A stretch of DNA of 64,000 nucleotides, from NCBI RefSeq assembly GCF_040451425.1, contig NZ_CP144374.1, positions 1,466,501 to 1,530,500 of the forward strand. The letters are read 5' to 3'. Source of the DNA: Thermodesulfovibrio sp. 3462-1 (GTDB lineage: Bacteria; Nitrospirota; Thermodesulfovibrionia; Thermodesulfovibrionales; Thermodesulfovibrionaceae). Below, piece after piece: positions 1 to 64,000 of this stretch (positions are counted from its first letter, which is position 1; each line of letters begins with the position of its first letter). A program made the translations under genes and the position numbers. The notes beneath the pieces were generated by a model. The model ran no database searches and was not told the origin of the DNA. It saw only the letters and a program-made list of their open reading frames with translations.

Positions 1-249
1 AACAACAGGAACACCAAGGCGATCAATTCTTTCAGCATCTCGAGTTCCTGTTATATCACCTTCAATAACACCAACTCTTACTTTATCCTTGATTGCTGCA
101 ATTGTTCTCTCAAGTAAAGAAGTTTTCCCCGCACCAGGAGAACTCATGAGATTTATTACATAAACCCCTGCTTCTTTAAACATTTTTTTGTTTTCTTCTG
201 CTATTCTCTCATTTGCATCAAGAATTTTTGTTGTCAACTTAACTTTCAT
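1..249 (-). CDS. hypB: HypB, hydrogenase/urease nickel-insertion GTPase (3' part outside window)
   Basis: HypB is the GTPase that, with HypA, delivers nickel to the large subunit of [NiFe]-hydrogenase in the cytoplasm. Only the first 83 codons are in the window. The translation contains the P-loop SSPGAGKTSLLE (about residues 36-47) and the switch I segment EGDITGTRDAERI, both typical of HypB. The ATG at 249 overlaps the 3' end of hypA by 11 bases, so the two are translationally coupled. No His-rich metal-storage stretch is present at the N-terminus. The C-terminal part cannot be judged because it runs off the window edge. Confidence 0.95.
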   Translation of the reverse strand, partial: MKVKLTTKILDANERIAEENKKMFKEAGVYVINLMSSPGAGKTSLLERTIAAIKDKVRVGVIEGDITGTRDAERIDRLGVPVV

Positions 250-595
250 CACTGACCTCCATTTCAGTTATATTAAGTTCTTTACCTGAAATCAAATTTA
301 TTGAGAAACTGCCACAGTATGGGCATTCAAAAATAATATAATTTTCGTTACTTTCAAACTCTTTCCCACAGTCCTTACAAACTCCTCTCACAGGAAGTTC
401 CTCAATTATCAGTGTGGCATTCTTTGCAATTGTGTCTTCTTTTAGGACATTAAAGGCGAAAAGCAGAGCATCAGTCATTACGCCTGTTGCTCTGCCTACT
501 ACAACTTTTATTGTCTCTATCTTACTGTATCCATTTTTAGAACACTCATTCACTGCAATATTGAGCAATTCATAGGCAATGGATGCCTCATGCAT
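239..595 (-). CDS. hypA: HypA, hydrogenase maturation nickel metallochaperone
   Basis: This 118-residue protein matches HypA in length and layout. It starts with MHEASIA, which carries the Met1-His2-Glu3 nickel-binding N-terminus, and has the structural zinc site CKDC (about 73-76) and CPYC (about 91-94). It works with HypB to load Ni into hydrogenase. Its ATG shares one base with the TGA of the upstream YtxH-family gene (TGATG), and its 3' end overlaps hypB. It is therefore part of the same minus-strand operon, although the upstream genes encode envelope proteins. hypE lies about 16 kb away in another operon. Confidence 0.96.
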   Translation of the reverse strand: MHEASIAYELLNIAVNECSKNGYSKIETIKVVVGRATGVMTDALLFAFNVLKEDTIAKNATLIIEELPVRGVCKDCGKEFESNENYIIFECPYCGSFSINLISGKELNITEMEVSDES

Positions 596-912
596 CAGCT
601 TTCTTGCTCCTTATCTTTGGAAAGTTCCTTTTCATAAACTTCTTTCCCTGCTTCAACTGCTTTTGTAATAGCTGATTTTTTCTCTTCAAGAGTTTCTTTA
701 GCTTTATCAAGAGTTGAAGCTATCTTTTCTTTGGCTTCCTTTATATAGGAAGTTGCCTTTTCCTTTACATCTTCTGCTGTCTCTTTAATCTTAGTTCTTG
801 TTTCCCTTCCTGACTGTGGAGCTAAAATCAAAGCCAGGCCTGCTCCTACAATACCACCAAGCAAAAAGGATAAAAATACTGATTTTGCACTAAAACCTCT
901 TTCCTCATCCAT
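595..912 (-). CDS. YtxH-domain small membrane-anchored protein
   Basis: This 105-residue protein has one N-terminal membrane segment (about residues 12-31, rich in Gly/Ala/Leu), followed by the LAPQSGRETR motif diagnostic of the YtxH (gas-vesicle-like) family. The rest is a long, charged Lys/Glu/Ala amphipathic helix with LEA-like heptads. The family is linked to general stress in Bacillus, but its molecular role is unknown. It directly follows the DUF948 gene (2-base gap). YtxH/DUF948 pairs are common, which suggests the two work together at the inner membrane. Confidence 0.85.
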   Translation of the reverse strand: MDEERGFSAKSVFLSFLLGGIVGAGLALILAPQSGRETRTKIKETAEDVKEKATSYIKEAKEKIASTLDKAKETLEEKKSAITKAVEAGKEVYEKELSKDKEQES

Positions 913-914
913 TT

Positions 915-1322
915 TTATTTACCTCCTTTCTTTAAGTTTTCTAAAAAAACATTAGCTGCCACAGTTGCTGCTGTTTTCAATGCACTGGTTCTTAAAGAAA
1001 CCGAACTCTTTAGCTTTTGAACAGTTGTTAAAACTTCAGAAATAATAAAACTCAATTTTTCTATAGCTTCTGAAAGTTCTCTCACCTTGCGGGTCACTTC
1101 ATTTACATCATCAACAGAACTCTTTACACCCTGAATAACCTTCTCAGTCTCTAAAATTGCAGGATCTAACTTCGTTTTTGTTGAATTGATAAATTCTTTG
1201 ATAGCATTTATACCTCTTCTTAATTCAATTGCTACCACAATAAGAAAAATAAGTGCAGAAATCAGACTCACTGTAGCAAGAAAATATCCAATGCTCAACA
1301 GAATTATTAGAGTCTCATTCAT
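915..1322 (-). CDS. DUF948-family membrane protein
   Basis: This 135-residue protein has an N-terminal transmembrane helix (about residues 5-32), then a long heptad-patterned helical region (IEKVIQGVKSSVDDVNEVT) typical of DUF948/YtxG proteins. The segment after the helix probably lies in the cytoplasm as a coiled coil. It precedes the YtxH gene by 2 bases. YtxG and YtxH occur together in a stress operon in Firmicutes, so a shared envelope-stress role is plausible but not shown. A ribosome-binding site (AAAGGAGGG) lies just upstream of the ATG. Confidence 0.8.
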   Translation of the reverse strand: MNETLIILLSIGYFLATVSLISALIFLIVVAIELRRGINAIKEFINSTKTKLDPAILETEKVIQGVKSSVDDVNEVTRKVRELSEAIEKLSFIISEVLTTVQKLKSSVSLRTSALKTAATVAANVFLENLKKGGK

Positions 1323-1358
1323 TTTTCCCTCCTTTTTTAAAGGATAACATTTTAGCCA

Positions 1359-1934
1359 TTACTGGAGCAAATTTTTAATCTGCTTTCTGGCATAAAAAAT
1401 TCTTTGAATTACTGTTATCCAACTAAGAATTGTAAGAATAACCAATACAGGATAAAGCAAGCCTGTTAAACATCCAAAAGCGAGTGAAATCAGTCTTTCA
1501 GGCCTTTCTATTATGCCTACACTGCAGCATACTCCTACTGCCTCTGCCCTTGCTCGGACATATGATATTAAAAAAGAGGCTATCATACATAATACAGTAA
1601 CAATAAAAGCAACCTCGTCATTAAGTCTGAAAAAATACCACGATATTCCGAGAAATATAAATCCATCGGCAATTCTATCAAAGGTAGAGTCAAGAAGTGC
1701 ACCAAATCTGGTTGCTCTTCCATTAACTCTGGCAACTATTCCATCAATAAGGTCAAAGGCTCCTCCAGCAAGTATAAAAATTCCTCCCAGAAAGAGATTA
1801 AAGGGGATTATAAATCCTGATGATGATGTAATAAGCATTCCTATAAAAGTAATAACATTTGGATTAACAGGTAAGGCTTTTGCTAAAGGTGTTAATGGTT
1901 TGTCTAAAAAATGACTGAATTTTTCACTGAGCAA
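1359..1934 (-). CDS. CDP-alcohol phosphatidyltransferase, probably a phosphatidylinositol-phosphate (or archaetidylinositol-phosphate-like) synthase
   Basis: This is a 191-residue integral membrane enzyme of the CDP-alcohol phosphotransferase family. The catalytic signature D-G-x2-A-R-x8-G-x3-D-x3-D is visible: DGIVAR (about 63-68), then FGALLDSTFD (about 77-86). Several hydrophobic helices follow. The gene lies 1 base after ino1, whose product is inositol-1-phosphate. The natural reading is that it joins CDP-diacylglycerol to inositol phosphate, as in actinobacterial PIP synthase. PgsA (glycerol phosphate acceptor) is the main alternative, but the coupling to ino1 argues for inositol. Substrate choice is inferred from context. 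Confidence 0.8.
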   Translation of the reverse strand: MLSEKFSHFLDKPLTPLAKALPVNPNVITFIGMLITSSSGFIIPFNLFLGGIFILAGGAFDLIDGIVARVNGRATRFGALLDSTFDRIADGFIFLGISWYFFRLNDEVAFIVTVLCMIASFLISYVRARAEAVGVCCSVGIIERPERLISLAFGCLTGLLYPVLVILTILSWITVIQRIFYARKQIKNLLQ

Positions 1935-1935
1935 G

Positions 1936-3030
1936 TTATCGTTCCCTCTTGCCTTCTATAAACTCCTCCAACATAGTTCTTGCCACTTCGTCAGGATATT
2001 GAACTCTTGGATGTTTCATAAAGTAAGCAGATGCTGATATGAGCAACCCACCAATTTTTCTATCAAGGGCTAATTTACAGCATCTTATTGCATCAATTAC
2101 AACACCTGCACTGTTAGGAGAATCCTCTACAGAAAGCCTTAATTCAAGATTAATCGGAACATTTCCAAAAATTTCACCTTCAATTCTTAAAAAGCATATT
2201 TTATTGTCATTTAACCATGGAATATAATCAGAAGGTCCAATGTGAACATGCTCATTGGTAATCTCGTGAGAAATCTGACTTGTTACAGCCTCTGTTTTTG
2301 AAATCTTTTTTGAAGCAAGCCTTTCTCTGTTAAGCATATTGAGAAAATCAGTGTTACCCCCAACATTAAGTTGGTAGGTATTTGTTATTTTTACTCCTCT
2401 GTCCATGCATAGCTTTGTAAGGACTCTATGAACAATTGTTGCACCAATCTGGCTTTTTATGTCATCACCAATTATTGGAATATTTTTGCTTTCAAATTTT
2501 TTGATCCATTCATCATCAGAGGCAATAAAAACAGGAATGCAGTTTATAAAAGCAACGCCTGCATCCAGAGCTGCCTGAGCATAAAAACAAGTTGCCTTTT
2601 CTGAGCCAACAGGTAAATAACTTACCATTATCTCAGCACCTGATTGTTTCAGAACCTTAACAACATCTACTGGTTCTGCTTTTGCTGGAATAAATCTTTT
2701 TTCTTCTGGATAATTATTCATGTGTTCAGCAACTCCATCAAGAACAGGACCCATACATACTTTTACAGGATAATCAGGCAGGTCTGGATAAAATATTTTT
2801 GTGCAATTTGGCTTAGCAAATACAGCTTCCCTGAGAGGTTTATTTACCTTTCTTTCATCTATATCAAATGCTGCTACAACTTCTATATCTCCTGGGACAT
2901 AACCTCCTAAATTAAAATGCATAAGACCGGGAACATCAGTTCCAGAATATGTTTTATAGTATTCAATTCCTTGAATTAAAGCACTTGCACAATTACCTAC
3001 TCCAACAATAGCAATTTTTATTTTACCCAT
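1936..3030 (-). CDS. ino1: Myo-inositol-1-phosphate synthase
   Basis: This NAD-dependent enzyme converts glucose-6-phosphate to L-myo-inositol-1-phosphate. The 364 residues match the short prokaryotic/archaeal form rather than the eukaryotic form of about 530. Visible motifs are the Rossmann GVGNCAS (about 10-16), the active-site region [11 protein letters not shown] (about 188-198) and [10 protein letters not shown] (about 268-277). The ATG at 3030 has a good ribosome-binding site (AGGAG, 7 bases upstream) and a near-consensus promoter at 3077-3106. It is the first gene of the minus-strand operon continuing into the CDP-alcohol transferase. Confidence 0.95.
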
Positions 3031-3076
3031 TTCAATCTCCTGTCTTTAACTTGTAAAAAAAATGTTAAAACAAATT

Positions 3077-3106
3077 TTTATAAACTAATAAATGCCTTTA
3101 TGTCAA
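3077..3106 (-). promoter_or_regulatory. Predicted sigma-70 promoter of ino1 operon
   Basis: On the minus strand a perfect -35 TTGACA (3101-3106) is separated by 18 bases from a -10 TATAAA (3077-3082). Transcription would start near 3070, leaving a leader of about 40 bases that carries the ribosome-binding site. This contrasts with the other promoters in the window, which leave almost no leader. Confidence 0.7.
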
Positions 3107-3117
3107 GAATTAAACTG

Positions 3118-3147
3118 TTGATTTAATTTATCATTGGATTTTACAAT
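3118..3147 (+). promoter_or_regulatory. Predicted promoter of xerC-hslVU, leaderless layout
   Basis: TTGATT (3118-3123), an 18-base spacer and TACAAT (3142-3147) precede the xerC ATG at 3157 by 9 bases. Transcription should begin within about 3 bases of the ATG. No Shine-Dalgarno sequence lies between the -10 box and the start, whereas hslV and hslU downstream have clear GGAGG sites. Confidence 0.55.
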
Positions 3148-3156
3148 ATTTTTTAA

Positions 3157-4065
3157 ATGATGAATAAAACCGAATCTTGCATAAATGATTTTTTAAATTA
3201 TATAAGACTTCAAAAAGGAGACTCTATCCATACCATCAGAGCTTACAAAAAGGATTTGGAAGAGTTTTTTAACTTTGCTAAGACAGAGCCTGAGCAGGTT
3301 GAACCCGTTACAATCAGAGGTTTTATTTCAGAGCAGATATTAAAAGGCAGATCAAAAACAACAGTAGCAAGAAAACTTTCCACATTGAGATCATTTTTTT
3401 CTTATCTTTACTCTGAAGGAATAATAAAAATCAATCCTGCAAGAGTTGTTCCCTCAGTTAAAACAAAAAGAGCTCTACCAAAATTTCTCACAGTTGATGA
3501 TGCTTTTAAGCTTGTTGAAGCACCTCAGGAAGACAAATTTATATCGCAAAGAGACAGAGCAATCCTTGAACTTTTTTATGGAAGTGGAATAAGAGTAAGC
3601 GAACTTTGCGGATTAAACATAGAGGATATAGATTTAAAAGAAGGATTAATAAAAGTAAGGGGAAAAGGAAAGAAAGAAAGAATTGTCCCTGTTGGACAGA
3701 AAGCAAAGGAAGCATTGAAAAAATATCTTGCAATGAGACAAATTTTACGAATTAAGAAAAAGCTTTCAGCTGAGGAAGCTCCACTTTTTATAAACAATCG
3801 GGGTAAAAGAATTTCTGACAGGCAGGTAAGAAGAATTGTTGAAAAATATGCAAAAATCATAGGAGTTCTTGAAAAAATTGGGCCTCATACATTAAGACAT
3901 ACCTTTGCAAGCCATCTCTTAATGGAAGGTGCTGACTTAAGAGTAATACAAGAATTACTTGGTCATGCATCTCTTTCAACAACCCAGATTTATACCCATG
4001 TTGATCTAAAACATCTGATGGATGTATATGATAAAGCTCACCCACTTTCAAAAAAGGAGGAATAA
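3157..4065 (+). CDS. xerC: Site-specific tyrosine recombinase XerC/XerD family
   Basis: This 302-residue recombinase has an N-terminal SAM-like core-binding domain (about 5-95) and a C-terminal catalytic domain. The catalytic residues can be placed: Arg in SGIRVSEL (about 148), Lys in GKGKKER (about 172), HTLRH (about 245-249), His in LLGHAS (about 271) and the Tyr nucleophile in TQIYTH (about 280). It resolves chromosome dimers at dif. The order xerC-hslV-hslU matches the Bacillus codV-clpQ-clpY operon, so a housekeeping role is likely rather than a phage integrase. XerC and XerD cannot be told apart here. ATG 3160 is an alternative start. Confidence 0.93.
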   Translation: MMNKTESCINDFLNYIRLQKGDSIHTIRAYKKDLEEFFNFAKTEPEQVEPVTIRGFISEQILKGRSKTTVARKLSTLRSFFSYLYSEGIIKINPARVVPSVKTKRALPKFLTVDDAFKLVEAPQEDKFISQRDRAILELFYGSGIRVSELCGLNIEDIDLKEGLIKVRGKGKKERIVPVGQKAKEALKKYLAMRQILRIKKKLSAEEAPLFINNRGKRISDRQVRRIVEKYAKIIGVLEKIGPHTLRHTFASHLLMEGADLRVIQELLGHASLSTTQIYTHVDLKHLMDVYDKAHPLSKKEE

Positions 4066-4599
4066 ATGAATTTACATGGAACAACAGTATTATGCATAAG
4101 AAAGAATGACTCAGTTGTTATTGCCTCTGATGGACAGGTTACAATGGGAAATACTGTACTAAAACATAATGCAAAAAAAATAAGAAAACTATACAATGGT
4201 CAGGTTCTCACAGGTTTTGCAGGCTCAACTGCAGATGCTTTCACACTTTTTGAGAAATTTGAAGGCAAGCTTGAAACATACAAAGGGAATCTGCTAAGGG
4301 CTGCTGTTGAGCTTGCAAAGGACTGGAGAACTGATAGGATCCTTAGAAGGCTTGAAGCATTGTTAATTGTAGCAGACAGACAGCATATCCTAATTATTTC
4401 CGGAAATGGCGATGTTATAGAACCAGAAGACCCTGTAGCAGCCATAGGCTCTGGAGGTCCCTATGCTTACGCAGCAGCAAAGGCACTTTATGAGAATACT
4501 GAACTTAATGCAAAGGAAATTGCTATAAAAGCAATGGAAATTGCTTCAAAAATCTGCATTTATACAAACAATCAAATCATAATGGAGGAATTAAGCTGA
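4066..4599 (+). CDS. hslV: HslV (ClpQ), peptidase subunit of the HslUV ATP-dependent protease
   Basis: This 177-residue proteasome-like peptidase forms two hexameric rings that are capped by HslU. A five-residue propeptide MNLHG precedes Thr6-Thr7, and Thr6 is the expected N-terminal nucleophile after processing. The conserved blocks SDGQVTMG and FAGSTADA are present. The gene starts directly after the xerC stop with a strong GGAGG site inside the xerC 3' end, and it overlaps hslU by one base. Function: degradation of misfolded and regulatory proteins in the cytoplasm. Confidence 0.97.
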
Positions 4600-5939
4600 T
4601 GGAAAATCTTACGCCTAAGAAAATAGTTGAAGAGCTTGATAAATTCATTATTGGACAAGTTGAGGCAAAAAAAGCTGTTGCAATTGCCTTAAGAAACAGA
4701 TTTCGCAGACAAAGGCTTCCAAAGGAGCTGAGAGATGAAGTTTTGCCCAAAAACATTCTCATGATAGGACCTACAGGAGTTGGAAAAACTGAAATTGCAA
4801 GAAGACTTGCAAGACTTGTAAATGCTCCATTTATAAAGGTTGAGGCATCAAAATTTACAGAAGTAGGATATGTGGGAAGAGATGTTGAATCAATAATCAG
4901 AGATCTTACAGAAGTTGCAATGAACATGGTAAAACAGGAACACACACAAAGAGTTCAAGAAAAAGCTAAACAGATGGCAGAAGAAAGAGTTCTTGATATA
5001 CTTTTACCTCAGCCAAGATACTCAAGAGAGATGAATGAAGCAACAGAAGAAAAAACAAGGTATAAAGAAACAAGGGAAAAACTAAGAAAACAACTGAGAG
5101 AAGGAGTTCTTGATGACCGTTACATTGAGATTGATTTAAAAGAGAAAGTTGTGCCTTTCGGCATTATATCAAATGTTGCTATGGAAGAGATAGAAATAAA
5201 CCTTAAAGAAATGCTTGGCAGTTTTCTTCCAGAGCGTGTAAAAAGAAAGAAGGTAAAAATTTCAGAAGCCCTTCATTTATTCACTCAGGAAGAGGCAAAT
5301 AAACTTATTGATATGGAGAAGGTAACAAAGGAGGCAATTGAAAGAGTTGAACAAACAGGAATCGTCTTTATTGATGAAATTGACAAAATTGCATCTCGTG
5401 GAAGCTCCTATGGTCCTGATGTATCCAGGGAAGGTGTTCAAAGAGACCTTCTTCCAATTGTTGAAGGTTCCACAGTCACAACAAAATATGGACCTGTAAA
5501 AACAGACCATATTCTTTTTATTGCAGCTGGAGCTTTCCATGTGGCAAAACCATCTGACCTTATACCTGAATTGCAGGGAAGATTTCCAATAAGGGTTGAG
5601 CTCAGCTCTCTTGGTAAAGAGGAATTTGTAAGAATTCTTACAGAACCTGACAATGCACTTATAAAGCAATACATTGCCCTTTTGGCAACAGAAAATGTGC
5701 ATCTTGAGTTTACCAGTGATGGAATTGAAGAAATTGCAGAAATAGCTCAGCAGGTAAATGAAAAAACAGAAAACATTGGAGCAAGAAGGCTTCATACTGT
5801 AATGGAAAAACTTCTTGAAGATATATCTTTTAATGCTTCAGAACTTAGCGGGCAGAAAATCGTGATTGATGCAAAATTTGTTAGAGAAAAACTGAGTGAA
5901 ATAATCAAAAGTGAGGACCTCAGCAGATACATATTATAA
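4599..5939 (+). CDS. hslU: HslU (ClpY), AAA+ unfoldase subunit of HslUV
   Basis: This 446-residue ClpX-class AAA+ ATPase has Walker [10 protein letters not shown] (about 56-64), the pore motif region [12 protein letters not shown], Walker [11 protein letters not shown] (about 251-260), sensor elements near GRFPIRVEL, and the family's C-terminal tail ending DLSRYIL, which docks into HslV. The variable I domain (about residues 110-240) is intact. It unfolds substrates and feeds them to HslV. The start is fixed by GGAGG in the hslV 3' end and the one-base overlap. Confidence 0.97.
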
Positions 5940-6600
5940 GTTAAAAATATTAATGCTGTTACTGATACTGTGTTCATGCGCTCCTCAAAAGCCTCCTCAA
6001 ATAGAGTATGTTCCAGAGGGAACACGGAAAGTAGTTGCATCCTGGTATGGAGCAGAGTTTCACGGAAGACCAACAGCATCAGGACAAATATACAACATGT
6101 ATGATTACACCTGTGCACATAGAGAATATCCTTTTGGAACAAGGCTGAGAGTTGTAAACCTTCAAAACAGTAAAGAAGTTGTGTGCACTGTTAATGATAG
6201 AGGACCTTTTATCCCGGGAAGAGACCTTGACTTGTCCTATGCATCGGCAAAAAAAGTTGGTTTAATCGGACCAGGCACAGCAGAAGTCTTAATACAACCT
6301 GTTGGAAGAGACATGAGCTATGTAAGATATGTAAAATATACTCCTGTTTATGGAACATTAACAATTCAGGTAGGTGCTTTTCGTGAAATTGAAAATGCAA
6401 TGAGATTAAAGCAGGCTTTGAACCTTAAATATCAAAATGTTTATATAAATAAAGTAGTGTTAAGAGGAGAAACCTTTTATAGAGTCAGAGTTGGAAAGTT
6501 TACAAACTATGATGAAGCATACAATTTAGCAAAATTAATGGGACAAGAAGGATATAAGGTGATTATCACCAATTTTACAGGAGGAAAAGATGAAATTTGA
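5911..6600 (+). CDS. rlpA: RlpA-like septal lipoprotein with double-psi beta-barrel and SPOR domain
   Basis: The product is a 229-residue exported lipoprotein. The signal region [14 protein letters not shown] ends in a lipobox-like LCSC. A RlpA double-psi barrel follows ([17 protein letters not shown] to about residue 135), containing NDRGPF and the active-site Asp region [10 protein letters not shown]-terminal SPOR domain (about 147-225, starting LTIQVGAF) binds denuded peptidoglycan at division sites. Family members are lytic transglycosylases or structural septal proteins. The GTG at 5911 overlaps hslU by 29 bases but supplies the positive charge of the signal peptide. ATG 5953 would give a very short leader. 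Confidence 0.85.
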
Positions 6601-7174
6601 AGATGTAGTAAAATTTCACGGACATAGCTGCCCCGGGCTTGCCCTTGGATATAGAGTTGCCACTGCAGCGCTGGAAGAACTCGAAGTCCAAGACCGCTCA
6701 CATGATGAAGAAATTGTATGCATTGTGGAAAATGATTCCTGTGCTGTTGATGCCATTCAAGTTATTACAGGATGCACCTTTGGTAAAGGAAATCTCATAT
6801 TCAGAGATTATGGGAAACAGGTTTACACATTTTTTGACAGAAAAACAGGCAAAGCTGTAAGAATCTCAATTGATTTTGAATTCAAGGAAACTGAAAATGA
6901 AAAAGCACTATGGCAGAGATTTATGCAGGGAGACAGCTCCACTGAGGTTGTTGAATTCATCAATAAAAGAAAGGCAGAGAAAATAAAACAGATTCTCAAT
7001 GCAAAAAAAGAGGAAATTCTTAAAATTACCTATCCAAAGATTAATCCACCAAAGCAGGCAAGAATTTTTAAAAGTTTGAGATGTGCAAACTGTGGAGAAA
7101 AAGTTGCAGAGGCAAAAGCAAGAATACTTAATGGGAAAATTCTCTGCATCCCCTGCTTTGAGGAGATGTTATGA
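6590..7174 (+). CDS. FmdE-family protein with C-terminal zinc ribbon
   Basis: This 194-residue protein has an N-terminal FmdE domain (HGHSCPGLALGYR at about 10-22, then VENDSCAVDAIQVITGC), whose Cys/His residues are typical metal ligands, and a C-terminal four-Cys zinc ribbon (CANCGEK, then CIPCFEE). FmdE is named after a formylmethanofuran dehydrogenase subunit, but stand-alone forms are frequent in sulfate reducers and other anaerobes and have no settled function. A molybdenum or other metal-enzyme accessory role is the usual guess. It overlaps the rlpA-like gene by 11 bases and the methyltransferase gene by 4, so it is co-transcribed. Confidence 0.85.
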   Translation: MKFEDVVKFHGHSCPGLALGYRVATAALEELEVQDRSHDEEIVCIVENDSCAVDAIQVITGCTFGKGNLIFRDYGKQVYTFFDRKTGKAVRISIDFEFKETENEKALWQRFMQGDSSTEVVEFINKRKAEKIKQILNAKKEEILKITYPKINPPKQARIFKSLRCANCGEKVAEAKARILNGKILCIPCFEEML

Positions 7175-8340
7175 AGGAGATAGAAATTCATCTTACTGGA
7201 ATCGCCCATCTTGGTGAAGCAATTGGTAAGTATGATGGCAAAGTGGTATTTGTTCCATATGGAATTCCTGGAGAAACTGTAAAAGCAAAGATAATAAAAG
7301 ATGAAGGTGATTATCTAAGAGCAGAGATTGTTGATTTAGTTGAACCTTCATTTTTTAGAGAAGACCCTCCGTGTAAACTTTTTGGAGTGTGTGGCGGCTG
7401 TAGTTTTCAGCATGTGACATACAGCTATCAAATAAAATTGAAAGAAATTGTTGTGATGGAGCAGCTTAAAAGAATTGGAGGTTTTGAAAATCCTGAAGAA
7501 TTCACCCTTCTCACAATAAAAGCAGACCATCCCTATAATTACCGTAACAGAGCTGATTTCTCAATAAATAGGCAAAAACTCCTGGGATTTAAAATGCGAG
7601 CAAGTCATAAATTTATTCATGTAGATTACTGTCACCTGATGCATCAAAAAATAAATGAAATTCTTAATGTTCTTCAGGGTAAAACACCAAAGAGGAAAAC
7701 CCATAATGTTACAATACGATATGGAGTAAACACTGGGCAGTGGCTTGTTCAACCTGAAATGGATACTGAAGAAATTGAAACAGGACAGAAAAATTATACT
7801 GAAAAACTTTTGGGGCATGAATTTCTCATATCAGCACCTTCATTCTTTCAGGTAAATACCTACCAGGCTGAAAAACTTATTGAAACAGTCCTAAAATACA
7901 TAGATGGAGATGACAGAGTAATCATAGATGCTTACGCTGGAGTTGGCACATTTACTGTGTTTTTAGCAAAAAAAGCAAAAAGAGTGATTGCCATTGAAGA
8001 GAGTCGGTCTGCATGTAAAGATGCTCAGATAAACATTAAAAACTTTGACAACATCATATATCTGTGCAAAAAAACTGAAGAAGCTTTATATGAACACAGC
8101 ATTGATGCAGATGCTATAGTTCTTGATCCACCAAGAGTTGGATGTATGAAAGAAGTCCTTGAAGCCATTTCGGAAAAAAGAATTAAAAAAATAATCTATG
8201 TATCCTGCGAACCTTCCACCCTTGCAAGAGACTTGAAATATTTAGGACAAAAGGGATACAAACTTATAGAAGTTCAACCAGTTGACATGTTTCCCCAGAC
8301 ATATCATATTGAAAATGTAGCTTTAATGAAAATTGAATAA
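7171..8340 (+). CDS. 23S rRNA (uracil-C5)-methyltransferase, RumA/RlmD family
   Basis: This 389-residue enzyme of the TrmA/RlmC/RlmD family transfers methyl from SAM to C5 of uridine in rRNA or tRNA. An N-terminal TRAM domain (about 1-58) is followed by an iron-sulfur ligand set (CKLFGVCGGCSF, about 68-79), the PSFFQVN motif, the SAM-binding DAYAGVGTFT (about 253-262), LDPPRVGC with an adjacent catalytic Cys region, and YVSCEPSTLARD, which carries the nucleophile cysteine. Family membership is firm. The exact target uridine cannot be read from sequence. Confidence 0.93.
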   Translation: MKEIEIHLTGIAHLGEAIGKYDGKVVFVPYGIPGETVKAKIIKDEGDYLRAEIVDLVEPSFFREDPPCKLFGVCGGCSFQHVTYSYQIKLKEIVVMEQLKRIGGFENPEEFTLLTIKADHPYNYRNRADFSINRQKLLGFKMRASHKFIHVDYCHLMHQKINEILNVLQGKTPKRKTHNVTIRYGVNTGQWLVQPEMDTEEIETGQKNYTEKLLGHEFLISAPSFFQVNTYQAEKLIETVLKYIDGDDRVIIDAYAGVGTFTVFLAKKAKRVIAIEESRSACKDAQINIKNFDNIIYLCKKTEEALYEHSIDADAIVLDPPRVGCMKEVLEAISEKRIKKIIYVSCEPSTLARDLKYLGQKGYKLIEVQPVDMFPQTYHIENVALMKIE

Positions 8341-8354
8341 AGGAGGAATTTGGT

Positions 8355-8690
8355 ATGGCATTAAAAATCAATTTAAGTGAAGTTCAGATGAATCCCCATC
8401 CTAAATTTAATGGAGTAAAAGTTGGTTATGTAGTTACAAAGGACAAACACCCTGAATTAAGCATCATAATACTTGAACTCGATTCAGGAGTTGAAATCCC
8501 TTTGCACACACATGAAAAAGAAGTAGACAGCATCTTTATAATTGAGGGTGAAGGCCAGATGTATATAAACAATGCATGGCAAGCAGTAAGAAAAGATGAT
8601 ATCATAGCCATTGGCAGTAAGGAACTGCACGGACTTAAGGCTAAAACACCCTTAAAATGCTATGTTGTTCACGCTCCGGGCTTATGGTAG
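8355..8690 (+). CDS. Small cupin-domain protein
   Basis: This 111-residue single-domain cupin shows metal-binding motif 1, IPLHTHEKEVDSIFIIEGEG (HxH...E), and motif 2, GSKELHGLKA. Such proteins are beta-barrel metal-binding or ligand-sensing proteins with many possible roles, and nothing here tells which. It has an AAAGGAGGA ribosome-binding site and follows the methyltransferase by 14 bases, so it is probably the last gene of the xerC-led run. The next gene is convergent. Confidence 0.85.
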   Translation: MALKINLSEVQMNPHPKFNGVKVGYVVTKDKHPELSIIILELDSGVEIPLHTHEKEVDSIFIIEGEGQMYINNAWQAVRKDDIIAIGSKELHGLKAKTPLKCYVVHAPGLW

Positions 8691-8706
8691 AATTTTAACA
8701 CCGGAA

Positions 8707-9279
8707 TTATTTAAGAAGCTTTAGTATTGCTATTGCAAAAGCTTCTGCTGCATGAGGACCGGATGCAGTAACAATTTTCCCATCTACTGTAACATCCTGT
8801 CCTGTATATATTGCTCCTTTTGCTTTTAAAGCAGAAGCCTCTGAACTCCAGACAGTAGCTTTTCTATTTTGAAGAACACCTGCTTCAGCTAAGATTCTTG
8901 GTGCAATGCATATAGCTGCTACTACTTTGTTTTGTTTTACCGCTTCCTGAGCAATTTTTAATGCTACAGAATTATTGAAATATTCAGTTGCACCTGTTCC
9001 ACCAACAAATACAACTGCATCATAATTTTTAATATTCACATTATTAATCAATAAATCTGGTTTAACTTTTGCTCCAAGCATTCCTGTAGCAGTATGCAAG
9101 GAAGACGAAGCGATTGTAACTTTAAATCCTTTTTTTTCAAAAATTTCCTTGGGCTTTAAAAGTTCTTCATCTCTGAAGTTTTGTGAGGCAATAATCATAA
9201 GAATAATTTTACTCTTTTCAGCTAAAGCGAGATTAATTAGAATGCAGAGAAGTAAAAATCCTATAAAAAATTTTTTCAT
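8707..9279 (-). CDS. Exported DJ-1/PfpI-family protein
   Basis: This 190-residue protein has a clear N-terminal signal peptide (MKKFFIGFLLLCILINLALA, cleavage expected after about residue 20). A DJ-1/PfpI fold follows: VFVGGTGA, and the nucleophile-elbow Cys in AAICIAPRILAEAG, with ASGPHAAEAFA near the end. Family members are peptidases, glyoxalases or chaperones; most are cytoplasmic, so export is unusual. It is a single-gene unit with its own promoter at 9289-9318. Function is not assignable beyond the fold. Confidence 0.88.
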   Translation of the reverse strand: MKKFFIGFLLLCILINLALAEKSKIILMIIASQNFRDEELLKPKEIFEKKGFKVTIASSSLHTATGMLGAKVKPDLLINNVNIKNYDAVVFVGGTGATEYFNNSVALKIAQEAVKQNKVVAAICIAPRILAEAGVLQNRKATVWSSEASALKAKGAIYTGQDVTVDGKIVTASGPHAAEAFAIAILKLLK

Positions 9280-9494
9280 TATTGATAAAGAATATCAAAA
9301 TTTAATGGACTCTGTCAATTACCTGAAATCTCCTTAAGTTTTTTATTTCTTTATATTTTCTTAGCCTGTTGGCTTAAAAAGCTATGTTGAAAACTTTCAT
9401 CAAAACAGAGACAATCTTAGAAACTTTACTGAAATATTATAATTTTGCTACATTAAATAAAGAAGAATGAACACTGATGGAGGACTCTTAAAAG
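9280..9494. promoter_or_regulatory. Divergent intergenic region between PfpI-family gene and greA
   Basis: This region holds a strong minus-strand promoter: -35 TTGACA at 9313-9318, 18-base spacer, -10 TATTCT at 9289-9294, only 9 bases before the PfpI-gene ATG and with no ribosome-binding site (leaderless layout). For greA there is a TATAAT at 9438-9443 with no good -35, followed by a leader of about 45 bases with GGAGGA upstream of the ATG. The central part, about 9345-9430, shows no gene or clear hairpin. Confidence 0.6.
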
Positions 9495-9968
9495 ATGGAT
9501 AGAATTCCTATGACCCCTGAGGGTTATGAAAAACTGAAAAGTGAGCTTGACAGACTAATAAAAATTGAGCGTCCTGCAATAATAAAGGCAATTGCAGAAG
9601 CCCGTGCTCACGGCGATTTATCAGAAAATGCTGAGTATCATGCTGCTCGTGAAAAGCAATCATTTATTGAAGGAAGAATTCAAGAACTTCAGGCAAAGCT
9701 TTCCCGTGCCTATGTAATTGAGCCAGCAAAGATAAATCAAAACAAAGTTGCCTTTGGTGCAAAAGTAAAAGTGGTTGATCTTGATACAGATGAAGAAAAA
9801 GAGTTTCATCTTGTTGGTCCTGATGAAGCAGATGTAAAAAACGGAAAAATTTCAATTACTTCACCTGTAGGAAAAGCTTTAATAGGGAAGGAAGTTGGCG
9901 ATCAGGTTACCATAAAGGCTCCTGCAAGAACAATTAATTATGAAATTATCTCTATAAGCTTTGAATAA
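9495..9968 (+). CDS. greA: Transcription elongation factor GreA
   Basis: This 157-residue protein has the N-terminal antiparallel coiled coil (about 1-75) with the catalytic acidic tip: LSENAEYHAAREKQ carries the Asp/Glu pair (ARAHGDLSENAEY) that reaches the RNA polymerase active centre. The C-terminal FKBP-like domain (about 80-157) starts near AFGAKV. It stimulates RNA cleavage in backtracked complexes. It heads a plus-strand run, and its stop overlaps the pyrK start by 8 bases. Confidence 0.97.
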   Translation: MDRIPMTPEGYEKLKSELDRLIKIERPAIIKAIAEARAHGDLSENAEYHAAREKQSFIEGRIQELQAKLSRAYVIEPAKINQNKVAFGAKVKVVDLDTDEEKEFHLVGPDEADVKNGKISITSPVGKALIGKEVGDQVTIKAPARTINYEIISISFE

Positions 9969-10704
9969 GCTATTTAAGTCAAAAATAATAAGTAACGAAG
10001 CACTTACAGAGGAAATTTATTTACTATCCCTTGAATTTCCTGAGAGTATTGAAACAAAACCAGGACAGTTCTGCATTCTTAGATTAAATGAGAGACTTGA
10101 TCCCCTTCTTGGAAGACCTTTTAGCATTTTTGACCATGTACCGGGTGAAATCAAATTTTTATACAGAGTAAAAGGAAAGGGAACAAAGATACTGAGTCAA
10201 CTTAAAAAAGACCAGCTAACTATTATAGGTCCGTTTGGAAAATGGTATCCTTTCCCTCAGGGAGATTTTATAGTAATTGCAGGAGGAATCGGGCTTGCTT
10301 CAGTTTATTATCTGATTAAAAAATTTCCTAAAAAGGCACATCTTTTTTACGGAGTAAGAAATGAAAATGAGATACTCTTTTATGAAGAGTTAAAGGAGTT
10401 TGCAAAGCATGTTTATATTTCAACTGAAAAAGAAACATCATATACATACAGAGGCGTTGTTACAGAGCTATTTAAAGAAAAAGGCAAAAATTTATCCTTA
10501 CCCATTTATGCCTGCGGACCTATGGTAATGATAAAAGAACTTAAAAAGATAGTTAACGAAGCCCAACCATGTTATGTAGCTACAGAGGAGAGAATGGCTT
10601 GCGGAGTTGGTGCATGCCTTGGCTGTGTAATAGCAACAAAGCAGGGATTTAAAAGAGTTTGCACGGATGGACCTGTTTTTGAGATTAAGGAGCTTTTGTT
10701 ATGA
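9961..10704 (+). CDS. pyrK: Dihydroorotate dehydrogenase B electron-transfer subunit
   Basis: This 247-residue FAD/[2Fe-2S] protein passes electrons from PyrD to NAD+. The FAD-binding motif RPFSIFDH (about 47-54), the NAD-binding AGGIGLASVY (about 105-114) and the C-terminal cluster ligands CGVGACLGC plus a fourth Cys (about 216-238) are all present. It begins 8 bases inside greA and overlaps pyrD by 4, giving the standard pyrK-pyrD class 1B pair of pyrimidine synthesis. Confidence 0.94.
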   Translation: MNKLFKSKIISNEALTEEIYLLSLEFPESIETKPGQFCILRLNERLDPLLGRPFSIFDHVPGEIKFLYRVKGKGTKILSQLKKDQLTIIGPFGKWYPFPQGDFIVIAGGIGLASVYYLIKKFPKKAHLFYGVRNENEILFYEELKEFAKHVYISTEKETSYTYRGVVTELFKEKGKNLSLPIYACGPMVMIKELKKIVNEAQPCYVATEERMACGVGACLGCVIATKQGFKRVCTDGPVFEIKELLL

Positions 10705-11612
10705 TGCCATCCTTAGAGGTTAAAATAGGTAATGTTACTTTTAAAAATCCTGTTTTAACAGCTTCTGGCACCTTTGGATACGGACTTGAGTATTCTCAGT
10801 TTGTCGATCTCAATCTTTTAGGCGGAATTGTTGTAAAAGGGCTTTCACTACAGCCAAAACAGGGAAATCCTCCCCCAAGAATTTATGAGACTGCATGCGG
10901 AATGATTAACTCAATCGGGCTACAAAACATAGGCTTTGAAGCATTTAAGAAAGAAAAAGTTCCATTTTTGAAAAAGTTTAATACTAACATAATAGTTAAT
11001 TTTTTCGGTGAAGATCTTAATGAATACATTGAAATGGCTCGTTTACTTGATTCCCTGGAAGAGATTAATGCTCTTGAGATGAATGTTTCATGCCCTAACA
11101 AAGACAGTAAATGGAGAAGAATGGGACTGGAACCACAGCTGTTGAAAAAAGCTGTAAAGGAAGTTAGAGCCAGTACAAAAAAAACACTAATTGTAAAACT
11201 CAGTCCTCAAGGAGATGTTGCTTTAATGGCAAAAATCTGTGAGGATGAAGGTGCAGATGCTGTTTCTCTGATTAATACATTTCCTGCAATGGTTATTGAT
11301 ATAAAAACACGTAGAAGTATGTTAGGAACCTCTACAGGAGGTCTTTCAGGTCCTGCAATAAAGCCCATAGCATTAAGAGCAGTATGGGAAGCTTCACAGG
11401 CTATTAAAATTCCAGTAATTGGAATAGGAGGAATTGTTACTGCAGAGGATGCATTACAGTTTTTAATTGTAGGAGCAAGAGCTATTCAAGTGGGAACAGC
11501 TAATTTTATAAATCCTCAGTCAACAATAGAAATAATTGAAGGAATTAAACAATTTTTGATTGCAGAAAAAATAAAAGATATAAATGAAATCATCGGAAGC
11601 TTTATCCAGTAA
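10701..11612 (+). CDS. pyrD: Dihydroorotate dehydrogenase B catalytic subunit
   Basis: This 303-residue class 1B enzyme oxidises dihydroorotate to orotate with FMN. It has NPVLTASGTFGYG, the active-site loop NVSCPNKDSKWRRMG with the class 1 catalytic Cys (about 130), VKLSPQ, and the phosphate-binding GIGGIVTAEDALQFL near the C-terminus. It is coupled to pyrK. The next gene starts 29 bases before its end. Confidence 0.95.
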   Translation: MMPSLEVKIGNVTFKNPVLTASGTFGYGLEYSQFVDLNLLGGIVVKGLSLQPKQGNPPPRIYETACGMINSIGLQNIGFEAFKKEKVPFLKKFNTNIIVNFFGEDLNEYIEMARLLDSLEEINALEMNVSCPNKDSKWRRMGLEPQLLKKAVKEVRASTKKTLIVKLSPQGDVALMAKICEDEGADAVSLINTFPAMVIDIKTRRSMLGTSTGGLSGPAIKPIALRAVWEASQAIKIPVIGIGGIVTAEDALQFLIVGARAIQVGTANFINPQSTIEIIEGIKQFLIAEKIKDINEIIGSFIQ

Positions 11613-12366
11613 AATAATTACGCTTTTAACAGATTTTGCTCTAAAAGATCCTTTTGTCGGTCAGATGAAGGGAGTTATTTTAAGTATAAATCCCCATGCA
11701 AAAATAGTTGATATTACTCATGAAATTGAACCTCAGGCAGTTGAAGATGCTGCTTTTGTTCTGTATGAAAGTTTCCATTATTTCCCTGAAGGAAGCATTC
11801 ACATAGCAGTTGTTGATCCAGAAGTTGGCTCGCAGAGAAAAGCTTTAATAGTGAAATCACAGGGGCACTATTTTGTTGCACCTGATAATGGTATTCTCAG
11901 TTATGTTTTAAAAGAGCCTTTTTATGCCGTGTGCATTGAAAATGAAAGGTATTTTTTAAGAAAAAGTCCTACTTTTCAGGGTAGAGATGTTTTTGCCCCG
12001 ACTGCTGCATGGCTTTCAAAGGGTATTGAAATAAATGAATTTGGAAGCCCTGCAAAGGATATTAAAGTCTTCAAAACTCTTTATGATACTGAAAAATCTG
12101 ATGATAAAATTGTCGGTAAAATAGTTTATATTGACAGATTCGGTAATGCGATAACCAATATAAAACCAGAAGGTAAAAAAATAAGACAAATAAAAATTAA
12201 GGAGTTAATACTTCCAGTGGTAAGCTTTTATTCACAGTATCCCCATAAACCTGCAGCTGTTATAAACAGTGATGGATTTATTGAAATATTCATTTACATG
12301 GGTAATGCTAAAGAAACTCTAAACTTAGAGAAAAAACAGACTGTGGAGGCTTTTTTAGATGGATGA
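11584..12366 (+). CDS. SAM hydroxide adenosyltransferase (DUF62 family)
   Basis: This 260-residue protein belongs to the fluorinase/chlorinase/DUF62 family. The members found in ordinary bacteria and archaea split S-adenosylmethionine with water to adenosine and methionine. Family blocks seen are ITLLTDFALKDPFVGQMKG, DITHEIEP, VVDPEVGS, APDNGILSYV and GRDVFAPTAA, with a C-terminal barrel around IDRFGNAITNI. Its physiological purpose is unclear. The family start is usually at the ITLLTDF block, so the first 12 residues (overlapping pyrD) may be an extension; no better start codon lies between. Confidence 0.9.
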   Translation: MKSSEALSSKIITLLTDFALKDPFVGQMKGVILSINPHAKIVDITHEIEPQAVEDAAFVLYESFHYFPEGSIHIAVVDPEVGSQRKALIVKSQGHYFVAPDNGILSYVLKEPFYAVCIENERYFLRKSPTFQGRDVFAPTAAWLSKGIEINEFGSPAKDIKVFKTLYDTEKSDDKIVGKIVYIDRFGNAITNIKPEGKKIRQIKIKELILPVVSFYSQYPHKPAAVINSDGFIEIFIYMGNAKETLNLEKKQTVEAFLDG

Positions 12367-13222
12367 AGTTGTAAAGGGATTAATAAAGGATGAGCATGTT
12401 TTAGTTGTAGCAACGATCTGCACAGAAACAGTTGAGTATGCAAGAAAAATTCATGATACCTGGCCCACAGCAACTGCAGCTATGGGAAGGGTTATTGCGG
12501 GAAGTCTTCTTTTAGCATCAACACTTAAGGACAGACAAAAGGTAATGATTCAGATAAAGGGTGACGGACCGCTTAAAGAGGTTGTTGCTGAGGCAGACTT
12601 TCTTTACAGAGTTCGTGCCTATGTTAAAAGACCTCATATTTATATGGGATTGAAAAATGAAAAAATTGATGTGGGAAGAGCAATAGGTAAAGGTTTTTTA
12701 AATGTAATAAGAGACCTCGGGTTAAGAGAATACTACCAAAGCAGTGTGGCACTTCAAACAGGTGAGATTGCAAGAGACCTTGCCTATTATTTGAATGTTT
12801 CTGAACAGATTCCTTCAGCAGTCTCTCTTGGAGTTTATGTAGAACCAGACAATTCAGTTAAGGCTGCAGGTGGATTTATGATTCAGACAATGCCTGAAAC
12901 AAAAGTTGAGATAATTGATTTTCTTGAAAGAAAGCTTTCTCAAACTCCATCAGTTTCATCAATGATACTGCAGGGAATGGATTGTCTAAAAATTCTTGAA
13001 GAAGCCGTAGGACTTCCCATTGAGGTTATTCATAGAGGCACTGTGGCATACTTCTGTCCATGTACAAAAGATAGAGTTATCAGTGCAATTGTTACTCTTG
13101 GAAGAGAAGAAATTCAAAAAATGATTGATGAAGGTGAAACAGTTGAGGTTGAATGCTATTTCTGTAAGAAAAAATATAAGGTAACAGTAGAGGAATTACA
13201 GAGTCTTCTCAGGGAGATTTAA
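12359..13222 (+). CDS. hslO: Hsp33 redox-regulated chaperone
   Basis: This 287-residue cytoplasmic holdase is activated by oxidation. The zinc-binding redox switch is intact: CPC in AYFCPCTKDRV (about 231-241) and CYFC (about 262-265). The N-terminal core carries the conserved ATAAMGRVIAGSLL and KAAGGFMIQTMP segments. Its start overlaps the preceding gene by 8 bases, and its 3' end overlaps the convergent LigD-PE gene by 14. Confidence 0.95.
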   Translation: MDEVVKGLIKDEHVLVVATICTETVEYARKIHDTWPTATAAMGRVIAGSLLLASTLKDRQKVMIQIKGDGPLKEVVAEADFLYRVRAYVKRPHIYMGLKNEKIDVGRAIGKGFLNVIRDLGLREYYQSSVALQTGEIARDLAYYLNVSEQIPSAVSLGVYVEPDNSVKAAGGFMIQTMPETKVEIIDFLERKLSQTPSVSSMILQGMDCLKILEEAVGLPIEVIHRGTVAYFCPCTKDRVISAIVTLGREEIQKMIDEGETVEVECYFCKKKYKVTVEELQSLLREI

Positions 13223-13625
13223 GTTTCAGTTTAAAATTATAATCAGCAAATCTGTCCTTTTTCTTAATAAAAAGCCACTCATCTGATTTTCCTTTAAGTT
13301 TCACCAGAACAAAGTTTCCTTTTAGAATCTCACCTTCCATAAAAATCTCCCACTGCCCCTCTTCAGGAGAGCCTTTTACAGTGCTGTAACTGCCTTTATC
13401 CCAGATATAGACTTCTCCAGCTCCATACTGCCCTTCAGGAATAACACCTTCAAAATTACCATACTCCAGTGGATGATCTTCCACCTGAATTGCAAGACGC
13501 TTCTGCTGAGGATTCATTGAAGGACCTTTTGGAATTGCCCATGATTTGAGTACTCCATCCTTTTCAAGTCTTAAATCAAAGTGAAGCTTTTTTGCATGAT
13601 GCTCATGGACAACAAAATAAGGCAT
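13209..13625 (-). CDS. Stand-alone LigD-type 3'-phosphoesterase domain protein
   Basis: This 138-residue protein consists only of the PE domain that in Pseudomonas LigD trims 3' ends during non-homologous end joining. It shows FVVHEHHAKKLHFDLRLE with the catalytic His/Asp residues, WAIPKGPS, DHPLEYGNFEGVIPEGQYG and the terminal KGNFVLVKLKG. No ligase or polymerase domain is fused, and no Ku gene is in the window. Free PE proteins occur in archaea and some bacteria. It is the last gene of the long minus-strand run. Confidence 0.9.
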   Translation of the reverse strand: MPYFVVHEHHAKKLHFDLRLEKDGVLKSWAIPKGPSMNPQQKRLAIQVEDHPLEYGNFEGVIPEGQYGAGEVYIWDKGSYSTVKGSPEEGQWEIFMEGEILKGNFVLVKLKGKSDEWLFIKKKDRFADYNFKLKLKSP

Positions 13626-13633
13626 GCCCCCTC

Positions 13634-14806
13634 CTATTTCTTCGCAAAAATTCTTTTAATAACCATTGTGGCATAGGAGCCTCTTGGAAGAATAAATCCG
13701 AGAATGAGTTTCTTTTTACCTTGGTAAACTTCATCATCTTCAATTTTATACTGTATCTTCGGAATAACAAGAACTACTCTGAGAACTGATTTAAAAAATG
13801 ACTGCCTTATTTTTTTAAGATTAAACTGTGCAGGTCTTATCTGCCTTTCTGAAAGTATCTCATTGTATATTTCTTTAACAACAGTATCTGATATTTCTGT
13901 TTTTGAAGAAGCTAAAGGAATTTCCAGGTTCTTAAAATATTCGAAATTTTTGTCATCAATTTCATCAAAAAATATGTATTCTCCCGCGATTCCTTTATGA
14001 TAAAGGAGATTCTCCGGAGGTAATAACCTTTTTATAAGTCTTCTTACTGTTTCATTCCAGATAAAGCTTTGATAGGCAGCAAAAAACATTGACATTTCTT
14101 CTTTTGGAATTTTTTGCAAGGGCAAAATATAATCCTTTGGATGCTCTTTAAGATATGTGAATGTAAATTTTTCAAACTTTGTTTTTGCTAAGCTCAGGCA
14201 GATACTCCAATTTCCCCAGTTTTCAAAAATCTTTCTTTTTCTTTCCTTTGCTAATTTTTTATCTTCAGGATATATGTGAGTAAGATAAATTTTGAGTGCA
14301 CCATTGTAGTGACCTTTAACGATTTTTTCAGCAATAAATCCCTGATCTGGATCATAGCTTCCAAAACGCTGATCATCAAAGTAGTTTATAAATCCTTGTG
14401 TTTTAACTTTTTCTATGCGTGGGATGATAAGATCAATCATTTTTTCTGATATTGCTCTTACAGTTAGTTTAAACACATTGTAATCAATCAGCAGTGGAGT
14501 CATTGGTTGGTCTGAAAATCCAACATGTTTGAGTTCAAAATGGTCTTCTTTTAAATCAATTTTACGAGGCAGATTCTTTATTGTTATAAACTGTTCTGTA
14601 ATGCCGTGTCTGTCTTTTTTACCACCATAGGAGATGTTGTCCAGGGGAATTTTCAACTTTCGTGCAATTTTTTTTAATAGATCAAAGGTATTCCATCCTA
14701 TCTTCTTTAAAATAAAAACATTGTATGGACCTTCTTCTTTCAATGGTATTGAACTTATCTCTTTTACAATGAAGTCTTCAGGTTTTACTTTAATTTTATA
14801 CGTCAT
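13634..14806 (-). CDS. truD: tRNA pseudouridine(13) synthase TruD
   Basis: This 390-residue enzyme isomerises U13 of tRNA(Glu). The catalytic Asp lies in the GGKKDRHGITEQ motif (about 60-71), and the family signature NYFDDQRFGS is at about 140-149. The TRUD insertion domain follows, and the C-terminal GFILPRGSYATMVIKRI is typical. The Lys/Glu/Ile-rich composition fits a thermophile. It sits 10 bases after the RluB-family gene, so two pseudouridine synthases are neighbours. Confidence 0.95.
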   Translation of the reverse strand: MTYKIKVKPEDFIVKEISSIPLKEEGPYNVFILKKIGWNTFDLLKKIARKLKIPLDNISYGGKKDRHGITEQFITIKNLPRKIDLKEDHFELKHVGFSDQPMTPLLIDYNVFKLTVRAISEKMIDLIIPRIEKVKTQGFINYFDDQRFGSYDPDQGFIAEKIVKGHYNGALKIYLTHIYPEDKKLAKERKRKIFENWGNWSICLSLAKTKFEKFTFTYLKEHPKDYILPLQKIPKEEMSMFFAAYQSFIWNETVRRLIKRLLPPENLLYHKGIAGEYIFFDEIDDKNFEYFKNLEIPLASSKTEISDTVVKEIYNEILSERQIRPAQFNLKKIRQSFFKSVLRVVLVIPKIQYKIEDDEVYQGKKKLILGFILPRGSYATMVIKRIFAKK

Positions 14807-14816
14807 TTTTTGAATT

Positions 14817-15554
14817 TTATTTTTGAGCCTTTTTGATTAACCCAGCTTTCTTTTTTAATTCCTCTATTTCCTCTTTTGTCAATGCCCGGTACTCACCTGG
14901 TTTAAGTTCTCCTAATTTAATACCGTCAATGGAAATTCTTATAAGTCTTATCACAGGATGTCCTACTCTTTCAAGCATTTTACGAATCTGTCTTTTTCTT
15001 CCTTCATGAAGTGTGATTTTAATCCAGGAGTTTGCCTTAAGTTTTTTGATAAAATTGACACTCACAGGAATTGCAAGTTTTCCCTCAATTTTTATACCTT
15101 TTCTCAGTTTTTCAATTGTTTCAGGTTCAATTATTCCATCAACTTTTACCAGATAGGTTTTTTCAATCTCTGAACTTGGATGCATTACACGATATGCAAG
15201 CTCTCCATCATTGGTAAGAATTAGTAAACCTTCAGAGTCATAGTCAAGCCTTCCAACTGGATAAACCTTGAATTTAATACCTTTTAAAAAATTTTTTATT
15301 GTTAGTCTTCCCTGTGGATCAATTAGTGAAGTTATTACTTTTCTCGGCTTGTAAAAGGCATAATAAACTTTTGGCTCAGGTCTTATGAGAAGTTTTCCAT
15401 CAACCTTTATGTAGTCTTTTTCAGGATCTGCCTTCTGTCCAAGTTGAGCAATCTGACCATTTACAGTAACTCTTCCTTCTTTAATTAATTCTTCTGCTTT
15501 TCTTCTGGAGGCAATTCCAAAGTCAGAAAGAATTTTTTGCAATCGCTGCATCAT
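14817..15554 (-). CDS. rluB: RluB/RsuA-family rRNA pseudouridine synthase
   Basis: This 245-residue protein has an N-terminal S4 RNA-binding domain (QRLQKILSDFGIASRRKAEELI, shown in part) and a catalytic domain with the Asp in VGRLDYDSEGLLILTNDG (about 100-117). The C-terminal EGRKRQIRKML motif is also typical. It modifies 23S (RluB) or 16S (RsuA) rRNA; length and context do not decide which. It follows the SurA-like gene by 3 bases. Met1 and Met2 are adjacent, so the exact start is uncertain by one residue. Confidence 0.9.
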   Translation of the reverse strand: MMQRLQKILSDFGIASRRKAEELIKEGRVTVNGQIAQLGQKADPEKDYIKVDGKLLIRPEPKVYYAFYKPRKVITSLIDPQGRLTIKNFLKGIKFKVYPVGRLDYDSEGLLILTNDGELAYRVMHPSSEIEKTYLVKVDGIIEPETIEKLRKGIKIEGKLAIPVSVNFIKKLKANSWIKITLHEGRKRQIRKMLERVGHPVIRLIRISIDGIKLGELKPGEYRALTKEEIEELKKKAGLIKKAQK

Positions 15555-15557
15555 AGA

Positions 15558-16511
15558 CTAATCCATAATTTCAATATAAGCTCTCTGACGAAGTCCTCTT
15601 ATCCAGAGCTTATATTCCTTTTTGAATTTTTCATCTTCTAAAAGATTTCTTACATAATTTACAAGCTCTTGCGAGCCTTTGCTGAAACAGACTCCATCAA
15701 GCTTAAAAATAAAAACTCCATGCTCTGTCATCATTGGTTCGCTTATCTGCCCTACGCTCATTTTTGAAAAAAGGTTCGAAAGTTCTGGGGCAATTTCATT
15801 TTTTTTCAAAAGACCGATTGCTCCTCCTAATTTGGCTGATACATCCTCACTCAGCTGAGAGGCAACTTTGCTAAAAGATTCTCCCTGAATAAGTCTTTTA
15901 AAAATTTCATTGATTTTTGCCTTCAATTCCTCTGTATTTTCTCTTTTTTTGATAACTATCTGACTAACATAGTATCCATCATCAACACAACTTAATTCAG
16001 GATGAGCTTTGATGTATCCATTTATCTCAGCATCAGTAACAACGATTTTGCTCCTTACAAGAGAGTTCAATGCTCGCCCAATTATTATCTGTTCCTTAAG
16101 CATCTTTTTGTAATCATTAAGGGTCATACCTTCCTTTTTAAGGGTTTCTATGAAACCTTCATCAGTGAGATTGTATTTTTTCTTTATATCATTTATTGCT
16201 CCCTCTATCTCACTATCACTAACAAAAATTCCATATCTTTCTGCTTCCTCAATCTGAAGTTTTGTATCAATAAGTTTTTCAAGGAATTCTTCCTCATGAG
16301 CTTTGAAGTATTTGAATTTTTCATCGGGATTTAATGCTTTAAAATCATCCTTTGCATTGAACTCCATAAATTTGTAAAGTTCACTCCATGTAATAACTTC
16401 TTTATTAACCACAGCTACTATTTTGTCAACAAAAAATTTATTTTCCTCTGCCCAGCCTGATTCAATTAAGAAAATCAGTGATAAAATAAAAAAAACAAAA
16501 AATTTGAGCAA
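15558..16511 (-). CDS. Periplasmic SurA-like peptidyl-prolyl isomerase/chaperone
   Basis: The product is an exported protein of about 317 residues with a SurA N-terminal chaperone domain (VDKIVAVVNKEVITWSEL onward) and one parvulin domain (about 180-285, with SQIVIK, LSEDVSAKLGGAIGLL and GVFIFKLDG). The reading frame extends to 16544, but the better start is TTG at 16511. It is preceded by AAGGAGG at a suitable distance and begins directly at the signal peptide LLKFFVFFILSLIFLIESGWA. This also removes an overlap with hypE. It probably escorts outer-membrane proteins, matching lptD in the same run. Confidence 0.88.
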   Translation of the reverse strand: MLKFFVFFILSLIFLIESGWAEENKFFVDKIVAVVNKEVITWSELYKFMEFNAKDDFKALNPDEKFKYFKAHEEEFLEKLIDTKLQIEEAERYGIFVSDSEIEGAINDIKKKYNLTDEGFIETLKKEGMTLNDYKKMLKEQIIIGRALNSLVRSKIVVTDAEINGYIKAHPELSCVDDGYYVSQIVIKKRENTEELKAKINEIFKRLIQGESFSKVASQLSEDVSAKLGGAIGLLKKNEIAPELSNLFSKMSVGQISEPMMTEHGVFIFKLDGVCFSKGSQELVNYVRNLLEDEKFKKEYKLWIRGLRQRAYIEIMD

Positions 16512-16537
16512 TTTTAACTCCTCCTTAACCCTTAAAT

Positions 16538-17536
16538 TTAACATATTCTTGGTAATTGCTCTCCCGGAAGCATATCAACTATTCTTGTGCCTCCAATGGA
16601 TGTTTTAAGTAAGACTTTACCACTCTCACCAGTCACCTCTCCAATTATAGCAGATTCCTCTCCGAAAGAGTGAGATTTCATTAATTCAATTATTTTATCA
16701 GCCACACTGGATTTCACAATAGCTATAAAAATTCCTTCATTTGCCACATAGAGAGGGTCAAGCCCTAATAGTTCACAGGCTCCTTTAACAGTATCATGAA
16801 GGGGAATCATATTTTCATAAATTAAGATGTCTTTACTTGATTCAAGAGCCAATTCTTTAAGTGTTGTTGCCACTCCGCCACGGGTTGGATCACGCATTAC
16901 TTTAATATAGGGAGCAAATTCTTTTAAAATTTCTGATATTAATCCATTTAAAGCCCTTGAGTCGCTTAGCACAGGAGGATCAAAAACAAAGCCGTTCCTT
17001 TCAGTCATCACAGCAATTCCGTGATTTCCAATAGAGCCACTTATTATGACTTTATCTCCAACTTCTATTTTAAAAGGTGAAAGCTCAATTCCTTCTGGAA
17101 CTATGCCAATGCCTGAGGTGTTTATAAAAATTCCATCACCCTTTCCTTTGTCAACTACCTTTGTATCTCCTGCAACTATTTTTACCCCTGCTTTTTTGGC
17201 TGCATTTGAGATGCTATTTAAAACTCTTTCAAAATCCGATATTGGGAAGCCTTCTTCAAGAATAAAACCAACAGTAAGATAAAGAGGAATAGCACCAACA
17301 ACAGCAAGGTCATTTACTGTTCCATTAATTGCAAGGTCTCCAATGTCTCCACCAGGGAAAAATATGGGAGAGACTGTGTAGGAGTCAGTTGTTATTGCCA
17401 GTTTTCCTGAGTGATTAATGGAGACTATAGCAGAATCCATTAAAGAATGTAGCTCAAATACAGGAGCAATATATTTTTTTATAAGCTCATGCATAAGCTT
17501 TCCACCACTTCCATGTCCAAGAAGAATTCTATCCAT
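16538..17536 (-). CDS. hypE: HypE, hydrogenase cyanide-ligand maturation protein
   Basis: This 332-residue PurM-like ATPase dehydrates the thiocarbamate on its own C-terminal cysteine to make the CN ligands of the [NiFe] centre. It begins MDRILLGHGSGGKLMHELI, has the ATP-binding TTDSYTVSP and DPTRGGVATTL motifs, and ends PRIC with Cys332 as the modified residue. It overlaps the preceding lipoprotein gene by 8 bases. hypC, hypD and hypF are not visible, and hypA/hypB lie at the other end of the window, so the maturation genes are scattered. Confidence 0.96.
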   Translation of the reverse strand: MDRILLGHGSGGKLMHELIKKYIAPVFELHSLMDSAIVSINHSGKLAITTDSYTVSPIFFPGGDIGDLAINGTVNDLAVVGAIPLYLTVGFILEEGFPISDFERVLNSISNAAKKAGVKIVAGDTKVVDKGKGDGIFINTSGIGIVPEGIELSPFKIEVGDKVIISGSIGNHGIAVMTERNGFVFDPPVLSDSRALNGLISEILKEFAPYIKVMRDPTRGGVATTLKELALESSKDILIYENMIPLHDTVKGACELLGLDPLYVANEGIFIAIVKSSVADKIIELMKSHSFGEESAIIGEVTGESGKVLLKTSIGGTRIVDMLPGEQLPRIC

Positions 17537-18518
17537 TTGGCACCTCCACTTTTATTTCAATAGGTTCGCTTTCCTTAAAAGGACCTGCTGAAGAAATTCT
17601 ATAAAAAACAGGTGATTTCAAATTATTAATATTATACTGCACATCAAAAAACAATGGAATCATAGTCTCACCAATCAGGATAAAGTCTGAATCAGTAGCT
17701 GTTTTACGATAAACCTTGTATCCCTTAATCCATTTTTCAGGAACTTCTTTCCAAGAAATATAAACACCATTTTCATTGATTGTCCAAAAAACCTCTTGAG
17801 GTTTTGATGGAAGGAAATCTTTCAAAGGAACTTTTACTTCGCTTCCTTTTCCTTCAATGTAAACATTGGGTTCAGATACATAAGGAGTAACCAGATAAGT
17901 TAAAAATTGAGATGTAAGATCATCTTTAAATCTCTCTTCAATCAAGAAATAGTTTTTTTCTGTAGAGCCTATTTTTTGTATCTGACCGCTCTGTATCCTA
18001 TAAATGTTGTACATAACTGAATCATTTGAATCCCATGAAAGTAACACTCCTTGTTCTGTAATTTTATATTTTAACCCTTTAATTTCTGGTAGTTTTTTCA
18101 GAGTTATCTGACTTTCTATAGGTTTACTATAAATCCCTTTTTTATTTATGGCAAAAATTCTATATTTGTATCTCTGCCCGAAAATAAAATCTTTGTCTTC
18201 CAATGAAGCTGTCTCAGGGCTAAAAAATCCCAAGGTTTTTATTCCTCCAACACTTTCTCTTTCCAGGAGAAAACTGCTCAATTTTGCTTTATTTTTTTCT
18301 GGATAGCTCCATGAAATCACAATTTTATCATAATAGGCTGTTAAATTTAACCCAGTTGCAGGCTCTGGCTGAAGATAATCCTCAAGTGTAGGGTCCATCT
18401 TTCTTCCACAACCTGTGAGGAGAAAAATCAATGATATAAAAATTACTAAAAAGGATGAGATCCCTCGCTTCGCCTGGGATGATCTCTTTTTTGTCATTCC
18501 CTCGATACCCCTCTTCAT
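17529..18518 (-). CDS. Lipoprotein with fibronectin type III-like repeats
   Basis: This 329-residue protein is of unknown function. A hydrophobic signal (FLVIFISLIFLLTGC) ends in a good lipobox LTGC, so it is a lipoprotein. Two or three FnIII-like segments follow, with the repeated WSYPEKN, LSWDSND and ISWKEVPEKWIKGYKVYRK type strands. The first about 30 residues before the signal are odd: they are encoded by a dispersed palindromic repeat (18454-18500). The ATG at 18518 overlaps the argH stop (ATGA). Met8 within the repeat is an alternative start. It is probably a surface or periplasmic scaffold. Confidence 0.75.
   Translation of the reverse strand: MKRGIEGMTKKRSSQAKRGISSFLVIFISLIFLLTGCGRKMDPTLEDYLQPEPATGLNLTAYYDKIVISWSYPEKNKAKLSSFLLERESVGGIKTLGFFSPETASLEDKDFIFGQRYKYRIFAINKKGIYSKPIESQITLKKLPEIKGLKYKITEQGVLLSWDSNDSVMYNIYRIQSGQIQKIGSTEKNYFLIEERFKDDLTSQFLTYLVTPYVSEPNVYIEGKGSEVKVPLKDFLPSKPQEVFWTINENGVYISWKEVPEKWIKGYKVYRKTATDSDFILIGETMIPLFFDVQYNINNLKSPVFYRISSAGPFKESEPIEIKVEVPNG
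18454..18500. repeat. Dispersed palindromic repeat at the lipoprotein 5' end
   Basis: The segment contains GAGATC (18457-18462) and its reverse complement GATCTC (18481-18486) around a CCTCGCTTCGCC core, followed by GTCATTCC. This resembles the widespread bacterial repeat type GTCATTCC-GAG-CGAAG-CGA-GGAATCTC. A diverged copy of the same type lies at 52506-52535. Here it encodes the extra N-terminal residues of the FnIII lipoprotein. Confidence 0.6.
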
Positions 18519-19891
18519 TCCCTCAATCTCTTTTTCAACAGCTTTATCTGCTCCTTTACACTCTTTTTTGAACTGCTTCCGTAGGAGATTTTTGCCTCAA
18601 TTGAACCTTCCGAAGTCAGTATTTCGTAAACATCTCTGTCAATTTTGCTGGAAAACTTTTTAAATTCCTCCATACTTAAGTCTGTGAGGTTCTTTCCCTC
18701 TTCAATGCAGTAAAGCACAATTTTTCCTGTTATTTCATGAGCATTTCTGAAGGGAACCCCCTTTTTTACAAGATACTCTGCAAGGTCTGTAGCAGTGGTA
18801 AAGCCTTTCTCTGAAGCCTCTTTCATCTTATCTTTAATGAACTTTATCTCAGGAAGCATCTCATTAACTATTTTAAGGCTCATGCTCACTGTTTCAACTG
18901 TATCAAAAACAGGTTCTTTGTCTTCCTGCATGTCTCTGTTGTATGTAAGTGGAAGTCCTTTCATTGTTGTAAAAAGAGAAAGCAGATTTCCATAAACTCT
19001 GCCTGTTTTACCTCTAATTAATTCTGCGGGGTCTGGATTTTTCTTCTGAGGCATCATGCTTGAACCAGTTGAGAATCTATCGGGAAGCTCTATGAATTTG
19101 AACTCATCCGTTGCCCAAAGTATTAGCTCTTCAGCAAACCTGCTTAAATGCATCATGACCATTGCTCCACAGTATAAAACATCAAGGACAAAATCTCTAT
19201 CTGAGACAGCATCAATGCTGTTTGGAATAACTCCTTCAAATTCAAGCTCTCTTGCAGTGAATTCCCTATCAATTGGAAGGCTGCTACCAGCTATTGCACA
19301 GGCACCAAGGGGACACTTATTTATTCTTTTTAATGCTTCTTTAAGTCTTTCACGGTCTCTTTCAAACATCCATGCATAGGCGAGAAGATGATGAGCAAGA
19401 AGCACTGGCTGAGCCTTCTGAAGATGGGTGTAGCCAGGCATAATTGTATCTATATGTTTTTCAGCAATGGATATGAAGGTTTTCTCAATTTCTGTGAGTT
19501 GTTCAATAAGTTTAGAAACTTTTTTCCTGAGATAGAGTCTCAGGTCTGTTGCTACCTGATCATTCCTTGACCGTGCGGTATGAAGCTTTGCACCTGCAGA
19601 GCCAATCTTTTCAATAAGAGCTCTTTCAATGTTCATATGAACATCTTCAAACTCCTCTTTGAATTGAAATTTACCCTGCTCAATTTCTTTAGCAATCTCT
19701 TTAAGTCCCCGAAGTATCTGCTCAAGCTCAAAGGCATTAATAATACCCTGTTTATGGAGCATCTTTGCATGAGCAATGCTTCCATCAATGTCCTCTCTCC
19801 AAAGTTTATGGTCAAAAGAGATGGACTGGGAAAACTCTTCAAGAGTCTTTGCTGTCCCTTCCTTAAACCTTCCACCCCACGGCTTTTTCAT
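18515..19891 (-). CDS. argH: Argininosuccinate lyase
   Basis: This 458-residue enzyme of the fumarase/aspartase superfamily splits argininosuccinate to arginine and fumarate. It shows KPWGGRF at the start, TARSRNDQVATDLRL, GYTHLQKAQPVL and the superfamily signature GSSMMPQKKNPD (about 276-287) with the catalytic Ser loop. It lies 11 bases after the EF-G paralogue, and its stop overlaps the lipoprotein start. purB, a superfamily relative, sits two genes upstream. Confidence 0.97.
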   Translation of the reverse strand: MKKPWGGRFKEGTAKTLEEFSQSISFDHKLWREDIDGSIAHAKMLHKQGIINAFELEQILRGLKEIAKEIEQGKFQFKEEFEDVHMNIERALIEKIGSAGAKLHTARSRNDQVATDLRLYLRKKVSKLIEQLTEIEKTFISIAEKHIDTIMPGYTHLQKAQPVLLAHHLLAYAWMFERDRERLKEALKRINKCPLGACAIAGSSLPIDREFTARELEFEGVIPNSIDAVSDRDFVLDVLYCGAMVMMHLSRFAEELILWATDEFKFIELPDRFSTGSSMMPQKKNPDPAELIRGKTGRVYGNLLSLFTTMKGLPLTYNRDMQEDKEPVFDTVETVSMSLKIVNEMLPEIKFIKDKMKEASEKGFTTATDLAEYLVKKGVPFRNAHEITGKIVLYCIEEGKNLTDLSMEEFKKFSSKIDRDVYEILTSEGSIEAKISYGSSSKKSVKEQIKLLKKRLRE

Positions 19892-19901
19892 TTATTTATC
19901 C

Positions 19902-21998
19902 TTACTCCTCTGCCTTTGCTTGACGCTCTTTCTGCCTCTCAGCAATTATTTTCTGTGCAATATGAGAAGGAACTTCTTCATAATGAGAAAACTCCATTGA
20001 ATAAATTCCTCTTCCAGATGTCATGCTGTGAAGCTGATTGGCGTATGTAAGCATCTCTGCCATTGGAACAAGAGCAATTATTTTTTGATTTCCTCCTGCC
20101 TGAGGTTCAACCCCCTGAACCTTTCCTCTTCGGGCATTGAGATCTCCAATTATTGTGCCAAGAGTTTCATCAGGAACAATAATTTCAGCTTTCATAATTG
20201 GCTCAAGAAGTACAGGCTTTGCCTCCATAAAAGCTTTTTTTAGAGCAAGGGCTCCAGCAATTTTAAATGCCATTTCTGATGAATCCACAGGATGATAGGA
20301 ACCATCATAAAGGGTTACTTTTATGTCAATGATTGGATAATAGGCAAGAATTCCCTCTTTCATTGTTTCAATAATTCCCTTCTCAACTGCAGGACGATAC
20401 TGCTGGGGAATTACTCCACCAACGATTTTGTCAACAAACTCATAGCCTTTGCCTCTTTCCAGTGGTTCAATCTGAATCCAGCAGTCTCCATACTGCCCAC
20501 GGCCACCTGACTGCTTCTTATACTTACCCTGTGCTTTTGCAGAGGCTTTTATTGTCTCTCTATAGGGAACCTTTGGTGCCATAAGATTAACTTCAACTCC
20601 AAATTTTCTTTTTAATTTCTCAAGAGCTACTTCAATGTGAACCTGTCCCATTCCACTGAGAATCATGTCCTTTGATTCTTCATCTCTGGAAAATCTCAGT
20701 GTCGGGTCTTCTTCAAGAAGCTTATGAAGTCCTGCACTAACTTTTTCCTCATCTCCACGAGTTTTTGGTGCAATTGCATAAGATATGATTGGTTCAGCAA
20801 ATCTAACTTCAGGTAGCTGAACTGGATTGTTTTCATCGCATAGAGTATGCCCTGTAAGTGTATCCTTAAGTTTAACTGTTGCCACAATCTCTCCAGGACC
20901 TGCTTTCTGACAGGGTATTTGAGATTTCCCGAGAATATAATAAATCTGACCAATTCTTTCCTTTGTCCCTGTATTTGGATTAAGCACCGTTGAGTCAGCC
21001 TTGAGCAAACCAGAAAAAACTCTTATGTAGGAAATTTTTCCAGCAAAGGGGTCAATCGTGGTTTTGAAAACATAGGCAGCAAGTGGTTCAGTTTCAGAGG
21101 GCTGTCTTATGACTTCACTTCCATCCTTTGGATTGATACCTTTTATAGGATATATATTTGCTCTTTCCTTTGGGTCAGGTAGAGCAAGTATGATGCTGTC
21201 AAGTAATGCTTCTATGCCAACTCCAACAAGTGCTGAACCTGCCAGTACAGGGATGAATCTTCTTGCTAAAGATGCATCATGCAATCCCTTCCTTAACTCT
21301 TCTTCAGTAAGCTCACCACCTTCAAGATATTTTTCAAGAAGGCTGTCATCAAGCTCTGCAATCTTTTCTACAAACTTTTTTCTATATTCTTCAACAGTTG
21401 AGGAAAGATACTCTGGAATGGATGCCTCCTTTAGTGAGTTTCCTTCATAAATGTAGGCTTTTAATGAAATCAGATCAACAAATCCGTTTAATCCTGGACC
21501 TTCACCAATTGGAAGTGTCAGAGGTATTGCTTCCTGTCCGAAGACTTTTTCAATCTCAGCAACAGCTCTATCAAAGGAAGCATTTTCTTTGTCAAGTTTG
21601 TTTACAAAAACAACTCTTGGAAGGTCATACTCATCGCAGTATTTCCAGATTCTCTCAGTTTCAGCTTTTACTCCTGAAATTGCACTTACAATAACTACAG
21701 CACCATCAACAACTCTAAGAACTCCTTTTGTATCTTCAAGAAAGTTTACAAAACCTGGAGTGTCTATTATGTTGATCCTATAATCTTTGTAGTCGCAATA
21801 CACAGCTTTGGAGCTTAATGTCATGTTTCTTGCAAGCTCTTCTGGTTCATAATCAATTACCTTGCCTGTTGTCTCTCCAGTTGTAACCCTGTCAATCTGC
21901 CCTGTTTTAAAAAGGATTTGCTCCGCAAGCTTTGTGTTACCTGCACCTGCATGGGCAACGATTGCAATATTTCTAATTTTACTGATATCTCTGCTCAT
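19902..21998 (-). CDS. EF-G-like translation factor paralogue with altered P-loop
   Basis: This 698-residue protein has the EF-G domain order: G domain, domain II, and domains III-V ending in the C-terminal SMTSGRGIYSMEF block. It belongs to the EF-G-like (non-canonical) group rather than the main EF-G. The G1 loop reads AHAGAGNT, with Asn21 where the Walker A Lys should be. Switch II reads DTPGFVNF, with Phe in place of the catalytic His of EF-G. G4 is normal (NKLDKE). A GTPase role is therefore doubtful; it may bind nucleotide weakly or act as a ribosome-associated factor. It has an AGGCGGAG ribosome-binding site. Confidence 0.85.
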   Translation of the reverse strand: MSRDISKIRNIAIVAHAGAGNTKLAEQILFKTGQIDRVTTGETTGKVIDYEPEELARNMTLSSKAVYCDYKDYRINIIDTPGFVNFLEDTKGVLRVVDGAVVIVSAISGVKAETERIWKYCDEYDLPRVVFVNKLDKENASFDRAVAEIEKVFGQEAIPLTLPIGEGPGLNGFVDLISLKAYIYEGNSLKEASIPEYLSSTVEEYRKKFVEKIAELDDSLLEKYLEGGELTEEELRKGLHDASLARRFIPVLAGSALVGVGIEALLDSIILALPDPKERANIYPIKGINPKDGSEVIRQPSETEPLAAYVFKTTIDPFAGKISYIRVFSGLLKADSTVLNPNTGTKERIGQIYYILGKSQIPCQKAGPGEIVATVKLKDTLTGHTLCDENNPVQLPEVRFAEPIISYAIAPKTRGDEEKVSAGLHKLLEEDPTLRFSRDEESKDMILSGMGQVHIEVALEKLKRKFGVEVNLMAPKVPYRETIKASAKAQGKYKKQSGGRGQYGDCWIQIEPLERGKGYEFVDKIVGGVIPQQYRPAVEKGIIETMKEGILAYYPIIDIKVTLYDGSYHPVDSSEMAFKIAGALALKKAFMEAKPVLLEPIMKAEIIVPDETLGTIIGDLNARRGKVQGVEPQAGGNQKIIALVPMAEMLTYANQLHSMTSGRGIYSMEFSHYEEVPSHIAQKIIAERQKERQAKAEE

Positions 21999-22071
21999 AC
22001 TCCGCCTCCTTTTTTATTTTTTAAATTTTCCTTCGGCTAAAATTAATTTCCCATCTTACTTACCTTTAGTT

Positions 22072-23373
22072 TTAATCTTCATCTCCAAAAACTCTTTTGT
22101 AAATAAATTCTATATTTCTTGTGTAATAGTTTAGCTCAAAAATGCTCTTTATTTCACCTTCAGTGAGATATTTTCTCACCTCACTATCATTAAGCAAAAG
22201 ATCCATGAAAGGCTTGCTGTCTTTCCAGCTCTGCATGGCATTTGATTGAACAATTCTGTATGCTTCCTCCCTTGTAAGTCCTTTTTCAATCAATGCAAGA
22301 AGAACACGCTGAGAATTATAAAGTCCAAAACTTAGTTCAATATTTTTAAGCATTCTTTCAGGATAAACTCGCAAATCTTTAATTATTTCATAAAGTCTGT
22401 TTAGCATATAATCAACCAAAATGCAGTTGTCAGGGATTATAACTCTTTCCACTGAAGAATGAGATATATCTCTGTCATGCCATAAAGCAATATTTTCAAA
22501 GCTTGCGAAGGCATTTGAACGAACCAGCCTTGCAAGCCCGCTAAGATTTTCACAACCCACTGGATTTCTTTTATGTGGCATTGCTGATGAGCCTTTCTGT
22601 CCAGCAGTAAAGGGTTCTTCTGCCTCCAGCACCTCTGTTCTCTGAAGGTGTCTTATCTCAACAGCAACCTTTTCAATCATTGCAGCAATCAATGCAAGAA
22701 CACTTAAAAATTCAGCATGTCTGTCCCTCTGGACTACCTGAGTTGCCACAGGCTCTGGTTTAAGCCCAAGTTTTCTTAGCGCAATTTCTTCAATTTGTGG
22801 TGGAATATTTGAAAATGTTCCAACAGCACCTGAGATTTTACCCACAGAGATTCTATCAATTGCTGAGACAAGCCTGTCAATGTTTCTTTTTGCCTCTTCA
22901 TACCACAGAGCAAATCTCAATCCAAAAGAAGTTGGCTCAGCATGAACTCCATGACTGCGCCCCATGCATATTGTGTCTTTGTATTGAAATGCTTTTTCAC
23001 GGAAAAGCTCTTTGATTTTCTCCAGATCGTTCATTATTAGTTCTGCTGCCTGCCTCATCTGCAAAGCCAGTGCAGTATCAACAACATCAGATGATGTAAG
23101 CCCCATGTGAATGTAACGTGATACTGGTCCAACCTTTTCAGCTACAGCAGTTAAAAAAGCTATTACATCGTGTTTGACAGTTGCTTCAATTTCATCAATT
23201 CTTTTGAGGTCAAAGTCAGCTTTCTCTTTTATTTCCTTTAAAGCATCTTTGGGAATTTTTCCAAGCTCTGCCCATGCCTCGCAAACAGCAATCTCAACTT
23301 CAAGCCATTTTCTGAATTTGTTTTCAGGACTCCAGATTTCACCCATTTGTTGTCTTGTGTATCTTTGTATCAT
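22072..23373 (-). CDS. purB: Adenylosuccinate lyase
   Basis: This enzyme acts twice in purine synthesis, on SAICAR and on adenylosuccinate. Seen are GLTSSDVVDTALALQ, the His-bearing GRSHGVHAEPTSFG (about 135-148 of the chosen start) and the signature GSSAMPHKRNPVGCE with the catalytic Ser loop. The frame opens at 23388, but ATG 23373 is preferred: it follows GGGAGGAGG with a 4-base spacing and leaves only a 4-base overlap with truB. This gives 433 residues, the usual length. Confidence 0.96.
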   Translation of the reverse strand: MIQRYTRQQMGEIWSPENKFRKWLEVEIAVCEAWAELGKIPKDALKEIKEKADFDLKRIDEIEATVKHDVIAFLTAVAEKVGPVSRYIHMGLTSSDVVDTALALQMRQAAELIMNDLEKIKELFREKAFQYKDTICMGRSHGVHAEPTSFGLRFALWYEEAKRNIDRLVSAIDRISVGKISGAVGTFSNIPPQIEEIALRKLGLKPEPVATQVVQRDRHAEFLSVLALIAAMIEKVAVEIRHLQRTEVLEAEEPFTAGQKGSSAMPHKRNPVGCENLSGLARLVRSNAFASFENIALWHDRDISHSSVERVIIPDNCILVDYMLNRLYEIIKDLRVYPERMLKNIELSFGLYNSQRVLLALIEKGLTREEAYRIVQSNAMQSWKDSKPFMDLLLNDSEVRKYLTEGEIKSIFELNYYTRNIEFIYKRVFGDED

Positions 23374-24263
23374 AAATCCTCCTCCCATATAATTCTTTCT
23401 GGTTTTATGATTACGCCATTACCAAAGCCTATTCCAAGTATTTTCCCTGTTTTATCCTTAACCTTTACCCATCCTGCAGGAACAATGCCTGAGAGAATTT
23501 TTATAGAGTTGCCATTAATAAATCTTTTAACCAGCCTATCATCTACTGTCACAGATGGGATAAAATATAAAGCCCTGTCAATATTTAATATGGATGAAAC
23601 TGAACTATCTAACCCTTTTTCATATAGGGCTTTCAATCCATCAATATCAGTTGAATTTTCAATCTTAAACTGTCCCACCCTTGTTCTCTCAAGTTCTACT
23701 ATGTGAGCACCCATTCCCAGTTGTTCACCGATGTCATGACACAGAGCCCTGACATATGTGCCTTTGCTGCATACCACCCTGAATGTGACAAATGGAAGAG
23801 CAAATTCTTCAATATTAAATGAGTGGATGAAAACCTTTTTTGGTTTTCTTTCTATCTCAATTCCTTTCCTTGCAAGTTTATGAAGAGGCTGTCCTTCCAC
23901 TTTAACTGCTGAATACATTGGCGGAGTCTGCATTATTTCACCTTTGTATTTTCGAATTATTTTTTCTAATTCTGTTCTATTAAGTTCAAAATTATCAACC
24001 TCTTTTATAACTTTTCCTTCAGCATCATGAGTATCCGTTGAAATCCCGAATCTTGCTTTAAAAATATATTCCTTTTCAAGTTCCATAAGAAGCGGCGCTA
24101 TTTTAGTTGCCTCATTAAGACATACAAGCAAAACTCCCGTTGCCATTGGATCAAGTGCACCAGCATGTCCTGCTTTTTTAGCTTTTAAAATCTTTTTTAC
24201 TTTTGTAACAGCATCCTGACTTGTAAATCCCTTTGATTTATTAAGAACTACCACTGCGTTCAT
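23370..24263 (-). CDS. truB: tRNA pseudouridine(55) synthase TruB
   Basis: This 297-residue enzyme makes pseudouridine 55 in the T-loop of tRNAs. The catalytic motif GHAGALDPMATGVL (Asp at about 38) and SKGTYVRALCHDIGEQLG are intact, and a short C-terminal PUA-like part ends the protein. Its first 23 bases overlap lptD, and its end overlaps purB. The ribosome-binding site lies inside the lptD 3' end. Confidence 0.96.
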   Translation of the reverse strand: MNAVVVLNKSKGFTSQDAVTKVKKILKAKKAGHAGALDPMATGVLLVCLNEATKIAPLLMELEKEYIFKARFGISTDTHDAEGKVIKEVDNFELNRTELEKIIRKYKGEIMQTPPMYSAVKVEGQPLHKLARKGIEIERKPKKVFIHSFNIEEFALPFVTFRVVCSKGTYVRALCHDIGEQLGMGAHIVELERTRVGQFKIENSTDIDGLKALYEKGLDSSVSSILNIDRALYFIPSVTVDDRLVKRFINGNSIKILSGIVPAGWVKVKDKTGKILGIGFGNGVIIKPERIIWEEDL

Positions 24264-26352
24264 AAATCCTTATTGGACCTATTCCCTTTAATTCAAAAAT
24301 TATAAGGAAGCTGAATTCAGAGGTTTTTCTTCCCTGTATTTCCACAGGTCTTCTTGTTATTGAAATATTCGCTGCCCAGCAAGACTCAGCATATCTTATA
24401 TTTAATGAACTATCTCTTAATCCAGCTCCTTTAGCATCATAGTTTACATTTGCTGTAAATGACCATTTTTCTGACAGTTTTTTCACTACTGTCATTGCAT
24501 AGGTTTTTATTTTTCCCTCTTTTTCCTGAACATTGTACTGATCCCTTAATGTAGGAGACCACAAATAGGCAGGAGAAAGTGCTTCATTTCTTGTATATCG
24601 CTCACTTAATGATAGAGATGTTGTTTCATCCGGAGAAAAGCTTATATCACTGTTAAATCTTTCAATTCTTTTTTTCGATATATTCTGATATGTATCAAAT
24701 CCAAGACTTATTTTCCAAAATGAGATTCTTCCTTCCAGAAGAACAGGATAAAGTTTATCCCATTCATTTTTTGCCCTAAAGTCATATACCTGCGTAATTC
24801 TTGCCTCAGCATTAAAGCTTTTCAGGTTTAATTTATTATAAACTCCAGCCCTTAAAAGTGCTGTATCATCAATTATCTCAGAACTCTTTAAAATTGGCGG
24901 CTTACCATTGACTCCAATAAAAATTCCTTCTACAAAAGGTTCAATGAGATGAGTAAAACTTTGCTGTGTTTTGTAAATTTTCATAAAGACTTTTGCATTA
25001 TACTGAATCATTTCCCTGTGAGAAGTATTCTCATAGGGAGAGGTTTTTTCAAGATTGTAAAAGATTTCATTTAATCCGAGCGTTTGCGTTAATTTAATAG
25101 CATCTCCCATTGTATGACTTATTTGAGGAGCTATCTCAAATCTCTGTCCTTTAAGTCCATCTTCTTTATAAAACTCAGCCACATTGGTGTTAAAATTTAC
25201 ATTAAATTGTCCAAGCCTGTATGGATAGACCACATATCCAAGCTCTGTTTTTACTGGAGGACTTGTGTTTCCCTCTTTTAGATCCTTCCATCCCTGTCCA
25301 AGTAAATAAAATCTTGATTGAACTCCAGGAACAGAAAGCTCTACAGAGGACTGTAAAAATCTATCATATCTTGCTGAAAGGTCTTTGCCGTATTCTTTAA
25401 AAAGAAATGTATTGGAAGCTGAACGAACATCCCCGTATTCCCTGTAAAAGTCATTTTTATTAACATAGTTTAAATCTACAAGCAAGTCAAAGTTTTTAAA
25501 TCTTTGAAGATGAATTCCTCTTAATTCAATATAATCTTTGTTAAGTTTTCTATCTTTAATCTGATAGGCATACCACATTCCTTTTGTGTCAAAGTCAAGG
25601 TATCTGTATTCAATTGCCTTGCCAACCCCGATTTTTGAAAAATAGTCAATATAAAATGTTGCATCTTTATTGCTGTCAATTACAAGATAATAAGCAGGAC
25701 TGAAACGAAATCCACGAGTATTTGAGTTTCCGAATTTTAATGGTAAAAAACCTGACTTTTTAGTTTTTCCTCCTGGTCCCCAAAACACTGGAGTAAAAAG
25801 AATGGGCACATCTTTTACTTTAAAAGTTGTGATTTTTGATGTTAATGAATCATCAACTATAAGGTCAACAAACTCTCCTGTAAAACACCATGGTTGAGCA
25901 CTGTCTGGCTCTGGTTCACATGTGGAGAATGTGGCTTTTTTAGCCTTATATTTTATTTCACTTAATCTTTCAATTTCTTTAGCTTTTATCCACATATCCT
26001 GTTTTTTTATGTGAAGAAGGGCATTTTTTAAAAAACCTGTTTTTTTGTCTCTGTTAAATTTTCCTTCCTCTGCCCAGGTAGTAATTTCATCGTCATCATA
26101 ATAAAGGTCTCCATAGGCTTCTATATCAGCAGTGTTTTCATAATAAATTACTTTCTGAGCTTTAAGATCAAAAGTTCCATCACTCATATAAACATCGCCG
26201 ATTGCAATGATTTTTTTGTCTTTTTCAAATCGTTCCAGTGTGTCAGAGATTATCTCCATAGCGAATAAAGCAGAAACATTTAAAAAAATGGTTAAAGCGA
26301 TCAATAAACTCATTATTAACCAGCTTTTGAATCTGCCTGTGTTATATTTCAT
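24241..26352 (-). CDS. lptD: LPS-assembly outer-membrane protein LptD
   Basis: This 703-residue protein has a signal peptide (LIMSLLIALTIFLNVSALFA), an N-terminal OstA/LptA-like periplasmic domain (about 30-165; IISDTLERFEKDKKIIAIGD, KAQKVIYYENTADIEAYGD), and a long C-terminal beta-barrel domain with the usual aromatic strand pattern. It inserts LPS into the outer membrane, showing that the organism is a diderm with LPS. At 703 residues it is shorter than the E. coli protein. It overlaps folC by 4 bases (ATGA) and truB by 23. Confidence 0.92.
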   Translation of the reverse strand: MKYNTGRFKSWLIMSLLIALTIFLNVSALFAMEIISDTLERFEKDKKIIAIGDVYMSDGTFDLKAQKVIYYENTADIEAYGDLYYDDDEITTWAEEGKFNRDKKTGFLKNALLHIKKQDMWIKAKEIERLSEIKYKAKKATFSTCEPEPDSAQPWCFTGEFVDLIVDDSLTSKITTFKVKDVPILFTPVFWGPGGKTKKSGFLPLKFGNSNTRGFRFSPAYYLVIDSNKDATFYIDYFSKIGVGKAIEYRYLDFDTKGMWYAYQIKDRKLNKDYIELRGIHLQRFKNFDLLVDLNYVNKNDFYREYGDVRSASNTFLFKEYGKDLSARYDRFLQSSVELSVPGVQSRFYLLGQGWKDLKEGNTSPPVKTELGYVVYPYRLGQFNVNFNTNVAEFYKEDGLKGQRFEIAPQISHTMGDAIKLTQTLGLNEIFYNLEKTSPYENTSHREMIQYNAKVFMKIYKTQQSFTHLIEPFVEGIFIGVNGKPPILKSSEIIDDTALLRAGVYNKLNLKSFNAEARITQVYDFRAKNEWDKLYPVLLEGRISFWKISLGFDTYQNISKKRIERFNSDISFSPDETTSLSLSERYTRNEALSPAYLWSPTLRDQYNVQEKEGKIKTYAMTVVKKLSEKWSFTANVNYDAKGAGLRDSSLNIRYAESCWAANISITRRPVEIQGRKTSEFSFLIIFELKGIGPIRIYERSGSS

Positions 26353-27650
26353 GTAAGCTCTCCAAGTCTTCTATGCAATGTTTTCTCACCAAGATACTCT
26401 TTCAGTTCACCTATTAAATAAGTTGAGCCTGTGCAAAGAAGGAACTTATGGTTATTTTTACATATGGAAAGCCCCTTTTTAAAAGCTTCTGTCGGGTTAG
26501 GCACAAAGAAATCAATCATTGAAGTACAATTTTGATTTAATTCTTCATATGTGATAGCTCTTTCATAGTGAGGCACTGTAAAGATTATTTTATGAGCATA
26601 AGTTTTAAAACAATCAATAAATCCTGATACATCTTTATCTCGCATCATCCCAAAAACTATCACAGGTCTTTCATCTGTAAGAGCTTTTAGTGATTTTACT
26701 AAAGCCTCCGCAGCAGGTGGATTATGGGCTATGTCAAAGATTATAAGAGGTTGCTTTGATACAACTTCAAGTCTTCCCTGTAATCTGACATTTTTAAGTC
26801 CTTCTTTAATAAAATTTTCATTCCATTGAGGATATACGCTCATAAAAGCTTTTAATCCTACAGAGGCATTTTCAAGTTGATGATGTCCTGTAAGAGGTAA
26901 AAATAAGGCTAAAGGCTGAATCTTGAAGCCTGAAGCCTGAAAAACAAAGCTAATTCCATCTAAATCAATTGATTTAAGCTCAGCTGAAAACTCTTTCCCA
27001 TATGTAAAGACTGAACAGCCGAGTTCACTGGCTTTTTTATAAATCTCTTGTTCTGCATAAGGATTTTGCTTTGATGTAACAACAGGAACTCCTTTTTTTA
27101 TAATCCCTGCCTTTTCTCTTGCAATAGAGCTTATATCAGCTCCGAGAAAATCCTGATGATCAAGTCCAATACTGGTAATTACAGAAATAACAGGTGTTAC
27201 CACATTTGTAGCATCAAGCCTTCCTCCCATACCTGTCTCAAGGACTGCGTATTCAATGTTTTTTTCTTTAAAGTAAAGAAAAGCCATTATAGTAACATAT
27301 TCAAAAAAAGTAAGCTCCTCTGCAAAAGGTTTAATTTTTTCAATTAATCTTACAACTTCATCTTCAGAAATTTCTCTATCATTAACAATTATTCTCTCTG
27401 TAAATCTTGTAAGATGCGGAGAAGTGAAAAGTCCTGTATTTAATCCGTGCGTCCTTAAAAGAGTGTAAATTATTTTAGAAACAGAGCCTTTTCCATTTGT
27501 ACCTGCAATATGAATTGATTTAAAACTTTGATGGGGATTGCCAAGCTTTTCCAACACTGAGAAGACTCTTTCAAGACCAAACTTTATGCCATTTGTTCTT
27601 TTTCTATAAAGTTCGTTTATCAATTCTTTATATTTCTTTGTCTCTGTCAT
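26349..27650 (-). CDS. folC: Bifunctional folylpolyglutamate synthase/dihydrofolate synthase
   Basis: This 433-residue Mur-ligase-family enzyme adds glutamate to folates and forms dihydrofolate. It contains the P-loop AGTNGKGSVSKI (about 48-59), TSPHLTRFTERI, ETGMGGRLDATNV, DHQDFLG and the C-terminal DIAHNPPAA. Together with trpB, trpA and accD upstream it forms the trpB-trpA-accD-folC order that is common in Proteobacteria. It overlaps accD by 4 bases. Confidence 0.95.
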   Translation of the reverse strand: MTETKKYKELINELYRKRTNGIKFGLERVFSVLEKLGNPHQSFKSIHIAGTNGKGSVSKIIYTLLRTHGLNTGLFTSPHLTRFTERIIVNDREISEDEVVRLIEKIKPFAEELTFFEYVTIMAFLYFKEKNIEYAVLETGMGGRLDATNVVTPVISVITSIGLDHQDFLGADISSIAREKAGIIKKGVPVVTSKQNPYAEQEIYKKASELGCSVFTYGKEFSAELKSIDLDGISFVFQASGFKIQPLALFLPLTGHHQLENASVGLKAFMSVYPQWNENFIKEGLKNVRLQGRLEVVSKQPLIIFDIAHNPPAAEALVKSLKALTDERPVIVFGMMRDKDVSGFIDCFKTYAHKIIFTVPHYERAITYEELNQNCTSMIDFFVPNPTEAFKKGLSICKNNHKFLLCTGSTYLIGELKEYLGEKTLHRRLGELT

Positions 27651-28543
27651 ACTTCAGAAACACTGTCCTGAGGAAGGTTAGACGAATTATTAAGATTATA
27701 GGAGCTTGATGCTGGCATAATAATTTCAATTAGCTTATAAATAGTACTTTTTAATTCCTTTCTTTCTACAACAATATCAACCATTCCGTGTTCAAGCAAA
27801 AACTCGGCTCTCTGAAATCCTTCGGGAAGTTGCTGTTTTATTGTTTCTTGAATAACCCTCGGTCCTGCAAAGCCTATAAGACTGCGGGGCTCTGCAATGA
27901 TTATGTCACCAAGCATAGCAAAAGATGCAGTTACACCTCCAAAAGTGGGATCAGCTAATACAGAAATATAAAGTATGCCTGCTTCTTTAAGTTTACCTAT
28001 TGCCTGTGCTGTTTTAGCCATCTGCATCAATGAAAACATTCCTTCCTGCATTCTTGCTCCACCAGATGAAGATACGATAATTAAAGGAACTCTTCGCTCC
28101 AATGCTCTCTCAGCAGCTCTTGTTACTTTTTCTCCAACAACTGTTCCCATGCTTCCACCCATGAAGGAAAAATCAAGAACAGCGATTACTACATCTCTTC
28201 CATTGATTTTTGCATCACCATAAATGGCTGCTTCTTTGAGCCCTGTCTTTTTTTCATTTTCAATAAGCCTTCCTTTATATGGCATCGTATCTTTAAAGTC
28301 AAGAGGATCAGGACTTTTAAGTTCAGGGTCTAATTCTATAAAGGTTCCGTTGTCTGTTATAAGGGAAATTCTTTCTTTTGCTGAAATTCTAAAGTGATAC
28401 TGACATTTAGGGCAAACCTTAAAATTGTTCTCAAGCTCTTTGCGATAAATTATTTCTTTACAGTTTTCACATTTTACCCACAATCCTTCAGGAATTTTTA
28501 CCTTTTTCTCTATTTTTGGTTCTTTTCTTTTAAACCATGCCAT
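27647..28543 (-). CDS. accD: Acetyl-CoA carboxylase carboxyltransferase beta subunit
   Basis: This 298-residue protein catalyses carboxyl transfer from biotin to acetyl-CoA, the first step of fatty acid synthesis. The N-terminal zinc ribbon CENC (about 26-29) and CPKC (about 45-48), the crotonase-fold blocks SSSGGARMQEG and PTFGGVTASFAMLGD, and GFAGPRVI are intact. It overlaps trpA by 14 bases, indicating tight coupling. Confidence 0.96.
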   Translation of the reverse strand: MAWFKRKEPKIEKKVKIPEGLWVKCENCKEIIYRKELENNFKVCPKCQYHFRISAKERISLITDNGTFIELDPELKSPDPLDFKDTMPYKGRLIENEKKTGLKEAAIYGDAKINGRDVVIAVLDFSFMGGSMGTVVGEKVTRAAERALERRVPLIIVSSSGGARMQEGMFSLMQMAKTAQAIGKLKEAGILYISVLADPTFGGVTASFAMLGDIIIAEPRSLIGFAGPRVIQETIKQQLPEGFQRAEFLLEHGMVDIVVERKELKSTIYKLIEIIMPASSSYNLNNSSNLPQDSVSEV

Positions 28544-29318
28544 TTATTGCCTCTCTGAGTGATTTAATAAAATCATAAGCCTTTTCAGGCACTTCATGAA
28601 AAATCTTTACAATGGCACTTCCCACAATTACTCCATCAGCGAATTGGGCTACATATTTAGCCTGCTGAGGTTCACTGACTCCAAAACCTACGCAAACAGG
28701 TTTTCTAAAACTTTTAACGAAATTTATATGCTCAGTGAAAGTGTTGTCAAGTCTGAGTTCAGTGCCTGTTATGCCTGTTATTGACACATAGTAAACAAAC
28801 CCAGTTGAAGCTTTTACAACTTTTTTAACTCTTTCTGGAGTTGATGTGGGTGCTACGAGGAAAATTGTATCAATACCGTATGCTTTAGCAAAATGTCTAT
28901 AAATTTCCGATTCATCCACTGTAAGGTCAGGGAAAATTACTCCTGACACACTGGCTTTGCTTGCATCCTGAAAAAACTTTTCTATTCCGTATCGGAAAAC
29001 AGGATTTAGATAGGTCATTAAAATTATGGGTGTATCTATGCTCCCCTTGAAATCGTGTAGAAAACTGATTATTTTTCTTAGAGTTACACCAGAGTTTAAT
29101 GCCCGTTCTGCTGCTCTCTGTATTGTTGGTCCGTCAGCAAGAGGATCTGTAAAAGGCACACCAAGTTCAATAAGGTCAGCACCAGCCTCACTTAAAAGCT
29201 TTAGCCTCTTTGCAGTCTCATCAAGGCTGGGATCTCCTGCCATAATGTAGGGTATAAATGCTTTTTTGCCTTGTTTTTTTATATATTCAAGCTTTTTTCT
29301 AACAGCAAACCCATTCAT
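28530..29318 (-). CDS. trpA: Tryptophan synthase alpha chain
   Basis: This 262-residue TIM-barrel enzyme cleaves indole-3-glycerol phosphate. Catalytic Glu ([19 protein letters not shown], about 46-64) and Asp (about 60) are present, along with the phosphate-binding [10 protein letters not shown] and VVGSAIVK. It overlaps trpB by 4 bases. The other trp genes are not in the window. Confidence 0.97.
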
Positions 29319-30502
29319 AAAGATATTCCTTTTATCCTCGCTACTTCCTGAACATCCTTGTCTCCTCTTCCAGAGAGGTTTACAATAATTATTGAATCTT
29401 TTGGCATCTCAGGTGCAATCCTTACTGCCCAGGCCACTGCATGGGCAGACTCCAAAGCAGGAATAATTCCTTCGAGTCTGCTTAAAAGCTCAAATGCTTC
29501 TAAAGCTTCATCATCTGTTGCGTATGTATAGTTTACCCTGCCTGTGTCTTTTAGATAGGCATGTTCAGGACCAACAGAGGCATAATCAAGGCCTGCACTT
29601 ACAGAGTGAGTTTCAAGAATATTTCCATCTTCATTTTCAAGAACATAGCTAAGGCAACCCTGAAAAATTCCCTTTGCTCCTCCTGCAAATCTTGCTGCAT
29701 GAAGCCCTGTATCAATACCTTTACCACCTGCTTCAACACCAATCATTTTTACATCTTTATCCCCCAAGAAAGCACTGAAAAGTCCTATGGAGTTACTTCC
29801 ACCTCCAACACAGGCAACTAAAACATCGGGAAGTTTGCCTTCTTTTTGAATTATTTGCCTTTTTGCCTCTCTACCAATAACACTTTGAAAATATCTAACA
29901 AGAAGTGGATAAGGATGAGGACCAAAAACAGTGCCTAAAACATAATGAGTTGTCCGCACATTTGTGGTCCAGTCTCTTAAGGCTTCATTTATGGCATCCT
30001 TTAAGGTTTTTGAACCTGTATCAACTGGAATAACCCTTGCACCAAGAAGATTCATTCTGAAGACATTGAGCTTTTGCCTTCTTATATCCTCAGTTCCCAT
30101 GTATATGTCACAGCTTAGTCCGGCAAGTGCAGCACCTGTTGCAGTAGCTACACCATGTTGCCCTGCTCCTGTTTCAGCAATAATTCTTTGTTTTTTCATT
30201 AATCTTCTTGCAAGCAGTGCCTGCCCAAGAGCATTGTTTATTTTGTGAGCACCTGTATGGGCAAGATCTTCTCTTTTTAGATATATCTTTGCTCCACCAA
30301 GATATTCAGTTAATCTCTTGGCAAAGTAAAGAGGTGTCGGTCGCCCCACATAGTCTTTAAGTAAGGCTTCAAATTCAGCATTAAAATTTTTATCTCTTTT
30401 TGCCCTTTGAAAAGCTCTCTCAAGCTCTTCAAGTGCAGGCATTAAGGTTTCAGGGACGAAGCGGCCTCCATACTCTCCAAAGTATCCTCTTTTTTTACCC
30501 AT
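29315..30502 (-). CDS. trpB: Tryptophan synthase beta chain
   Basis: This 395-residue PLP enzyme joins indole and serine. The Schiff-base Lys lies in [13 protein letters not shown] (about 85-97). GAGQHGVA, the phosphate loop GGGSNSIG and the C-terminal NLSGRGDKD are also seen. It belongs to the TrpB1 type that pairs with TrpA. It is the first gene of the minus-strand run ending at 13209. A TATAAT lies 7 bases before its ATG and there is no Shine-Dalgarno sequence, suggesting a leaderless transcript. Confidence 0.97.
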
Positions 30503-30641
30503 GAAAAGTATTATAGCATGAAGATTTTAAGTTTTGCATTTGATAACAGGCTTACATAATTTCTTAAAATGCCTTTCTTGAAAGGATTTCTTCCGCTTCC
30601 CTGTCTAACTTTTTCACTCATTGCCCCATGAGGAATTAAAG
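30503..30641 (-). promoter_or_regulatory. Intergenic region with trpB -10 box
   Basis: On the minus strand TATAAT occupies 30510-30515, 7 bases from the trpB ATG, while no convincing -35 is seen (TGCAAA at 30533-30538 is the best). A small inverted repeat CCTTTC-TT-GAAAGG lies at 30572-30585; its loop is too short for a normal terminator. A 36-codon frame (30511-30621) is open across the region but lacks support as a gene. Confidence 0.45.
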
Positions 30642-30983
30642 CTAAATAATAATAACCATTGCTACAGTGTATTTTTTTTCATGAGAGAGGGATACAAAAA
30701 TTTTCCTATTCAATCCTTCTATTTTAACCTCTGGTGAACCATCAGAATTGTTTTTTACTTCAATATGCTTTAAAGTTAAACCTGAAGGTTTTTTCAGTGC
30801 CTTAATCACTGCTTCTTTTACAGCAAAACGAGCTGCAAGATGGCAGAAAGGATTTGAATAACTAAAGCTGTAAGCAATCTCTCCTTCAGTAAAAACTCTA
30901 TCTAAAAATTTTCTTCCAAATCTTTCGTATATTTTTTTTATTCTTTCAACGGAAACAATATCAACACCAATCCCTTCAATCAT
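30642..30983 (-). CDS. acpS: Holo-[acyl-carrier-protein] synthase
   Basis: This 113-residue protein attaches phosphopantetheine to acyl carrier protein. The magnesium and CoA motifs [11 protein letters not shown] (about 4-14) and [13 protein letters not shown] (about 51-63) and the terminal [13 protein letters not shown] are intact. It is slightly shorter than the usual 120-126 residues. It overlaps dgt by 4 bases and is the last gene of the pgpA-led run. Confidence 0.93.
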
Positions 30984-31999
30984 TGGACTGCCCAGCTCTT
31001 GGGTATAAATATTTTTTCAAAGGTATAAAGGGCATATCTGTCTGTCATTCCTGCAATAAAATCACATATCTTTCTGTGAAGTTCCTTTTCTCCAAGACCC
31101 TGAGCATCTATTGCTTGAGGATTTTCAAGGTAATAATTATAAAGACTTTCAAGTATTCTCTTTGCTTTTTTAAATTCCTGAATAACCCGCTCATTGTAAT
31201 AAACTTTTTCAAAAAGAAAATCTCTAAATTCAGAAACCATTTCTTCCATTTCATAAGACATGGAGATTTTTTTATAATCTTCTTTTATAGTGGTAAAAAT
31301 AACATCTCTGACCATCTTATCAATTCTCTTTGAATGTCTATCACCAAAAAATTTTAAAAACTTTTGCGGAATATCATTTTTTTTGATAATTCCAGCTCTC
31401 AGTGCATCATCAATGTCATGGTTCAGATAGGCAATAACATCTCCTACTCTAACGATCTGACCTTCAAGAGTCACTGGCTCGTCACTTAAGATCTTTCCCC
31501 TACCTTTTGAATGTTTAAGTATTCCGTCCCTTACTTCAAATGTAAGATTAAGTCCTTGTCCATTTTTCTCAAGAACATCAACTACTCTCAAACTCTGCTC
31601 ATAATGTTCAAATCCTCCTGGATGAAGTTCTCTGAGGATTGCTTCTCCTGCATGTCCAAAAGGAGTGTGTCCCAGATCATGCCCAAGTGCAATGGCTTCT
31701 GTAAGGTCTTCATTAAGTCTTAAGGCTCTTGCAATTGTTCTGGCAATTTGAGAAACTTCAAGCACATGAGTTAGTCTGGTTCTATAGTGGTCACCCTGAG
31801 GAGAAAAGAAAACCTGAGTTTTATGCTTCAGCCTGCGAAAAGCTTTGCTGTGAATAATTCTGTCTCTGTCACGCTGAAAGGCTGTTCTAATATCATCCTC
31901 TGGTTCAGACTTCAGCCTTCCCTTTGTTTGACAGCTTAAACATGCCCTGGGATGTAGAACACTTTTTTCTATTTCCTCATATTGTTTTCTAAGGTTCAT
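30980..31999 (-). CDS. dgt: dGTPase-like HD-domain triphosphohydrolase
   Basis: This 339-residue member of the dNTP triphosphohydrolase family (type 2) shows the HD-domain residues in [14 protein letters not shown] (His), [18 protein letters not shown] (HD) and a later Asp in [13 protein letters not shown]. The N-terminal [24 protein letters not shown] is diagnostic. It splits dNTPs to nucleoside and triphosphate. Substrate preference cannot be read from sequence. Confidence 0.92.
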
Positions 32000-32006
32000 A
32001 TAAACA

Positions 32007-33377
32007 TTATTCCATGATTTGTTTTACAGCTTTCACAAGCAATGGAATTTCTCTTTCCTGTAAGGTTCTCGCATCAAAAATAACAAAATCTTCCTTTATT
32101 CTCCCAATAACTGGAGGCTGAGTTTGTCTTAATTTTCCTGAGAATTCATCAGGCTTATCTGTCCTGATAGCAATAACATAGGTTTTAACTCCACTTTCAG
32201 GAAGTGAGCCTCCACCTGGCATTGATACATCTTCTTTGAGCATTGCCTCAATTCCGTGTTTTTTAAACAATTTCAATATCTTAGCTGCTCTTCTTTTAAT
32301 TTTTTCTGGTGGTTCAAGAATCATTCTCAATGTGGGAATTTTTTCAATAGCTTCTTTTTCATCAAGATAAAACATTAAAGTTGCCTCAACAGCTGCAAGC
32401 GTAAGTTTATCAACTCTTAATGCCCTCATAAGAGGATTTTTTGATATTCGTTCGATAAGCGCAGATTTGCCAATTATAAATCCTGCCTGCGCTCCTCCGA
32501 GAAGTTTATCTCCACTGAAAGTAACAATATCAGCTCCTTCATCTACCACTTCCTGAACTGAAGGTTCTCCATAAAAGCCGTATTTTTTTAAATCAATAAA
32601 ACATCCACTGCCAAGATCAACCATTACCGGAATTCCTCTCTGTTTTCCAAGTTCACATAGTTCTTTTACTGAAACTTCTTCGGTAAAGCCGATAATCTTA
32701 AAATTTGATCTGTGCACTTTCAGTAACAGGGCTGTATTTTCATTTATTGCTCTTTCATAATCGCTTAATCTGGTTTTATTTGTTGTTCCCACTTCCCTTA
32801 AGATGGCACCTGATTGAGCCATAACATCCGGAATTCTAAAAGAACCTCCTATTTCAACGAGTTCTCCACGAGAAACGACAACTTCTTTATCTTTAGCAAG
32901 TGTGTTAAGACAAAGGAAAACTGCACCTGCATTATTATTTACAACAACAGCTGATTCTACATTCACAATTTTTCTAACAGCATCAACTATGTGAACATAT
33001 CGTTTGCCTCTCTGCCCTTTTTCTAAATCATACTCAAGATTTGAATAACTTTGCGCAATTTCAACAACATGTTTTATTGCCTCTTCTGGAAGTATTGCTC
33101 TTCCAAGATTTGTATGAATCACAACTCCTGTTGCATTTATAACAGGCTGAAGAGAATACTTTTTATTTAAAGAATTCTTTATCTCTTCAATTATGCTGTC
33201 TTCATCAATCTCTAAAAAATTGTCTTTTAAAACCTTAGCTCTCAAACTATCAAGAACCTTTCTTACTGCTTCCCTGACCAGTGAGTAAGAATATTCTTTA
33301 AAGAGAACTTTTATTTTTTCATTCTTTAGAATTCTGTCAACTGACGGGATCTTTCTTAAAATATCGGGTTTATCCAT
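32007..33377 (-). CDS. selA: L-seryl-tRNA(Sec) selenium transferase
   Basis: This 456-residue PLP enzyme converts Ser-tRNA(Sec) to Sec-tRNA(Sec). Key parts are the N-terminal tRNA-binding segment ([11 protein letters not shown]), [26 protein letters not shown] and the PLP Lys in [13 protein letters not shown] (about 290-302). Its presence implies selenoproteins in this organism. selB, selC and selD are not in the window, and no in-frame UGA in a recognisable selenoprotein was seen here. Confidence 0.95.
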
Positions 33378-33390
33378 AATAGATTTTCAA

Positions 33391-33720
33391 TTATTCTTTC
33401 AATTTTTCTTCAATCTTTGTAATCCTTAGATTCATTTCATTTATCAGAGCTTTCATGTTTTCAATCTCATCTTTTGTTGCTAAATTCATCCCCTGAAGTG
33501 TCTTTTGAATCATTTCTTTAAAGTTTTCTTTAAAGCCCTCCTTTGCTTCTTCAGATTTTGAGATGAATTCATTAATTATTTTTGCAGCCTCAGACTCGCT
33601 CATCTTGCCTCTTTTTACAAGGTCATTGAGAAATTCTTTAAGTATTTCCTGCATTCCAAGACAGGCAAAAATCATATTTTTAAACAAATCCTGTAATGCC
33701 ATTTTTTCCTCCTTGTTCAA
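33391..33720 (-). CDS. Small helical protein, phasin/coiled-coil type, unknown function
   Basis: This 109-residue protein consists almost wholly of amphipathic helices, with a C-terminal heptad region (INEMNLRITKIEEKLKE) that probably trimerises. The middle part (LVKRGKMSESEAAKIINEFI) resembles the poly-hydroxyalkanoate granule/phasin-like PhaI family. No polyhydroxyalkanoate genes are nearby. It has an AAGGAGGAAAA ribosome-binding site and lies between alaS and selA. Function not assignable. Confidence 0.65.
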   Translation of the reverse strand: MNKEEKMALQDLFKNMIFACLGMQEILKEFLNDLVKRGKMSESEAAKIINEFISKSEEAKEGFKENFKEMIQKTLQGMNLATKDEIENMKALINEMNLRITKIEEKLKE

Positions 33721-33732
33721 TAGTTCAAGGGT

Positions 33733-36357
33733 TCAATGTTGTTTAATTAATTCATAAAATATTTCTACTGCTTTGTCAATGCTTGCAGCATCAGGACATC
33801 CACCCTGAGCAGAATCAGCCCTTCCCCCACCTTTACCACCAACAGCCTGAGTTATGCTCTTTAAAAGTTTTCCAGCATCATATTTACTTGTAGCATCTTT
33901 TGTAACTGAAAGAATCAGAATCCCCTGCCCATCAGTCTTTGATGCAAGTAAAATTACTGCTGGATGCAGTTTTTCTCTAAGTTTGTCTGAAAGTGCTCTT
34001 AAGGATTTTGTATCAACCCCTTCAAGTTTTACTGCCAGTGCTTTAACTCCGTCTATGTCTCTTGCCTGTTTTACAAATCCGTCAATACTGTGACTTAAGA
34101 GTTTGTCCTTCAAGGCTTCAATTTCCTGTTGCTTTGACTTTAATTCATTAATAAGTCTTTGTATTGCTTTTACAGGTTCTGCTGATTTAAGAATTTGAGA
34201 GATATTTTTTATCTGCTCTCTATATCTGTTAGCATATTCAAGGGCAGAGACTCCTGTGACAGCTTCCAGCCTTCTGATTCCCGAGGCAACAGAGCTTTCT
34301 GAAATAATATAAAAACTTCCTATTTCACCAGTAGATTTACAGTGAGTGCCACCGCAAAGTTCTTTACTGAATCCGAGAATTTTTACAACCCTGACAGTAT
34401 CTTCATATTTATCTTCGAAAAGGGCTATAACCCCCTCATTCAAAGCCTCATTAAGGGATTTTACCTCTACTATGACAGGTAAATTTTCAAGTATTTTTTC
34501 ATTGACAATGCTTTCAATTTCCTGTAACTCAGCGTCACTCAAAGCATCAAAATGGGTAAAATCAAAACGAAGTCTGTCTGGTGCAACAAGGCTTCCAGCC
34601 TGCTTTACATGCTCCCCGAGAACAACTCTTAAGGCAGCGTGAAGAAGATGAGTTGCTGTGTGATTTCTCGCAATTGCCTTTCTTCTTTCTATGTCAATCT
34701 TTGCAAAAACTTTTTCATCCTTTTTTATGCTTCCTTCAATAACTCTTACTTTATGACAGTGAAGTCCTGCTATCTTCTTGGTATCAAAAACCTCTGCCTT
34801 ACCTGAGCCTGAAATTATTATCCCTGTGTCTCCTACCTGTCCACCTGATTCTGCATAAAAGGGCGTTTCATAGAGGAAAACTTCTCCTTCTTCGCCTTTT
34901 TCAAGTATCTTCACAGTCTTTCCATTTTTTATGATGGCATGAATGATTGTTTCTGCTTCATAATCAGTGTAACCCGTAAATTTAAAATCATGATTCCCGC
35001 TTCTTAACTCTTTATATACTTCATCTATTCCGATTTCCTGAGCCTTTGAAGCTGCTCTTGCCCGCTCACGCTGTTTATTCAACTGTCTGTGAAAACCTAT
35101 CTCATCAAGCTCCAAGCAAGAATCTTGTGCCATTTCCTTTATTAAATCAAAAGGCAAACCAAAAGTATCATAGAGTCTGAAGATTTCTTCTCCGGGAAGA
35201 ACCTTTGAACCTGATTTCTTAAGATTTTCAAGAATCTCATCAAAAATCTGCTGTGCCCTTTCAAGGCTTCTAAGAAATCTTTCTTCCTCCACTTTTATGA
35301 TCTTTTCAATTCTTTTTCTTTCAAAAACAATCTCAGGATAAATTGTTCCAAGACTTTCTATAACAGGTTCAACAAATCTATAAAAAGCCACTCTATCATA
35401 CTGAAGTAGCTTAATGTGTCTCAATGCCCTCCTTATAATTCTTCTTAAAACATAACCTCTTCCCTCATTGGAAGGAATGAGTCCTTCAGCTATCAAAAAT
35501 GTGGAAGCTCTTATGTGGTCTGCAATAACTTTTATTGAAACATCAGTTTTCCTTTCCCTACCGTAGCTTACATTTAAAACAGAACAAATTTCAGAAATAA
35601 TTGGCTGAAAAAGGTCTGTATCAAAATTTGTTTTCTTCCCCTGTAGAACTGCTGTAATTCTTTCAAGTCCCATTCCTGTATCAATACTTGGCTTAGGAAG
35701 GGCTGTCAATTTCCCCTCTTCATCTCTGTTGTATTGCATAAAAACAAGATTCCACAACTCAAGAAATCTGTCACAGTCACATCCTACAGAACAGTCAGGC
35801 TTTCCGCATCCAAAATCCTCACCCTGATCAATTATTATCTCAGAGCATGGTCCACATGGACCTGTATCTCCCATCTGCCAGAAGTTATCTTTTTCACCAA
35901 GGCGCACTATTCTTTCAACTGGCATGCCTACTTCTTTCTCCCATATATCTGCAGCTTCATCATCGTCTTTATAGATTGAAACCCAGAGTTTTTCTTTCGG
36001 AAGTCTAAAATGTTCTGTTAAAAGTTGCCATGCGAAAAATATTGCTTCCCTTTTAAAATAATCTCCAAAGGAAAAATTACCAAGCATCTCAAAGAAAGTA
36101 TGATGTCTTGCTGTAAATCCAACATTTTCAAGATCACTGTGTTTTCCACCTGCACGCATACATTTCTGACAGCTGGTGGCTCTACTGTAAGGTCTCTGTT
36201 CTTCACCAAGAAAGACTCTTTTAAACTGAACCATACCTGCATTTGTAAATAACAATGAGGGGTCATCCTTAGGAATGAGTGGAGAACTCTTTACATGTTC
36301 ATGTCCATGGGAAACAAAGTAGTCCAGAAATAGATTCCTTATTTCAAAACTTTGCAT
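33733..36357 (-). CDS. alaS: Alanyl-tRNA synthetase
   Basis: This 874-residue class II synthetase has the catalytic core (GMVQFKRVFLG, ENVGFTARHHTFFEMLGNFSFG split over motifs 1-2), GMGLERI (motif 3), the editing-domain zinc motif NHTATHLLHAAL (about 565-576) with the later Cys/His in ELCGGTHC, and the C-terminal DHHA1 domain with GGKGGGRADSAQGG. All domains are complete. It sits downstream of recA-recX, the same order as in E. coli, but with a small lipoprotein gene between. Confidence 0.97.
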   Translation of the reverse strand: MQSFEIRNLFLDYFVSHGHEHVKSSPLIPKDDPSLLFTNAGMVQFKRVFLGEEQRPYSRATSCQKCMRAGGKHSDLENVGFTARHHTFFEMLGNFSFGDYFKREAIFFAWQLLTEHFRLPKEKLWVSIYKDDDEAADIWEKEVGMPVERIVRLGEKDNFWQMGDTGPCGPCSEIIIDQGEDFGCGKPDCSVGCDCDRFLELWNLVFMQYNRDEEGKLTALPKPSIDTGMGLERITAVLQGKKTNFDTDLFQPIISEICSVLNVSYGRERKTDVSIKVIADHIRASTFLIAEGLIPSNEGRGYVLRRIIRRALRHIKLLQYDRVAFYRFVEPVIESLGTIYPEIVFERKRIEKIIKVEEERFLRSLERAQQIFDEILENLKKSGSKVLPGEEIFRLYDTFGLPFDLIKEMAQDSCLELDEIGFHRQLNKQRERARAASKAQEIGIDEVYKELRSGNHDFKFTGYTDYEAETIIHAIIKNGKTVKILEKGEEGEVFLYETPFYAESGGQVGDTGIIISGSGKAEVFDTKKIAGLHCHKVRVIEGSIKKDEKVFAKIDIERRKAIARNHTATHLLHAALRVVLGEHVKQAGSLVAPDRLRFDFTHFDALSDAELQEIESIVNEKILENLPVIVEVKSLNEALNEGVIALFEDKYEDTVRVVKILGFSKELCGGTHCKSTGEIGSFYIISESSVASGIRRLEAVTGVSALEYANRYREQIKNISQILKSAEPVKAIQRLINELKSKQQEIEALKDKLLSHSIDGFVKQARDIDGVKALAVKLEGVDTKSLRALSDKLREKLHPAVILLASKTDGQGILILSVTKDATSKYDAGKLLKSITQAVGGKGGGRADSAQGGCPDAASIDKAVEIFYELIKQH

Positions 36358-36360
36358 TTA

Positions 36361-36696
36361 CTACTCCTCACCTATTATTCTCTGCTCATTGCTTATTATG
36401 TAGGTGAGCTTGCCATCAACAAAAATAAGCCTTGATTTTAAAAGTCCTAAAGAAGAAGAATAAATCCATTCTTCTCTTTGCTTTCCTTTCTCAGGTGTAA
36501 GAACCCTTACAGAAGAAGGATTCCCCCATGCAAGTCTTACCTGCTCCTTTGTCATCCCAAGTGCTATCTCTCCTTTTGCAATTCTTTCCTGAATCTCTGG
36601 TGGATAATTTTTAATCTCATCATAGGTATATCTAACACCCTGCGAAGCACATCCAAAAATAAATAACGCGATAAACAAAGCAATTAAAACTCTCAT
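36361..36696 (-). CDS. Small lipoprotein, SmpA/OmlA-like
   Basis: This 111-residue protein has signal peptide [16 protein letters not shown] with lipobox IFGC. The mature part contains IALGMTKEQVRLAWGNPSSV, the BamE/SmpA-type pattern (GMTxxqVxxxxGxP), then a beta-rich end (EEWIYSS, RLIFVDGKLTYI). It may be an outer-membrane assembly accessory protein of the BamE type. It overlaps recX by 4 bases and is 3 bases from alaS. Confidence 0.75.
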   Translation of the reverse strand: MRVLIALFIALFIFGCASQGVRYTYDEIKNYPPEIQERIAKGEIALGMTKEQVRLAWGNPSSVRVLTPEKGKQREEWIYSSSLGLLKSRLIFVDGKLTYIISNEQRIIGEE

Positions 36697-37187
36697 TTCA
36701 ACTCCTCCTTTAAATTGTCATTGTCTTGAGACTCTATATCTCCGGGGAATTTTTCATTCAAAAATTTATTTATAGTGTCCCATGAAAATCCTCTTCTGAG
36801 AAGAAATCCTGCTATTTTAGCCATTTTTTTATCCTCTGGATCATTTTTTATTAAATGAATTTTTCTCTGGATAAGTTTCTGAGCAAGGGAAAATTCGTCT
36901 ATTTCCGGAATGCTGTCAAGTAATTCTTTATCAATGCCCCTTCTTGTAAAGTAGTTTTTTAAACCCATATTACCAAGAAATCTGTCTTGTGCAATTTTTT
37001 CTGCTTTCTGGATAAATCTACTGTCATCTATAAATCCATTCTGCTTTAAATAGGCAACCGCATCATCAATATCCATTTGAGAAAATCCTTTTCTGTAAAG
37101 TCTATCTTTTAATTCAGCCTCTGTTCTATCTTTTTTTGTAATTAACCTCAATGCACATTTTAATACTTCATTGTTCCGATTTTTCAC
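36693..37187 (-). CDS. recX: Regulatory protein RecX
   Basis: This 164-residue, all-helical modulator of RecA filaments has three tandem three-helix repeats; [19 protein letters not shown] and [14 protein letters not shown] are the characteristic first-repeat residues. Its ATG lies 20 bases inside recA, so translation is coupled, as in many recA-recX pairs. Confidence 0.9.
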
Positions 37188-38193
37188 CTTCTATGACCTT
37201 TGGCTTTAATCCATAAGCATCCATAACTTTGGAATAAATTTCATTGAAGATTTCTGGATGACTTTTTAAATATTCTTTAGCATTTTCTCTACCCTGAGCA
37301 AATCTTGTTCCGTTGTAACTGTACCATGCTCCAGATTTTTCAATAATTCCTTTTTCCACTGCAAGATCAAGAACCTCGCCTGTCTTTGATATTCCTTCAT
37401 TAAAGTAAATATCAAAGTGAGCCTCTTTGAATGGCGGTGCTACTTTATTTTTCACAATTTTAACTCTTACTCTACCACCTGTTGTATCCTGTCCTTCTTT
37501 TAATGTGTCTGTTTTTCTTATATCCAGCCTCATTGAAGCATAAAATTTTAGTGCGGTTCCTCCAGGAGTTGTCTCTGGATTTCCAAACATTACTCCAATT
37601 TTCTGTCTGAGCTGATTTATGAAAATAACAACTGTCTGAGACTTTGATATAGCTGCTGTAAGCTTTCTTAAAGCCTGACTCATAAGCCTTGCCTGAAGAC
37701 CTGGAAGAGAATCTCCCATTTCTCCTTCAATTTCAGCCTTTGGAACAAGAGCAGCAACTGAGTCAATAACAATAATGTCAACTGCTCCGCTTCGGACAAG
37801 GGTTTCTGTTACTTCCAGAGCTTGCTCTCCAGTATCAGGCTGGCTTATTAGTAAATTTTCCACATCAACACCTAATTTTGAAGCGTAATTCACATCAAGG
37901 GCATGCTCAGCATCTATAAATGCTGCAACACCTCCAAGCCTCTGAGCTTCTGCAATTGCATGGAGTGCAAGGGTTGTTTTACCTGAAGATTCAGGCCCAA
38001 AAATTTCTATAACTCTTCCGCGTGGATATCCTCCAACACCTGTTGCTATATCAAGGGATATTGAACCTGTAGGAATTACACTTATTCCTTCTGCTTGAGC
38101 CTTTGTTCCAAGACGCATTATTGCGCCCTTGCCAAAATTTCTCTCAATCTGGGATATAGCAATCTCCAATGCCTTTAATTTCTCCTTATTCAT
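37168..38193 (-). CDS. recA: Recombinase RecA
   Basis: This 341-residue recombinase has Walker [13 protein letters not shown] (about 64-75), Walker [11 protein letters not shown], the L1 loop around [21 protein letters not shown] and L2 with [21 protein letters not shown]. The acidic C-terminus is short. A GAGGTG ribosome-binding site precedes the ATG, and TATAAT (38218-38223, minus) lies upstream in the short gap after thpR. No LexA-type box of the CTGT-N8-ACAG or GAAC-N4-GTTC form is visible there. Confidence 0.98.
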
Positions 38194-38231
38194 AAATCAC
38201 CTCTTAAGCTTTTTTTTATTATACCATTAAA

Positions 38232-38792
38232 CTATTTGAGCAAAGGAAATCTCTCCAAAACTGAATAAATTGAACCTTTTGGAGTCAATATGCTTTTCAT
38301 TAAAACAAACTCTTTAACCTCAAATTGAAAATCAAAAGACTTTTCAGAAAATTTCTTTAAAATCTTCTCAAAAAAATATTTCCCATTCCTGTAATTCTTC
38401 ACTCTTGCTAAGGTTATGTGAGACTTAAATTGTCTTTCTTCCCTTTGAAAACCAAGACTGGAAGTCTCCTCGTCAATCCTTTTTGTTAATCTCTTAAGTA
38501 TCTCTGTATTTTCTGTGCCAATCCATATGACTCTTGGTTTTATTTTATCCGGGAAAACTCCAGGAGTAGTAATTTTCAATGTAAAATTAGAAAACTCATT
38601 TGATAAGGATTTCAAAGTGTATGTTAAAGAAGGGATAATTTTTTCTTCAACTTCACCAAGAAATTTTAATGTAATATGAAAATTTTCTTTCGGAACAATA
38701 TTAACTCCATCAATTGATGATTTGAAATTAGTCAAGTCTGCAAGAAATTCTCTAACTTGCTGAGGAAGTTCTATTGCTATAAAAAGACGCAT
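38232..38792 (-). CDS. thpR: RNA 2',3'-cyclic phosphodiesterase (ThpR/LigT family)
   Basis: This 186-residue 2H phosphoesterase has both catalytic HxT motifs: FHITLKFLGE (about 41-50) and SHITLARV (about 125-132). It opens 2',3'-cyclic phosphates of RNA, and its physiological substrate in bacteria is uncertain. It lies between pgpA and recA, 6 bases from pgpA. The conserved start MRLFIAIELP fixes the ATG. Confidence 0.92.
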   Translation of the reverse strand: MRLFIAIELPQQVREFLADLTNFKSSIDGVNIVPKENFHITLKFLGEVEEKIIPSLTYTLKSLSNEFSNFTLKITTPGVFPDKIKPRVIWIGTENTEILKRLTKRIDEETSSLGFQREERQFKSHITLARVKNYRNGKYFFEKILKKFSEKSFDFQFEVKEFVLMKSILTPKGSIYSVLERFPLLK

Positions 38793-38798
38793 AAAATA

Positions 38799-39245
38799 TC
38801 ATAACAGAAGAAAAATTCTTATTAAAAGATTGCTAAGAAGTCCTGCCAGAAAATCATCAATCATGATACCAAATCCACCATCTATTCTTTCAGCCTGCCT
38901 TATAGGAGGAGGTTTTATAATATCAAAAAACCTGAAAAGCACAAATCCTGCAATCAGAACATTCAAGTTTAACGGAAGAAACATAACTGCTGTAAGATAG
39001 CCTGCAAACTCATCTATAACAATGCAGGAAGGATCTTTAATACCCAGATGCTTTGCCACTTTTTCTGAAGAAATTGTTCCCAGAATAAATGAACTCAGTA
39101 ACATTGATAACATAATCGTATCATGGGGTTTAAAAATCCATAAAAGAGCCATTGCAAAAGCAGAAGCCACTGTACCAGGTGCAAAAGGACAGTATCCAAT
39201 AAAAAAAACTGTAGCAATAATCTTTGAAAGCATTAAAAATTTCAC
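38799..39245 (-). CDS. pgpA: Phosphatidylglycerophosphatase A
   Basis: This 148-residue membrane enzyme of the PgpA type removes phosphate from phosphatidylglycerophosphate. It has FAPGTVASAFA, the conserved DPSCIVIDEFAGYL (about 69-82) and RFFDIIKPPPIRQAE. Four hydrophobic segments are visible. The chosen start is GTG 39245; a TTGACT-17-CATAAT promoter places the transcript start at this codon, favouring it over ATG 39233. It heads the run pgpA-thpR-recA-recX-alaS-selA-dgt-acpS. Confidence 0.9.
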   Translation of the reverse strand: MKFLMLSKIIATVFFIGYCPFAPGTVASAFAMALLWIFKPHDTIMLSMLLSSFILGTISSEKVAKHLGIKDPSCIVIDEFAGYLTAVMFLPLNLNVLIAGFVLFRFFDIIKPPPIRQAERIDGGFGIMIDDFLAGLLSNLLIRIFLLL

Positions 39246-39251
39246 TTTTTT

Positions 39252-39280
39252 ATTATGCTTAACAGTCTTAGTTTAGTCAA
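39252..39280 (-). promoter_or_regulatory. Predicted promoter of pgpA run, leaderless layout
   Basis: Minus strand: -35 TTGACT (39275-39280), 17-base spacer, -10 CATAAT (39252-39257), then 6 bases to the GTG start at 39245. No ribosome-binding site fits in the gap. Confidence 0.55.
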
Positions 39281-39292
39281 CAATGCAAGGGG

Positions 39293-39368
39293 ATTCCTGA
39301 AACTGCCCGATGGACCTGTTCTCAGGGTAGCGAGGAGTCTTCAGAAAGCACTTCTGTCCTTCAGGATT
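39293..39368. other. Structured element: closing stem with two internal hairpins, unassigned
   Basis: ATTCCTGAA (39293-39301) pairs with TTCAGGATT (39360-39368) in 8 of 9 positions. Inside are CCTG-TTCT-CAGG (39315-39326) and CAGAA-AGCAC-TTCTG (39342-39356), giving a three-way-junction-like fold of 76 bases. The segment is visibly richer in G/C than its surroundings. It lies upstream of both divergent promoters, so it is not in the leader of pgpA or cheW as predicted. It may be a small RNA gene or an orphan repeat. It matches no riboswitch class I can recall. Confidence 0.4.
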
Positions 39369-39379
39369 ACCTAACATTA

Positions 39380-39401
39380 GATAGAAATGACATTTTCTAT
39401 C
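39380..39401. promoter_or_regulatory. Perfect inverted repeat upstream of the cheW promoter
   Basis: GATAGAAA (39380-39387) and TTTCTATC (39394-39401) are perfect reverse complements around TGACAT. The repeat ends 26 bases before the cheW -35 box and 11 bases after the structured element. It could be an operator, or the terminator of a plus-strand RNA from the element, since GGCATTTTT follows. Confidence 0.4.
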
Positions 39402-39427
39402 GGCATTTTTAGAAAATTGAATTGTTA

Positions 39428-39456
39428 TTGACAAATAGGTTACACTTCATTATAAT
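39428..39456 (+). promoter_or_regulatory. Consensus sigma-70 promoter of cheW
   Basis: TTGACA (39428-39433), a 17-base spacer and TATAAT (39451-39456) form a perfect consensus promoter. The predicted start near 39463 leaves a leader of about 20 bases containing GGAGGG before the ATG at 39484. Confidence 0.85.
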
Positions 39457-39483
39457 TCACTAAAAAAGTCTATGGAGGGTAAG

Positions 39484-40002
39484 ATGGACACAGCACTGGT
39501 AGTAAGTGAGAAAAAAGCAGGTGGAGATACAAAAATTCTCCAGCTTGTTACATTTACTCTTGGTGGTGAAGAGTATGCTGTTGATATTCTCAAAGTTCAG
39601 GAAATAAACAGAATGAAAGAAATTACAAGAGTTCCAAATGCTCCATACTATGTTGAAGGCGTTATAAATCTTCGTGGGAAGGTTATTCCTGTTGTTAGTC
39701 TGAGAAAAAAATTTGGACTTCCTGAGGAAGAAGAAACAGCAAAACAAAGAATTATGATAATGGATATTCAGGGTATAACTATTGGATTGATTGTTGACTC
39801 GGTCTCTGAAGTTCTAAGAATATCCACTGACATCGTTGAACCACCTCCAGCTATGACTTATTCTGTAAGTTCAGAATTTATATGGGGAATTGCAAAACTT
39901 GAAGACAGACTTATTATTCTTCTTGATATGGACAGACTTATTGGTAAAGAAGAAAGTGAAGGAATGGTTGAGGCCACAGAGAAGGCAGCTATTGAGGAAT
40001 AA
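39484..40002 (+). CDS. cheW: Chemotaxis adaptor protein CheW
   Basis: This single CheW/SH3-like domain protein links chemoreceptors to the CheA kinase. It shows LVTFTLGGEEYAVDILKVQEI, NAPYYVEGVINLRGKVIPVVSLRKKFGL (read in two parts) and GLIVDSVSEVLRI. The frame opens at ATG 39472, but ATG 39484 follows GGAGGG at the correct distance, giving 172 residues. It is isolated from other che genes, under a perfect promoter. Its 3' end overlaps the convergent gene by 14 bases. Confidence 0.95.
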   Translation: MDTALVVSEKKAGGDTKILQLVTFTLGGEEYAVDILKVQEINRMKEITRVPNAPYYVEGVINLRGKVIPVVSLRKKFGLPEEEETAKQRIMIMDIQGITIGLIVDSVSEVLRISTDIVEPPPAMTYSVSSEFIWGIAKLEDRLIILLDMDRLIGKEESEGMVEATEKAAIEE

Positions 40003-40414
40003 ACTTCCAGTATCTCTTTTTGTGCTGTCTTCCTCCACTCCAGCAAGGCTTCATATTCTCATCGCGGAATGAATAAATTTTGGCTGTTGATATATTATGG
40101 ATTGATCTTGCAATAATAAAAAGCTCACCCTTTTTGGAAAAAAACTTAGCGCCATGAACAACCACCTCATCTCCAAGATTGAATTCTATTTTTTCCTGTT
40201 CAATATACCATCTCGGTGCTGTAATAATATTGTAGATTTTATCATGCTTTGTAATTCCTATTACCACAGGTCCATAATCTCTATAAATAATTTCAGCAAT
40301 TTTCCCCTTAATAGCAATCTCTGTGTTTGGATCATAACTTTCTTCCCATTCCTGAGCTTCTGCAATCTGTCCTATGGCTATCAGAAAAATCATTATAACT
40401 ATGCTCCATTTCAT
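39989..40414 (-). CDS. Exported small protein, OB-fold-like, unknown function
   Basis: This protein of about 141 residues has signal peptide MKWSIVIMIFLIAIGQIAEA. The mature part has an OB-fold-like beta pattern (IAIKGKIAEIIYRDYGPVVIGI, DEVVVHGAKFFSKKGELFIIARSI, each shown in part) followed by a basic C-terminus. The frame extends to 40441, but that part lies in a terminator hairpin, and ATG 40414 has AAGGA upstream. It is probably periplasmic. It resembles DUF5666/magnetosome-like OB proteins only loosely. Confidence 0.65.
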   Translation of the reverse strand: MKWSIVIMIFLIAIGQIAEAQEWEESYDPNTEIAIKGKIAEIIYRDYGPVVIGITKHDKIYNIITAPRWYIEQEKIEFNLGDEVVVHGAKFFSKKGELFIIARSIHNISTAKIYSFRDENMKPCWSGGRQHKKRYWKFIPQ

Positions 40415-40427
40415 TGCATTAATCCTT

Positions 40428-40449
40428 AAAAAAGGGGGCACAAGCCCCC
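40428..40449 (-). terminator. Intrinsic terminator after the Spy/ZraP-like gene
   Basis: On the minus strand GGGGGC-TTGT-GCCCCC is followed by TTTTTT. The stem is 40434-40439 with 40444-40449. It lies 8 bases past the stop of the 40457 gene and before the ATG of the next gene at 40414. Confidence 0.9.
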
Positions 40450-40456
40450 TTGATTT

Positions 40457-40807
40457 TTACCATCCACAGATTCTTCTGATGTTTAATCCTCTTTTCCCGG
40501 CTGGTGCATAGGGAAGTCCCATTTCATAGGCTTTTTTGTGCATCTCCACTTTTAAACTTGCTCTTTCCTGTTCTTTGTGTTTGATTGCATTCCAATCAGG
40601 GTTTGGCTGTGCCCAGAGGGTCAAAAGCTCACCCCTTAGCTGTAAATCCTTCTGATAAAGTGGTTGAATTTCCTTGCAATACTGTTGCGCCTTAGCTGAA
40701 TCAACTCCTATTGGATACTGAGGACCCATTCCTCGCTGCGCAAAAGATACACCTGCAAATACTGTTAGTGCTGTTAGTAATGCAAACACCGTTAAAAACT
40801 TTTTCAT
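40457..40807 (-). CDS. Periplasmic Spy/ZraP-like helical protein
   Basis: This protein of about 116 residues has signal peptide MKKFLTVFALLTALTVFAGVSFA. The mature part is short and helical with the pattern QYCKEIQPLYQKDLQLRGELL and HKEQERASLKVEMHKKAYEM (each in part), like the heavy-metal-resistance/ZraP and Spy group of periplasmic chaperones and zinc-binding proteins. ATG 40807 is chosen because AGGAGGTG precedes it by 8 bases; the in-frame GTG at 40816 overlaps that site. A hairpin terminator follows. Its upstream region has sigma-54-like elements. Confidence 0.75.
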   Translation of the reverse strand: MKKFLTVFALLTALTVFAGVSFAQRGMGPQYPIGVDSAKAQQYCKEIQPLYQKDLQLRGELLTLWAQPNPDWNAIKHKEQERASLKVEMHKKAYEMGLPYAPAGKRGLNIRRICGW

Positions 40808-40851
40808 TTCTTTCACCTCCTTTTTGTGACTTTTCTTTACTTCTTTTAAAT

Positions 40852-40867
40852 ATCAATTACCATGCCA
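40852..40867 (-). promoter_or_regulatory. Sigma-54-like -24/-12 element upstream of the Spy/ZraP-like gene
   Basis: Minus strand: TGGCATG (40861-40867), GTAA, TTGAT (40852-40856). The GG-N10-G spacing is correct, and 9 of the 11 core bases fit TGGCACG-N4-TTGC; the -12 GC is GA, which weakens the case. Start of transcription would fall near 40840, with a ribosome-binding site just before the ATG. Confidence 0.4.
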
Positions 40868-40921
40868 GAATTGAAATATATTGATTTTATGAGGTTTTAT
40901 ATGAAACTGTTGCCTTTTTTT

Positions 40922-40955
40922 TGCAAAATTTGCATTATTTTTTGCAAAATTTGCA
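40922..40955. promoter_or_regulatory. Two identical 13-base palindromes
   Basis: TGCAAAATTTGCA occurs at 40922-40934 and again at 40943-40955, 21 bases apart centre to centre (two helical turns). The second lies within the ksgA 3' end. They lie about 80-115 bases upstream of the predicted sigma-54-type start, where an enhancer-binding protein would sit. Confidence 0.5.
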
Positions 40956-41708
40956 AAGTTCATTAGTAATGTAAGCAAAATCCTCAATTGAAAGCTCTTC
41001 TGCTCTTTTTAAGGGATTTATGCCGATTTTATTTAGAAATTCCTTAGGTTCATCAACGACTGATTTTAAAGAGTTGGCTATCATCTTTCTGCGCTGGCCA
41101 AAGGCTGATTTAACGATTTTAAAAAATATTTTTTCATCAGCTACTTTTACAGCTGGCTCAGTTCTTCTTTGAATTTTAATTACTGCTGATTCAACCTCTG
41201 GTGGAGGGCTAAAAAATTTTGCAGGAATATAAAATTTTATTTCAGCAGTCGTATAATACTGGACAATAATGCTTAAAGCAGAGTATGCTTTTGAACCAGG
41301 AACTGCAATAAACCTCTGGGCAACTTCTTTCTGCACAGTAAGAGTCATTGAAATAAAATTTCTCACTTCAATTAATCTGAAAATTATAGGTTTTGTTATG
41401 TAATAGGGAATATTAGCAACAACTTTAAACTGTCCAATCTCTTCATAGGGAAACTTGAGAGCATCCTGATTGAATAGCTTCAAATTTTGTCTTTGACGGA
41501 ATCTTTCTTTTAAAATTCTAAAAAGCGCTGGATCAATTTCAATTGCTATAACTTCCCTCGCCTGCTCAATTAACAATGCTGTTAAATCGCCCATTCCTGC
41601 ACCAATTTCAACAACTTTGTCCTGAGGCTCAATTTCTGCAACATTGACAATTCTTTGAAGAATCTCCTTATTTCTTAAAAAATGCTGCCCGAGCTTTTTT
41701 TTAGCCAT
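40935..41708 (-). CDS. rsmA: 16S rRNA dimethyladenosine transferase KsgA/RsmA
   Basis: This 257-residue enzyme dimethylates two adenines near the 3' end of 16S rRNA. It begins KKKLGQHFL and has the SAM-binding EIGAGMGDLTALL (about 35-47), the catalytic NIPYYITKPI (about 99-108) and PPPEVESAVIKI. Its ATG overlaps the LolB-like gene by 8 bases. It ends with an unusual Cys-Lys tail, CKFCKK, encoded partly within one of two palindromes. Confidence 0.96.
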   Translation of the reverse strand: MAKKKLGQHFLRNKEILQRIVNVAEIEPQDKVVEIGAGMGDLTALLIEQAREVIAIEIDPALFRILKERFRQRQNLKLFNQDALKFPYEEIGQFKVVANIPYYITKPIIFRLIEVRNFISMTLTVQKEVAQRFIAVPGSKAYSALSIIVQYYTTAEIKFYIPAKFFSPPPEVESAVIKIQRRTEPAVKVADEKIFFKIVKSAFGQRRKMIANSLKSVVDEPKEFLNKIGINPLKRAEELSIEDFAYITNELCKFCKK

Positions 41709-42339
41709 TTATCAGTTTTAATTTTTCTATGTTGATTTTTAAGGTTCTATTTTTGTAATAAACAATAATTCTGGAAGGCATTATGAGGTTAGTTTTATCT
41801 TCAGTCTGAAACTGTTTAAAGTCATTATAAGTTATTAAAATTTGCTGATTTTCAAAGGTAAAACTCTGACTTACAGGCATAAATCCTTTTTTATTTAGCA
41901 ATACTTGTCTGTCACTATTTTTTTCCTTCAAAATAAAATTATTGTCTTTTTCTCCAATCTCAAAATCACCAATCCACCACATAAAACCCTTTCTTACCCC
42001 GGTTAAAATTTGCTTTACCTTATCTTTTTCTATTAGTAGGGTTGATGATACTTCTTCATTTTTTTCATAAATTTCACCTGCAGGAAAGCCCATATAGTAA
42101 ATGCGAAGAAGTGTTTCATTTTTACTAATTTTAAGTAAAGCATCTCCACTGAGAAAATTTCCTTTGCTTTCATAATCAATAGCTAAGGAGCTTTCAATGC
42201 CCTGATAATTCTGCATTTTTTTTATAAAATCCTTTACATCCTCAGCATAAAACTCTTTCAAAATCTCTGGTTTCTTTTCTGCACAACCAGAAAATAAAAA
42301 AATAACCAGACTAACTGTTAATAACCTCAATAAGTTCAT
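41701..42339 (-). CDS. Outer-membrane lipoprotein, LolB/DUF4292-like
   Basis: This 212-residue protein has signal peptide and lipobox LLTVSLVIFLFSGC. The mature part looks like the open beta-barrel of the LolA/LolB fold: SLAIDYESKGNFLSGDALLKI, LLRIYYMGFPAGEIYE, MWWIGDF and a basic beta end (TLKINIEKLKLI). A role in lipoprotein sorting is likely but not certain. It overlaps radA by 29 bases and rsmA by 8. Confidence 0.7.
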   Translation of the reverse strand: MNLLRLLTVSLVIFLFSGCAEKKPEILKEFYAEDVKDFIKKMQNYQGIESSLAIDYESKGNFLSGDALLKISKNETLLRIYYMGFPAGEIYEKNEEVSSTLLIEKDKVKQILTGVRKGFMWWIGDFEIGEKDNNFILKEKNSDRQVLLNKKGFMPVSQSFTFENQQILITYNDFKQFQTEDKTNLIMPSRIIVYYKNRTLKINIEKLKLING

Positions 42340-43666
42340 TAATTGATGTCACTCCTTTTATGTTTAGATCATAACCTTCTTTAAGCCTTTCAAGATTGCT
42401 TTTAGGGATAATTGCTCTTTTCATACCTATTCTGGAGGCTTCTTTTAATCTTAACTCAGTTTGAGATATTGCACGAATCTCGCCACTTAATCCAACTTCA
42501 CCAAAAATAACAGTTCTATCAGGCAAAGGCATATCTCTAAAAGAGGAAACAATGGCAGAAATTATTGCTAAATCCGAAGCAGGCTCTGTAATTTTTAATC
42601 CTCCAACAACATTTACAAATATATCTGCACTGGCAAGATTTACTTTCCCGCGTTTTTCAATAACAGCAATTAAAAGATTTACTCTCTGATAATCAACTCC
42701 AATAAAATTTCTTCTTGGCATTCCAAACTGTGAAGGTGAAACCAGTGCTTGTATTTCAGTGAGAATTGCTCTTGTTCCTTCAATTGTTGCTGTAATGGCT
42801 GAACCACTTGACACTCCATGTTCAGAAAGAAAAATTAAAGAAGGATTTTCAACCTCTGTAAGTCCCTGTGAAGTCATCTCAAAAACACCTATTTCATTGG
42901 TTGGACCAAAACGGTTTTTTACACTTCTCAGGATTCTATAGGCATATCCCCTGTCTCCTTCAAAATAAAGAACTGTATCCACAAGATGCTCAAGCACTCT
43001 TGGACCTGCTATTGCTCCTTCTTTTGTGACATGACCGATTAGAAAGACAGGAATCCCTGTGGATTTTGCAAAATTCATAAATTTTGCTGCGGAATCTCTA
43101 ATCTGACTTACAGAACCAGGTGCTGAAACTGCTTCTTCAGTGTAAACTGTCTGAATTGAATCAACAATTAGTGTAGCTGGTTGAGTTTCTTTTGCACATT
43201 CAATAATTTTCTCAACAAGGGTTTCACTAAGAAGCAAAATTCCTTCTGAAGTAATTCCGAGTCTTTCTGCTCTAAGTTTTATCTGTGTAAGAGATTCCTC
43301 TGCTGAAACATAAAGAACTTTACCATACTGCAATGAAAGGTTATTGGATGCCTGCAGTAGCAGTGTTGATTTCCCAATACCAGGGTCTCCTCCAATAAGA
43401 ATAAGAGAGCCTTTAACTAATCCGCCACCAAGAACTCTGTCAAGTTCTGCAATTCCAGTTAAAAATCTGTCCGATACTGTAATTTCAATTGAACTAATGG
43501 AAACAGGCTGAACAGTTTCTGATAAAATTTTTCTTTCAGTTCCTGCTTCTATAGTTTCCTCAACAAAGCTGTTCCATGCGCCACAATCAGGGCATCGGCC
43601 AATCCACTTTGGTGAAATATATCCACAGCTTTGGCACTGAAAAACTTGCTTAATCTTTGCCTTCAT
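42311..43666 (-). CDS. radA: DNA repair protein RadA (Sms)
   Basis: This 451-residue RecA-like, Lon-like repair ATPase has the zinc motif CQSCGYISPKWIGRCPDC (about 10-27), Walker A GGDPGIGKST (about 92-101), the RadA-specific KNRFG (about 249-253) and a C-terminal Lon-protease-like domain with DLAIISAIVSSF. It promotes branch migration in recombination. It precedes the LolB-like gene and rsmA with overlaps. No ribosome-binding site is obvious. Confidence 0.96.
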   Translation of the reverse strand: MKAKIKQVFQCQSCGYISPKWIGRCPDCGAWNSFVEETIEAGTERKILSETVQPVSISSIEITVSDRFLTGIAELDRVLGGGLVKGSLILIGGDPGIGKSTLLLQASNNLSLQYGKVLYVSAEESLTQIKLRAERLGITSEGILLLSETLVEKIIECAKETQPATLIVDSIQTVYTEEAVSAPGSVSQIRDSAAKFMNFAKSTGIPVFLIGHVTKEGAIAGPRVLEHLVDTVLYFEGDRGYAYRILRSVKNRFGPTNEIGVFEMTSQGLTEVENPSLIFLSEHGVSSGSAITATIEGTRAILTEIQALVSPSQFGMPRRNFIGVDYQRVNLLIAVIEKRGKVNLASADIFVNVVGGLKITEPASDLAIISAIVSSFRDMPLPDRTVIFGEVGLSGEIRAISQTELRLKEASRIGMKRAIIPKSNLERLKEGYDLNIKGVTSINELIEVINS

Positions 43667-43688
43667 TCATTAATAATAATTCATTTTT

Positions 43689-45272
43689 TTATAAATAAAC
43701 AATTATCATAGTCATTGCACCTGTTATGGCACACATAAGTAAAACTGGAACTAAAACTGCTTTTATAAACTGTGCTTCTTCTCTACCGCCCACACCAATT
43801 GTAGCAGCAGCATTTGTAATCTTAGAAGGAGTTATTGCAGAGGCTATTCCACCACCAACTGCATGGGCTGCATAAATCCACATGAAAGCATTTGCTCCGA
43901 CTGTTGAAAGAGTTGCTTCCCATTGAATTTTTGCAAAAAGAACATTTGAGGCTGTTTCACTTCCTCCAACAAATGCACCAAATAAACCAAGAAAAGGTGC
44001 AATGAATGGATAAGCAGGACCAAAAACATTTGCAAGTGTTATTCCTATAATTCTGTCCATGTTGTACTGGGCAAAATATTGAGATGGGACAAGCTTTCCA
44101 TTTACAACTTCCATTGCAGACCATGCCATAATAAATGCCACAGCAAAGAAAAGTGAGTAAGCAAGAAAAGGTCCCCATATTCTTGTTATCCAGAGCTTGA
44201 AAACATTCCTTAATTGTTTACCTGATGGTTTAAGTATAAATATTGAAATAAAAGAAACAACCATTATCCAGAACCAGACATTCCCAAGAATGTTCAAATC
44301 TTCTTTTTTATCAGCAATAATTCTAATTACTTCAGTCTGACCCAGAACATTTTCAAGTTTCATTTTAATAGTGGGGATATTTACAATGAGTGAGATTATT
44401 ATTAACAGGATAAATGGTAGGCAGGCTATAAAAACTTCTTTATTAAAAATAGATTTACTTTGCTCCTGAGTGTTATTCCTGCGATAAATAAAATAAACTG
44501 TGAGCATGGTAATCAATCCAGAGATAATTCCTATAATTTCTACTGGAAGAATTCTGAAACCGGCAATTACAAGGGCAGAAACTGAAAGCATAAGACCTGA
44601 AATCATTGCAGCTTTCCAATTTTTCTTTATAGCTTCTTTACCTCCAACAACTTTGAGCATCAAAAAAGCAAAAATCACTGAGATTACAGGCAATAAAACA
44701 GTTACTTTGAAAGTATAATCCCAGATAAAATCATTAAGGCTTTCTATGTTAGGAGGCTTTATTCCAAAAGCCATTGCAACTTTTGAAGGCAGTGTTAGAG
44801 GAATTGTAAATAGAGCAAAGGAAGTAAGAGGGTCATAGCAAAGAATGCTTATGCCAATTGCAGCAATAGGAGAAAATCCTAATAACAAAAAAATCGGTGG
44901 AAACATTGCAGGAGTTACCATACCAAGTGATGTGCTTAAAGAGCCAAATCCCATTCCGATGAAAAGGGTTTGTTCTTCTTTGTTTCGAGCAATTCCTTTT
45001 ACATAATCAATAATTTTCTTTAATGCACCGGTTTCTCTCATTAAAAATATTAAAAACATTGTAAAAACAACTGCCAGTGAGATCCCAAATGCTTTAACAA
45101 TTCCAGTAAGTGTAGCACCCCATACAACATTCCATGGAGTTTTAAAGTAGTAAACCGCTACAAACATAGCAAGGATCCATCCTACTACAGAAACAAAACT
45201 CCCTGAACGATAAAAAACAAGCATACCTATTAAAACCACAAGAATTGGGAAAAGGGCTAAAAAGAAATCCAT
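43689..45272 (-). CDS. lctP: L-lactate permease (LctP family)
   Basis: This 527-residue polytopic transporter has about 13 membrane helices. The family blocks PLTSFALFTIPLTLPSKVAMAFG (in part), MAWSAMEVVNGKLVPSQ, GLFGAFVGGSETASNVLFAKIQ (in part) and the terminal AAATIGVGGREEAQFIK are clear. It imports lactate with protons, fitting a lactate-oxidising sulfate reducer. It has an AAAGGAGG ribosome-binding site. The divergent neighbour encodes an NrpR-type regulator. Confidence 0.93.
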   Translation of the reverse strand: MDFFLALFPILVVLIGMLVFYRSGSFVSVVGWILAMFVAVYYFKTPWNVVWGATLTGIVKAFGISLAVVFTMFLIFLMRETGALKKIIDYVKGIARNKEEQTLFIGMGFGSLSTSLGMVTPAMFPPIFLLLGFSPIAAIGISILCYDPLTSFALFTIPLTLPSKVAMAFGIKPPNIESLNDFIWDYTFKVTVLLPVISVIFAFLMLKVVGGKEAIKKNWKAAMISGLMLSVSALVIAGFRILPVEIIGIISGLITMLTVYFIYRRNNTQEQSKSIFNKEVFIACLPFILLIIISLIVNIPTIKMKLENVLGQTEVIRIIADKKEDLNILGNVWFWIMVVSFISIFILKPSGKQLRNVFKLWITRIWGPFLAYSLFFAVAFIMAWSAMEVVNGKLVPSQYFAQYNMDRIIGITLANVFGPAYPFIAPFLGLFGAFVGGSETASNVLFAKIQWEATLSTVGANAFMWIYAAHAVGGGIASAITPSKITNAAATIGVGGREEAQFIKAVLVPVLLMCAITGAMTMIIVYL

Positions 45273-45332
45273 TTTAACCTCCTTTTAGAGTTGAAAAATT
45301 TAAAAAAAGCTTAATATTTTAAACAATTTTTC

Positions 45333-45358
45333 ATTATAAAAATCAACCATGTTATAAT
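45333..45358. promoter_or_regulatory. Inverted repeat in the lctP-nrpR divergent region
   Basis: ATTATAA (45333-45339) and TTATAAT (45352-45358) are perfect reverse complements separated by 12 bases. The right arm contains the likely nrpR -10 box (TATAAT, 45353-45358). It is a candidate operator for autoregulation, although AT-rich repeats arise easily by chance. Confidence 0.35.
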
Positions 45359-45384
45359 TTTAAATAAACAAATCTGGAGGATTT

Positions 45385-46362
45385 ATGAATCGAACACTTA
45401 TTGCTATCTTAAAAATTCTTGCAAAGGAAAACAAAATAATAGGTTCAAAAGAAATTGCAAAAAGGCTTAAGATGTATGGAATAAATCTATCAGAAAGAAC
45501 AGTAAGATATCATCTGAAAATTCTTGATGAAAGAGGCTTAACAAAAATTTTTGGTAAAGAAGGCAGAATTATTACTGAAAAAGGAAGACAAGAGCTTGAC
45601 ACTGCAATTACAGTTGAAAAAGTTGGATTTATAATAAATAAGATTGAAACTTTGAGTTATCTTTCTGATTTTGATATAAATTCCTGTAAAGGCAAAATTA
45701 TTGTCAATCTAAGTTACATTCCAAAGAACAAACTAAAAAAAGCTCTTAAATCAATGGAAAATGTTTTTAATTCATCCCTTGTAATGAGTAACAGGATTGT
45801 TTTTATTGAAAAAGATGATGAAGCTGTTTTGCCTGACGAACATGTTTGTATAGGAACAGTATGCAGTGTTACTCTTAATGCTATTTTATTAAAACATGGA
45901 ATACCTGTTATTTCAAAATTTGGCGGAGTCCTTGAAATAAAAGATGGATTGCCTTATAAATTTAGTGCTCTTATAAGATATGATGGAACATCTCTTGATC
46001 CGCTGGAAATATTTATAAGAGGTAAGATGACCAATGTTTCAGGTGCCATAAAAAACGGTTATGGAAGAGTTCTTGCAAGTTTTAGAGAAATTCCAGCAGT
46101 ATGTCTTAACAAAGTAAAAGAGATTTATTCAACCATGCAGGAAAAAGGCTTTCAGGGAATTCTTGTGTTTGGTGAGCCAAATCAAACTCTGCTTGACATT
46201 CCTGTTGGAATAGACCGTGTTGGCATTATAGTGGTAGGAGGATTAAATCCCATTGCAGCAGTTGAAGAAACTGGTATTCAAACATACACTTCAGCTATTT
46301 CAACTCTTTATGATTATCAAGCAATGATTGATTTCAAAGAACTTAGCAACGAACTTAAATAA
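45385..46362 (+). CDS. NrpR-type (DUF128) winged-helix transcriptional regulator
   Basis: This 325-residue protein has an N-terminal winged-helix domain (LAKENKIIGSKEIAKRL to about residue 75) and one NrpR/DUF128 regulatory domain (about 80-320) with GKIIVNLSYIPK, PDEHVCIGTVCSVTLNAILLK (in part), GIPVISKFGGVLEIK and PVGIDRVGIIVVGGLNPIAAVEE (in part). In methanogens NrpR represses nitrogen genes and is released by 2-oxoglutarate. Here the target is unknown; the divergent lactate permease is the nearest candidate. A CTGGAGG site precedes the ATG. Confidence 0.88.
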   Translation: MNRTLIAILKILAKENKIIGSKEIAKRLKMYGINLSERTVRYHLKILDERGLTKIFGKEGRIITEKGRQELDTAITVEKVGFIINKIETLSYLSDFDINSCKGKIIVNLSYIPKNKLKKALKSMENVFNSSLVMSNRIVFIEKDDEAVLPDEHVCIGTVCSVTLNAILLKHGIPVISKFGGVLEIKDGLPYKFSALIRYDGTSLDPLEIFIRGKMTNVSGAIKNGYGRVLASFREIPAVCLNKVKEIYSTMQEKGFQGILVFGEPNQTLLDIPVGIDRVGIIVVGGLNPIAAVEETGIQTYTSAISTLYDYQAMIDFKELSNELK

Positions 46363-48974
46363 TGCAGATAATAACAACTCACCTTAATGCTGATTTTGAT
46401 GCCCTTGCCTGTTGCATGGCAGCAAAGAAGCTCTATCCAGAGGCAGATATTGTATTGCCAGGGTCGATGGAAAAGAGGGTTAAGCTTTTTTTTGAAACTT
46501 TTAAACCATTTGAAATAAAAAAATTAAAAGAAATAGATTTAGACAAGGTTAAAACCTTAATAGTTGTTGATACAAGAAGTGTTCATAGGATAGGAGAGCT
46601 TGCTCAACTATTAAAAAAGCCAGTAAAGGTGCATCTTTATGATCATCATCCGAAGACAGAGGATGACATAAAGGCAGATTTTGAGATAACAGAGCAGGTT
46701 GGTGCCCTTGCATCACTTTTTACAGAGATCTTTCGTAAAAAAAATATTCCTATTACTCCTCTTGAAGCAACTCTTCTTTGTCTTGGAATTTATGAAGAAA
46801 CAGGATGCCTTGTCTTTCCATCAACAACTGAAAGAGATGTTTTAGCAGTAGCATATTTGCTAAAAAGAGGTGCAAATTTAAATATAGTGTCTCAATTTCT
46901 CAAAGAAGAACTTTCACGTGAAGAAGTATCTCTTCTTAATGAACTTTTAAATTCACTGCAGGAATACTTAATCAATGGAATAAGAGTTAACATTGCCCAT
47001 GCAGTAAAAGAAGAGCCTCAGGATGTTTCTCACATTGCTCACAAAGTAATGGATCTTATTGACACAGATGCTCTTTTTCTTATTATTGAGATGGAAGATA
47101 AAATTTTGATAATCGGAAGAAGTAACACTCCACAGGTTGATGTGGGTTCAATTTTAAGTGAATTTGGAGGAGGAGGGCACTGGGCAGCAGGCAGTGCTAC
47201 TTTAAAAGAAAGACCTGTTAATTTATTAATTGATGAACTCATAAAAATTATTAAGCAACAGGTAAAGCCTGAGAAAATCGCAAAAGATTTAATGACAACT
47301 CCAGTAATCTCTGTTCAATGGGACAGAACAATTAAGGAAGTTGAAGATATGATGACAAAGTATGGCATAAATGCCATGCCAGTAATTAAAAACAATAAAT
47401 ACATTGGTGTAATTACAAGAGGCGTTGTTGAAAAAGCAATTTTTCACGGTCTGAAAAAATCAAGAGTTGGAGATTTTGCCACAACAGATGCTTACACTGC
47501 AGAACAAGACACTCCTTTATGGGAAATAGAAAAGAACATGATTGAACTTAATCAAAGATTTGTTCCAATTCTCAAAGATGATAAAGTTGTTGGAGTTATT
47601 ACAAGAACTGACATATTGCGTAATTTATATGAGGAGCTGATAAGAAAGTTCAAGATTTCAAAACCTAAGGAAGAAATTGAAGAATCTAAAAAAAATGTAG
47701 CAAACTTGATGAAAGAGTTTCTTCCTGAAGAAATTTATAAAATTCTCCTCACTGCAGGAAGTCTTGCAGAAGAAATGGGATACGGAGTTTATTTAGTAGG
47801 CGGTTCAATAAGAGACCTCCTTATGAGAAAACCAAGTCCTGACATAGATATTGTAGTTGAAGGAGATGGAATAGCTTTTGCTCAAGAACTTTCAAAAATA
47901 ATAAACGGCAAAGTAATTCCTCATCGAAGGTTTGGCACTGCCAAGATTTTAATAGAAATTGAAAAAAATGGCGAAGTTAAAAGATTCTCCATAGATATTG
48001 CTACTGCCAGAACAGAATATTATGAGTCTCCTGCAGCTTTACCAAAGGTAGAGACTTCATCTATAAAAAAAGATCTATACAGAAGAGATTTTACGATAAA
48101 TGCTCTGGCTGTTAAACTTAATACAAAAGATTTTGGTTTGCTTTTAGATTTTTTTGGTGGACAAAGAGATATAAAAGATAAAAAAATCAGAGTGCTTCAT
48201 AATTTAAGCTTTGTAGAAGACCCTACAAGAGCCATAAGAGCCATAAGATTTTCAGAAAAGTTGGGATTTAAAATATCTAAACATACTGAAAATTTGATAA
48301 AACTTGCAGTTAAAATGAGCATTTTTGAGAAACTTAAAGGACCAAGACTTTATGAAGAGCTGATTTTACTTTTAAAAGAAACTTTACCTCATTATTCAGT
48401 AAAAAGACTTGCAGATTATGGCTTGCTCAAAATTCTTCATCCCTCTTTTGATGAAAAGCTTTTTAATGAGCTTGTTAAAGCTCATGAAACTGTTCAAGGC
48501 ATGGAACTACTTTTTTTGAAAGAAAAATATAGGAAAGAATTCATTTACTTAGTGGTGCTTTTGTGGAATCTTAAGTCGCACGAAAGGGAAGAATTTCTTA
48601 AAAGAATATGCGCTCCAGAGAATGTAAAAAAACAACTTATTGAAAACATTACTTCAGCTGAGAAAGCCTTACAGAATTTTCCTTCTGAGGAATCCTTTTT
48701 AGAAGTATATAAGCTTTTAAGCTCTTTAAATATAGAAACAATAATTTTGATGATGATTTATGCAGAGGAGCAACAAAAAAGGGCAATTTCAATTTATCTT
48801 ACAAAATTAAAAGAAATAAAACCTCTTTTGCGGGGAGAAGATTTAAAAAAACTTGGAATTCAGCCAGGTCCTGTATACAAAAAAATTTTTGATGAAATTT
48901 TAAAGGAAAAACTTCAGGGCAGACTTCTTTCAAAAGAAGAAGAGATAGAATTTGTAAAAAAGTTTGGAAAATAA
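46362..48974 (+). CDS. DHH phosphoesterase-CBS pair-tRNA nucleotidyltransferase/poly(A) polymerase fusion
   Basis: This 870-residue protein contains three modules. An N-terminal DHH/DHHA1 phosphoesterase (about 1-300) has HLNADFDALAC, VDTRS, YDHHPK and GGGGHWAAGSA. A CBS pair (about 305-425) begins KDLMTTPVISV. A class II nucleotidyltransferase (about 455-870) has VGGSIRDLLMRKPSPDIDIV, RRDFTINALAV and the RNA-binding PTRAIRAIRFSEKLGF. Fusions of this kind serve as CCA- or A-adding enzymes in some bacteria. It shares one base with the nrpR stop (TAATG). Confidence 0.92.
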   Translation: MQIITTHLNADFDALACCMAAKKLYPEADIVLPGSMEKRVKLFFETFKPFEIKKLKEIDLDKVKTLIVVDTRSVHRIGELAQLLKKPVKVHLYDHHPKTEDDIKADFEITEQVGALASLFTEIFRKKNIPITPLEATLLCLGIYEETGCLVFPSTTERDVLAVAYLLKRGANLNIVSQFLKEELSREEVSLLNELLNSLQEYLINGIRVNIAHAVKEEPQDVSHIAHKVMDLIDTDALFLIIEMEDKILIIGRSNTPQVDVGSILSEFGGGGHWAAGSATLKERPVNLLIDELIKIIKQQVKPEKIAKDLMTTPVISVQWDRTIKEVEDMMTKYGINAMPVIKNNKYIGVITRGVVEKAIFHGLKKSRVGDFATTDAYTAEQDTPLWEIEKNMIELNQRFVPILKDDKVVGVITRTDILRNLYEELIRKFKISKPKEEIEESKKNVANLMKEFLPEEIYKILLTAGSLAEEMGYGVYLVGGSIRDLLMRKPSPDIDIVVEGDGIAFAQELSKIINGKVIPHRRFGTAKILIEIEKNGEVKRFSIDIATARTEYYESPAALPKVETSSIKKDLYRRDFTINALAVKLNTKDFGLLLDFFGGQRDIKDKKIRVLHNLSFVEDPTRAIRAIRFSEKLGFKISKHTENLIKLAVKMSIFEKLKGPRLYEELILLLKETLPHYSVKRLADYGLLKILHPSFDEKLFNELVKAHETVQGMELLFLKEKYRKEFIYLVVLLWNLKSHEREEFLKRICAPENVKKQLIENITSAEKALQNFPSEESFLEVYKLLSSLNIETIILMMIYAEEQQKRAISIYLTKLKEIKPLLRGEDLKKLGIQPGPVYKKIFDEILKEKLQGRLLSKEEEIEFVKKFGK

Positions 48975-48999
48975 AAAAGATTGTATGATATCATAAGTT

Positions 49000-50091
49000 A
49001 TGACAACAACTAATCTTGAAGAGATCAAAAAAATTATTAAAAATGAACTGCCAACAATTTTAAAAACAGATCCTTCTTTTCGCAGATATATTCTTCAAAT
49101 AACAAAAGCTTACTATCCTCCAAAGAAAAAAACAGAGGACAGAATTGAGCAGCTCTATCAACAACTTTTGCAGATGCAAGAAAAATCTGACAGAAAATGG
49201 GAGGAATGGAGCAAACGCTGGCAGCAAACACAGGCAGAATGGAACAGAAAATGGGAAGAGAATGAGAAGCGCTGGGAGCAAACACAGGCAGAGTGGAACA
49301 GAAAATGGGAGGAATGGAGCAAACGCTGGGAGCAAACACAGGCAGAGTGGAACAGAAAATGGGAAGAGAATGAGAAGCGCTGGGAGCAAACACAGGCAGA
49401 ATGGAACAGAAAATGGGAGGAATGGAGCAAACGCTGGGAGCAAACACAGGCAGAATGGAACAGAAAATGGGAGGAATGGAGCAAACGCTGGGAGCAAACA
49501 CAGGCAGAGTGGAACAGAAAATGGGAAGAAAATGAGAAGCGCTGGGAGCAAACACAGGCAGAATGGAACAGAAAATGGGAGGAAAATGAGAAGCGCTGGG
49601 AGGAAAATCAAAGAACAATCAATGAAATTCTTAAACGGCTTGAAAAGATTGACAAAAGACATCTTTACACAATTGGTGCACTTGGTGCAAGATGGGGGCT
49701 TTATTCAGAAGAGTCTTTTCGTAATGGACTTAAAGCAATAATTGAGGAGTCTTTCGGCGTTGAAGTAATAAGGTATGTTGATTATGATCATGAGGGAGAA
49801 GTTTTTGGCAGACCAGACCAGATTGAGATTGATTTAATAGTAAGAAATGCAGAACTCATTGCCTGTGAGATTAAGTCTTCAATGAGTAAATCTGATATGT
49901 ATACACTGTGGCGAAAAAAAGAATTCTATGAAAAGAAACATCAAAAAAAGGTTGACAGAGTTATTGTAATATCTCCAATGGTTGATCCTCGTGCTAAGCC
50001 AGTGGCGGAAAAGCTTGGGATAGAGATTTATACTCATTCAGATGAATTCATAGAAAAAGAAGAAAAAAATATAGAGGATATATCAAGTTAA
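49000..50091 (+). CDS. PD-(D/E)XK nuclease-like protein (DUF3782 type) with Trp-rich tandem repeats
   Basis: This 363-residue protein has a short N-terminal part (1-64), a Trp/Glu/Lys-rich helical repeat region (about 65-203) built from 18-residue units EWNRKWEENEKRWEQTQA or EWNRKWEEWSKRWEQTQA, and a C-terminal domain with the nuclease-fold triad EID278, then E290-I-K292 (ACEIKSS). The C-terminal domain is seen in thermophile and cyanobacterial proteins of unknown function. No ribosome-binding site is visible. The palindrome TATGATATCATA (48984-48995) lies just before the ATG and contains a possible -10. Confidence 0.8.
   Translation: MTTTNLEEIKKIIKNELPTILKTDPSFRRYILQITKAYYPPKKKTEDRIEQLYQQLLQMQEKSDRKWEEWSKRWQQTQAEWNRKWEENEKRWEQTQAEWNRKWEEWSKRWEQTQAEWNRKWEENEKRWEQTQAEWNRKWEEWSKRWEQTQAEWNRKWEEWSKRWEQTQAEWNRKWEENEKRWEQTQAEWNRKWEENEKRWEENQRTINEILKRLEKIDKRHLYTIGALGARWGLYSEESFRNGLKAIIEESFGVEVIRYVDYDHEGEVFGRPDQIEIDLIVRNAELIACEIKSSMSKSDMYTLWRKKEFYEKKHQKKVDRVIVISPMVDPRAKPVAEKLGIEIYTHSDEFIEKEEKNIEDISS
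49192..49608 (+). repeat. 54-bp tandem repeat (coding minisatellite)
   Basis: Nearly eight copies of a 54-base unit encode 18-residue Trp-rich helical repeats. Two unit types alternate, one with GAATGGAGC (EWS) and one with GAGAATGAG (ENE) in the middle, in the order EWS-ENE-EWS-ENE-EWS-EWS-ENE-ENE. Synonymous differences are few, so the array is young or homogenised. Because the unit is a multiple of 3 and lacks stops, other frames are open too. Confidence 0.95.
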
Positions 50092-50092
50092 A

Positions 50093-50877
50093 TTGATTTT
50101 TGACAGCATCCCTGTTTTAATGTATTATCATGTAATGCCCTGTAATAGTGTCCTTAATGTTACTCCAGAGATTTTTGAAGAACAACTGCGAGGCTTAAAA
50201 ACAAAAGGCTGGAAAACGCTTGATGCAAAAGAGTTTTTATATCTCATGGAAAATCCTGAAAAACCAAGAAAAAATGTCTTCTTATCACCTTTGATGATGG
50301 CTTTGTGGATAACTATATTTACGCCTATCCAGTTCTCAAAAAATACAAAATGAAAGCATTGCTTTTTGTAGCAACAGAGTTCATAACGGATTTAGAGCTT
50401 AAAAGAGACAGTCTTAACCCTCTTTCTCATAAACAAATGTGGAGGCTTGCTTTTTCAGAAAGAAAGCATGAAGTTATGTGCACATGGAATGAACTCAGGG
50501 AAATGCAGTATGAAGGTGTTTTTGATATACAGAGTCATGGACCCACACATAAAACGCCTGATTTCATAGAAATGGCTGATTATCAGACACTGGAAAATGA
50601 TTTAAGAATAGGGAAAGAATTATTAATTAAAAATCTCGGGAAAGAGCCTCTTCATCTTGCCTGGCCCAGAGGAGTTTATGACAGTAAAGCAGTAAAAATA
50701 GCAAAAAAACTCGGATTTAAAGCTCTCTATACAACTCAAAGAGGAGCAAATACAGATGATCTCTTTCATATTAAAAGACTGGCTATAAAAAACAAAGGCA
50801 TAGGATGGCTTAATAAGAAATTAATCATTTATAGCTCTTCACTATTAAGCAAAATCTATTATAGAATAAGATTTTAA
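50093..50877 (+). pseudogene. Polysaccharide deacetylase-like gene, frameshifted at an A-tract
   Basis: The first frame (TTG 50093) encodes the NodB-type start IPVLMYYHVMP and runs to a wrong-frame stop at 50353. The second frame continues with LLITFDDGFVDNYIYAYPVL through SHGPTHKTP and LAWPRGVYDSKAVKIAKKLGFKALYTT (in part) to 50877. The break is at a run of six A residues (50269-50274). A seventh A would join the frames as PRKKCLLITFDDG. Family enzymes remove acetyl groups from polysaccharides. Loss of function, slippage or a sequence error are all possible. Confidence 0.8.
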
Positions 50878-51980
50878 TGAAAATTGCTTTCATAAAAAGA
50901 AACTTCTCCTATCATGGTGGCGCAGAAAAATATCTTTCCACCCTTATAGAGGCTTTTAAAAAAAAAGAATGGGAAATTCATATATTTGCAAACAAATGGA
51001 TAACACATGAAGAAGTAGTATTTCATAAAGTTCCAATTCTGCCATTAGGATCATTTTTGAAAGCTTATAGCTTCAACCACAATCTCAAAATTAATCTTAA
51101 AGAGTTCGATTGTGTTATTAGCTTTGAGAGAACCACAAATCAGCATATTTACAGAGCTGGAGAAGGATGTCATAGAAGATGGCTTGAATTACGCTCTTTA
51201 ATTGAATCTGAAATAAAAAAACTATCATTTAAACTGAATCCCCTTCACAGGTATTATCTAAGGCTTGAAAGGGAAATCTTTGAGAAAACTCCATTAATCA
51301 TTGCAAACTCCCATATGGTAAAAAATGAAATAATTAATTACTATGGAATCCCTTCTTCAAAAATTACAGTAATTTACAATGGCGTTGATACTGAGAAATT
51401 CTCACCGGAAAATAGAAAAAAAAATAGTCAATTAAGACATACACTTAAACTGCCAGATGGCAGGAAAATTATTCTTTTCGTTGGTTCAGGTTTTAAAAGA
51501 AAGGGACTTTTTACCCTTCTTAAAGCAATGGCGATTTTGAATCATAAACCATATCTGCTTCTTATTATAGGTAAAGGAGATATAAAAAGATACATGAAGA
51601 TATCTAAAAATCTTGGTATTGAAGATAAGGTTTTTTTTATGGGCACAAGAAAAGACATTGAGAGCTTTTATGGCATTGCAGACCTTTTTGTTCTTCCAAC
51701 AATTTATGATCCTTTTAGCAATGCTACCATTGAAGCAATGGCATCGGGAATTCCAGTAATTACAACTACAAACAATGGTGTGGCAGAATTAATTGAAGAG
51801 GGGAAAGAGGGCTTTATCATAAAAAATCCCTTTGCACATGAGGAGCTTGCAGATAAGATAAACACTGCCATGGGGAATACTAAAAAAATGGGAGAGTTTG
51901 CAAGGAAAAAAGCAGAACATTTTACCATTCAAAGAACTGTAGAGGAGTTCACCGGATGTATAAAAAAATTCTTGTCATAA
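50877..51980 (+). CDS. GT4-family glycosyltransferase, WaaG-like
   Basis: This 367-residue GT-B glycosyltransferase shows the N-terminal HGGAEKYLSTLIEAF loop, IYRAGEGCHRRWLE, which recalls LPS-core glucosyltransferase WaaG, VIYNGVDTEKFSP, the nucleotide-sugar-binding LFVGSGFKRKGL, and the E-x7-E region DPFSNATIEAMASGIPVI (about 280-297). It probably adds a hexose to LPS core. It starts next to the stop of the deacetylase, and its 3' end overlaps the GT9 gene by 25 bases. Confidence 0.88.
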   Translation: MKIAFIKRNFSYHGGAEKYLSTLIEAFKKKEWEIHIFANKWITHEEVVFHKVPILPLGSFLKAYSFNHNLKINLKEFDCVISFERTTNQHIYRAGEGCHRRWLELRSLIESEIKKLSFKLNPLHRYYLRLEREIFEKTPLIIANSHMVKNEIINYYGIPSSKITVIYNGVDTEKFSPENRKKNSQLRHTLKLPDGRKIILFVGSGFKRKGLFTLLKAMAILNHKPYLLLIIGKGDIKRYMKISKNLGIEDKVFFMGTRKDIESFYGIADLFVLPTIYDPFSNATIEAMASGIPVITTTNNGVAELIEEGKEGFIIKNPFAHEELADKINTAMGNTKKMGEFARKKAEHFTIQRTVEEFTGCIKKFLS

Positions 51981-53125
51981 AGCTTCGTCATATAGGAGAT
52001 GTTTTAATTACAACGCCTGTTTTCAAAGCTTTAAGAGAAAATTTTCAGAATTCCTTTATTGCTGCATTAGTAAACCAAGGTACAGAGGCTGTCCTTGAGA
52101 AAAATCCTTACATAGACAAGATTATCACCTATGACAAAGGAATAAAAAAATTACCTGCTTTTAAAAGATATATTGAGGAGATGAGATTTCTGATGGATAT
52201 ACGAAAGATTGGGTTTGATACCACTATAGAGCTTACAGGAGGAGACAGAGCAGCAGTAATATCCTATTTTTCAGGAGCTAAAAAAAGAATTGGCATAAAA
52301 TCAAGAGGATTTTTTGGGAAAAAACATCTTTATACTGAGATTTTTGAAATAAACTGGCATAAACATACAGTGCTTCAGAATCTTGAAGTTCTTGAAAAAA
52401 TGGGGCTAACAATCGGAAAACCTGAAGTAATTCTTAATGTTACAGAAGAAGAAAAAACTTGGGCAAAAAACCTGATTTTTCCTTGTTATTCCGATCATTC
52501 ATTTTGTCATTCCGAGCAAAAGCAAAAAATCTCTTCCTTTAACAAAAAACTCATCCATATTCATCCTACATCCCGCTGGCTTTTTAAATGTTGGAAGGAT
52601 GAATACATGGCAGAAGTTATAAAGTGGTTGATTTCCAGTGGACACAGAGTTGTTCTTACTTCATCCCGAGATGATAGAGAACTTAAAAAGATTGAATCAA
52701 TTCTTTCATATATTCCTTCTTTTAGTTCTGAGCCCATCGGCTACGCTCAGGAAAAATCTCCCATAATCAATCTTGCAGGTAAACTAACCCTGAGGCAACT
52801 CATAGCAGTCTCATCAATTTGTGATTTTTACTTTGGCATAGACACAGCACCAATGCACATAGCAGCAGCATTAGGCAAGCCGGTTATAGCACTTTTTGGT
52901 CCAAGTGGAGCATTCCATTGGGGTCCGTGGGATAATGAAGCAATTGAGAAACCTTATCCTCAAAGAAATGGCATCCAGAGATTTGGCAAAAATATAGTAA
53001 TTCAGAGAAACTGGAGTTGCATTCCCTGTGGTCAGGATGGTTGCGGAGGCTCAAAAATAAGCAAATGCCTCTTTGACATAAAACCTGAGGAAGTAATTGA
53101 GGTTCTAAAAAACGTATTAAGTTGA
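51956..53125 (+). CDS. GT9-family (heptosyltransferase-like) glycosyltransferase with two repeat-derived insertions
   Basis: This 389-residue protein is of the WaaC/WaaF/WaaQ family: KKILVIKLRHIGDVLITTPVF at the start (in part), HPTSRWLFKCW, INLAGKLTLRQLIA, GIDTAPMHIAAALGKPVIALFGPS (in part) and the terminal WSCIPCGQDGC. It is about 35-40 residues longer than its relatives in this cluster. The excess falls at two places encoded by dispersed repeats: CYSDHSFCHSEQKQKISSFN (about 177-196) and SFSSEPIGYAQEKSP (about 255-269). Both keep the frame, so the gene may still work. Confidence 0.88.
   Translation: MYKKILVIKLRHIGDVLITTPVFKALRENFQNSFIAALVNQGTEAVLEKNPYIDKIITYDKGIKKLPAFKRYIEEMRFLMDIRKIGFDTTIELTGGDRAAVISYFSGAKKRIGIKSRGFFGKKHLYTEIFEINWHKHTVLQNLEVLEKMGLTIGKPEVILNVTEEEKTWAKNLIFPCYSDHSFCHSEQKQKISSFNKKLIHIHPTSRWLFKCWKDEYMAEVIKWLISSGHRVVLTSSRDDRELKKIESILSYIPSFSSEPIGYAQEKSPIINLAGKLTLRQLIAVSSICDFYFGIDTAPMHIAAALGKPVIALFGPSGAFHWGPWDNEAIEKPYPQRNGIQRFGKNIVIQRNWSCIPCGQDGCGGSKISKCLFDIKPEEVIEVLKNVLS
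52484..52535. repeat. Dispersed repeat inserted in frame in the GT9 gene (copy 1)
   Basis: GTCATTCCGAGC (52506-52517) followed by AAAAGCAAAAAATCTCT matches the common repeat type GTCATTCC-GAG-CGAAG-CGA-GGAATCTC with decay. A partial second copy, GTTATTCCGA, precedes it. The relative at 18454-18500 shares the GTCATTCC end and the GATCTC part. Confidence 0.6.
52722..52757. repeat. Dispersed palindromic repeat inserted in frame in the GT9 gene (copy 2)
   Basis: CTGAGC (52728-52733) and GCTCAG (52745-52750) flank CCATCGGCTAC, the pattern of the widespread TTCTGAGC-CC-TTCGGCTA-CGCTCAGGA repeat. It encodes extra residues in the loop before the conserved INLAGKLTLRQL block. Confidence 0.6.
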
Positions 53126-53164
53126 AAATATTCAATGATAACAGACATGTGATATAATAATTTC

Positions 53165-53296
53165 ATGTTAAAACTTAAAAATTTATTAAAAAAGCATGAG
53201 CAAAGACTGATTGAGAGAGAAAAAGAAAGGACTGATGCGATTGAGCCTTATGAAATTATACAAAAGAGATATATACAAATTTTTAACATTTCTTGA
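53165..53296 (+). CDS. Possible 43-residue small protein between glycosyltransferases
   Basis: An open frame of 43 codons (MLKLKNLLKKHEQRLIEREK at the start) is predicted to be a charged helix. TATAAT (53153-53158) lies 6 bases before the ATG, without a ribosome-binding site. No family is recognised. It may be a remnant of a larger gene or no gene at all. Confidence 0.3.
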   Translation: MLKLKNLLKKHEQRLIEREKERTDAIEPYEIIQKRYIQIFNIS

Positions 53297-53330
53297 TAAA
53301 TTATCCCAGTGAAGGTAATAAACAGGGTAA

Positions 53331-54431
53331 ATGAAGATAATTTTACATACTGAGTCATCAATGGGTTGGGGAGGACAGGAAATTCGTATCCTTCAGGAAG
53401 CAAAAGTTATGAGAGGTAGAGGATATAGAGTTTTAATTGCTGCAGAAGAAAATAGTGAAATTTTAAAGAGAGCTAAAAAGGAAGGTTTTGAAGTATTTGC
53501 TGTTAAATTTTCAAAATATCATCCACTTTCTTTCTTAAGAATTAAGGCTTTGATAGAAAAAGAAAAGGTTGATATAGTTAATACCCATAGCTCCAAAGAC
53601 AGCTGGGTTACTACAATTGCAGCAAAGTTAGCCTCTAATAAACCTAAAATAATTAGAACAAGACACTTATCAACTCCGATAAAAAATACTGCTCTAAATC
53701 GATTGATTTATAATGTCTTACCTGATATTATTATAACCACATCAGAAGAAATAAGAAAAAACATGATAAATATAAATAAATTCAATCCTAATAAAATTTT
53801 CTCAATCCCCACTGGAGTAAATTTAGAAAAGTTTGATCCTGAAAAAGTTAAACCAATATTTAATAGCAAAGAATTCAAGGTAGGAACAATAGGAGTTTTA
53901 AGAAGCTGGAAAGGACATATATATTTGTTAGAAGCTATTCCTTTAATATTACAATATATTACCAACATTAAATTTTATATCGTAGGAGACGGACCACAAA
54001 AACAAAACATTGAAAATCATATAAAAAAATTAAATATAGAAAAATGGGTTATTATGTTAGGACATAGAGAAGACATCCCTCAAATATTAGCTTCATTAGA
54101 TGTAGTTGTTCATCCTTCCTATGCTAACGAGGGAGTTCCACAGGCTATCCTTCAAGCAATGGCAATGAAAAAATGTGTTATTGCTTCAGACATTATAGGT
54201 ATTAGGGAAGTTGTGATTAATGAAAAAACAGGTTTACTTGTGCCTCCTAAAAAACCTGAAGAAATTGCAAAAGAAATTATACGTGTTTATAAGGACCCAA
54301 ATTTAAAAAAAATATTAGGCACAGAAGCCCAAAAATTTGTAAAATATAAATATTCCACAGATGAAATGTTCAGAAAAATAGAAGAAATATATAAAAAATT
54401 CCCTAAAAATGAATTCTCGAACGCCATTTAG
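53331..54431 (+). CDS. GT4-family glycosyltransferase
   Basis: This 366-residue GT-B enzyme has HTESSMGWGGQEIRILQEAKVM (in part), VNTHSSKDSWVTTIAAKL, IRTRHLSTPI, SIPTGVNLEKFDP, GVLRSWKGHIYLLEAIP, MLGHREDIPQILASLDV and HPSYANEGVPQAILQAMAMKK (in part), with the E-x7-E acidic pair. It is a close paralogue of the broken gene at 60918-62076, sharing the ILHTES, HSxKDS and LGHREDIPQIL blocks. It probably builds LPS outer core or O-antigen. Confidence 0.88.
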   Translation: MKIILHTESSMGWGGQEIRILQEAKVMRGRGYRVLIAAEENSEILKRAKKEGFEVFAVKFSKYHPLSFLRIKALIEKEKVDIVNTHSSKDSWVTTIAAKLASNKPKIIRTRHLSTPIKNTALNRLIYNVLPDIIITTSEEIRKNMININKFNPNKIFSIPTGVNLEKFDPEKVKPIFNSKEFKVGTIGVLRSWKGHIYLLEAIPLILQYITNIKFYIVGDGPQKQNIENHIKKLNIEKWVIMLGHREDIPQILASLDVVVHPSYANEGVPQAILQAMAMKKCVIASDIIGIREVVINEKTGLLVPPKKPEEIAKEIIRVYKDPNLKKILGTEAQKFVKYKYSTDEMFRKIEEIYKKFPKNEFSNAI

Positions 54432-55536
54432 AATATTGCAATTTTTGTTTATAATTTATAGATTTCCGAAATTAATTTTAAAAAGGATTTTAAAATATAA
54501 AAAACCCAACAATCCTAAAAAAATATTAATTATTCATCAACTATTTTTGGGAGATACATTGATGACCACTTCTTTATTAGCAAAGATAAGAAAAAATTTT
54601 CCTACAGCTGATATATATTATGCTATGCCTGAAGTGTTTATAAAACTGTATTCTACAAATCCTTATGGTGTAGTTCCTGTAGGATTTAATGTATTTAAGT
54701 GGAAAACATTTTTAAATTTGTTGAAACTACCTAAATTTGATTGGGCAATAATTCCGGGTGATAATAGGTATGGATGGACAGCTTTCGCTATAGGAGCAAA
54801 ATGGATTACAGGATTTGCTGGAGATACTCCTAGATATAAAAATTGGTGTTTTGATGAGCTTAAATCTATTCCTAATATTCCTCAATCATGGTCTGATATT
54901 CTTACAAACCTTGTGGAAGGAATAGACCCTGACCCATTTAATTTTAAAGAATGGCCACAGCCTTCTTATAAACCATTTAAAATGCCACCAGCTAAATATG
55001 TATTATTACATATAGGAGCAAAATCCAGACTTAAATTATGGGACAATCAAAAATGGAAAAAAATTATAGAATATTTAAAACAATATCATCTAAAGATAGC
55101 CCTAAGTTGCGGGCCAAATGAAAAAGAATGTTTAAATGGAATAGACATAAATGATCCTAATATTTTTCTTTATCCAGGAAATCTCGATCTTGTTCAAATG
55201 TGGGAACTCATAAAAAAAGCATGTTTATTAATCTCTGTAGATAATGGAATTGCTCATTTATCCAAGATAATTGGAACCCCAACTATTTGTCTTTTTGGTC
55301 CAGCTTCTGCTATATTATTCGATAAAGGACGATTTTGGCAATATTGTCCTTTTCTCTCAATTTCAAAACCTATAAAGTGTAGAAATCAAAATAAAATGTT
55401 TAAAAGAAATATCAACTGGATCCAAACATGTCAAAGACTACCACATCAATGTTCAGAGGCAAAATGTATGGAAATAATAGAAGTAGAAGACATAACCAAC
55501 GCTGCAGAATTTTTTATTAAAAAATGTTGCGAATAG
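54409..55536 (+). CDS. GT9-family (heptosyltransferase-like) glycosyltransferase
   Basis: This 375-residue relative of WaaF shows ILIIHQLFLGDTLMTTSLLAK (in part), VLLHIGAKSRLKLW, and the donor-binding LISVDNGIAHLSKIIGTPTICLFG (in part). The C-terminal part carries five Cys residues. The base composition is strikingly AT-rich: 54481-54540 has 10 G or C in 60. It overlaps both neighbours (23 and 13 bases). Confidence 0.82.
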   Translation: MNSRTPFRILQFLFIIYRFPKLILKRILKYKKPNNPKKILIIHQLFLGDTLMTTSLLAKIRKNFPTADIYYAMPEVFIKLYSTNPYGVVPVGFNVFKWKTFLNLLKLPKFDWAIIPGDNRYGWTAFAIGAKWITGFAGDTPRYKNWCFDELKSIPNIPQSWSDILTNLVEGIDPDPFNFKEWPQPSYKPFKMPPAKYVLLHIGAKSRLKLWDNQKWKKIIEYLKQYHLKIALSCGPNEKECLNGIDINDPNIFLYPGNLDLVQMWELIKKACLLISVDNGIAHLSKIIGTPTICLFGPASAILFDKGRFWQYCPFLSISKPIKCRNQNKMFKRNINWIQTCQRLPHQCSEAKCMEIIEVEDITNAAEFFIKKCCE

Positions 55537-56660
55537 GATTACTTATTGATTCATTAATTGGTGGTGGTGCTGAGCGAGTAGTATTGAATCTTTTTTCAAT
55601 ATTTAGCCGCCTAGGCCATGATCCACATATAATTTTAATTAAAAATAAAATTGATATACCAATTGAAGAAGTACCTTCTTCTAAAATTCATATTCTTTCA
55701 AAAGACGGAGTTTTAAGTCATAATAAATTTCTTAATAAATTAATGTTATCACAAAAACTCAAGCAAGTCATTAGAAAAATCGAAAGTGACGGATTGAGTT
55801 TTCATTTTTACATTTCAAATGCAGAGGATATGGATAGAATAACCAAAATAGCTAAACTGCCAAATGTTTATATAAGATATAGAAATTGCATGTCAGAATA
55901 TATTAAAAACAAAATAGGAAATAAAGGCTATATAAAAACATTGATAAGAAAGTATCGTTTTTTAAGGAAATTTAGGAAAATTTATAACAATAGACACATA
56001 ATCACTGTCTCACAAGCTTTAGCCGATGATATTTTAAAAAATGTAGGAATCAAACCAAAATCTATAAAAACAATTTATAATCCCTTTAATTTTGAGAAAA
56101 TTAGAAAATTAGGCAATGAGAAAGAAGATTTACCTTCTGAACCATATATAATTTATGCTGCCAAATTTGAAAATCGAAAACGTCATGATCTTCTGATAGA
56201 TGCATATTATAAAGCAAATATTCCTCATAAATTAGTTCTCATAGGAGGTTGTTATACAGAATCTGATAGGTTGACTTTTAAAAAATTGTTAAATCAAATC
56301 CATAGACTTAAGCTGCAACATAAAGTTATTCTCCCGGGTTTTCAAAAAAATCCTTATCCTTGGATAAAAAACGCTTCTTTATTTGTTATGTCTTCTGATA
56401 GTGAAGGACTTCCTACAGTTTTAATAGAATCTCTAATATTAGGAACTCCTGTTGTAAGTACCGATTGCCCCACAGGACCAAGAGAAATATTAACTGGACA
56501 GCTTAGTAAATTTCTCTCACCGCCTGGTGATTCGGAAGCATTAGCAAAAAATATAAAGTCTGCGCTTGATAGTTATCCTGAAATAAATGAGGATATATTA
56601 AAAAAATTTGATGAAAATTATGTTGCAAAACAATATATTGAACATTGTTTAAAAAAATAA
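55524..56660 (+). CDS. GT4-family glycosyltransferase
   Basis: This 378-residue protein starts with LLIDSLIGGGAERVVLNLFS, then has IITVSQALADDI, IYAAKFENRKRHDLLIDAY, VILPGFQKNPYPWIKNASLFVMSSDSEGLPTVLIESL (in parts) and GTPVVSTDCPTGPREIL. The pattern fits N-acetylgalactosamine-type or WbnK/PglJ-like transferases. AT-rich like its neighbours (55681-55740 has 12 G or C in 60). Confidence 0.87.
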   Translation: MLRIGLLIDSLIGGGAERVVLNLFSIFSRLGHDPHIILIKNKIDIPIEEVPSSKIHILSKDGVLSHNKFLNKLMLSQKLKQVIRKIESDGLSFHFYISNAEDMDRITKIAKLPNVYIRYRNCMSEYIKNKIGNKGYIKTLIRKYRFLRKFRKIYNNRHIITVSQALADDILKNVGIKPKSIKTIYNPFNFEKIRKLGNEKEDLPSEPYIIYAAKFENRKRHDLLIDAYYKANIPHKLVLIGGCYTESDRLTFKKLLNQIHRLKLQHKVILPGFQKNPYPWIKNASLFVMSSDSEGLPTVLIESLILGTPVVSTDCPTGPREILTGQLSKFLSPPGDSEALAKNIKSALDSYPEINEDILKKFDENYVAKQYIEHCLKK

Positions 56661-56682
56661 ATAAATTATAATAAATAAATTT

Positions 56683-58623
56683 ATGTGCGGAATTGCTGGA
56701 ATTTTTAAGAAAAATTTTATTAACCCTTTATATATAGAAAAAATGCTATCTGTGCTATCTCATCGAGGCCCTGATAAGAAAGGTTTTGTTTGTTTTCAGA
56801 CAGGAAAGCACAAATATTATCCTCTAAATTCAGTAAAAAATATTCAATATTCAAAAAATTTTGATTTTATTTTAGGGCATGTAAGATTAAGTATAATTGA
56901 CTTGACAGATTCAGCACATCAGCCAATGTCAGACGAAGAAAATAAACTTTGGATTGTTTACAATGGAGAGATTTTTAACTATAAAGAGTTGCGTAAAGAA
57001 CTAGAAAAATTGGGATATAGGTTTAAATCTAATTCTGATACTGAGGTATTATTGTATGCATTTAAAAAATATGGACAATCATGTCTTGAAAAATTAAGAG
57101 GATTTTTTGTGTTTTGTATATATGACTCTAAAAACAATAAGCTTTTTATAGCAAGAGATAGATTGGGGAAAAAACCACTTAAATACTATTGGGATGGAGA
57201 GTATTTTTGCTTTGCATCTGAAATTAAGGCATTACTTAAATTGCCATGGATTAAAAAAGAAATTTATATGAAAGCTGTTGAGCAATACCTTTCGTTGCGA
57301 TATATTTTGTTTCCTTATACAATAATAAAAGGAATTAAGAAATTACCTCCAGGATGCTTTATGGAATTTTTTCTTGATACTCCCCAAAAAGAACCTGTTA
57401 TTACTCGATACTATTTCCCATGTTTTCAACCTAAAATCAATATTTCTTATAATGATGCAAAAGAACAATCTCTGAATTTATTAAAAGAATCAATAAAATA
57501 CAGGTTGATATCTGATGTGCCTTTAGGTTTATTTTTAAGTGGCGGGATTGATTCATCCACTATATTGGCTGTGTTATGTTATTCTACAGAAAATTATAAA
57601 ATTAATACGTTAACTGCAGGATTTACAGATTCTAATTATGATGAAAAATATTATGCTAGTTTAATAGCAAATTTTCTAAATACTAATCATATAGAGAAAA
57701 ATATCATATTAAATCCTAAAGAAGATTTAACTAAAATAGTATGGTATTTTGACGAACCTTTTGGTGATCCATCTGTTATTCCAGTATTCTATCTTACAAA
57801 AGCTGCTTCTCAGTATTTCAAAGTAGCTATTACAGGAGATGGCGGAGATGAGTTATTTGGTGGATATAAAAGATATTACATACATTACAGAAATCGTTTT
57901 ATTAACTATTTACCTTTTAAAGCACTTTATAGAATTATTAAAGCTTTTAATAAAAAAATCCCGTTTAATTGGGATAAAAAACACAGTTGTGGTAAAGTTT
58001 CAAGAATTATGGAATCTATTTCTGACAATTTAATAAACACATATCCGTTGAGATTTTCAGGATTTTCTCTAAGAACGCAAGAAATTTTATATAATGCAAA
58101 TTTCTCTCATAATGAAAAAATTTGGCCAGATGAAATTTTAAAACTTTTAGAAAAGACAAAAGTATCAAATTCTATGGAGATTCTTATGGCATTAGATCAA
58201 ATCACATACTTATCAGAAGATATTTTAGTTAAAGCTGATTTAGGAGGAATGGCTCATAGTTTAGAAATTCGAAGTCCTTTTCTTGACCATATATTTGTTG
58301 AGTGGATCAATAAATTACCTTTGTCATATAAAATAAATAAAAAAATCCTTAGAGATATAATTAGAGATAAAGTTCCAGTTGAAATATTAGGTAGGAAAAA
58401 AGCTGGGTTCAATCCACCTATTGGTAAATGGATGAAAACTATTCTAAAAGACGACTTATTTTATTATCTTCTTTCAGATGAAAGCCCATTTTGTTTATTT
58501 AAAAAAGAGGAGATAAAAAAAATAATGGATCTACACTTTTCAGGGAAAATCAATTTAGGAGAACCTTTATGGATTCTTTTAGTATTAGGAATTTGGCTAA
58601 AGACTTATAATTTAGAATTATAA
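56683..58623 (+). CDS. asnB: Asparagine synthetase (glutamine-hydrolysing) family amidotransferase
   Basis: This 646-residue protein has an N-terminal class II glutaminase domain with nucleophile Cys2 (MCGIAGIF), RGPD, HVRLSIIDL and NGEIFNY, and a C-terminal ATP-PPi synthetase domain with LSGGIDSSTILA (about 287-298) and GDGGDELFGGYKRY. In O-antigen clusters such AsnB-like enzymes often convert a uronic-acid carboxylate to an amide, so a sugar substrate is as likely as aspartate. TATAAT lies 10 bases before the ATG (56667-56672). Confidence 0.9.
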   Translation: MCGIAGIFKKNFINPLYIEKMLSVLSHRGPDKKGFVCFQTGKHKYYPLNSVKNIQYSKNFDFILGHVRLSIIDLTDSAHQPMSDEENKLWIVYNGEIFNYKELRKELEKLGYRFKSNSDTEVLLYAFKKYGQSCLEKLRGFFVFCIYDSKNNKLFIARDRLGKKPLKYYWDGEYFCFASEIKALLKLPWIKKEIYMKAVEQYLSLRYILFPYTIIKGIKKLPPGCFMEFFLDTPQKEPVITRYYFPCFQPKINISYNDAKEQSLNLLKESIKYRLISDVPLGLFLSGGIDSSTILAVLCYSTENYKINTLTAGFTDSNYDEKYYASLIANFLNTNHIEKNIILNPKEDLTKIVWYFDEPFGDPSVIPVFYLTKAASQYFKVAITGDGGDELFGGYKRYYIHYRNRFINYLPFKALYRIIKAFNKKIPFNWDKKHSCGKVSRIMESISDNLINTYPLRFSGFSLRTQEILYNANFSHNEKIWPDEILKLLEKTKVSNSMEILMALDQITYLSEDILVKADLGGMAHSLEIRSPFLDHIFVEWINKLPLSYKINKKILRDIIRDKVPVEILGRKKAGFNPPIGKWMKTILKDDLFYYLLSDESPFCLFKKEEIKKIMDLHFSGKINLGEPLWILLVLGIWLKTYNLEL

Positions 58624-58625
58624 AT

Positions 58626-59906
58626 ATGCTAAAAAATTACTTCATCGATAAAGAAAAAATATCATTCATAAATCTCGTTCTTCTTTGTGTTCTTATTTTT
58701 GTTCTTCCAATTGCTCATACAGCGACCATTCGTTCGGTTGCTATGTTTACTCCTATGCTTCTTTTATTTGGGAGATATTTTATTGCGAAAGATTTTAAAT
58801 GGATAAAAACTTCCTTTGAATTGCCATTTTTTGCTTTTTTCTTGATGGCAATTATTTCTATATTTACCTCAGTTGATAGGCATGAAACAGTCAAAGAAAT
58901 ATGGGGAGAATTAATTGTACCTATTTTGCTTTTTTATACAACTTATTATGCTATAGAAAACAAAAATCATGCATTCATTTTGTTGAAAGCTTTATTTATA
59001 GGAAGTCTGGTTTTTAGTTTATATTCTTTTTATGATTTTTACCAGCATGGTGGGAAATTTTTTACAGTTGTTTACAAAGCTGGAGGCTTAAGAGATCCTG
59101 GAGGTGGTGAGGTTGCTGCTTTATATCATACAATGGTTATTCCTTTCATATTTTGGGCTCTATTTTATTGGGAAAATACTAAAGAAAAAATTTTATTATT
59201 TTTTATTTTCTTAATTAATCTTGTAGCTTTTCATATAACATTTGTCCGTGCTGGCATGCTTGCTTTAGCATTTCAAACTGTATTCATAATTGGAATTCTT
59301 TTAAGAGAAAAAAAATGGATTTTGAGCATCTTTCTTGCTATAATTCTGATTTTTACAGTCCACCTGTACGTTGAAAAAAAGATGCTTCGTGAACTACATA
59401 ATGAAAAAATACCTTCAATAAAAGATTACATAAAAATGTCTCCTGAAGAAATCGCAGGAACTAATCCTTCATCAATGAAACAAAGATTAGCTATGTGGAA
59501 AACAGCAATAGAGAAAATTGCTGAAAATCCATTCTATCCTCATGGTTATGGCAGATTTTTATTTGGTAAAACTGTAAGAAATGAAAAAAATAAACATTTT
59601 ATTTATCCTCAAACACATAACACTTTTATAGGTATAACTTTTGAGCTTGGAATTCAAGGTTTGGTAGTCTTTCTCTGGATAATAGGAAAGTTCTTTTTTG
59701 TGTGCTGTAAATACTGGTATAAGTATAAACAAAGCATTGTTAAGTATCTCTCAGTTTCTCTAATTACAATGATGATAGGTTACTGGATTAATAACTTTTT
59801 TGGAAGCTTTGATGGTGATGACAGCAAATTACTTTTTATGATGCTTCTTGGTATTGGTATGGCAATTATGCATAAAACGCTTAAAGAAAAGGAATTCAAA
59901 TGCTGA
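58626..59906 (+). CDS. O-antigen ligase/polymerase (WaaL/Wzy_C family) membrane protein
   Basis: This 426-residue polytopic protein has about 11 membrane helices and a large periplasmic loop (about 255-340). The loop contains PHGYGRFLF and the conserved HNTFIGITFELGIQGL block typical of WaaL/Wzy_C proteins. It joins O-polysaccharide to lipid A-core in the periplasm, or polymerises it. Ligase is favoured by the R-bearing segment FVRAGMLAL and the cluster context, but the two classes are hard to separate. Confidence 0.85.
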   Translation: MLKNYFIDKEKISFINLVLLCVLIFVLPIAHTATIRSVAMFTPMLLLFGRYFIAKDFKWIKTSFELPFFAFFLMAIISIFTSVDRHETVKEIWGELIVPILLFYTTYYAIENKNHAFILLKALFIGSLVFSLYSFYDFYQHGGKFFTVVYKAGGLRDPGGGEVAALYHTMVIPFIFWALFYWENTKEKILLFFIFLINLVAFHITFVRAGMLALAFQTVFIIGILLREKKWILSIFLAIILIFTVHLYVEKKMLRELHNEKIPSIKDYIKMSPEEIAGTNPSSMKQRLAMWKTAIEKIAENPFYPHGYGRFLFGKTVRNEKNKHFIYPQTHNTFIGITFELGIQGLVVFLWIIGKFFFVCCKYWYKYKQSIVKYLSVSLITMMIGYWINNFFGSFDGDDSKLLFMMLLGIGMAIMHKTLKEKEFKC

Positions 59907-60916
59907 ATAAAATTCTCTTTATCCGCAGGGACAACATTGGAGACCTTGTATGTACTACACCAGCGATTCATGCGGTAAGGAAAAAATATCCTCATGCAAA
60001 AATAGGTATACTTGTCAACACCTACAATGCTGATGTGGTAAAAAACAATCCTGATATTGATGAAATATATATCTATGAAAAGGCAAAACATGTTCCCGAG
60101 AAAAATAAAATTTTAGTGTGGATGAACAATTTAAGATTGCTTATGAAAATAAGAAAAGACAAATATGATGTTGCAATAGCATGCGGTTCTTATTCTCCAC
60201 GACTTGCAAGATATGCCTACATGACAGGAGCTACTGTTAGAATAGGATATATACCGAAAGATATTGAAAAATCAACATCTTATAATATGGCTTTGCAGGA
60301 ACCCGAACAGCCAATGCATGAAATTGAAAGAGTTTTTAGACTTTTATTGCCCTTAGGAATTGATGAAATCCCAAATAAATTAAAAATTTTCCCATCACAA
60401 TCTGAGATTAAAAGGGTAAAAGAGTTTTTAAAAAGAAAAAATAAACTTTTAATTGCCTTTCACATAAGTAGTAGAAAGCCTGAAAATAGGTGGTCTGCGG
60501 AAAAATTTATAAATCTTGCAAAACTTGTTTTAGCACATAACAATGCAGATATAATGCTTTTATGGTCTCCAGGAAGCGAGAAAAATCCTTATCATCCTGG
60601 AGATGATGAAAAAGCAGAGTTTATTATTAAATCACTACCTCAAATTATTCCATACAAAACAAATCATTTAAGAGAGCTTATTGCTGCTCTTAGTGTTGCC
60701 AATGTGGTAGTGTGTCTTGATGGTGGAGCAATGCATATTGCCGCAGCATTAGGTAAACCAATTGTCACTGTATGGGGTTCTACAGAGCAGCAAAGATGGA
60801 AACCATGGGGCGTTAAACACATTATTTTACAAGAGCAAACAAAAAAAGCTGAAAATATTACATCTGACCAAGTCTTTGAAGCAGTGCAAACTCTTCTTAA
60901 GGAGATTTCATCCTAA
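59900..60916 (+). CDS. GT9-family (heptosyltransferase-like) glycosyltransferase
   Basis: This 338-residue member of the WaaC/F/Q family has KILFIRRDNIGDLVCTTPAIH (in part), ARYAYMTGATVRIGYI, HISSRKPENRWSAEKFINLAK (in part), VCLDGGAMHIAAALGKPIVTVWGS (in part). It lacks the extra segments seen in the 51956 gene, so it is a useful reference for their insertion. It overlaps the ligase gene by 7 bases and is followed after one base by the broken GT4 gene. Confidence 0.9.
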   Translation: MLNKILFIRRDNIGDLVCTTPAIHAVRKKYPHAKIGILVNTYNADVVKNNPDIDEIYIYEKAKHVPEKNKILVWMNNLRLLMKIRKDKYDVAIACGSYSPRLARYAYMTGATVRIGYIPKDIEKSTSYNMALQEPEQPMHEIERVFRLLLPLGIDEIPNKLKIFPSQSEIKRVKEFLKRKNKLLIAFHISSRKPENRWSAEKFINLAKLVLAHNNADIMLLWSPGSEKNPYHPGDDEKAEFIIKSLPQIIPYKTNHLRELIAALSVANVVVCLDGGAMHIAAALGKPIVTVWGSTEQQRWKPWGVKHIILQEQTKKAENITSDQVFEAVQTLLKEISS

Positions 60917-60917
60917 G

Positions 60918-62076
60918 ATGTTTATTAAGATTCTTCATACAGAGTCCTCGCCTGGATGGGGTGGGCAAGAAAACAGAATTCTTAACGAATCAATAGGGTT
61001 ACAGAAACTTGGAGCAAAGGTTTACATTTTGTGCCAGCCTGAAAGCAAGCTTGCTGAGAAAGCCAAAGAAGCTGGAATTGAGGTTTTCACATCTCCGATG
61101 CGAAAAAGTTACGATCTTAAAGCAATTTACAACACAGCAAGGCTAATAAATAAATTAAATATTGATGTTGTGAACACCCATAGTGGGAAAGACAGCTACA
61201 TTGGAGGATTTGCTGGTAAATTATCAAAAAAACTCCACTAATTGTCCGAACAAGACATCTTGCATTACCTATAACATCAACATTTTCATATAAATATCTT
61301 TCAGATTTTGTTGTCACAGTAAGTGAGTATGTAAGACAATATTTAATTCAAAAAGCGCAGCACGCGCTGAGCCTTTTTTTTTTGAAAAAACGTATGTAAG
61401 ACAATATTTAATTCAAAAAGGCATTCCTGAAAAAAAAGTTTTTGCAGTTCCAACAGGCATTGATTTAGAAAAATTCAATCCTGGTAAAGTTAAAGGCACA
61501 CTTAAAAAAGAGCTTGGACTAAATCAAGACACTCCTTTAATAGCGACAGTGGCAGTATTAAGGAAGAAAAAAGGGCACCATATCTTAATTGCTTAATTGA
61601 GGCAATTCCATATGTTTTAAAAAAATTTCCAGAGGCTGTTTTTGTTGGAGAAGGACCTCAAAGGAAAAACATAGAAGAAAAAAATTAAAAGACACGGTCT
61701 TTCAAAAAATGTTATCATGCTCGGGCATAGAGAAGATATCCCGCAAATCTTGAGCTCAATTGATTTATTTGTTCTTCCAACACTTCAGGAAGCTCTTGGA
61801 ACATCTTTTATTGAAGCAATGGCAATGGGAAAACCAGTAATTGGTTCTAATATTGACGGTGTCAGAGAGGTTATTGATAACGGATTAAATGGATATCTTG
61901 TTCCTCCAGAAGCTCCTGTGGTTTTAGCAGAAAAAATTATAGATCTTCTTTCTAACAGAGGAAAGGCAAAGGAGTTTGGAGTTCATGGAAGGGAAAAAGT
62001 TGAAAATAAATACACTATTGAAAAAATGTGCAATGGAATGCTTGAAGTATATTTAAAGCATTTAAAAAAACTTTAA
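60918..62076 (+). pseudogene. GT4-family glycosyltransferase, disrupted at four sites
   Basis: The ATG at 60918 begins FIKILHTESSPGWGGQENRI. The gene aligns to its end with the intact paralogue at 53331. Breaks: a 7-A run at 61226-61232 (one A too few; next frame TPLIVRTRHLALPI); a 65-base duplication-insertion at 61327-61420 (not a multiple of 3); an 8-base tandem duplication CTTAATTG at 61584-61599 (removing one copy restores HHILIEAIPYVL); and a 7-A run at 61678-61684 (one A too many). The last frame holds MLGHREDIPQIL to the end. With so many lesions it is a true pseudogene. Confidence 0.92.
61327..61420 (+). repeat. 29-bp direct repeat flanking a 36-bp insert
   Basis: The 29 bases starting GTATGTAAGACAATATTTAA occur at 61327-61355 and at 61392-61420. 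The 36 bases between include CAGCACGCGCTG and a run of T. The first copy is the native coding sequence (YVRQYLIQK) and the second continues it (YVRQYLIQKGIPEKK), so deletion of 65 bases rebuilds the gene. Confidence 0.95.
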
Positions 62077-62355
62077 AAATCCAATAAGAATACCTGTCTG
62101 GGCAATTAAAAATCCTGCAACCCATTTAATAATGTCAACCTTAAATTGAGCAAGTTTTATTTCCATGTTTGCTTCAACTTCTCTGATTCTTGCTTCAACT
62201 TCCTTAATTCTCAATTCAACTTCTTTTATATCTCTTTTTGTAGCAAGATCATCTTTTATTTCTCTCTCAAATTCTTTAAAAAATTCAATAAATGCATCTG
62301 TTGCTTCTTCTCCGAGTCGCTCTCTTACAGATTTTGGCAGGGTTAAAACTGGCAT
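62062..62355 (-). CDS. DUF1640-like coiled-coil protein with C-terminal membrane helix
   Basis: This 97-residue protein has an N-terminal helical part (KSVRERLGEEATDAFIEFFK), a coiled coil with repeated KEVELRIKEVEARIREVEAN heptads (about 44-66), and a C-terminal transmembrane helix (about 75-97). Proteins of this pattern are frequent in Thermodesulfovibrio-like and Aquificales genomes with no known function. It is a single-gene unit, convergent with the glycosyltransferase pseudogene (15-base overlap), and has a promoter 5 bases before the ATG. Confidence 0.75.
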   Translation of the reverse strand: MPVLTLPKSVRERLGEEATDAFIEFFKEFEREIKDDLATKRDIKEVELRIKEVEARIREVEANMEIKLAQFKVDIIKWVAGFLIAQTGILIGFLKFF

Positions 62356-62360
62356 GTTTC

Positions 62361-62390
62361 ATTATAATAAAATTTTGAAAATAATGGCAA
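62361..62390 (-). promoter_or_regulatory. Predicted promoter of the coiled-coil protein gene, leaderless layout
   Basis: Minus strand: TTGCCA (62385-62390), 18-base spacer, TATAAT (62361-62366), then only 5 bases (GAAAC) to the ATG at 62355. Transcription would begin at the start codon itself. Confidence 0.6.
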
Positions 62391-62430
62391 TCTTACCAAA
62401 AATTTTTTATATTTTGTTAAAATACTTACC

Positions 62431-63258
62431 ATGATTACTGGAAAAACAAAAATAATTGGGATATTCGCTGATCCCGTTGAGCATACCTTGTCTCCTTCAA
62501 TTCATAATGAAGCTTTTCAATATCTCGGGCTTAACTATTGTTATGTGCCATTCCATGTAAAAAAAGAATATTTAAAAGATGCTATTTTTGCCATCAAAGC
62601 TTTGAACATAAAGGGTGTGAATATAACAGTTCCCCACAAAGAAGCAGTCATTAAATATCTTGACGAAGTTTCAGATGAAGCTAAATATATTGGAGCAGTC
62701 AATACAATTTTAAATAATGAAGAAACTCTGAAAGGGTTCAATACAGATGCAAAGGGCTTTGTTTTGTCACTTAAGAATGAAAAGATACTGATTAAAGATA
62801 AAATTTTTCTGGTGCTTGGTGCAGGAGGTGCTGCAAAAGCCATAGTTTACGGAATTTTAAAAGAAGGTGGAAGAGTTTACATTTATAATAGAACTCTGGC
62901 TAAAGCCATGGCAATAAAAGAAAGGTTTAGTAACTTAGGATTTATAGAGGTAGTAAGCATCATTGACAAATCTGTTACTGAAAAAGTACAGACAATAGTA
63001 AATGCCACTTCTCTTGGGTTAAAAAAGGATGATCCGATGCCTCTAAGCCCTGAATTATTAAAATCCGAGCATGTATACTGTGATATTGTTTATCCTGAAA
63101 CTCATTTAATGAAAGAAGCAGAAAAAATTGGATGCAAAGTTATTGGAGGCACTGGAATGCTACTGTGGCAGGCCGTAGCTGCCTTTGAAATATGGACTGG
63201 GCTGCAGGCTCCTGTCGAGATCATGAAAAAAACTCTGAATAAAGTATTGACAAAATAG
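62431..63258 (+). CDS. aroE: Shikimate dehydrogenase
   Basis: This 275-residue NADPH enzyme reduces 3-dehydroshikimate. It has [20 protein letters not shown] (Ser-x-Ser substrate contacts), [10 protein letters not shown] with the catalytic Lys (about 66), GFNTDAKGF with Asp, the Rossmann [12 protein letters not shown] (about 129-140) and [19 protein letters not shown] (in part). A TAAAAT (62418-62423) lies 7 bases before the ATG and no ribosome-binding site is present, so it may also be leaderless, though without a clear -35. Confidence 0.96.
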
Positions 63259-63275
63259 TAATTTTGTAGTATAAA
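63247..63275 (+). promoter_or_regulatory. Predicted promoter of pilM, leaderless layout
   Basis: TTGACA (63247-63252, inside the last codons of aroE), a 17-base spacer and TATAAA (63270-63275) precede the pilM ATG by 9 bases. The interval ACTTAAAAA has no ribosome-binding site. Confidence 0.65.
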
Positions 63276-63284
63276 ACTTAAAAA

Positions 63285-64000
63285 ATGATTCTTGGCATAG
63301 AAATAGAAACTTCTTCTATCAGGGTTGCTTACATAGGGAAAAAGTATGAACTGACTGAGTGGGAGATCTTTGAACTTCCTGAAGGAGCAATCGGTTCTGA
63401 AGGAATAATTGATACTGACAGTGTTGTAAAAACTCTTATAAAAATCCCGTCTAAATTTAATTTGAAAAATCCAAAAGCAGCATTCGCAGTTTCAGGACCT
63501 GCCTACACAGCAGTAAGAATAATTCAGGTTCCTTTTATTGATAAAGATGAAATTACTTTAAATCTTCCAATGGAACTTGACAAATACATTCCATTTAATG
63601 CGAAAGAAGTTTACTATGACTTTCACATACTTGAAGCAGTAAAAGATAAAAATTTAACAGAACTTCTTGTAGCAGTGGCAAACAGGCAGATTGTAACCGA
63701 ATATGTTAATGTTTTTGAAAAAGCAGGCATAACTCCTCAGGTTGTAGATATTGGAGCCTTAGCTCTTTATAATGTATATGAATTGAATTACAGAGAGACT
63801 GACACCACTCTTATTGTAAATGTTGGAGAAAATGTTATTAACTTCATTATTGCCAGAGATGATAAACCTCTTTATGTAAGAGATAGCACAATTACTTTCA
63901 AGATTAACATACATGAAGCTCAGGAAGAAGAAATAAGGAATTTTGCAGATGATATTTCTGCAGAAATCTACAGGCAAATTGAATACTTTAAATCTTTTTT
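63285..64000 (+). CDS. pilM: Type IV pilus assembly protein PilM (3' part outside window)
   Basis: The first 238 codons or so of an actin-like ATPase that binds PilN at the inner face of the cytoplasmic membrane. The N-terminal phosphate-1 motif is GIEIETSSIRVAYI; VSGPAYTAVRIIQVPFIDKDE (in part) and the PilM hallmark ELDKYIPFNAKEVYYDFHIL (in part) follow, then DIGALALYNVYE and LIVNVGENVINFIIARD. Pilus genes pilN, pilO and pilQ are expected downstream. The ATG is set by the conserved MILGIE start. Confidence 0.88.
   Translation, partial: MILGIEIETSSIRVAYIGKKYELTEWEIFELPEGAIGSEGIIDTDSVVKTLIKIPSKFNLKNPKAAFAVSGPAYTAVRIIQVPFIDKDEITLNLPMELDKYIPFNAKEVYYDFHILEAVKDKNLTELLVAVANRQIVTEYVNVFEKAGITPQVVDIGALALYNVYELNYRETDTTLIVNVGENVINFIIARDDKPLYVRDSTITFKINIHEAQEEEIRNFADDISAEIYRQIEYFKSF

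Follow-up and report, generated by a model that had tools for sequence, protein, structure and literature searches.

A candidate operator and regulon for the archaeal-type nitrogen repressor NrpR in the bacterial order Thermodesulfovibrionales

The NrpR regulator encoded in the window (the whole stretch of 64,000 nucleotides analysed here, from Thermodesulfovibrio sp. 3462-1) probably represses nitrogen-assimilation genes through a 14-bp site of the GGTAACCGWTTRCC type and would be relieved by 2-oxoglutarate, the divergent lactate permease-family gene lctP being a bystander on present evidence. What is established about NrpR comes from methanogens, and no operator or regulon of a bacterial NrpR was seen in the literature searched; with a concrete site and a list of predicted targets in one bacterial order, the bacterial branch of this family becomes directly testable. 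The strain apparently lacks PII and would thus be a naturally occurring example of a bacterium that depends on NrpR to sense nitrogen.

The nrpR gene (45385-46362, plus strand) is an intact open reading frame of 325 amino acids preceded by a likely ribosome-binding site, GGAGG (45376-45380, plus strand), recognized by eye. Its product starts with a winged-helix DNA-binding domain (PF08461, HTH_12; residues 6-71, 45400-45597), followed by one NRD/DUF128 domain (PF01995, NRD1_2; residues 80-314, 45622-46326, E 1.7e-88), both on the plus strand and above the gathering score. Sequence comparison of the NRD domain with MJ0159 (PDB 3nek) gave an E-value of 1.6e-29, and 3nek was also the best PDB match of the predicted structure (mean pLDDT 81.6; Foldseek E 1.5e-19, TM 0.88-0.89 by target length). 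The identification as NrpR and the single DUF128 domain, both proposed in the initial annotation, were thus borne out, and the product is genuinely related, as a bacterial member, to the nitrogen repressor of methanogens. The genome (G000: one contig, C1, of 1,818,996 bases, 99.98% complete) contained no second PF01995 gene over the 1.82 Mb searched, making nrpR the sole copy. Directly downstream, a gene of the tRNA nucleotidyltransferase type (DHH-CBS-poly(A) polymerase head; 46362-48974, plus strand) overlaps the nrpR stop codon by one base at its start, and further on (49000-50091, plus strand) lies a gene whose product, combining DUF3782 with PD-(D/E)XK, contains a long tract of nearly identical WEENEKRWEQTQAEWNRK-type repeats.

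A bacterial NrpR is nothing unusual: its occurrence in "certain Bacteria" is already stated in PMC2723118, and it was found in 36 of the 61 genomes of the genus and order, among them two with fragments at contig ends only (G057 and G060) and one with a broken frame (G008). In 20 nrpR stretches from outside the genus (L041-L060), the gene was often situated downstream of genes for a KaiC/HTH/cupin protein and a GltS-like protein, or near glnA, PII, glnE or gltB, and no lctP relative was clustered with it. A scan of named genomes, restricted to the best 80 of 157, supplied 79 loci, 20 of them from the genomes already covered and 59 further. Among the 58 further loci with a recognized nrpR from these best 80 of 157, a nitrogen-type gene was present within four genes of nrpR in 44, and in 28 when only a narrow set (glnA, gltB, PII, glnE, amt, NifA-like, amidotransferase) was counted; proteins of 860 amino acids with 23-27% identity to the KaiC/HTH/cupin family were left out, and the count of 44 was unchanged. 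Five loci (L291, L293, L297, L298 and L307), titled Deltaproteobacteria or Syntrophorhabdaceae, carried a second NrpR, 41-43% identical to the first, near it and in the opposite direction.

In the strain's own genome, the candidate site was located just after the TTGACA promoters of glnA, gltB and the KaiC/HTH/cupin - GltS-like operon, as GGTAACCGTTAGCC (G000:C1:1718206), GGTAACCTTTTGCC (G000:C1:1749383) and GGTAACCGTTTACC (G000:C1:395018), respectively, which makes these the predicted targets. With at most one mismatch, GGTAACCGWTTRCC occurred in exactly these three places of the 1.82 Mb genome, against one match for the reversed-pattern control; at two mismatches the control was the higher (7 vs 19), and the additional places at 12590, 1599621 and 1629904 were dropped, being inside long open frames. 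The genome contains one glnA and four PF01645 matches, among which gltB ranks first in strength and the GltS-like gene second. The KaiC-like, HTH and cupin domains are combined in one gene (L075:6053-9018, minus strand, or G000:C1:392052-395017), the start of which the site precedes by 1 bp; together with the following GltS-like gene it forms an operon that is often found beside nrpR in relatives.

No nif, molybdate or Amt target of the candidate site was found in the own genome, where the best match in the amt region had five mismatches. Nitrogenase was rejected as a target: the four PF00142 matches passed the Pfam cut-off but reached only 26-38 bits (best E 1.1e-9), matches also arise in genomes such as E. 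coli, and the four are presumably ParA/MinD-type relatives, with nif absent. Autoregulation of nrpR was likewise rejected for the own genome, which has no site at nrpR; it would be plausible in G044 and L299, with a site 58 and 49 bp from nrpR, respectively.

Across the 61 genomes, the site followed NrpR. Perfect copies of GGTAACCGWTTRCC were found in 17 of the 36 genomes with NrpR and in none of the 25 without it (Fisher 2e-5, relatedness ignored), and total matches exceeded the reversed-pattern control in the former (79 vs 29), not in the latter (36 vs 40). The starts of nitrogen-type genes accounted for 53 of the 79 sites in NrpR-positive genomes (36 after subtraction of the KaiC/HTH/cupin and GltS-like genes) and for one of the 36 in NrpR-negative genomes (before a PII gene of G051), the remaining 26 of the 79 being situated elsewhere. 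Counted by genome, 26 of 36 with NrpR had a site at a nitrogen-type gene compared to 1 of 25 without (p 4.6e-8), and 20 of 36 compared to 1 of 25 when the KaiC/HTH/cupin and GltS-like genes were excluded (p 2.1e-5), relatedness being ignored in both tests. Of the 53 nitrogen-gene sites, 51 had a TTGAC element no more than 50 bp upstream, compared to 6 of 114 flanks of other sites; such a position, just downstream of a promoter, fits a repressor. The 59 further NrpR loci (from the best 80 of 157) gave 46 matches representing 45 places, one palindrome matching on both strands; 41 of these places were at nitrogen-type genes in 23 loci, and 21 places in 12 loci remained with the narrow gene set. 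Within the genus, glnA, gltB and the KaiC operon have retained their sites; relatives also showed a site at the NifA-like/amidotransferase operon, the adjoining gene in L091, L174 and L177 being NifA-like.

The sites are palindromes of 14 bp with a 4-6-4 layout at glnA, gltB and other genes, and their arms read GGYA-N6-TRCC (GGTA or GGCA paired with TACC or TGCC), although the evenness of the base tally is partly by construction, as the sites were picked at one mismatch or less. The operator of Methanococcus maripaludis NrpR is given as GGAAN6TTCC in PMC2723118; the arms found here are not identical to GGAA/TTCC, an identity that is not required of distant members. From this likeness of layout and from the tracking of NrpR across genomes, we infer that in this order the site serves as the operator of NrpR. 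No site at a nitrogen-type gene with one mismatch or less was found in 10 of the 36 NrpR-positive genomes, seven of which are 99-100% complete. In one genome (G030), GGCAACCTATTGCC directly follows the -10 element of glnA, which makes operator drift likely, though this is one instance. One congener, G013 (99% complete), possesses NrpR and has neither a PII match nor an operator match at one mismatch or less. In G051 (95% complete, no NrpR detected) a one-mismatch palindrome is located 42 bp before a PII gene (L206:2089, or G051:C10:17088), possibly as a relic, by chance, or because NrpR was missed.

The main alternative, which we consider rather unlikely, is that the KaiC/HTH/cupin protein, and not NrpR, owns the 14-bp site and that NrpR acts elsewhere. 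This protein possesses an HTH and is itself likely to bind DNA, it co-occurs with NrpR in 20 of the 21 genomes having a full-length copy, and the site upstream of its gene, present in all 20 genomes that also have NrpR, looks like autoregulation; however, G056 has the full-length protein with neither NrpR nor the site (best match four mismatches), while NrpR and nitrogen-gene sites, but no full-length KaiC/HTH/cupin protein, are present in G012, G021, G023, G044 and G053. The layout, moreover, is that of the archaeal NrpR operator. The discriminating genomes are few, and on sequence evidence NrpR appears to fit better than the KaiC/HTH/cupin protein as the owner of the site. In G022 and G034, the site upstream of the KaiC/HTH/cupin gene is common to a divergent amidotransferase gene.

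It is very unlikely that NrpR controls lactate uptake, whether mainly or as an additional function, through an AT-rich repeat between lctP and nrpR, as the initial annotation had suggested in linking this uptake to the nitrogen status. The divergent orientation that it described is correct: a gene of the lactate permease family occupies 43689-45272 on the minus strand (PF02652, E 2.8e-51), although its product scored 156 bits against TIGR00795, below the cut-off of 341 bits, and lactate is its probable substrate by homology only. This gene is directly divergent from nrpR in 10 of the 15 nrpR-bearing genomes of the genus; in G002 another open reading frame separates the two, and no lctP was seen near nrpR in G005, G009, G011 and G013, the upstream contig available being only about 1.0 kb in G011 and 0.75 kb in G013. 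In the NrpR loci examined outside the genus the linkage was never seen, with no LctP relative at E 1e-10 in the 59 further NrpR loci from the best 80 of 157. The repeat ATTATAA-N12-TTATAAT does exist (45333-45358, strand not assigned; arms 45333-45339 and 45352-45358), and its right arm is part of TGTTATAAT (45350-45358, plus strand), judged by eye to be the extended -10 element of nrpR, 26 bases before the ATG. As a signal it did not stand: with the 12-bp spacing it occurs once only in the whole genome, and with spacers of 10-14 bp it was found in 2 of the 14 upstream regions of the genus, i.e., the own one and one (L013) of 13 other congeners. The intergenic region of 112 bp is 81% A+T and contains two 7-bp inverted repeats, compared to a mean of 2.0 in composition-matched first-order Markov sequences of the same length (probability of at least one, 0.605). 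The repeat is thus no more frequent than expected by chance, and its conservation is poor; we judge it to be chance plus promoter. An intergenic block, AAAATCAACCCATGTTATAAT, shows fairly good conservation within the genus, but the TATAAT of the nrpR -10 is kept with or without lctP, and this element plus its flank persists where lctP is separated or missing. On the minus strand, TTGATT (45346-45341), noticed by eye and unlisted by the consensus scan, may be the -35 element of lctP. No candidate operator was found in the lctP-nrpR region, where the best match had seven mismatches. The lactate link is therefore rejected for now because the repeat is at chance level, the adjacency to lctP is incomplete and confined to the genus, and the sites that track NrpR are elsewhere, at glnA, gltB and comparable genes; this is close to the outcome that the initial annotation itself had named as refuting it, a chance repeat and a protein binding only nitrogen-gene operators. 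Present evidence suggests that the place of nrpR beside lctP is incidental. Least credible of all is a role of NrpR in the genus as a local regulator of the co-transcribed tRNA nucleotidyltransferase gene, outside the nitrogen regulon: this gene overlaps nrpR and follows it in all 15 nrpR-bearing genomes of the genus, but co-transcription does not make it a target and the genus members retain their sites at the nitrogen genes.

For NrpR as a nitrogen repressor, the sequence of events would be as follows. With nitrogen plentiful, an NrpR dimer would occupy the GGTAACCGWTTRCC-type site and block the start of transcription at the predicted targets, i.e., glnA, gltB and the KaiC/HTH/cupin - GltS-like operon in the own genome. 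With nitrogen short, the level of 2-oxoglutarate would rise and its binding to the NRD domain would release NrpR from the DNA, by analogy with what is published for methanogens.

The PII gene was present in 54 of 56 good-quality genomes, and none was found in the own genome or in G013. Eight congeners have the gene order amt - PII - NifA-like - amidotransferase (ten stretches were fetched, two of which were cut by contig ends). The own genome has instead a single frame of 880 amino acids (L073:7169-9808, about G000:C1:1793168-1795807, minus strand, outside the window), in which an ammonium transporter (4-383) is joined to GAF, sigma-54 and Fis domains (382-856); the part of amt that encodes the signal peptide is in another frame. 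Since the eight congeners have amt, PII and the NifA-like gene as individual genes, PII seems to have been lost by a deletion joining amt to the NifA-like gene; the junction is possibly an assembly error. Tentatively, we propose that the Thermodesulfovibrionales may run GS/GOGAT with an archaeal-type, direct 2-oxoglutarate-sensing repressor that has its own operator code, together with an undescribed KaiC-HTH-cupin/GltS-like operon, and that in the PII-less strain with the amt-NifA-like fusion NrpR may be the only recognized 2-oxoglutarate sensor left.

Compared to the NrpR of methanogens (Methanococcus maripaludis and others), the protein has in common the winged helix plus NRD organization and, as predicted here, nitrogen-assimilation targets that include glnA. 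Some archaeal NrpRs possess two NRD domains, while the bacterial protein has one. The candidate site shares the 14-bp, 4-6-4 layout of the methanogen operator (GGAAN6TTCC in PMC2723118), but has GGYA/TRCC arms in place of GGAA/TTCC and is situated just after a bacterial -35/-10 promoter; the own genome also differs in its target set, from which nif, molybdate and Amt genes are missing as far as found. The nitrogen repressor-like protein MJ0159 (PDB 3nek) has the NRD fold in common with NrpR, the matched part of 3nek being the NRD only, whereas a winged helix precedes the NRD here. The common bacterial nitrogen circuits, NtrC/NifA plus PII, perform the same physiological job as that proposed for NrpR, and both PII and a NifA-like protein are present in the relatives; in contrast to these circuits, the own genome has no detectable PII, and NrpR acts as a repressor for which direct sensing of 2-oxoglutarate is expected.
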